A stretch of 22,590 bases of DNA, from positions 1-22,590 of IMG/VR virus record IMGVR_UViG_3300046463_000866; one strand, given 5' to 3'. The position numbers were made by a program, and so were the translations under genes. This DNA comes from a virus. Below the pieces are notes generated by a model, which had not been told where the DNA came from, did no database searches, and worked only from the letters and a program-made list of their open reading frames with translations. Shown one piece after another: positions 1-22,590 of the stretch; positions within the stretch are counted from its first letter, which is position 1; each line of letters starts with the position of its first letter.

Positions 1-225
1 GCTGCCGATTCGTACACGGGCCGTGGCCGCAAGACCTTCGAGTCAAGCGGTGCGACCAGTGGGCGTCGTGGTGCCGGTAGCAAGAAGACCGGCGTCAAGG
101 TCACGGCTGCGGCTTCGGGTCGTCGGCGTGGAGCAGGGGCGAAGAACAAGTCCCAGGCTGCTCCGGCGTCCCGTCGCGGTCGGGGAACGCGCTCGTCCGC
201 AAGGGCTGGCGCGGACCCCAAGTAG
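1..225 (+). CDS. C-terminal part of a basic Arg/Gly/Ala-rich protein (partial)
   Basis: The reading frame is open from the first base and ends at TAG 223-225 (a second TAG starts at 226), so 74 residues of a longer protein are visible. The visible part is low complexity: Arg, Lys, Gly, Ala and Ser dominate, with short blocks such as GRRRGAGAKNK and SRRGRGTRSS. Tails like this are common on DNA- or RNA-binding proteins, including actinobacterial HU-like proteins, but no folded domain is visible and I assign no function. A GTG-initiated gene begins 57 bases after the stop in the -1 frame, which is already open across this stop (see findings). Confidence 0.6.
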   Translation, partial: AADSYTGRGRKTFESSGATSGRRGAGSKKTGVKVTAAASGRRRGAGAKNKSQAAPASRRGRGTRSSARAGADPK

Positions 226-281
226 TAGCGGCGGCCAAGACTGCCCTGGACGGCGACCCATCGGATCTCGAAAGACTTCTG

Positions 282-605
282 GTGGGTCGCCGTATTTGGG
301 TCGTCGTCCCTGCTTTCGAGGGGTCACCTGCTCACGCATATGACTGTCGCGTGCTCAGCCTCAAAGCCTTTCTCCCAGCTGGGCCAGTCGGCGAAGGTGA
401 GCCGAATGCCTACGAAGGCATCAGGAGAAAGCATCTCCTCAAGTTGTGGACAGACCCAGGTGGTAACAGGGTGCTGACCGTTGGGAGCATTCGTCTTCAC
501 GATCCCATGAGGACCGGGGAGATCACGAGAGCTCAGAAGCAACTAAGCTCGGAGAAGAATGTAGGCGTCGCACCGATCATTGACGATCTACCAGACTACG
601 AGTGA
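282..605 (+). CDS. Hypothetical protein, 107 aa
   Basis: The frame runs from GTG 282 to TGA 603-605. I found no ATG, GTG or TTG further upstream in this frame back to the in-frame TAG at 78-80, so GTG 282 is the first usable start. No convincing ribosome binding site precedes it. The start of the protein (RRIWVVVPAFEG) has a beta-strand-like hydrophobic run and the rest is mixed and soluble. I recognise no family. It lies on the same strand just after the basic protein, and is followed by the first copy of the hairpin leader. The unusual start leaves open that this is the 3' part of a longer or frameshifted product. Confidence 0.5.
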   Translation: MGRRIWVVVPAFEGSPAHAYDCRVLSLKAFLPAGPVGEGEPNAYEGIRRKHLLKLWTDPGGNRVLTVGSIRLHDPMRTGEITRAQKQLSSEKNVGVAPIIDDLPDYE

Positions 606-685
606 TGCGTTGCGGGTTGTCCCACTCCGTGGGGCTTCCTGGAGCACATGACCGTGCTTCAATACCAATACAGGGAGGATGAATA
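606..685 (+). promoter_or_regulatory. Hairpin leader A: two stem-loops, 11-nt spacer, AGGGAGG
   Basis: Directly after the TGA of the previous gene there are two stem-loops. Stem 1 pairs 619-625 with 629-635 (7 bp including one G-U, loop TCC). Stem 2 pairs GGAGCAC 641-647 with GTGCTTC 654-660 (7 bp, one G-U). Then follow 11 nt ending in AATAC and the Shine-Dalgarno AGGGAGG at 672-678, seven bases before ATG 686. The same layout recurs at 1198-1273, with a different stem sequence that still pairs, and in shorter form at 4845-4880. A structured 5' leader, RNA processing site or regulator-binding site is inferred. Confidence 0.6.
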
Positions 686-943
686 ATGAGCGGTACAGAT
701 GCGCTGTTCTTTGCGGGCATCGCCTGCTTCGTTGTTGCTGTCTTCACATTCATCGTTGCTTGGCTGGTGGATGTGGCCCGCGACTCTCGTGACCTCAAGG
801 AGATGGTCAACGAGGGTCGCAGGGTCTACCAGGGTCGCATCCGGGGTATGATCTACTTCATGATCGACATCCCCGACGTGGCCGAGGCCACAGACGCTGA
901 GTGGCAGCTTCAGAGCCTGCTCTACGAGTACCGGCAGCTGTAA
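686..943 (+). CDS. Small single-pass membrane protein, 85 aa
   Basis: ATG 686 has a strong AGGGAGG seven bases upstream. Residues about 8-28 form one hydrophobic helix (FFAGIACFVVAVFTFIVAWLV) with a short N-terminus outside it. The remaining 55 or so residues are charged and soluble, ending in an acidic segment and YEYRQL. No family is recognised. Small early membrane proteins of this shape are common in phages of actinobacteria, but they are diverse and I assign no role. The stop TAA 941-943 shares its last base with the ATG of the next gene (TAATG), so the two are probably translated together. Confidence 0.75.
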   Translation: MSGTDALFFAGIACFVVAVFTFIVAWLVDVARDSRDLKEMVNEGRRVYQGRIRGMIYFMIDIPDVAEATDAEWQLQSLLYEYRQL

Positions 944-1197
944 TGGTTGACATCACATACCAAGATGTGATCAGAGTCGCCGACGAGAACAACGAGGCGG
1001 ACATCGATGACTGGATCGAGAGAAACGGTCTGAGCGATGAAGTCTTGAAGAAAGTCACTCACGACTTCTACTACATGTGCTATCGGCAGATCGCAGGCGG
1101 TGACGACGTAGAGCAAGCCATGAAGTGTTGTATCCTGGCTGCCTTCACGATCGGCGTCGATGTAGGACGGGAATTCATTCCCAAGACAGAACTCTGA
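943..1197 (+). CDS. Hypothetical acidic protein, 84 aa
   Basis: The start ATG 943 overlaps the previous TAA by one base. A GTG at 901 would extend it, but that would place it 43 bases inside the membrane protein and the TAATG junction is more typical. The protein is acidic and probably helical, with three cysteines (one in MCYRQ and a CC pair at KCC). No domain is recognised. It is co-transcribed with the membrane protein upstream. The second hairpin leader begins just after its stop. Confidence 0.7.
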   Translation: MVDITYQDVIRVADENNEADIDDWIERNGLSDEVLKKVTHDFYYMCYRQIAGGDDVEQAMKCCILAAFTIGVDVGREFIPKTEL

Positions 1198-1273
1198 TCT
1201 GCGGGTGAACCCTCCTGCGGTGGGGTTTGCCCGGAGCTCAGCGAGCTCCAATACCAAGACAGGGAGGATGGAA
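1198..1273 (+). promoter_or_regulatory. Hairpin leader B: perfect stem-loop, 11-nt spacer, AGGGAGG
   Basis: This is the second copy of the leader at 606-685. After TGCGGGT, shared by both copies, there is a weaker AACCC/GGGTT pairing. Then comes a perfect 7-bp stem, GGAGCTC 1233-1239 with GAGCTCC 1243-1249, loop AGC. The 11-nt spacer is followed by AGGGAGG 1261-1267, six bases before ATG 1274. Compared with copy A, the stem changes on both arms and still pairs, while the spacer (CAATACCAA.AC) and AGGGAGGATG are nearly identical. Paired changes of this kind argue that the RNA structure is maintained. Confidence 0.65.
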
Positions 1274-1519
1274 ATGGCTAAGACGAAAGAGCCACTGGAG
1301 AGTCAGTTGCCGACCTACTCGGTCAAGCGCAGCGTAGACTTCCCCAGTTGGTTAGTCGTCACATGTCCTTACGAGGACTGCGGCGACGTCTTCCTGGTGC
1401 GTGCAAGTAGGTGGCTGAAGCCAATGAGGAGGACCACTCACAGTGGCGATCCGTTCACTATCACTGGTAGAAGCTGCCCCTACTGCATGAGGGTAAGTCA
1501 CAAACCCAGAGTCTCCTGA
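1274..1519 (+). CDS. Small zinc-ribbon-like protein, 81 aa
   Basis: I chose ATG 1274 because AGGGAGG ends six bases before it. ATG 1268 in the same frame abuts the ribosome binding site, and the GTG at 1205 would lie in the hairpin leader. Two cysteine pairs, CPYEDCG near residue 30 and CPYC near residue 72, look like the two knuckles of a zinc ribbon separated by about 36 residues. The region between is basic. Nucleic-acid or protein binding is possible but not shown. The stop is followed by a promoter-like TATAAT and the helicase gene. Confidence 0.7.
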   Translation: MAKTKEPLESQLPTYSVKRSVDFPSWLVVTCPYEDCGDVFLVRASRWLKPMRRTTHSGDPFTITGRSCPYCMRVSHKPRVS

Positions 1520-1525
1520 ATCAGC

Positions 1526-1531
1526 TATAAT
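1526..1531 (+). promoter_or_regulatory. Candidate promoter -10 element (TATAAT)
   Basis: A perfect TATAAT lies in the 48-base gap between the zinc-ribbon gene and the helicase gene. It is flanked by CCTGA 1515-1519 and TCAGG 1531-1535, which are inverted repeats. No good -35 hexamer is visible at the usual spacing (about 1503-1508), so this is either a promoter with a weak -35, as is common in actinobacteria, or chance. If used, transcription would start near 1538 and give a leader of about 30 nt. Confidence 0.4.
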
Positions 1532-1567
1532 CAGGGGCTATCACCAAACCACCCGGAAGGTAACACC

Positions 1568-3472
1568 ATGCCAAATGCATTTGCTGAGCTGTCTCCCTCA
1601 GGGGACAAGATCGAGGTCCACTTCAAGTATGACAAGGATCTCGTCACACTCATCAAAGAGGTACCAGGCGCACGGTTTGTTCCGGTCACCAACGGTGGTC
1701 CCATGTGGACCGTCCCGCTGAACCTGGACATCGCGCGGCGTCTGAACGAGAACATGGGACCGGGTCTCGTCCTCGGACGCGCATTGCGTGTCTGGGGCAA
1801 GGAGGCTCGGAAGCGTGAGAAGAACCTCCATGCTCTGGCAAGCATTGATTCGGTTGAGCCTGAAGCTCTTGCCCTCAAGGACAAGATCCCAGGCATGGCC
1901 GAATGGATGCGCGGCTACCAGCGTGCAGATGTTCAGTTCCTGGCTGCTACGTCGGCGATCAACGCCAACGAGCCGGGGCTTGGTAAGACATCTGAGACCA
2001 TCGCTGCCATCTTCGAGGCAGGGCTTGAGAACGGCCAGCACCTTGTGGTCGCTCCTAAGACCTCACTCGAGACTGTTTGGCGGTCTGAGATCGAGCGCTG
2101 GACGGAGCACTGCGAGAAGCCGCATGAGGTCATCTGCTACAGCGGTGAACTCAGCACGGCTGCTCGTGAACATGCCATCGAGGAGTTCTGGGCATGCGTG
2201 GATGAAGACTGGCCTGTTTGGTTCGTCTGCACCCCGCAGACCTTGCTCGGTGGGCACGATCCCAACGTCGAGGAGTGGAACACCTTCACGATCGACGAGT
2301 TCCATAAGACAGGGTTGACGAACACGTCAGCCAAGAAGGGCACGGGCACGAAGTTCGGAGACGCCGTCAAGGAGATCAAGTCCAAGCGGCGTTACGCTCT
2401 CTCCGGGACACCGATGGGCGGCAAGCCCATCAAGCTCTGGGGAGCGCTGCACTTCCTGTATCCGGAGCAGTTCACGTCCAAGTGGCAATGGGCCAAGACG
2501 TGGCTGGATGTCTCCAGCAATGGGTATGGGCAGGACATCGGCGGTGTTCTCAGAGGTCGTGAGGATGAGTTCTACAAGGCTCTGTCTCCGTACCTAGTGC
2601 GGCGGCTGAAGTCTGAAGTGCTCACCCAGCTGCCTCCGAAGCAGTTCGTCGATGTCTGGTGCGACATGACGCCGAAGCAGAAGAAGCAGTACGACGACTT
2701 CGCTGCCAAGGCGGAAGCTGAGATCGAGGGCATGAAGCTCAACGCTCTCGGCATTCTCGCAGAGTACACTCGGCTGAAGGTCTTCGCAGATGCTTACTGC
2801 GAGGAGATGGTCGAGAAGATGGTTGACTGCGGCATGTGCAAGGGCACAGGCGATGTTGAGGGTGTAACCTGCCCTCGTTGTCTGGGCTCTGGTAAGCGCA
2901 AGCAGCAGCACCCCATCCCGAGCAACGAGTCGGGCAAGCTGCAATACCTGCTTGAGCGGCTGAACGAGAACGGCATCGACCCTGACGATCCTTCAGGCGA
3001 CAGTTGTGCTGTGGTGGCCAGTCAGTTCAAGCTGGTGGCCGACATGGTTCACGCCTATCTGAACGCCAAGGGCATCTATGCCGAGAAGATCACAGGCGAC
3101 ACATCCGGTAAGGAACGCGCTCGCATTCAGGAGCAGTTCCAGAAGGGTGGTGTCGGCTCACCCCGCGTTGTGGTGATGACTACCACAGCCGGTGGTGTGG
3201 CAATCACTCTTGACCGGGCAGATACCTGCCACATCCTGGACGAGACATGGGTCCCGGACGATCAAGAGCAGTTGGCCGATCGTATTCACCGCGCATCGCG
3301 GATGCACCAGGTCACGGTGTACTCCTACCGTTGCAAGGACACGATCGAGGAGGACATCCACGCTCTGGTGCAGGACAAGGCCCAGATCAACCGGGCAATC
3401 TTGGATATCAGGCGGCAGGGCTTCCGCGCCGACCACAAGCCTCAGGTTGTAACCGAAGAGGTTGCAGCATGA
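1568..3472 (+). CDS. SNF2-family DNA helicase/translocase with zinc-finger insert
   Basis: The 634-aa product has the motifs of superfamily 2 SNF2-type ATPases in order: RGYQRADVQF near 115, Walker A EPGLGKT (135-141), motif II DEFH (243-246), motif III SGTP (279-282), a C-terminal RecA lobe with TTTAGGVAITL (538-548) and motif VI DRIHRASR (571-578). The N-terminal ~110 residues resemble the non-catalytic segment seen in SMARCAL1-like and phage SNF2 proteins. Between the lobes lie two CxxCxGxG-like repeats (C421, C424, C435, C438), as in DnaJ zinc fingers. It probably remodels replication or recombination forks or moves along DNA. GGAAGG 1555-1560 precedes ATG 1568. Its stop overlaps the next start as ATGA. 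Confidence 0.9.
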   Translation: MPNAFAELSPSGDKIEVHFKYDKDLVTLIKEVPGARFVPVTNGGPMWTVPLNLDIARRLNENMGPGLVLGRALRVWGKEARKREKNLHALASIDSVEPEALALKDKIPGMAEWMRGYQRADVQFLAATSAINANEPGLGKTSETIAAIFEAGLENGQHLVVAPKTSLETVWRSEIERWTEHCEKPHEVICYSGELSTAAREHAIEEFWACVDEDWPVWFVCTPQTLLGGHDPNVEEWNTFTIDEFHKTGLTNTSAKKGTGTKFGDAVKEIKSKRRYALSGTPMGGKPIKLWGALHFLYPEQFTSKWQWAKTWLDVSSNGYGQDIGGVLRGREDEFYKALSPYLVRRLKSEVLTQLPPKQFVDVWCDMTPKQKKQYDDFAAKAEAEIEGMKLNALGILAEYTRLKVFADAYCEEMVEKMVDCGMCKGTGDVEGVTCPRCLGSGKRKQQHPIPSNESGKLQYLLERLNENGIDPDDPSGDSCAVVASQFKLVADMVHAYLNAKGIYAEKITGDTSGKERARIQEQFQKGGVGSPRVVVMTTTAGGVAITLDRADTCHILDETWVPDDQEQLADRIHRASRMHQVTVYSYRCKDTIEEDIHALVQDKAQINRAILDIRRQGFRADHKPQVVTEEVAA

Positions 3473-3576
3473 TCGCTACCTGCAATCTGTGTGGGAAATT
3501 CAGTGTACCATGGGATGAGATCGGCAAGGCGCTCATGGAGCAACACCTGAAGTCCTGCAAGAAGGTGAAGAGATGA
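3469..3576 (+). CDS. 35-aa mini zinc-finger protein
   Basis: This very short gene starts at ATG 3469, which overlaps the helicase TGA, and ends at TGA 3574-3576, which overlaps the next ATG. ATGA junctions at both ends are strong evidence that it is translated. The product has C5xxC8 and H26xxxC30, a CCHC arrangement with 17 residues between the pairs, similar to a classic zinc finger. It ends in a basic KKVKR tail. Nucleic-acid binding or a partner role for the helicase is plausible but unproven. Confidence 0.7.
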   Translation: MIATCNLCGKFSVPWDEIGKALMEQHLKSCKKVKR

Positions 3577-4067
3577 GCTTCAACGAGGACGGTTCAACCA
3601 GCTTCCTCATCGTTGATCACGAGATCGCTCAGAACACGGATCTTGTTATCTATGTGCTTGACGTCTGGCAGGGTGATCGTGAAGATCCTGCTGTCGGCGT
3701 CGCCCGGTACATGGGCGTGTTCAAGGGTGAAGACCTCACGACCGACGATGGGGAAGCACTCGATCCTGACTTCAGCAAGTGGAAGCCAGGCTACTACAAC
3801 GAGAAGAAGATCATCCCTCAGCCTCTCTTTTGGGAGACCCTGGAGGAGATCAAGAAGGGTGATCGGGACGCGGAGAACTTCAAGAGGCAGACAGAAGGGC
3901 TTCTTCTGAAGGATGACTACTCCTTCGGTTCGCGTCATGTTGAGAGAACACTGTACCAGGGGTTCGTTGAGGCCATTGACATCCTCGCCGTTGATGGTGA
4001 GAACGAAGAGGCCTGGGCCGCTGTAAACAAATACAGGGAGCACAAGGCTCTCGAATACGAAAGGTAG
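3573..4067 (+). CDS. Hypothetical protein, 164 aa
   Basis: ATG 3573 overlaps the preceding stop (ATGA), with GAAGGTGAAGAG just upstream as ribosome binding site. The product is soluble and acidic, with a beta-rich start (STSFLIVDHEIAQNT and LVIYVLDVWQG) and a helical C-terminus rich in Glu and Lys. There are no transmembrane segments and no cysteine motif. I do not recognise the family. It sits between the mini zinc protein and the KTSC gene in one tightly packed operon. Confidence 0.75.
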   Translation: MSFNEDGSTSFLIVDHEIAQNTDLVIYVLDVWQGDREDPAVGVARYMGVFKGEDLTTDDGEALDPDFSKWKPGYYNEKKIIPQPLFWETLEEIKKGDRDAENFKRQTEGLLLKDDYSFGSRHVERTLYQGFVEAIDILAVDGENEEAWAAVNKYREHKALEYER

Positions 4068-4069
4068 AG

Positions 4070-4315
4070 ATGGAAGGACGCATCAGAGCGGATCACCCAA
4101 CCGGCAAGCTACACGGTTACAAGATCGCAGACAGCAGCAACGTAAACTACGTTGGCTGGCAAGATGGCGACATGATCGTGTGGTTCAAGACTGGCGCCTA
4201 CGTGTATGTGGGCGTCAGCCGTCAACGGGCCGTTGCATGTGCGCTCGCCAAGAGCGTAGGCGGCTATCTCAACAAGGTCGTCAAGCCTGCCCATAAGGCG
4301 GTGAAACTGGCTTGA
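4070..4315 (+). CDS. KTSC-domain protein, 81 aa
   Basis: The pattern SSNVNYVGWQDGDMIVWFKT (22-41) followed by GAYVYVGVS (42-50) and ALAKSVGGYLN (58-68) matches the KTSC domain: a short beta-sheet with a conserved Ser/aromatic core and a final S.G.Y.N segment. KTSC domains occur alone in phages and next to lysyl-tRNA-synthetase-like or nucleic-acid-related domains; their biochemical role is not settled. ATG 4070 follows the previous TAG by two bases. The gene ends inside the start of the next one. Confidence 0.7.
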   Translation: MEGRIRADHPTGKLHGYKIADSSNVNYVGWQDGDMIVWFKTGAYVYVGVSRQRAVACALAKSVGGYLNKVVKPAHKAVKLA

Positions 4316-4698
4316 TCCAGGTGTGGGCAGCCATTGTAGCAGGCTGTTTCATGCTCGGGGCTTACCTGTCCTGGCGGGAGCACCGGCGGGACGCCTCCAA
4401 CCACCGTACGCAGCCGGGGTGGGTGTACTTTCTCACCCCGGAGGGTGGCGCGGTCAGCGACCCACCAGCACCCATCAAGATAGGCATGACCCACAGGGAT
4501 CCGTACGAGGAACGACTTCCTGAAATTGAGACTATGTCTCCGAAGCCTCTCGAGATCCTACTGGTGGTTCAAGCAAGTGATCCTGCCCAGTTGGAACGGG
4601 CTATTCACAAAGAGCTAGCAGGGTCACGGCTGCACGGCGAGTGGTTCGATCGCCAAGCAGTGCTAGCTTTCCTAGACGCGGTGTCCCCAACTTGGTGA
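4312..4698 (+). CDS. Membrane-anchored T5orf172/GIY-YIG-like protein
   Basis: Residues about 4-20 form a hydrophobic helix (VWAAIVAGCFMLGAYLS) followed by basic WREHRRD, suggesting an inner-membrane anchor with the rest in the cytoplasm. Residues 36-122 match the T5orf172 branch of the GIY-YIG nuclease fold: GWVYFLTPE (36-44), IKIGMT (55-60), a region rich in Leu and Val, LERAIHKEL (94-102) and GEWFD (109-113). A GIY-YIG-type nuclease with a membrane anchor is unusual; catalytic activity is not certain. The start is probably TTG 4312 overlapping the KTSC TGA, or GTG 4321. A strong terminator follows the stop by four bases. Confidence 0.65.
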   Translation: MIQVWAAIVAGCFMLGAYLSWREHRRDASNHRTQPGWVYFLTPEGGAVSDPPAPIKIGMTHRDPYEERLPEIETMSPKPLEILLVVQASDPAQLERAIHKELAGSRLHGEWFDRQAVLAFLDAVSPTW

Positions 4699-4702
4699 AT
4701 CT

Positions 4703-4726
4703 AAAAGACCCCTATAGGGGTCTTTT
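4703..4726. terminator. Perfect hairpin terminator, bidirectional
   Basis: AAAAGACCCC 4703-4712 pairs fully with GGGGTCTTTT 4717-4726 around a TATA loop, giving a 10-bp stem with an A-tract and a T-tract on either side. It starts four bases after the stop of the T5orf172-like gene and ends the operon begun by the helicase. Symmetry means it could work in both directions. The AAGACCCCT/AGGGGTCTT core recurs as the outer stem of the element at 6340-6466. Confidence 0.9.
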
Positions 4727-4736
4727 AACCGCAATT

Positions 4737-4858
4737 GCTCGCGCGAGCTCGCGCACGCACGCGGGACACCGACGACCACTCCGGGTGAAATCCTCTCCTA
4801 GGCGCACGCGTGCGCTCGGGGGAGGGATTCATCTGGTAGTGGGTCTCGCGCGCGCGAG
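4737..4858. repeat. Cluster of GC-rich perfect palindromes
   Basis: Between the terminator and the next gene lie GCTCGCGCGAGC (4737-4748), overlapping GCGCGAGCTCGCGC (4741-4754), GCGCACGCGTGCGC (4802-4815) and CTCGCGCGCGCGAG (4845-4858), all perfect palindromes of 12-14 bases. The interval has no open frame of its own that I would support. Protein-binding operators, a replication-initiation site or RNA hairpins are possible. The last palindrome is also the stem of hairpin leader C. Confidence 0.7.
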
Positions 4859-4880
4859 GGACAAATACAAGGGAGGTTTC
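4845..4880 (+). promoter_or_regulatory. Hairpin leader C: palindromic stem, 11-nt spacer, AGGGAGG
   Basis: The 14-base palindrome at 4845-4858 can form a hairpin. It is followed by exactly 11 nt (containing CAAATACA) and AGGGAGG 4870-4876, then TTTC and ATG 4881. The stem sequence is unrelated to those of leaders A and B, but the spacing from stem to Shine-Dalgarno is identical and the AATAC motif is shared. This supports one class of structured leader used by several genes. Confidence 0.55.
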
Positions 4881-5045
4881 ATGGATGTCCTAATGCAGTT
4901 TGGTGACGGTAATCACCAAGTTCTGCCGGTAGAGGCAGATGATCCGGGAGATGCCGTACAAGAGGCCAAAGACTGGGTACTGAGTCATGCCTGGTTTGAG
5001 GTTCAGGATGACCAGGGCCAGGTATTGGCCACCACTAACCTGTAA
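4881..5045 (+). CDS. Hypothetical protein, 54 aa
   Basis: ATG 4881 has AGGGAGG four bases upstream, which fixes this start over longer in-frame extensions that would run into the palindromes and terminator. The product is small, acidic and soluble (beta-like start MDVLMQFGDGNHQVL, a helix EADDPGDAVQEAKDWVLSHA, then a beta-like end). No family is recognised. It is the only gene between the terminator at 4703-4726 and the nuclease gene, surrounded by inverted repeats on both sides, so it may be separately controlled. Confidence 0.75.
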   Translation: MDVLMQFGDGNHQVLPVEADDPGDAVQEAKDWVLSHAWFEVQDDQGQVLATTNL

Positions 5046-5047
5046 AG

Positions 5048-5104
5048 AGCGGGGCAGCTAGTGGGGACTAGCGCGCCGGTGCCCGGTCCGGTATACTCCC
5101 CGCT
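5048..5104 (+). promoter_or_regulatory. Inverted repeat with TATACT, possible promoter/operator
   Basis: AGCGGGG 5048-5054 is matched by CCCCGCT 5098-5104. Inside it are CTAGTGGGGACTAG (5057-5070 region, CTAG at each end) and TATACT 5092-5097, which resembles a -10 element. No TTGACA-like -35 is visible. TGCCCGGTCC at 5080-5089 recurs at 5151-5160 in the next hairpin. This may hold the promoter for the nuclease gene; the evidence is pattern only. Confidence 0.35.
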
Positions 5105-5120
5105 GTAGTGAACGACGGCT

Positions 5121-5200
5121 GGTGAGGGATCGGGTTTGGGTGAAACGGGTTGCCCGGTCCCTCACCAAATACTCAGCAACAAGACACGAGGGAGGATTGA
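5121..5200 (+). promoter_or_regulatory. Hairpin leader D: 14-bp stem upstream of AGGGAGG
   Basis: GGTGAGGGATCGGG 5121-5134 pairs with CCCGGTCCCTCACC 5153-5166 along 14 bp with a single G-U. The 18-nt loop contains GGGTTTGGGTGAAACGGGT-like sequence. It is followed by AAATAC, then AGGGAGG 5189-5195 and ATG 5201. The distance from stem to Shine-Dalgarno is 22 nt, twice that in leaders A-C. This is the longest hairpin of the set and probably forms in the RNA leader of the nuclease gene. Confidence 0.65.
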
Positions 5201-6340
5201 ATGCCGGGAAGGCAAAGTGCGAAGCAACGGCAGGTTGGTCGGGAGAGCTCAGCCCGTAGGGGTCCTAGTAGCCGCAATGCGGTGAACGGCAGTGCCCCGG
5301 CCAATCTGCCGATGCTCCGTACCTCAGAGCGCGGGACCATGAAGCGTTGTGAGTTCCTATGGGACATCACGTACAACCAGAACCTGAAGTCCGGTGAGGA
5401 TCGCCCGGCTCTACGCTTCGGTACGCTCGTGCACAAAGCACTGGCAGCGTACTACATTCCCGGCGTGAAGCGGGGAGCACACCCCGCAAAAGCCTTCACT
5501 CGTGCCTACAAGGCAGATCTGCGCAAGAACCAGAGCAAGTTCGGTGCGCGGATGGAAGAGGACGACAAGTGGGTAGACGCGCTAGAGCTCGGCGTCGCCA
5601 TGATGGAGAATTACGTCGACGAGTACGGAGAAGACGACAAGTGGGAGGTTCTCGTCACCGAGCACCCCTTCAAAGTTCTCGTGCATCACACCATTGATAG
5701 ATGGAGCCTCGATGGCACCCAAACAACTGCTCTTGCGGGTGAGCCGTGGTTCTGGTATACCGGCGTTCTGGACGGTGTGTGGCGTAACCGCAGCTCAAAG
5801 GAGCTCTGGATCCCCGACCACAAGAGCGCTGCCTCTCTGAGCGATAGCAAACTCGCATATCTGCAGATGGATGACCAGGCCGGTGCATACTGGTCGTTCG
5901 GAGTTGAGTACCTGTACGCGTCGGGAATCCTGAAGCCAGAGCAGAAGCTGGCCGGTATGCTCTACAACTTCATGCGGAAAGCCCTGCCCGATGAGAGGCA
6001 GTCCCGCGTCGAGAAGGGTAAGCGCATCTACCTCAACTTGGACGGCAGCGACAGCAAGAAGCAACCATCGCCCTACTTCATGCGCATGCCCATCTTCCGC
6101 GACGAGCCAGACCGCGAGATGGCCAAGCACCGGGCGATGGCGGACTTCCGCCGCACGGAGATGTTGCGTAGCGGCGAGCTCGAGATCGGCAAGAGTCCGG
6201 GGCAGTTCACCTGTCCTGGTTGCCCAGCAAGGGATATTTGCGAACTGCACGAGGTAGGTGCTGACTGGGCGACGTTCCGTGACCAGACCACCTACACCTG
6301 GGAACCATACGCTGAGCATGAGGTGTACGATGGTCGTTGA
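5201..6340 (+). CDS. Cas4/RecB-like PD-(D/E)XK nuclease with predicted Fe-S cluster
   Basis: The 379-aa product has the RecB-family nuclease pattern: RFGTLVHKAL (72-81, histidine H78), E154, GVLDG (188-192, D191), PDHKSA (205-210, D206 and K208) and LQMDDQAGAY (221-230, Gln and Tyr). Four cysteines are placed as in Cas4 and AddB: C50 before the nuclease core and C338, C341, C347 at the end (CPGCPARDIC), which normally hold a 4Fe-4S cluster. Phage relatives act as DNA exonucleases in recombination or end processing. The first ~45 residues are basic and probably disordered. AGGGAGG precedes ATG 5201. The stop codon is the first base pair partner region of the structured element that follows. 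Confidence 0.85.
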   Translation: MPGRQSAKQRQVGRESSARRGPSSRNAVNGSAPANLPMLRTSERGTMKRCEFLWDITYNQNLKSGEDRPALRFGTLVHKALAAYYIPGVKRGAHPAKAFTRAYKADLRKNQSKFGARMEEDDKWVDALELGVAMMENYVDEYGEDDKWEVLVTEHPFKVLVHHTIDRWSLDGTQTTALAGEPWFWYTGVLDGVWRNRSSKELWIPDHKSAASLSDSKLAYLQMDDQAGAYWSFGVEYLYASGILKPEQKLAGMLYNFMRKALPDERQSRVEKGKRIYLNLDGSDSKKQPSPYFMRMPIFRDEPDREMAKHRAMADFRRTEMLRSGELEIGKSPGQFTCPGCPARDICELHEVGADWATFRDQTTYTWEPYAEHEVYDGR

Positions 6341-6466
6341 GAAGACCCCTCTGTCTGACTGTGGCGAAGTTGGTGCTTTGCTAAGCGGTGCCGCCACAGC
6401 ACCTTGCCCCCGCAGGGTTGCTGTGCAAGCAACCAGCAAGCAGTCGGCCACCAAGAGGGGTCTTCT
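6340..6466 (+). ncRNA. Candidate structured non-coding RNA
   Basis: A 13-bp perfect stem (6340-6352 with 6454-6466) encloses about 100 bases with no supported reading frame. By hand I find inside it 6355-6361 pairing with 6441-6447 (7 bp, one G-U), GCTT/AAGC at 6375-6378/6383-6386, CTTGC/GCAAG at 6403-6407/6436-6440, GGTTGC/GCAACC at 6416-6421/6429-6434 with a 7-nt loop, and an alternative 8-bp pairing of 6359-6366 with 6392-6399. The alternatives suggest two conformations or a pseudoknot. CCACCA at 6448-6453 is tRNA-like, but no cloverleaf with a proper T-arm or U33 anticodon loop fits. It begins at the last base of the nuclease stop. It may be a stable RNA, a terminator with a large loop, or a leader of the gene at 6529. 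Confidence 0.55.
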
Positions 6467-6528
6467 GAGCGATTTGTCCTACATTTCACAGAATCGAATT
6501 TTCCTTCCGGCCAGAATGGAGATCTGAG

Positions 6529-6819
6529 ATGCAACACATGGGGTCGGGACAATTCGGGTCTGGTACGTTTGGCGGCGAGACGCTGACCAACGACATCAAC
6601 CTACGCGAGTACAAGATGCGCACGAAGACTCTCATGTACATCGCATGGGACAGACCACCCGGAGCCCAGGGCTATCTCATCTTGAAGAACGGGCTGGTAG
6701 CTTCGCGCACGTTCGATCCTGCTCATACCTCCACGCCCATCAGCTACATTGCTGGCGACGTCTTCACGGTACAAGCCGTTAAGCTCGACACCATCAAGGA
6801 AGGATCAATCAAAGCATGA
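6529..6819 (+). CDS. Small protein with fibronectin-III-like fold signature, 96 aa
   Basis: ATG 6529 has GGAG seven bases upstream. The first ~30 residues are Gly-rich (MGSGQFGSGTFGG). Residues about 35-90 read like a type III fibronectin repeat: LMYIAWDRPPGAQGYLILKN, an NG turn, a Thr/Ser-rich strand and GDVFTVQAVKLD. Such domains occur on phage virion and accessory proteins and bind surfaces or partners, though short stand-alone copies are less usual. The location at the head of the replication operon does not suggest a virion role, so function is open. The stop overlaps the next ATG (ATGA). Confidence 0.65.
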   Translation: MQHMGSGQFGSGTFGGETLTNDINLREYKMRTKTLMYIAWDRPPGAQGYLILKNGLVASRTFDPAHTSTPISYIAGDVFTVQAVKLDTIKEGSIKA

Positions 6820-7103
6820 TCCCGATCTGTCCCAACTGCAAGGCGAAGTTCTCTCATGACGCAGAGAAGGAGTGCTGCAAGAAGTGCGGGCTGCCCGACG
6901 AAGTTCGCGAGCGTGGCGAGGGTGCTGTGGTCGCGTGGCATGAGCAGACGCTAGAGAACAAGCGTTTGTTTGGCCGCATTCACGCACGAACCGAGAACCG
7001 TCCCATGTTCGGGATGAGCAAGCGTGAGAACAAGAAGCTTCGTGAGAAGGGTCGTCAGCGTCGCCGCAATAAGCACGGAAGGGTAGGCAAACATGCAGCC
7101 TGA
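6816..7103 (+). CDS. Zinc-ribbon protein with basic tail, 95 aa
   Basis: The ATG at 6816 overlaps the previous TGA. The N-terminus carries CPNC (C5, C8) and CCKKCG (C20/C21, C24), a compact zinc ribbon. The C-terminal third is very basic (ENKKLREKGRQRRRNKHGR), suggesting nucleic-acid binding. No enzymatic motif is present. It precedes the Sak4-like and SSB-like genes, so a role with DNA or RNA in replication is a reasonable inference. Its 3' end overlaps the next small gene by 11 bases. Confidence 0.7.
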   Translation: MIPICPNCKAKFSHDAEKECCKKCGLPDEVRERGEGAVVAWHEQTLENKRLFGRIHARTENRPMFGMSKRENKKLREKGRQRRRNKHGRVGKHAA

Positions 7104-7248
7104 GCTCGCAGCAGCAATCAGAAAGCTGGAGCACTCGGCAGAGGGCGAGGGCTTCTCTGCCTCAGTCACACCGGCGGAATGCCAGATCCTCCTGTCGTAC
7201 ATCAACACACTGAACGAATACATCGAGGGGCTCACGCATGGCGGGTAG
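7093..7248 (+). CDS. Hypothetical protein, 51 aa
   Basis: This short frame runs from ATG 7093 to TAG 7246-7248. It overlaps the end of the zinc-ribbon gene and the start of the Sak4-like gene by 11 bases each. GGAAGGGTAGG at 7078-7086 serves as ribosome binding site. The product is mostly helical (PELAAAIRKLEHSA, then TPAECQILLSYINTLNEYI) with one cysteine and no transmembrane segment. Without it there would be a 134-base gap in an otherwise packed operon, which supports it being real. No family is recognised. Confidence 0.65.
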   Translation: MQPELAAAIRKLEHSAEGEGFSASVTPAECQILLSYINTLNEYIEGLTHGG

Positions 7249-8122
7249 AGGCGCAAAGCTGCAAGCGGTACCTGCCGCGATGCAGAGCGATCCCACAGAC
7301 GGATCGCCGCAGATCAGCCCTGTTGATCGTCTTGACTGGGTGCGCTGCGTCATCCACTCATTCCCTGGTTGGGGAAAGACCTCTCTAATCGGCAGCGGCG
7401 CGGAGGCAGGGATCAAGACCCTGATCATTCGCTCGCCGATGGACCTGATCCCTTCCCGCGTACTCCAGGCCAGCCAGCACCACCCAGGCATGATTGACCA
7501 GGTGGTAGCCAGTACCTGGGAGGACATGGGCAAGGTCCTGGAGCATCTACGGATGAGCAACCACGGATACAACTGGGTGTGGTGGGACAACATCTCAGTC
7601 GCCCAGGACGTTCTGCTGGACGACATCTGGGAGGCCACCACTCTGCTTCGTCCTGATCGTCTAGCTCTCACACCGAAGGGTGGGCTGGACAAGGGCGAGT
7701 ATGGTCGCAACATGGAGCGCATTCAACAATGGGTGCGGCACATGGTAGGCTGCAACACATTCCACTTCGGCATCATGGCCCACCCGTTCGAGGGCAATCA
7801 CCCCACGAACGACGAAGGTGGTACGCTTCTGCGCCCATACGTGCAGGGTAAGCAGATGACGGAGAAGATCTGCGGCTACGCAAACCTAGTCGGCTTCCTG
7901 GAGTTGATGGAGAACGATGAGGGTGTGCAGTGGCGGCGGTTGCACGTGAAGGAGTCTCCTCGTTGGTATGCGAAGGATCAGTACGATGCCTTCCCCAAGG
8001 GCTATGTCGACAATCCGACCGTCGGTAAGCTCATGGCAGCCATTGAGGAAAGCAAGAAGTCCGGCCGCGCCAATGCGGCATCTACGACCACCCGGCGTGG
8101 CCGGGGAAGAAGGGGGCAATAA
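7238..8122 (+). CDS. Sak4-like RecA-fold ATPase (phage recombinase type)
   Basis: The 294-aa product has Walker A FPGWGKTSL (42-50) and a Walker B-like YNWVWWDNIS with D117, in the compact RecA-core layout of phage Sak4/AAA_24 proteins. These are RecA-like ATPases, several of which promote single-strand annealing together with an SSB partner; the SSB-like gene follows immediately. The C-terminal ~25 residues are disordered and basic (TTTRRGRGRRGQ). ATG 7238 overlaps the 51-aa gene. An ATPase with a role in replisome assembly rather than recombination cannot be excluded. Confidence 0.75.
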   Translation: MAGRGAKLQAVPAAMQSDPTDGSPQISPVDRLDWVRCVIHSFPGWGKTSLIGSGAEAGIKTLIIRSPMDLIPSRVLQASQHHPGMIDQVVASTWEDMGKVLEHLRMSNHGYNWVWWDNISVAQDVLLDDIWEATTLLRPDRLALTPKGGLDKGEYGRNMERIQQWVRHMVGCNTFHFGIMAHPFEGNHPTNDEGGTLLRPYVQGKQMTEKICGYANLVGFLELMENDEGVQWRRLHVKESPRWYAKDQYDAFPKGYVDNPTVGKLMAAIEESKKSGRANAASTTTRRGRGRRGQ

Positions 8123-8123
8123 C

Positions 8124-9002
8124 TTGCCAACAATCCTCGATTACGACGTCACTGACGTCGAGGAGTCTGGTGGCGGCACTGGCGTCAAGGCAAAGCCTGG
8201 CGTCAAGGTTGCCAAGATCATGCAGGCGCAGCACCGCACCGAGAAGAACGACGGCAGTCCGGCCAACGACATCCGGCTTGCTCTCAACGTCGGTGCTGAT
8301 TTCGACTGGGTCTTCACCTACGTCGGTCTCAACGATGCCAGTGACTGGAAGCTGAAGCAGCTCATCCGGGCCATCGGCAAGAAGGACAAGGGGAAGCTCA
8401 ATCTCGAGAAGGACGTGGCGGGCAAGATCATCCGCGTCAAGCTCAACCCCGACAGCTACGAAGGAGAGCCCACGGTCAAGGAAGCGGGTCTGTTCCCACC
8501 GCAGCCGGGCGACTCCGAAGATGATCTGGGAGGCTCCGTCTCCGAGAGCAGCACAGCCAAGCCCGTCGGTCCTGATGAGGACGACGCGGCTGCAACGACC
8601 TCTGAGTACCCTGATGGGTACGATCCCGTCCGCGAGGACGAGAACGACGAGGAGGTCGGCAAGTACGAAGATTGGCCCGAAGAGGATCTGCTCGGTGAGG
8701 TCGAAGATCGTGGTCTCACGATGCCGGGTGGTCGCGGTGCCAAGAGCAAGAAGGCAATCGAGGCTCTGCGCGCCGATGACGAGGCCGCAGGCTCGCCTGC
8801 CGAAGCGGGCGGGGAAGCAACTGACGAGGCTCCTGAAGACGAGTACGACTCGTGGGATCTCGAGCAGTTGAAGCAGGAGTGGACCGATCGCCAGCTGGAT
8901 GATCTTCCGGCGATCAAGGGTCGCGGTGCTGCCGATCGCATGAAGGTTGCGATCATCGAGGGGCTCCGCCAAGACGACGTCGAGAACCCCTTCACTCCCT
9001 AA
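8124..9002 (+). CDS. SSB-like protein with two SAP-like helical repeats
   Basis: TTG 8124 is chosen because GAAGAAGGGGGC lies just upstream and it directly follows the TAA of the Sak4-like gene; earlier in-frame ATGs lie deep inside that gene. Residues 1-125 resemble the DUF669/SSB-like OB-fold proteins of phages (DYDVTDVEESGG, KVAKIMQAQHR, WKLKQLIRAIGK, GKIIRVKLN). A strongly acidic linker (about 130-180) follows, then two related helical units, 181-218 (WPEEDLLGEVEDRGLTMPGG) and 241-285 (WDLEQLKQEWTDRQLDDLPA), similar to SAP/Rho-N-like DNA-binding modules. The last residues DDVENPFTP recall the acidic tip by which bacterial SSB recruits partners. Single-strand DNA binding is inferred. Confidence 0.65.
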   Translation: MPTILDYDVTDVEESGGGTGVKAKPGVKVAKIMQAQHRTEKNDGSPANDIRLALNVGADFDWVFTYVGLNDASDWKLKQLIRAIGKKDKGKLNLEKDVAGKIIRVKLNPDSYEGEPTVKEAGLFPPQPGDSEDDLGGSVSESSTAKPVGPDEDDAAATTSEYPDGYDPVREDENDEEVGKYEDWPEEDLLGEVEDRGLTMPGGRGAKSKKAIEALRADDEAAGSPAEAGGEATDEAPEDEYDSWDLEQLKQEWTDRQLDDLPAIKGRGAADRMKVAIIEGLRQDDVENPFTP

Positions 9003-9004
9003 AG

Positions 9005-9289
9005 ATGCCTGCTGCTGACGGGACATTCCGGACGGACGACATGGCGCTAGCGACTGTGCTGGCGCTGGGTGGCTTCAAGTACGAAGTCATCAAGTACACT
9101 GAGCGCAAGGCTCTGTGGATCTTCTCCTGGGAAGACGCCAGGGAAGAAGAGTTCGATGATCTGGTTGACAACTACCAGGACTTCCTACACATGTGCGAAG
9201 TCAGGCAGTTCATCCAGAGGTACAAAGAGCTCAAGACAGAGATCACGAACAAGCTCAGGTCGTCCGACCGGATTGTTCCGGCAGCGTAG
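9005..9289 (+). CDS. DUF5659-like small protein, 94 aa
   Basis: ATG 9005 lies two bases after the SSB-like stop; no separate ribosome binding site is evident, so translational coupling is likely. The sequence FRTDDMALATVLALGGFKYE (8-27), a central aromatic beta-strand (KALWIFSWED) and a C-terminal helix FIQRYKELKTEITNKL follow the DUF5659 pattern known from phage replication regions. Its biochemical role is unknown. It sits between the SSB-like gene and the primase-helicase gene, consistent with an accessory replication function. Confidence 0.6.
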   Translation: MPAADGTFRTDDMALATVLALGGFKYEVIKYTERKALWIFSWEDAREEEFDDLVDNYQDFLHMCEVRQFIQRYKELKTEITNKLRSSDRIVPAA

Positions 9290-9302
9290 GGTCCTCTCCC
9301 CA

Positions 9303-12146
9303 GTGGCTCTCACGCGTCGTCAATTCGATCTCCTTGCGCCCTATCTCGAGGGCGACCACCCCACACACCAGAATGTGGATCGTGATACAGGCGAGGTAAC
9401 TCGTGAGTGGAATCTGGTTTGTCCTCTACATCAAGACAACAAGAGGTCGGCCAGCATCAATATCGACAAGGGCGTGTTCTTCTGCAATGTATGCGGAGGC
9501 ATGCCTATCGTCAGGCTCATGGGCAAGAAGGCAGAGTGGCAGCCAGCGCCAACGCTCAATGGTAACCACCACCGCCCTGACCCAGATGCACCCGCGCCAA
9601 CCTCCAAACAGCGTACTCTCACCGAGGGGCACATCAAGGGATGGCACAGCGCACTGCTGAGTAACGCAGGAGCTATGCGTTGGCTTGATGAAGTGAGAGG
9701 TTTGAGTCAGCAGACCATTGAGAAGTATGAGATCGGCTACGACTCAGGACGCATCTACACCATTCCCGTGCGCGGACCAGAGAACGAGATCTGGAACGTC
9801 AGGTTCTATGATCCCAGCCCTGGCGCTGTGCGCCGCAAGATCTGGTCTGAGTCAGGCTACGGATCTCCCAATCGTCTGTACCCTATCTCCGTGTTTGACC
9901 TAGACCCGTCTGAGATCGTCATCGGAGAAGGTGAGTGGGACATTCTGCTGCTGCTACAGAACGGCATTCCTGCCGTAACACGCACCGGCGCTGCAGATGT
10001 CTGGCTCGCCGAGTGGGGCAGCTTCTTCAAGGACCGCACCGTGTACCTCTGCAACGACCGCGACGACAAGGGCTCAAAGGCTGACCGCGTGATCGCTAGA
10101 TCACTGCGCCACGTAGCAGATGTGCGCGTGATTGAGCTGCCCTATCCGCGCGAGAAGAAACACGGCAAGGATGTGACTGACTTTCTCCTGGAACACTACC
10201 CATCTGACTTCCGCGAACTGATGAGCAAGGCTCGTCCGGCTAACAAACGGCGCGGAGCAGGCTCGGGCACTAAGTCAAAGCAGGAACTCGCGACAGTGCT
10301 AGATACGTTTGACGCTCACAACGTCGGCACGCCGCTGACTACGATCGTCACGATCAAGGGTCGTAAGGAACCGGGTTACACAATCCCCAAGGTCGTACAG
10401 ATGGCCTGCACGCAGGACGCCGGGAACAAGTGTGCGATCTGCCCGATGCGCGCAGCTAACGGCGAGGCAACGCTTGAGATCAATGCGGACGACCCGCTGG
10501 TTCTCAGCATGATTGACTACACCACGCCGCAGATGAAGGCAACGCTGGCCGGAGCCTATGGTGTCCCAGGCGGTAAGTGCCCAAAGCTGATGCAGGACAT
10601 CACGGAGTACCAGTCAGTTGAGATCCTGTTCGGGCGTCCGGCGTTGGACTACTCAGACGGTAGCATCGTCGACCCCAAGAAAGCCGCCACGTACAAGAAC
10701 ATCAAGATCACATCGGTAGGGAGGCACGACACGGCGAGCAACAACACGGTACAGATCACCGGAGCGTTGCAGCCAAACCCAAGGACTCAGGGAAACGAGT
10801 TCTTGGTGAGTGAGTTGGAAGGGATGGAGACTTCGGTTGATCGCTTCGAACTCACGGATCAGTCCATCGCTCTCATGAAGCGGTTCCAGGGCAATGGTAG
10901 ACCTCTGCACAAGGTAGCAGAGATCAACCGTGCGCTCTCGGAGCACATCACTAGGGTGCACGGACGCCCTGAGATGCACGCTGTGATGGACTTGACTTAC
11001 CACTCCGTGATCAGTTTCAACTTTGCCGGGGAGTACATCCACCGTGGATGGCTGGAGAGCCTCATATTGGGAGACACACGAACCGGCAAATCTCAAGCAG
11101 CACAACGCATGATGTCTCACTACGGTGCGGGCGAGATGATCTCCTGTGAGGCAGCCTCCTTCGCGGGTGTAGTGGGAGGTCTGCAGACGATCGGGCAGAA
11201 GGACTGGGTTGTTACCTGGGGAGTCATCCCTCTCAATGACCGTCGTCTGGTAGTCCTGGACGAGATCAGCGGTCTGACCCCAGAAGAGATTGCACAGATG
11301 AGCGACATCCGTTCATCAGGGCAAGCCAAGCTGGTCAAGATCCAGCAGGAGACAACCTGGGCTCGTACGCGTCTGCTGTGGCTGGCTAACCCCCGCAACG
11401 CTACCATGGCCAACTACACCTACGGGGTGGATGCCATCAAGCCTCTCATCGGCAACGCTGAGGACATCGCCAGGTTCGACCTGGCTATGGTAGTCACGCT
11501 GTTCGACGTAGCCAGTGAGACAATCAATCAGCCAGCCGTAGGAGGAGAGCTACTGTACACCGCCGAGGCCTGCCACACGCTGCTCATGTGGGTCTGGACG
11601 CGCGGAGCCAACAACATCATCTGGGCTACTGGCGCAGAGGACCGCGTGTTCTACCAGGCCAACGAGATGGGTAAGCTGTATGTGGAGGATCCTCCGCTGA
11701 TTCAGGCAGCCAACGTCCGCATCAAGCTGTGTCGTTTGGCCATCGCGATAGCTGCCCGCACGTTCAGCACGGACGACAGCTACGAGAATATCGTGGTGCA
11801 CCCCTACCATGTAGATGCTGCCGTACAGATGATCAATCTCCTGTACGGTATGCCGTCCTTCGGGTACCGCGAGCGCAGCCGCGAGAGGCTTGCTGATCGC
11901 TATGCTGCCGAGGACGCACGTGATGAGATGAGCCAGTACCTGAAGGGTCGTCCCATCTTGGCGAAGTACCTACGCAGCGCCGGTAAGTTCCGCCGCCAGG
12001 ATCTGGACGAGATCATGAACATCTCAAGAGAGGAGAGCAACGCAATCATCTCCACCCTGTATGAACACAGGATGGTGCGCAAGGTACTAGGCGACATTGT
12101 CGTCGAGCCAACGCTGCACTCACTACTGAGGGAGCTCAAATGGTAA
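9303..12146 (+). CDS. Primase-helicase fusion: CHC2 zinc finger, TOPRIM, MCM-type AAA+
   Basis: GTG 9303 is the first start after the preceding stop and gives 947 aa. The N-terminus has a CHC2 primase zinc finger (C40, H43, C61, C64). A TOPRIM domain follows, with IVIGEGEWD (205-213, E209) and CNDRDDKG (250-257, D252, D254). The middle region has four cysteines (C369, C377, C380, C426) and an OB-like stretch. The C-terminal half is an AAA+ ATPase of MCM type: Walker A GDTRTGKS (590-597), SFAGVVGGLQ (619-628), Walker B VVLDE (650-654), sensor-1 ANPR (695-698) and IARFDLAMVV (722-731), matching the MCM arginine finger SRFDL. A winged helix is likely at the end. It should prime and unwind DNA at the fork. 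The stop overlaps the next ATG by 7 bases. Confidence 0.85.
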   Translation: MALTRRQFDLLAPYLEGDHPTHQNVDRDTGEVTREWNLVCPLHQDNKRSASINIDKGVFFCNVCGGMPIVRLMGKKAEWQPAPTLNGNHHRPDPDAPAPTSKQRTLTEGHIKGWHSALLSNAGAMRWLDEVRGLSQQTIEKYEIGYDSGRIYTIPVRGPENEIWNVRFYDPSPGAVRRKIWSESGYGSPNRLYPISVFDLDPSEIVIGEGEWDILLLLQNGIPAVTRTGAADVWLAEWGSFFKDRTVYLCNDRDDKGSKADRVIARSLRHVADVRVIELPYPREKKHGKDVTDFLLEHYPSDFRELMSKARPANKRRGAGSGTKSKQELATVLDTFDAHNVGTPLTTIVTIKGRKEPGYTIPKVVQMACTQDAGNKCAICPMRAANGEATLEINADDPLVLSMIDYTTPQMKATLAGAYGVPGGKCPKLMQDITEYQSVEILFGRPALDYSDGSIVDPKKAATYKNIKITSVGRHDTASNNTVQITGALQPNPRTQGNEFLVSELEGMETSVDRFELTDQSIALMKRFQGNGRPLHKVAEINRALSEHITRVHGRPEMHAVMDLTYHSVISFNFAGEYIHRGWLESLILGDTRTGKSQAAQRMMSHYGAGEMISCEAASFAGVVGGLQTIGQKDWVVTWGVIPLNDRRLVVLDEISGLTPEEIAQMSDIRSSGQAKLVKIQQETTWARTRLLWLANPRNATMANYTYGVDAIKPLIGNAEDIARFDLAMVVTLFDVASETINQPAVGGELLYTAEACHTLLMWVWTRGANNIIWATGAEDRVFYQANEMGKLYVEDPPLIQAANVRIKLCRLAIAIAARTFSTDDSYENIVVHPYHVDAAVQMINLLYGMPSFGYRERSRERLADRYAAEDARDEMSQYLKGRPILAKYLRSAGKFRRQDLDEIMNISREESNAIISTLYEHRMVRKVLGDIVVEPTLHSLLRELKW

Positions 12147-12913
12147 AGGACATCATGATCCTGGGGTGCGGGCCGTCAGGACTACTGTGTGCGTGGGCTA
12201 TGGAGAGCCAGGGTCACAGCGTCTCCATTCTCTCGCGCAAGGAGAAGTCCGTGATTCCGGGCAGCCAGCACTTGCACGGGCCGGTGCCCGGTCTGACCTC
12301 GCCCTACCCGGAGGGCACCATTCAGTTCGTCCGCATGGGCAATGCCCAGGACTACGCGGAGAAGGTGTACGGAGATCGCCGTCGTCTGACGGGCTGGGAG
12401 AACTACTTCCAGGTGTATCCGTCCTGGAATGTGCTCAGAGCATACGACCTACTCTGGGACCGCTACGAGAGCAGGATCATCGAGGGTGAGATCAACCACG
12501 ACGTTGTGATGTCCTGCAAGTTCCACAGCGACTTGGTCATCAGCACCGTCCCGGCGCAGGTACTGTGCTACAACAACTGCGCATTCAACTCTGTGCCGTA
12601 CTACATGAAGCAGCTGCCCACTCCGCCAGCAGACCAGAACAACGAGGTCGTGGTGTACAACGGCTTGCCGGAAGACCACTGGTACCGTTGGAGCATCCTG
12701 GGAGGGTTGTGCAGCATTGAGACAACTGCTCCCAGTTGGTCAGAGAACGTAGACGACGGCTGGGTGCAGGGCTGGAAGGCAGTCAGTAACCGCTGCACGT
12801 GTCACCCGGATGTAGTACGCTGTGGACGCTGGGCGGAGTGGACGCATGGGGTCACCATGTATAACGCATACCAAAAGGCATACTCACTAGCAAGGGAGCT
12901 AGCAAATGAGTGA
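12140..12913 (+). CDS. FAD/NAD(P)-binding oxidoreductase-like protein, 257 aa
   Basis: Residues 6-32 form a Rossmann dinucleotide-binding motif (MILGCGPSGLLCAWAMESQG: G9, G11, G14). The C-terminus GRWAEWTHGVTMYNAYQKA (about 231-249) resembles the end of amine-oxidase or UDP-galactopyranose-mutase-type flavoproteins, where Gly-Arg contacts FAD and a helix follows. At 257 residues it is much shorter than typical members (about 370-450), so a domain is missing or reduced. HLHGPVPGL (44-52) also recalls mutase-like proteins. The substrate is unknown. It lies between the helicase and polymerase genes, in a single operon, which is an odd place for a metabolic enzyme. Confidence 0.65.
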   Translation: MVKDIMILGCGPSGLLCAWAMESQGHSVSILSRKEKSVIPGSQHLHGPVPGLTSPYPEGTIQFVRMGNAQDYAEKVYGDRRRLTGWENYFQVYPSWNVLRAYDLLWDRYESRIIEGEINHDVVMSCKFHSDLVISTVPAQVLCYNNCAFNSVPYYMKQLPTPPADQNNEVVVYNGLPEDHWYRWSILGGLCSIETTAPSWSENVDDGWVQGWKAVSNRCTCHPDVVRCGRWAEWTHGVTMYNAYQKAYSLARELANE

Positions 12914-13229
12914 ATTTGAACCAGTCAGTTTCACGGCCTACAACAACGGCAAGATTCTCTCACAAGGCGACTTCGATGAGTACTGGGACTTCCAGCACGG
13001 TGCCTTCGCTGTCCACGTGGACCGTGAGCAGATCCGTCGTGGGCTGTGGAAGCAGTATCCTGCTCTCGACCAGTTCAATCAGATCAAGGTCAAGGTTGAC
13101 CGCGTCATCAACTCCTTGAAGCTAGGCGTTGATCTACAGGACAACATCGTGCAGAACATCGTCGAGGAGTCCTACGACATCGTCAACTACGCTAACTTCG
13201 GCGCGCGGATCGTGCAGGGCAGGGTGTGA
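12906..13229 (+). CDS. Small helical protein, possibly DUF1599/MazG-like, 107 aa
   Basis: AAGGGAG 12893-12899 precedes ATG 12906, which overlaps the end of the oxidoreductase gene. The C-terminal half (IKVKVDRVINSLKLGVD, then IVQNIVEESYDIVNYANFG) resembles DUF1599 and MazG-type all-alpha nucleotide-binding proteins, in which a helix with EE..D..NYA binds a metal and a nucleotide. The similarity is short and by eye only. If correct, it could act on nucleotides, fitting ThyX downstream. The stop overlaps the next GTG. Confidence 0.5.
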   Translation: MSEFEPVSFTAYNNGKILSQGDFDEYWDFQHGAFAVHVDREQIRRGLWKQYPALDQFNQIKVKVDRVINSLKLGVDLQDNIVQNIVEESYDIVNYANFGARIVQGRV

Positions 13230-13447
13230 GTCACCTGCCGGACCAGCCGCATGAGGTGCCCTTCCGTGAGGTGGAGCACGACATCGTCGATCTGGAGTTC
13301 CCAGACCTGTTCTGGCCACGCCACATCGGTATCTATCGTCAGGCTGAGTACCACATGACCGAAGAGGAGCTCAAGGAGTGGGAGGACGACATGCGCCGCA
13401 AGGATCAGGCGCGAGCGAAGCTAGGAGGCTTCGGGTTCCGTGGCTGA
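13226..13447 (+). CDS. Hypothetical protein, 73 aa
   Basis: GTG 13226 overlaps the previous TGA (GTGA), and the product ends just inside the DnaE-like gene (GTG 13440). The sequence starts with an acidic, Pro-containing segment (FREVEHDIVDLEFPDLFWPR), then a helix rich in Glu and Lys (TEEELKEWEDDMRRKDQARA). No cysteine motif or membrane segment is present, and no family is recognised. It contains AGGAGG 13423-13428 that serves the next gene. Confidence 0.6.
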   Translation: MSHLPDQPHEVPFREVEHDIVDLEFPDLFWPRHIGIYRQAEYHMTEEELKEWEDDMRRKDQARAKLGGFGFRG

Positions 13448-16400
13448 GAAGCTGAAGGGTCCTGGGCTGCTGAGCAGTGCGAGCTCTGGTGGCGGTGAGT
13501 GGCGCACAGGTACGCCTGAGGAGCGCATCGACACCAAGTTCGTAGATGTCAAGATCCCGGTACACCGTCACGGTGACCACACGACCCCTGTCGTCGTGCG
13601 CAAGGTCAACAGGACCCGGCGTGTTCCGCAACGCACCAAGGAGATGACCTTTGCAAGCACTCACCATCACACTACGTTTTCGTACGGAGACGGTTATGCC
13701 CTACCCGAAGCACACATTCGCCGTGCTGAAGAGATCGGTCTTTCCGCCATGGCCGCAACCGAGCACGGGAATGTATCATCACACGTACAGCTTGAAGTTG
13801 CTGCCAAGAAGTCAGGCGTCAAGCCTCTGTATGGAGTTGAGCTGTATACGGGCGAGCTCGGGGAGAACGCCACACAGCGAAAGAACCATCTCACTATCCT
13901 GGCTGAGAACGAAACTGGGTATGGCAACCTTCTACAGCTAGTCACGAAGACATTCGCGGAGGGCTTCTACTACGAGCCCACTGCCGACGGCAAGATGCTC
14001 GCAGCGCACAAGGAAGGGCTGGTTGTTCTGTCTGGCTGTCAGGGCAGCGCGCTCTTCACCACCCTGGTAGGAGGCAAGCATGTCGCGGAAGAAGACGCCA
14101 GTTACTCTAGAGCCAAAAGGCTCGCCTCTCAATTCAAGAGGACGTTCGGCGATTCTTACTACATCGAGATCCAGGCATTCCCTGAGTTGGTCAAGACGAG
14201 GCAGGCGAATCCGTTACTGGTGGCGATGGCTGAGGAACTTGCGATACCGTACGTCGTAACCTTCGACTGCCACTACACGGTGCCTGAGGAGAAGGAGATG
14301 CAGAAGATCCTGCACAACCTTCGTCCCGGCGAGAAGCGATCAATTGAGGATATGGCCCGTGAGTGGGGATACGACAGCAACCTCTGCCCGCCATGGAGTG
14401 ATAGCATGGTGGTGCGTAAGCTCATAGCTACGGGACTCAGCAAGCAACAGTCCATCAACGCGGTGCTTGCTTCGCGGGACATCGCGGATCGCTGCACAGT
14501 TGACTTGCCTTCTCTACCGATGGTGCGCTACCCGCTCCCGCCCGGATACACTTCCGCCCTTGATCTCTGGAGGGACTGGCTGAGTAAGGGGTGGCACGAG
14601 CGCGGCTGTGAATCGCTGCCTCCCAAGGTGCGCAGGGAGTATCTGCAGCGTCTCAACTACGAGATGCGCATCATAGAGGAGAAGGATTTCGTTGATTACT
14701 TCCTGGTCGTCGCCGACGCACTCCAGTTTGCGAAGAATGAAGACATCGGGGTTGGGCCTGCACGCGGCAGTTCCGCTGGATCTCTCGCCTGTTGGTTGCT
14801 ACGCATCACCGAAGTCAATCCGATGCTCTACCCCGAGGATCTCATCTTTGAGCGTTTCATTGATATTACTCGTCAGGACCTACCGGATATTGACGTCGAT
14901 TTCAATTCGGAAAGACGAGGAGAGGTCTACGACTATCTCGTAACCAAGTACGGTGCTGAGTGCGTCGGCAACGTCGGCACCTTCACAAAGTACAAGGGCA
15001 AGAACTCTCTGGATGCAGCGGCACGAGTCTTCGGTGTGCCCAAGTGGGAAGTTGATTCAATCAAGGATGTCCTGATCGAGAGGAGCTCAGGTGACCTACG
15101 CGCAAGTGCGACGATTGAGGATACTGCTGAGCAATTTCCCCAAGCACGTGAGGTGTTCGAGCGACACCCGGACCTTGGCGCAGCGCTTGACCTTGAGGGT
15201 AACTACGCAGGATTCGGAGTCCACAGCGCTGGTCTCGTTGTATCGACCGGGCCCATTACCCAGGTCGCAGCCACCTATCAGCGTGTGGTTAAGAAAGAGA
15301 TCCGCCAGGTCATCTCCATGGACAAGTACGATGCCGAGAAGAAGGGACTCCTGAAGCTGGACTTCCTCGGTCTGAGCAACATGACCGCGATCGACGGCAT
15401 GCGCAAGGAGATGGGGTGGTCGCTTGATGATCTGTACAACGTGGACGTTCATGACCCCGTTCTTATCGAGGGGTTCAACAAGAACGACGTCATCGGTATC
15501 TTCCAGTTCGAAGGGCCAGCCTGCCGCTATGTGAACGGCGCTCTGCAGCCTGACAACTTCAAGCAGGTGTACGACGTCACCGCTTTGGGTCGTCCTGGGC
15601 CGTTGCACAATGGTGCGGCCAATGCCTACATCGACATCAAGCACGGGCGCGAGGAGTACGTCAGCATGCACCCGGCCATGGGGGCAATCTGCGACGCCAC
15701 CTACGGACAGGTTGTCTACCAGGAGCAGATCCTGCGCATCCTCGGCGAGATCGGCGGCTTCGATCACACGCACCGTGCTGAGGTGCGCCGCATCATCTCG
15801 CGCAAGATCGGGGAGCAGGAGTTCAACCGCCGGTGGGGCAGGTTCCGCGACGGAGCGAAAGAACTGCACGATATGGAAGAGGAGATTGCGCGCAGGATCT
15901 GGATGACCTGTATCACAGCAGGCTCCTACGCTTTTAACGCAGCGCACGCGGTCAGCTACGCTATGATCGCTTCGCACGCGATGTACTTCAAGCGTTACCA
16001 CCCGGAGCTCTTCTACAAATACTCGCTCAACATCAGTAATGATGACCGGCAGCGTACCTTGCTCCGAGATACGCAACGCAAGGGTCGGCACATCAAAATC
16101 TTGCCGCCACATCCTCTGCACAGCGGTGTTAATTGGGAGAAGGAGGGAGACGCGCTGGTTGCTGGCTTCTCACAGGTACCGAACATTGGTCTCAACATCG
16201 GGGCGGACATCGTCAAGTACAGGGATAGTCTGCCCGAACTGGACGAGAGTTTTGACTGGGAGCGGTTGCTTGAGGTTCCCGGTATCGGTCCCAGGAAGAT
16301 GGAGCAGATCAGAGAGTTCTCCAACAAGGGTGATGATCCCTTCGGAGCGCTGTGGCTTGATCGCTCCATTGAGATCACCAAGGCCGAACTGAAGTCAGGC

Positions 16401-16817
16401 AAGCTGATGGCTCCGATGCCGACACACGTCGCAGAGGATCTGCCCTACGAGAAGGGCGACGACATTGAGGTCGTGTGGCTGGGAACAATCACTAGCCGCA
16501 ACGAACGAGACCTCTTTGAGTTCAACCAGGCGAAGGGTGCGGAGCTCGACATGAGCGATCCCAAGCACCCGAAGCTCAACGGAGAGCTCATCAAGGATCC
16601 ACATCTGGATAAGTGGGTGGTGATGGTTGGTCATGATGAGTCAGACCAGATCGGGCTCAGGGTTGACCGCTGGCGCTATCCCCGCTTGCGGGAGAAGGTG
16701 TGGCGCATCAGACCGGGCAAGGACCTCATCCTCGTTCGGGGAGTAAAGCCAGGGTGGATGCCCACAAGGCAGCTCACCATCAGCGAGATCTGGATCATTG
16801 ATCCGGACGCAGCATGA
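13440..16817 (+). CDS. dnaE: DNA polymerase III alpha subunit (DnaE-like)
   Basis: The 1125-aa product is a C-family replicative polymerase. After an extra ~70-residue basic N-terminus, the PHP domain begins at HHHTTFSYGDG (75-85) and continues through ATEHGN (106-111), GVELY (132-136), H150, C200 and FDCHY (275-279). Most metal ligands of an active PHP exonuclease appear present, suggesting built-in proofreading. The polymerase core has ARGSSAGSL (441-449), PDIDVDF (482-488, catalytic D483 and D485) and LKLDFLGLSN (638-647, D641). Finger motifs GRPGPLHNG and TYGQVVYQEQ and a helix-hairpin-helix VPGIGPRKM (946-954) follow. AGGAGG lies 11 bases before GTG 13440. No sliding clamp or clamp loader is visible in this window. 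Confidence 0.93.
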   Translation: MAEKLKGPGLLSSASSGGGEWRTGTPEERIDTKFVDVKIPVHRHGDHTTPVVVRKVNRTRRVPQRTKEMTFASTHHHTTFSYGDGYALPEAHIRRAEEIGLSAMAATEHGNVSSHVQLEVAAKKSGVKPLYGVELYTGELGENATQRKNHLTILAENETGYGNLLQLVTKTFAEGFYYEPTADGKMLAAHKEGLVVLSGCQGSALFTTLVGGKHVAEEDASYSRAKRLASQFKRTFGDSYYIEIQAFPELVKTRQANPLLVAMAEELAIPYVVTFDCHYTVPEEKEMQKILHNLRPGEKRSIEDMAREWGYDSNLCPPWSDSMVVRKLIATGLSKQQSINAVLASRDIADRCTVDLPSLPMVRYPLPPGYTSALDLWRDWLSKGWHERGCESLPPKVRREYLQRLNYEMRIIEEKDFVDYFLVVADALQFAKNEDIGVGPARGSSAGSLACWLLRITEVNPMLYPEDLIFERFIDITRQDLPDIDVDFNSERRGEVYDYLVTKYGAECVGNVGTFTKYKGKNSLDAAARVFGVPKWEVDSIKDVLIERSSGDLRASATIEDTAEQFPQAREVFERHPDLGAALDLEGNYAGFGVHSAGLVVSTGPITQVAATYQRVVKKEIRQVISMDKYDAEKKGLLKLDFLGLSNMTAIDGMRKEMGWSLDDLYNVDVHDPVLIEGFNKNDVIGIFQFEGPACRYVNGALQPDNFKQVYDVTALGRPGPLHNGAANAYIDIKHGREEYVSMHPAMGAICDATYGQVVYQEQILRILGEIGGFDHTHRAEVRRIISRKIGEQEFNRRWGRFRDGAKELHDMEEEIARRIWMTCITAGSYAFNAAHAVSYAMIASHAMYFKRYHPELFYKYSLNISNDDRQRTLLRDTQRKGRHIKILPPHPLHSGVNWEKEGDALVAGFSQVPNIGLNIGADIVKYRDSLPELDESFDWERLLEVPGIGPRKMEQIREFSNKGDDPFGALWLDRSIEITKAELKSGKLMAPMPTHVAEDLPYEKGDDIEVVWLGTITSRNERDLFEFNQAKGAELDMSDPKHPKLNGELIKDPHLDKWVVMVGHDESDQIGLRVDRWRYPRLREKVWRIRPGKDLILVRGVKPGWMPTRQLTISEIWIIDPDAA

Positions 16818-16832
16818 GAGAGGAGGTTACAT

Positions 16833-17072
16833 ATGGAGGCATCACAACATCATCCGATTCACACGGGCAGCCCGTACCACTGGGTGCGCGTCACGGACGA
16901 CAATGGGAACTTCTTCCATGCCGAGACGAACGCCGAGCTCGGGTCGGAAGTGATCAGCGCTTGGGTTCGCTTCGACAAGGAGTCCGGCTTCGGCAACAAC
17001 GTCGGAGAGATCACCTTCAAGCAGGATCTGCACAGACGGCCGGACGGGTCGTACGGAGTAGGCGGAGGCTGA
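16833..17072 (+). CDS. Hypothetical protein, 79 aa
   Basis: ATG 16833 has AGAGGAGG 16819-16826, a strong ribosome binding site, six bases before it. The product is soluble and beta-rich (HWVRVTDDNGNFFHAE, VISAWVRFDK, VGEITFKQDL), ending in a Gly tail (SYGVGGG). I recognise no family. A longer overlapping frame (16814-17650) is rejected. It follows the polymerase gene by 15 bases and probably shares its transcript. The 126 bases after its stop hold no gene I can support. Confidence 0.7.
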   Translation: MEASQHHPIHTGSPYHWVRVTDDNGNFFHAETNAELGSEVISAWVRFDKESGFGNNVGEITFKQDLHRRPDGSYGVGGG

Positions 17073-17198
17073 TCCTGCTGGTGGGGCGTCCAATCGTATG
17101 GGGCGTGTACTTGTATCCCGGCTCGTGGGGGATGTCCGGGGTACGACCAGTGGGCAGGGACGGCAGCCTACTGAGGTCTGTAATCGACGAAAGGATCG

Positions 17199-17708
17199 AT
17201 GCGCAAGACGATCGTCATCCTGTTTGCAGTCTTCGCCCTGGGAGCGGCGACGGACGCAAGCGCCAAACTGATGGTGACCAGGCAGTGTGGGACGTTGTCC
17301 TGCATCAACAGTCGCCAGCTACAGAACCTGAAGCACGCACGGTACGTCTGCAACTATGGACGTCACCAAACGCGAAGATGGAACTGCGCAGCAGTCAAAT
17401 GGCTCAAGCGCGAGTACGAACAAACCCAGGCGGTGCTGCACCCAGTGGTGCCGTCGGATCTAAGCGCATGGTTGTGCATTCATCGCTACGAAGGTGCCTG
17501 GACAAGCAACACGGGCAATGGTTACTACGGTGGGCTACAGATGGACTCAGGGTTCATGGCTCGCTATGGTTCCGACTTCGAAGCAAGATGGGGTACAGCC
17601 GACAACTGGCCAAGCTGGGCTCAGCTAACAGCAGCCAGGCGTGCACGTGACAGCGGTCGCGGATACGGTCCGTGGCCGAACACCGCCCGTTTCTGCGGGC
17701 TATTGTAA
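17199..17708 (+). CDS. Secreted Rpf-like transglycosylase-domain protein
   Basis: The 169-aa product starts with a signal peptide (MRKTIVILFAVFALG, likely cut after ASA at about residue 22). The mature N-terminus has four cysteines and basic residues. Residues about 86-169 match the transglycosylase-like domain of actinobacterial resuscitation-promoting factors: WLCIHRYEGAW with probable catalytic E98, NTGNGYYGGLQMDSGF (104-119), an Ala-rich helix and GRGYGPWPNTARFCG (153-167). It should cut peptidoglycan outside the membrane. GAAAGGATC precedes ATG 17199. Its place among replication genes rather than a lysis cassette makes the role (lysis, entry, or reviving dormant host cells) open. Confidence 0.85.
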   Translation: MRKTIVILFAVFALGAATDASAKLMVTRQCGTLSCINSRQLQNLKHARYVCNYGRHQTRRWNCAAVKWLKREYEQTQAVLHPVVPSDLSAWLCIHRYEGAWTSNTGNGYYGGLQMDSGFMARYGSDFEARWGTADNWPSWAQLTAARRARDSGRGYGPWPNTARFCGLL

Positions 17709-17717
17709 GGGAGCAAC

Positions 17718-18113
17718 ATGCTGACCAAAGGACAGATCGCACAGGCGATTGCGGACGACACGGGGCTCGGTAAGAACCTCGTGATGAACGTCCTCAGTTC
17801 CCTGGCAGCTGTCGCCTCGGATGAGGTTGGAGCCGGCAACGACTTCACAGTCCCAGGCGTCGCTCGCATCTCGTGGGCCTACCGTGTCGCCAAGAAGAAG
17901 GGCGAGCGGTGGAAGAAGGGCGAGTCGGTGCAGGGATTCGGTGGAGTCACCGAAGTGAAGACGGAAGACAGTCCTCCCATCGCGGCCAAGGCTCGTCTCA
18001 CGGCGCGGCCGACAGGAGGAGTCTCCCATCACAAGCCGAAGTCAGACCCGCAGGCTCAGAAGGACTTCCTGAAGAGCAGCGCGGGCAAGGCTGTCGCAAG
18101 CAGGAAGAAGTAG
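17718..18113 (+). CDS. HU-like DNA-binding protein with basic tail
   Basis: AAGGGAG 17707-17713 precedes ATG 17718. Residues 1-70 follow the HU/IHF fold: two helices (TKGQIAQAIADDTGL and VMNVLSSLAAVASDEV), then GNDFTVPGVARISW as in the HU beta arm entry. The arm region (RVAKKKGERWKKGE) is Lys-rich. The C-terminal ~45 residues are basic and disordered (KSSAGKAVASRKK), similar in style to actinobacterial HupB tails. It probably bends or compacts phage DNA, or serves at the origin. It is followed by thyX with a five-base gap. Confidence 0.8.
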   Translation: MLTKGQIAQAIADDTGLGKNLVMNVLSSLAAVASDEVGAGNDFTVPGVARISWAYRVAKKKGERWKKGESVQGFGGVTEVKTEDSPPIAAKARLTARPTGGVSHHKPKSDPQAQKDFLKSSAGKAVASRKK

Positions 18114-18118
18114 GGATC

Positions 18119-19105
18119 ATGGGCGACGACATTGTCAAGTACAGCGATGCGGCGATGTACGACGCCCAGCCGATCCTCGGCGCGGAGGAGGGCGTGCGGC
18201 TTCGGCCGCGCGTCTTCCTCCTCAACGCCACGCCGGATCCGCTGGGAACGTGCGCTGCCGACATGCGCATGTACCGGGGTGATCCCGTCTACAGCTTGGA
18301 CGAGATCACAGACGAACAGCGTCGCTGGGCCTGGGAAGAGCTCAGCAAGACAATTCTCAACACACCGCTGGAGGGCGTCAGCCTCAAGTTCATGATCGAG
18401 GCGGTCACACGTTCCTTCACGCACCAGATGGTGCGGCAGCGCGTGGGTGCGTACTACGTGCAGGAGAGCCTGCGCTTCGCAGTCAAGCGTGGTCTGGCTC
18501 AGGAGGTCGCCCTGCCGCCCAGCATCGTACAGACAGATGAGGGTGTGGGCAAGATCTGGCACGATACGATCGCCACGATTGAGACTGCCTACCAGCAGCT
18601 GGTAGATGCCGGGGTACCGGCGGAAGACGCACGAGGTCTGCTGCCGCACGCGGTCACAACTCGCATCATCTACCACACCAACCTGCGCGGTCTCTTCAAT
18701 GAGGCAGGCAAGCGTCTCTGTACGCAGGCGCAGTTCGAGTGGCGCCACGTCTTCCTCGAGATCATGAAGGCAATCCGCGGCTATTGCTCCAATGCTTTCG
18801 CCGCGCAACACCGCCGTGACGACTGGCAGTGGCAACTCATCGGTACGCCTGCGCCGACGACGTTCACACCCGTCTGCTACCACACCGGCTCCTGTCAGTT
18901 CATGAGCATGCTTGATCGGGGCTGCACGATCCGTGACCGCGTACAGGCATTTGCGGCTTCCGGCGTTCCGTCATCGCAGTGGCATCAGGGTCACGGATTC
19001 GGAGACAAGGATGTCATTGCAAATGCTATCGACTCTATCCAGCCGGAAGAGTGGATGGCGGATCCGACGGCTGGGGTCACGACGGAGACCAACCGACCAG
19101 AATGA
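18119..19105 (+). CDS. thyX: Flavin-dependent thymidylate synthase ThyX, extended
   Basis: ThyX makes dTMP from dUMP using methylene-tetrahydrofolate, FAD and NADPH. The start ATG 18119 is preceded by TAGGGATC. The dUMP/FAD-binding signature reads RQRVGAYYVQESLRF (106-120), a variant of the usual RHR-x7-S pattern, with His replaced by Gln and one extra residue. Later motifs are typical: RGLLPHAVTTRI (152-163), HTNLRGLF (166-173) and QAQFEWRH (183-190). At 328 residues it is about 80-110 longer than most ThyX. The extra C-terminal part holds C243, C249 and C259 (CYHTGSC, DRGC), a possible metal site. The stop overlaps the next ATG (ATGA). Confidence 0.88.
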   Translation: MGDDIVKYSDAAMYDAQPILGAEEGVRLRPRVFLLNATPDPLGTCAADMRMYRGDPVYSLDEITDEQRRWAWEELSKTILNTPLEGVSLKFMIEAVTRSFTHQMVRQRVGAYYVQESLRFAVKRGLAQEVALPPSIVQTDEGVGKIWHDTIATIETAYQQLVDAGVPAEDARGLLPHAVTTRIIYHTNLRGLFNEAGKRLCTQAQFEWRHVFLEIMKAIRGYCSNAFAAQHRRDDWQWQLIGTPAPTTFTPVCYHTGSCQFMSMLDRGCTIRDRVQAFAASGVPSSQWHQGHGFGDKDVIANAIDSIQPEEWMADPTAGVTTETNRPE

Positions 19106-19518
19106 ATCTCGACCACGACAGCAGGCAAGCGATTAGGCAAGCCATCTCCGACCGTCAGAAGCGGAGATGGCTTGCCGACGAACGCATTCTTCGTCAGAGC
19201 TACAGAGGGGTCTCGCCCGATTCACGCATGGGCAAGAGGATAGCACGCAATCTACAGAGGAGGATGTTCCCATTGAATTTGACTCGTCCCCAGGCGATCG
19301 CACTATTTGGTATCTCGACGAACGCGCCGACAGACACGATCCTGACCGTAGAGGGTCCGGCAGATGACTACGGCAACATCATCATCTCAACAATGTCGCG
19401 GCTGGCTCCTGCCCTCAACTGCAGGTGGAAGCTACTGGTCAAGGGAGGGTATGAGAAGCTGGTCGAGACAACTGATGTCGGCGAGCTAGACCCGGTACTT
19501 GACGATGAGTCAGCTTGA
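19102..19518 (+). CDS. Hypothetical protein, 138 aa
   Basis: ATG 19102 overlaps the thyX TGA. The N-terminal half is strongly basic and helical (RQAIRQAISDRQKRRWLADE, then GKRIARNLQRRM). The C-terminal half looks like a small alpha/beta domain (TILTVEGPADDYGNIIIST) with an acidic end (DVGELDPVLDDESA). I do not recognise it. A nucleic-acid-binding role is conceivable from charge alone. Its end overlaps the next small gene by 14 bases. Confidence 0.7.
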   Translation: MNLDHDSRQAIRQAISDRQKRRWLADERILRQSYRGVSPDSRMGKRIARNLQRRMFPLNLTRPQAIALFGISTNAPTDTILTVEGPADDYGNIIISTMSRLAPALNCRWKLLVKGGYEKLVETTDVGELDPVLDDESA

Positions 19519-19675
19519 GCTGACGGACCAGCCGGGGTGGCACTACAGTGAACGTAGCGCCCTAGCTGTCCCGGAGGAGTGGCATCCTAGTGTTTGGAGT
19601 GTGGTTAGTACGGGGTTAGGCTGGGAGTTAGACTCTTCAGGTGTTCCGGCTTTGGAGGAGCCAGCGCAACCGTGA
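19505..19675 (+). CDS. Hypothetical protein, 56 aa
   Basis: This short frame runs from ATG 19505, inside the end of the previous gene, to TGA 19673-19675, which overlaps the next GTG start (GTGA). The overlaps at both ends, and the otherwise empty 153 bases it fills, support translation. The product is Trp-rich (five Trp in 56 residues) and acidic, with no membrane segment or metal motif. No family is recognised. Confidence 0.6.
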   Translation: MSQLELTDQPGWHYSERSALAVPEEWHPSVWSVVSTGLGWELDSSGVPALEEPAQP

Positions 19676-20127
19676 AGCTGCTTGAGTCATATCTAGACCT
19701 GAAACTGCCTATCCCTGAGGGAGTCACCAGCAGCACGCTGGCTGAGGCAGAGCAGGAGCGATTGGCCAAACTGGCTGCGATCGCTCGCGCTGTGCAGACC
19801 TTCCCGCGTAGGCTCGGCACCGAAGCCTCTCCTGCTGAGCTATCACTTGACAAGAAGAGAGCCAAGCGCATAGCCTATGTCGCAGAGAAGCTGCTCAGCG
19901 GTTGGGGCGGCGACCCTTCCGTCCTACCCGGTGACGTACAACGTGAAGCAGCCATCGTGGACTGGGAAAGATGGTGGGACGAACATCAGATTTGGCTCGA
20001 GACCCGGAAGCATTTTTTCGCGACATGGTGCTACAAGGCAGGGCTGAACGGAGACCTGGCCTGGTGCAAGTCAGCGATCAACCGTCTTGACAACGAGCAC
20101 AACTGGTTCGAGAACGCACTGCGCTAG
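19672..20127 (+). CDS. Hypothetical protein, 151 aa
   Basis: GTG 19672 overlaps the previous stop; TTTGGAGGAG about 11 bases upstream may act as ribosome binding site. The product is helical, with a Leu/Ala-rich N-terminal half (TLAEAEQERLAKLAAIARAV) and a Trp-rich C-terminal half (IVDWERWWDEHQIWLE, then DLAWCKSAINRLDNEHNWFE). No family is recognised. It is the last plus-strand gene. Its TAG 20125-20127 overlaps the stop of the converging minus-strand gene within a single CTAG. Confidence 0.75.
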   Translation: MKLLESYLDLKLPIPEGVTSSTLAEAEQERLAKLAAIARAVQTFPRRLGTEASPAELSLDKKRAKRIAYVAEKLLSGWGGDPSVLPGDVQREAAIVDWERWWDEHQIWLETRKHFFATWCYKAGLNGDLAWCKSAINRLDNEHNWFENALR

Positions 20128-20558
20128 TGATCTGTGATCGTCGGCGTTGTAGTCGTCGTGATGGGAACTGTCGTGGGGTTTGAATTAGGCACCACGATCT
20201 GTGCCAACACCAGACAGTTCTGAAGCGGAGCCAGAGCATCGATGAACGTAAGGATCGTCTCTGAAGCCGCTTCCCTACGAGCCTTGCGTACGCCTGACTT
20301 CGTCAGCAGCTTGTTCAGAGCTCGGACAGCATGCCGATGACGTCGGTTTTGATCTTGACAGCCTCTGACTACTGACTCCACGCGCTGCCTCTGAATCAGA
20401 GCACCCTGGCTGTGGTTGGAGTGCACAGCGAAGATCACGATGATGGTGAACACAGCGAGCCACACCGAGATAGCGATGCGGAACTTCCTGTCGCTTGCGT
20501 AACCGCGCTCGCCCTTCTTGCCCTGCTTCCCTGGCTCGCCTTGCAGACCTGGGATCAT
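20124..20558 (-). CDS. Single-pass membrane protein with short collagen-like stretch, 144 aa
   Basis: The start is taken as the ATG at 20558-20556, which overlaps the TGA of the upstream gene (ATGA); a longer start at 20591 is possible. The N-terminus GLQGEPGKQGKKGERG has five Gly-X-Y triplets. A hydrophobic helix follows (about 27-45, RIAISVWLAVFTIIVIFAV), then a basic helical region, two cysteines and a Thr/Pro-rich tail (TTVPITTTTTPTITDH). The layout, a short inside part, one helix and a helical outside part, would fit a lysis accessory or spanin-like protein, but there is no direct evidence. Confidence 0.65.
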   Translation of the reverse strand: MIPGLQGEPGKQGKKGERGYASDRKFRIAISVWLAVFTIIVIFAVHSNHSQGALIQRQRVESVVRGCQDQNRRHRHAVRALNKLLTKSGVRKARREAASETILTFIDALAPLQNCLVLAQIVVPNSNPTTVPITTTTTPTITDH

Positions 20559-20731
20559 GCGAATACCGCCGTGACTAGGATGATGATCCAAGTGATGACG
20601 AATCCCACCGCCATGAAGGTCAGGGTGATCGGGTTTTCCCTAGCTACACCCTCGAGAACTTCTCTCAAGACCTTCACCCTTTCTACGATCACTTCTTCTT
20701 GTCTCCCCATTGCGTAATGGAGATGCCGCAT
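20555..20731 (-). CDS. Small holin-like membrane protein, 58 aa
   Basis: GGAGG (complement of 20738-20742) lies six bases before the ATG at 20731-20729, which decides this start over the longer frame and over the ATG at 20710. The gene then overlaps the end of its upstream neighbour by 43 bases. The product has a charged amphipathic N-terminal helix (QEEVIVERVKVLREVLEGVA) and one C-terminal transmembrane helix (about 36-57). Small proteins of this type often sit in lysis cassettes as holins or antiholins. No endolysin is visible beside it. Confidence 0.6.
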   Translation of the reverse strand: MRHLHYAMGRQEEVIVERVKVLREVLEGVARENPITLTFMAVGFVITWIIILVTAVFA

Positions 20732-20907
20732 AGTGAACCTCCAAAGATCAGGAACTCGTAGTGGAATGCCGCTGGGTCCACCACTGTTAGTACGAGCTCC
20801 GATGCCGCGATCGCCAAGCCAGCGGCCATCAAGATCTTTTCCCTGGTTAGATGCCATGCTGAATCCCTCTGTAGAGAGTCCCTCGATTCTTGTTCAAGAT
20901 CTGCCAA
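20689..20907 (-). CDS. Small two-helix membrane protein (holin-like), 72 aa
   Basis: The start is TTG at 20907-20905, with AAGGGG six bases upstream on the minus strand; that site overlaps the TAA of the tail-protein gene. Two hydrophobic segments are visible, about 25-42 (ILMAAGLAIAASELVLTV) and 51-65 (EFLIFGGSLCGISIT), with a charged N-terminus and a Lys-rich C-terminal end (GDKKK), as in class II holins. Co-directional with the tail genes and followed by two further membrane genes, it looks like part of a lysis or membrane cassette. Confidence 0.65.
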   Translation of the reverse strand: MADLEQESRDSLQRDSAWHLTREKILMAAGLAIAASELVLTVVDPAAFHYEFLIFGGSLCGISITQWGDKKK

Positions 20908-20917
20908 TACAAACCCC

Positions 20918-21874
20918 TTAACTCACCCTCAGAGGTACTGCACGAATGACACCGAAGGCAGGAACATCTCCTGTCCAGGTAAGAGTACCTCCGGCGGAGA
21001 TACCGGCCACGGTGAACTGAGCCGCTAGATCAGCGATCTCTCCATAGGTGCCACCGACGGGAACATTGGTGACGAGATGGATCGCGTTGCGTCCTGTGAT
21101 AGAACCAGTAGATGGCGTTGCTGTCGCTGTTCTTGGGATGGGGTTGTTACCTGTGGAATCAAGCTGACCGCTGATCCATACCCTGTAGCTGCCTGCACGA
21201 GGAAGGGTCAGGGCGGCACTCGCGACCGCTTCAAGCGTAGTCCCACCGAGGAAGCCCCAGTTCGCGATAGCTGCGTTGTATCTAAGTTCCCACTCCCAAG
21301 TAGGAGCCGTGACTGAGTCAGTCAACGTGAAGCGTTGCTTGTCCACCGGCGAGCCAGGCAACGAGATACCGTAGCCAGCAATGCGAACGTCGTCACCGCC
21401 TAGCACCATTCCGGCAGAAGAGCCGATGGCGCGTAGAGCCTCTGTGCTTGCGCCTGCCCCTCCTGACGGGAACAGGGCAGCAGCGATCTTGGCCGCTGTG
21501 ACTGCTCCTGCTGCGAGCTCAGCCGTAGCGACAGAGCCGTCTACGATCTTACTGGCGTCTACGGAGTTGGCCGCAAGCTTCGCCAGGGTGACGCTGCCGT
21601 CAGCGATCCCGGAGGAGACATTGAGAGGGCCAATCCATGCAGCGCCGGTGTCGTAGAACAACTGGGAGGTATCCGTCTCCCACCACATCCTGCCTCCGCC
21701 TGTTGCAGCAGGGGCACCGGCTCCGGCCGCAGGACGCAGAGCGTGAGTGGATTGCCCGAAGACGACGTCGAGCTCCAGAGCGGCGATGATGACGCCGATG
21801 TCGCGCGGAACGTCTGCTGAGTCCGTCCTCGCCGGACTCGGATACGAAAGACTCCTACGTGAGCTGGTGAGCAC
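20918..21874 (-). CDS. Tail fibre or minor tail protein with ~10-residue repeats
   Basis: GTG at 21874-21872 is preceded by GAGGAGGG on the minus strand. The 318-aa product has a Gly/Ala-rich linker, a segment WWETDTSQLFYDTGAAW (64-80) typical of phage fibre N-terminal regions, and four degenerate repeats at about 91-130 of the type DGSVTLAKLA / NSVDASKI / DGSVATAELA / GAVTAAKI, common in fibre shafts. The C-terminal ~170 residues are beta-rich (ALTLPRAGSYRVWISGQLD) and may form a receptor-binding or trimeric domain. It follows the tailspike gene by 17 bases. Confidence 0.8.
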   Translation of the reverse strand: MLTSSRRSLSYPSPARTDSADVPRDIGVIIAALELDVVFGQSTHALRPAAGAGAPAATGGGRMWWETDTSQLFYDTGAAWIGPLNVSSGIADGSVTLAKLAANSVDASKIVDGSVATAELAAGAVTAAKIAAALFPSGGAGASTEALRAIGSSAGMVLGGDDVRIAGYGISLPGSPVDKQRFTLTDSVTAPTWEWELRYNAAIANWGFLGGTTLEAVASAALTLPRAGSYRVWISGQLDSTGNNPIPRTATATPSTGSITGRNAIHLVTNVPVGGTYGEIADLAAQFTVAGISAGGTLTWTGDVPAFGVIRAVPLRVS

Positions 21875-21891
21875 AGACCCTCCTCAATTTC

Positions 21892-22590
21892 CTAGGACGC
21901 CATCCAGTTCCATACGTACACGGTTGCTGCCGTCAGGGCAGATGCGAACGTCAGAATGACGTTGGTACCGTCTGCAGTGACGTGGTACAAAGGGGCACCG
22001 CGTGAGTTCACAGAGCCCGGCTGCGCGTCGAAGATCTGAGGCGTATAGCCTAGCCCATGCGCGATGTTGACGGTTGTTACTGCTCCTGGAGTGGAGGAAA
22101 AGACCCCACCCTTGACCGGCAGACGACGATCAGTGATCGCTGCGTTGGAGAACCACGGCGACGTTCTTGCTCCTCCGTGGTTGACGTTGCCGATAACCAG
22201 AGGTTTGCCGTTTGAGAAGGTGCAGTCGATGAGGGCAGCCGGGTTTGCTTCTGCACCCACAGGACCGAGATTGGTTGAGACACCATCGATGGTCCAGTAT
22301 TCAGAGTCGTTCATCTTGAATGGGGCATGCGTGACGCCTGTTGCTCCTTCGTCATCGAACAGACAGTTGCGAACAACGCAGGAGTATGCTGTGATGGCGT
22401 CGATCCAGGAGATAGCAGCAGCCCCGGTGAAGAGTGAGTACCCTGTGAAGTCGCAGTTGACGAAGTAGTTCCAGAGAGCTCTTGTTGAAGCGCCGTAGAT
22501 CTTTACCGGGTTGCCCTTCATGTTCGTGAGCTCGATCTTGTTATTGACGAAGTAGATACGGTGCGGAGCGTTCAGTCCAGCGGTCTGGTT
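21892..22590 (-). CDS. Tailspike / beta-helix tail protein (C-terminal part)
   Basis: The frame is open from the right edge of the window to TAG 21894-21892, so 232 residues of a longer protein are seen; the ATG at 22521 is internal. Asn- and Cys-containing turns recur about every 20-25 residues (VNNKIELTN, YFVNCDFTGYS, VVRNCLFDDEG, LIDCTFSNGK), as in right-handed parallel beta-helices of pectate-lyase-like tailspikes. A C-terminal domain follows with NIAHGLGYTPQIFDAQPGS, also common at the ends of phage fibres. It probably binds or cuts host surface polysaccharide. No catalytic residues can be assigned from this part. Confidence 0.75.
   Translation of the reverse strand, partial: NQTAGLNAPHRIYFVNNKIELTNMKGNPVKIYGASTRALWNYFVNCDFTGYSLFTGAAAISWIDAITAYSCVVRNCLFDDEGATGVTHAPFKMNDSEYWTIDGVSTNLGPVGAEANPAALIDCTFSNGKPLVIGNVNHGGARTSPWFSNAAITDRRLPVKGGVFSSTPGAVTTVNIAHGLGYTPQIFDAQPGSVNSRGAPLYHVTADGTNVILTFASALTAATVYVWNWMAS

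Follow-up and report, generated by a model that had tools for sequence, protein, structure and literature searches.

In the usual picture MCM is the motor of archaea and eukaryotes, which open DNA with it, and TOPRIM primases are partners of DnaB. In T7 gp4 and Twinkle a TOPRIM primase stands in front of a ring helicase whose motor is a RecA-fold DnaB. MCM fusions are also known, and these carry an archaeo-eukaryotic primase (AEP) (PMC5862659, in the part of its text available); BcMCM, which combines AEP and MCM and comes from a B. cereus prophage, is a 3'-5' helicase; one study detected no primase activity in it, and a later one found both primase and DNA polymerase activity (available part of PMC4538821). 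In the eukaryotic replisome Pol α-primase docks at the N-tier face of MCM, where Pri1 lies above the lagging-strand exit, between the MCM zinc fingers (excerpts of PMC10501992). No description of a fusion of a TOPRIM primase to MCM, and no biochemical study of such a protein, was found in the literature examined, which was available in part, and the survey doi 10.1093/nar/gkw322 may mention one; within the text available, PMC2147016 deals with a phage that has AEP and DnaG primases as separate proteins with no fusion, PMC7581432 deals with SCCmec helicases, and MCM or TOPRIM is only incidental in PMC8424206, PMC3890496, PMC9862828, PMC5512222, PMC10061031 and PMC12593628.

The window (the whole 22,590-nucleotide stretch of viral DNA analysed here) contains such a gene. 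The open frame at 9303..12146 (this and all features below are on the + strand) starts with GTG and encodes a 947 amino acid protein, supported by Pfam and an AlphaFold model of pLDDT 88.3, that is a bacterial-type DNA primase joined to an MCM helicase, as had been noticed from the sequence. From N- to C-terminus it consists of a CHC2 zinc finger, a TOPRIM core, a zinc/OB domain, an MCM AAA+ motor and a winged helix, and Pfam, structural and profile-profile alignments all agree with this order, which the sequence-only reading had given. A 61-kb contig contains 18,841 bases that are 100% identical to the window, and two further contigs match it at 99.994% over 15,434 bases and 99.985% over 6,837 bases; two of these contigs carry the whole fusion gene and the third (the 6,837-base match) carries residues 1–770 only. 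Since the matching contigs span the junction of the primase and helicase halves, the fusion is not an assembly chimera.

The CHC2-type zinc finger (residues 34–66, 9402..9500; C40, H43, C61 and C64) is matched below cut-off by Pfam Zn_ribbon_DnaG, and three of its ligands are well conserved among the TOPRIM-type relatives (C40 in 94/100, H43 in 84/102 and C61 in 97/101), while the column of the fourth, C64, is badly aligned and holds cysteine in 34/101. Behind it lies a DnaG/T7-gp4-type catalytic core with TOPRIM (residues 103–312, 9609..10238), assigned by VIA-align and its conserved acids. The MCM half fills the VIA-align match list of the whole model, in which neither DnaG nor DnaB is among the matches listed, so the primase half was modelled separately. 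It superposes on B. subtilis DnaG (5guj; Z 21.9, 199 residues, rmsd 2.2) and T7 gp4 (5ikn; Z 19.3), Foldseek matches it to the Aquifex primase (E 3.3e-13), and by structure searches it resembles DnaG, T7 gp4 and Twinkle. The zinc finger and the TOPRIM named in the earlier reading are thus both present. The window protein shares the finger and the catalytic core with bacterial DnaG; it differs in being fused to a helicase and, because its residues from about 317 onward are MCM, in having no separate DnaB-binding domain.

It might be supposed that the TOPRIM half has lost its primase function and serves as a nuclease or DNA-binding module, the MCM motor working alone. The first TOPRIM glutamate (the E209 position) is indeed A or G in 28/104 family members and E in 76/104, one clade reads GGExK at this motif, and four family loci (L149, L154, L156 and L228) lack any TOPRIM site in the MCM frame; some relatives may therefore have altered or lost priming, to judge from these substitutions. 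The window protein, on the other hand, retains E209, D213, D252, D254 and D290 (D252 is present in 104/104 members and D254 in 102/104), has the CHC2 finger and a DnaG-type core that goes beyond the TOPRIM, and is much closer to DnaG than to the TOPRIM of RNase M5 (Z 10.7), which makes loss of the primase very improbable here.

The helicase half begins with an MCM-type N-terminal domain (residues 330–512, 10290..10838), in which alignment with SsoMCM identifies the OB strands and a four-cysteine zinc site; in the non-redundant TOPRIM-type set of 106 members, to which all such conservation counts refer, these cysteines are C369 (104/106), C377 (105/105), C380 (104/104) and C426 (97/106). The AAA+ motor and lid (residues 530–858, 10890..11876) were identified by Pfam, PDB profile, structural and hhalign alignments, and contain Walker A GDTRTGKS (590–597, 11070..11093; K596 in 106/106), the helix-2 insert hairpin (620–640, 11160..11222; model strands 625–630 and 634–639), Walker B LVVLDE (649–654, 11247..11264; E654 in 105/106), the pre-sensor-1 hairpin (674–686, 11322..11360; model strands 674–677 and 683–686; K679 in 99/106), sensor 1 N696 (11388..11390; 106/106) and the arginine finger R724 (11472..11474; 106/106). 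The latter had been described as SRFDL-like and reads ARFDL. The C-terminal winged helix (residues 884–935, 11952..12107) is seen in the model as helices and a beta wing and is also found by hhalign. These features, including both hairpins, whose absence was to have spoken against MCM, are those of archaeal and eukaryotic MCMs.

The Pfam scan proposed as a check on the sequence-only reading found all three expected domains, but in the window protein every one falls under its curated cut-off: Zn_ribbon_DnaG at 34–65 (17.5 bits versus 24.9), Toprim_2 at 206–295 (20.8 versus 22.1) and MCM at 573–731 (23.1 versus 23.3). All three are above the cut-offs in the relative from Weizmannia phage Youna2, and Pfam MCM is matched at E≤1 by all nine members of alignment A1, the window counted. 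NCBIfam gave only dnaG and PRK07078, both sub-cut-off, and no MCM match, and at E≤10 Pfam found no AEP primase domain in the window protein. The near miss of the MCM model, the silence of NCBIfam and the fact that PF00493 scores above its cut-off in 14/14 control genomes, E. coli among them, could be taken to mean that the AAA+ domain comes from another hairpin-bearing family (ComM/magnesium chelatase, MoxR, D5, DUF927-type or BrxL). Because PF00493 matches every control genome, tests against YifB and BrxL were needed, and because Pfam is weak and unspecific here, the assignment to MCM is based on profile searches of the PDB, on structure and on profile-profile alignment. E. coli YifB (ComM) does not match the helicase-half profile at E≤1e-3, the Pfam scans of the window protein, alignment A1 and Youna2 contain no AAA+ family other than MCM, and a PADLOC scan, made because BrxL is said to hold an MCM-family AAA+ (available part of PMC12839542), gave no BrxL match at E≤1; the one model that it matched in the window protein is a DnaG-like TOPRIM, and the match lies in the primase half.

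Searched against the PDB, the helicase-half profile has MCM as the best 60 of its 63 matches at E≤1. Other PDB searches gave weak stray matches to a SecDF chain (E 1.4) and, on the P-loop, to two IMAP GTPases (E 0.08 and 0.12). All 50 Foldseek matches listed are MCM or replisomes containing MCM, and residues 317–857 of the AlphaFold model superpose on SsoMCM 66–604 (461 residues, Z 30.6, rmsd 5.5), at an identity to MCMs of 12–19% among the structural matches listed. By hhalign, residues 479–935 align with positions 206–689 of a profile of 57 genome-contig MCMs (56 titled archaeal and one titled 'bacterium') with probability 97.9 and E 4.6e-13; this alignment reaches position 689 of 691 and so covers the winged helix. 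The MCM-type AAA+ motor, the four-cysteine/OB-like middle and the winged helix claimed earlier are all upheld, and with them the distinction from T7 gp4-type proteins. Alignment to MCM extends beyond the motor to the zinc/OB domain and the winged helix, and a non-MCM origin of the AAA+ domain is extremely improbable. The best structural alignment begins at SsoMCM residue 66, in relation to the MCM N-terminal helical A domain, so that in the window protein this domain may have been replaced by the primase. We note that PDB entry 8q67 appears as 'DNA helicase' in the sequence-profile list and as MCM in the structural match list, and that in a viral structure library the top match is I1TI69, a 560 amino acid protein without a name (E 1e-22), the other named matches listed there being mostly TOPRIM, primase or helicase proteins.

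The window is not alone in carrying this fusion, which belongs to a large phage family, with relatives encoded in 201 viral stretches and at least 80% of the fusion present in 47 of 129 matching GenBank phage records. Phages carrying relatives have been grown on Microbacterium foliorum, Arthrobacter globiformis and Bacillus subtilis; full- or near-full-length relatives, 29–34% identical, are found in Microbacterium phages (Krampus type), Arthrobacter phage Wollypog and Bacillus phages BSTP and others, and Sparcetus and Wollypog also have the same gene module as the window. The GenBank labels of the TOPRIM-type relatives, among those listed, are mostly 'DNA primase' or 'DNA primase/helicase' and never mention MCM, so genes currently annotated 'DNA primase' could be given a clearer name. 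When genomes were scanned with A1, the pattern matched 27 times and none of the matches was a relative, a pattern-limited result that prophage copies could escape.

Elsewhere among phages this MCM part is fused to an AEP. Bacillus phage BboS-125 gp45 has the zinc/OB domain, AAA+ motor and winged helix in common with the window protein (27.5% identity, residues 334–942), and has an AEP (Pfam DNA_primase_S) at its N-terminus in place of CHC2-TOPRIM; phrog_18685, which covers gp45 end to end, matches window protein residues 331–931 with E 1.7e-72. BcMCM is probably of the same AEP-MCM kind, judged by its description rather than its sequence. The contrast drawn earlier between this protein and the AEP-bearing MCM fusions is a real one, in agreement with the available part of PMC5862659. 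Trees of the shared part were built after removing ORFs that lacked a primase label or a complete MCM part. This left 228 ORFs, including three MCM references from haloarchaea, and thinning at 80% identity reduced them to 133; three long-branch rows (L005, L237 and L073) were omitted from the rooted trees. A tree of 90 rows contains one change of primase type and gives no support to several independent exchanges. Rooted on archaeal MCMs (41/78 TOPRIM rows, 12/12 AEP rows and 16/57 genome-contig MCMs in the first rooted tree; 28 TOPRIM, 12 AEP and 11 genome-contig MCMs in the second), the TOPRIM types form a clade (98/94). A single AEP clade is not rejected (p-AU 0.27, in the second set), so the rooted trees are compatible with either direction of exchange. 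The primase part, not the motor, thus appears from these trees to have been exchanged once in the family, and TOPRIM-MCM and AEP-MCM would descend from a common primase-MCM ancestor, the exchange running most simply from AEP to CHC2-TOPRIM, a direction that we infer. The label of the Youna2 protein, 'DNA primase small subunit', had at first suggested an AEP type, but the HMM and Pfam results identify its primase as CHC2-TOPRIM. This removed the ground for proposing a primase swap within a Bacillus neighbourhood that is otherwise identical.

A DnaE-type DNA polymerase III alpha with PHP, pol3 alpha and finger regions (13440..16817; Pfam DNA_pol3_alpha 220 bits, PHP 119 bits) is the likely replicase partner of the fusion, so the unusual setting of a bacterial-type primase on an MCM motor beside DnaE, pointed out in the sequence-only reading, is as described. 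Among 26 related records DnaE is present in 13 and PolA in 11, never both, and two have neither; the AEP-type records have PolA in three of four and neither polymerase in the fourth, whereas the window has DnaE. No DnaB_C was detectable in the 26 records, seven of which are GenBank phage records searched whole. Nearby genes of the window encode an SNF2-family helicase of the same module (1568..3472; Pfam SNF2-rel_dom 103 bits), a PD-(D/E)XK exonuclease (5201..6340; PDDEXK_1, phrog_1218 exonuclease) and a Sak4-like RecA-fold recombinase (7238..8122; phrog_124, AAA_24). These three would fit recombination-dependent replication, and a restart role has been proposed for BcMCM (in the available part of the review PMC4538821), so the protein could be an accessory helicase-primase for restart, with host DnaB and DnaG running the main fork. 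The absence of DnaB_C and the presence of a phage DnaE or PolA in 24 of the 26 records instead suggest a full phage replisome, and make the accessory role unlikely.

We consider it highly probable that the protein is a self-sufficient phage replicative helicase-primase whose primase is carried on the N-tier of MCM, the side from which the lagging strand should exit; the catalytic residues of both halves are mostly conserved across the family. The MCM half would form a ring around one strand and move 3' to 5' like other MCMs, on the other strand from T7 gp4 and Twinkle. The CHC2-TOPRIM half would make RNA primers in the manner of DnaG and T7 gp4, to be extended by the phage DnaE polymerase. As it is fused directly ahead of the MCM zinc/OB tier, the primase should lie on the ring's leading face, where eukaryotic Pol α-primase docks. 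The phage probably infects actinobacteria, and it might still rely on the DnaB or DnaG of its host. We suggest more tentatively that in a single event the AEP of a primase-MCM protein was replaced by CHC2-TOPRIM with its N-tier place kept, giving a one-polypeptide counterpart of CMG-Pol α-primase with a non-homologous primase. If that is true, what counts for lagging-strand priming in MCM replisomes is where the primase sits, over the exit of the lagging strand, rather than which kind of primase it is. Many phages combine TOPRIM and MCM in a single protein, and some of these phages grow on cultured hosts. They offer a small system for asking whether lagging-strand synthesis needs no more than a primase on the front side of an MCM ring, and how a polymerase of bacterial type operates when the helicase ahead of it runs on the leading strand; AEP and TOPRIM types on one MCM part also permit a direct domain comparison.

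Directly upstream of the fusion, 8097..9002 encodes a protein of unassigned family (no Pfam match at E≤0.01; an overlapping longer ORF, 7968–9002, has no PHROG match) with tblastn homologues in 26/106 TOPRIM-type loci. Bacillus phage BSTP12 has a gene in a similar position that carries the label 'putative SSB protein', and a single-strand-binding role for the upstream protein may be guessed from its position. The end of the fusion gene is overlapped by a gene for an FAD/NAD-binding oxidoreductase-like protein (12140..12913; HI0933_like sub-cut-off, phrog_8720) with homologues in 58/106 TOPRIM-type loci, and a flavin-dependent thymidylate synthase ThyX is encoded at 18110..19105 (Pfam Thy1 117 bits).

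Window positions 9303–12146 on the plus strand hold an open reading frame with a GTG start that encodes a 947-amino acid protein with a DnaG-like half followed by an MCM-like half, which bears out the sequence-only reading that a single protein here carries a bacterial-type primase on an MCM motor. The window is a single IMG/VR record of 22,590 bases; a 61,038-base contig shares 18,841 bases with it at 100% identity, and two further contigs match it at 99.994% over 15,434 bases and 99.985% over 6,837 bases. The fusion gene is complete in the first two of these and represented by residues 1–770 only in the third, so the join of the primase and MCM halves is not an assembly error. The Pfam profiles for the CHC2 zinc finger (residues 34–65), Toprim_2 (206–295) and MCM (573–731; 23.1 bits, cut-off 23.3) match the protein in the order that had been proposed, each under its curated cut-off.

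A profile of nine family members, the window protein included, matches Aquifex DnaG (E 4.2e-18) and T7 gp4 (E 3e-8) in the PDB. The predicted fold of residues 1–312 by themselves (pLDDT 94.1) gives 35 Foldseek PDB rows at E ≤ 0.001, which are DnaG, T7 gp4, T4 primase and Twinkle, and residues 103–312 superimpose in VIA-align on B. subtilis DnaG (Z 21.9, 199 residues, rmsd 2.2) and T7 gp4 (Z 19.3, 186 residues, rmsd 2.6). E209, D213, D252, D254 and D290, which we take to be the T7/DnaG catalytic acids, are all present. Among 104 TOPRIM-type proteins, counted after removal of two (L149 and L154) in which the site is missing, D252 and E211 are kept in all 104 and D254 in 102; conservation is weaker at E209 (76; 18 have G and 10 A), and D213 is kept in 87 and is K in 17. 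The E209–D213 stretch is encoded at window 9927–9941; A or G replaces E209 in 28 proteins of this set, through at least five changes on the tree, and D213 became K once, one clade (loci L006, L132, L137, L146, L160, L169 and others) reading GGExK. Relatives with a changed E209 or D213 may therefore have a modified primase site or none. The zinc finger of the Wollypog and Sparcetus proteins has CPIC where the window has CPLH and an N-H pair at the position of the window's fourth cysteine, so their CHC2 ligand set is possibly rearranged.

MCM is matched by Pfam at E ≤ 1 in all nine aligned members, and PF00493 matches in 17 of 17 related records (15 above cut-off); each of the 14 control genomes also has a match over the cut-off, so that this family cannot by itself tell MCM from ComM-like proteins. 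An NCBIfam scan of the window protein gave no MCM match. Other evidence does separate the two and places the AAA+ domain closest to MCM, as had been claimed. The best 60 of the 63 PDB sequences matching a helicase-half profile are all MCMs, and the full-length AlphaFold model (pLDDT 88.3, pTM 0.67) carries both MCM hairpins, features on which the sequence-only reading had staked its assignment. Model residues 317–857, zinc/OB domain included, align with residues 66–604 of the SsoMCM structure (Z 30.6, 461 residues, rmsd 5.5). With hhalign, residues 479–935, a stretch that extends through the winged helix, match a set of 57 genome-contig MCMs, of which 56 have archaeal titles and one is titled "bacterium" (probability 97.9, E 4.6e-13). 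The family profile does not match E. coli YifB at 1e-3, and a PADLOC scan gave no BrxL match. All 106 TOPRIM-type proteins of the non-redundant set keep the Walker A lysine, the asparagine of sensor 1 and the arginine finger.

The common MCM part is preceded by different primases in different relatives. Bacillus phage BboS-125 gp45 matches the window protein at residues 334–942 only, and its N-terminus is an archaeo-eukaryotic primase (AEP; Pfam DNA_primase_S); a scan seeded with AEP-type proteins found both AEP-MCM and TOPRIM-MCM relatives, and in the latter the match begins no earlier than about residue 345 of the AEP seed. The 243 family ORFs of the fetched loci, a redundant set in which some contigs were fetched more than once, comprise 184 TOPRIM-type, 48 AEP-type and 11 with neither primase. 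Seven of these 11 start at the locus end, two (L168, L161) have broken frames with TOPRIM in the preceding piece, and in the remaining two (L156, L228) neither TOPRIM nor AEP was detected within the fetched locus. Thinning at 80% identity left 106 TOPRIM and 24 AEP types. In a tree of 90 MCM parts (78 TOPRIM, 12 AEP) the primase label changes once, all AEP types lying on one side of one branch (SH-aLRT 97). When 51 rows are rooted with archaeal MCMs, on a long outgroup branch, the TOPRIM types form a clade (98/94) with the AEP types outside as three branches; the AEP types group together in none of 200 bootstrap trees of this rooted set, and an AU test does not reject them as a single clade (p 0.27). 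A single primase exchange in the family is well supported by these trees, whereas AEP giving way to TOPRIM is no more than the favoured direction. MCM frames without a TOPRIM site occur in L149 (4635–6821), L154 (4563–6821), L156 (3883–5715) and L228 (4731–6947), of which L149 and L154 hold a short remnant of the primase core only; the primase was possibly lost in all four.

T7 gp4 has a primase of the same kind but with a DnaB-type motor, whereas the phage fusion has an MCM motor. BcMCM, an AEP/MCM protein of a B. cereus prophage that probably belongs to the AEP-MCM side of the family, is reported to have 3'-5' helicase activity, and to have been found without primase activity in a first study and with primase and DNA polymerase activity in a later one (PMC4538821). 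The catalytic subunit of primase is located, in yeast and human replisomes, at the N-tier face of MCM, over the exit channel of the lagging-strand template (PMC10501992). The phage primase is joined immediately before the zinc/OB tier and therefore should occupy the same face, where the excluded lagging strand would serve as its template. The window protein is predicted to assemble as a ring, to move 3'-5' and to make primers.

The window module reads SNF2 helicase, PD-(D/E)XK exonuclease, Sak4-like protein, fusion, FAD-type protein, DnaE polymerase (the companion already noticed in the sequence), HU-like protein and ThyX, with other small ORFs interspersed. Sparcetus and Wollypog share an identical order of helicase, exonuclease, RecA-like protein, fusion, oxidoreductase and DnaE. 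Their DnaE is split over two ORFs (14390–18266 in L003 and 16738–20235 in L007, the loci of these two phages), with an HNH endonuclease gene between the pieces in Wollypog, unlike the single 1125-amino acid ORF of the window. Of 26 related records, 22 with a TOPRIM-type and 4 with an AEP-type protein, 13 have DnaE, 11 PolA, none both and two neither, and the replicase label changes at least three times on the tree (55 of 90 rows have a known label); this mutual exclusion indicates replicase exchange within the family. DnaB_C was matched in none of the 26, although it matches in 14 of 14 control genomes (10 over cut-off). The IMG/VR records among the 26 may be incomplete; for the seven that come from GenBank phages the search covered the entire record, one of which (SV21) is marked partial. 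Directly upstream of the fusion, window 8097–9002 encodes a protein that matched no Pfam family and may be a single-strand-binding partner; 26 of the 106 TOPRIM-type loci have a homologue of it. The ORF at 17199–17708 is slightly below cut-off for the transglycosylase-like PF06737 (26.8 of 27 bits), a domain presumably linked to actinobacterial cell-wall enzymes, and would fit an actinobacterial host.

AEP primase-MCM fusions are described in phages and plasmids in PMC5862659, in line with the earlier remark that known MCM-primase fusions usually carry archaeo-eukaryotic-type primases. The open-access text consulted shows no TOPRIM-MCM fusion, the joined names matching a single paper, on eukaryotic Mcm and Pol alpha-primase; within that text the window protein is a variant of the primase-MCM fusion not found described, and an earlier mention elsewhere is possible. 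GenBank has 129 matching phage records (E ≤ 1e-3), of which 47 contain at least 80% of the fusion. Among the matches listed, near-full-length rows come mostly from phages of Microbacterium and otherwise from those of Arthrobacter, Bacillus and further hosts, and Streptomyces and Gordonia rows match in the primase half only. The usual names in these rows are "DNA primase" or "DNA primase/helicase"; MCM goes unmentioned in the listed TOPRIM-type rows and is named in a note on the AEP-type BboS-125 gene. Relatives are encoded in 201 of 229 IMG/VR stretches matched by patterns from the nine-member alignment, and 80 of the 201 were retained. The gene of Weizmannia phage Youna2 (L249, 1954–4971) and that of Bacillus phage BSTP5 (H142, known here from a tblastn row only) bear the label "DNA primase small subunit", which is the name of an AEP; for Youna2 the label is misleading, since both HMM and Pfam identify CHC2-TOPRIM in its protein. 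Contig IMGVR_UViG_3300046533_000294 (129,757 bases) has two TOPRIM-MCM genes (L047, L051) about 65 kb apart, which reflects either the joining of genomes from two phages or a genuine second copy. In L168 (4020–7538) the TOPRIM-MCM gene lies in two frames about 675 bases apart (5564 to 6240), the gap being either a break in the sequencing or inserted DNA, such as an intron or intein.
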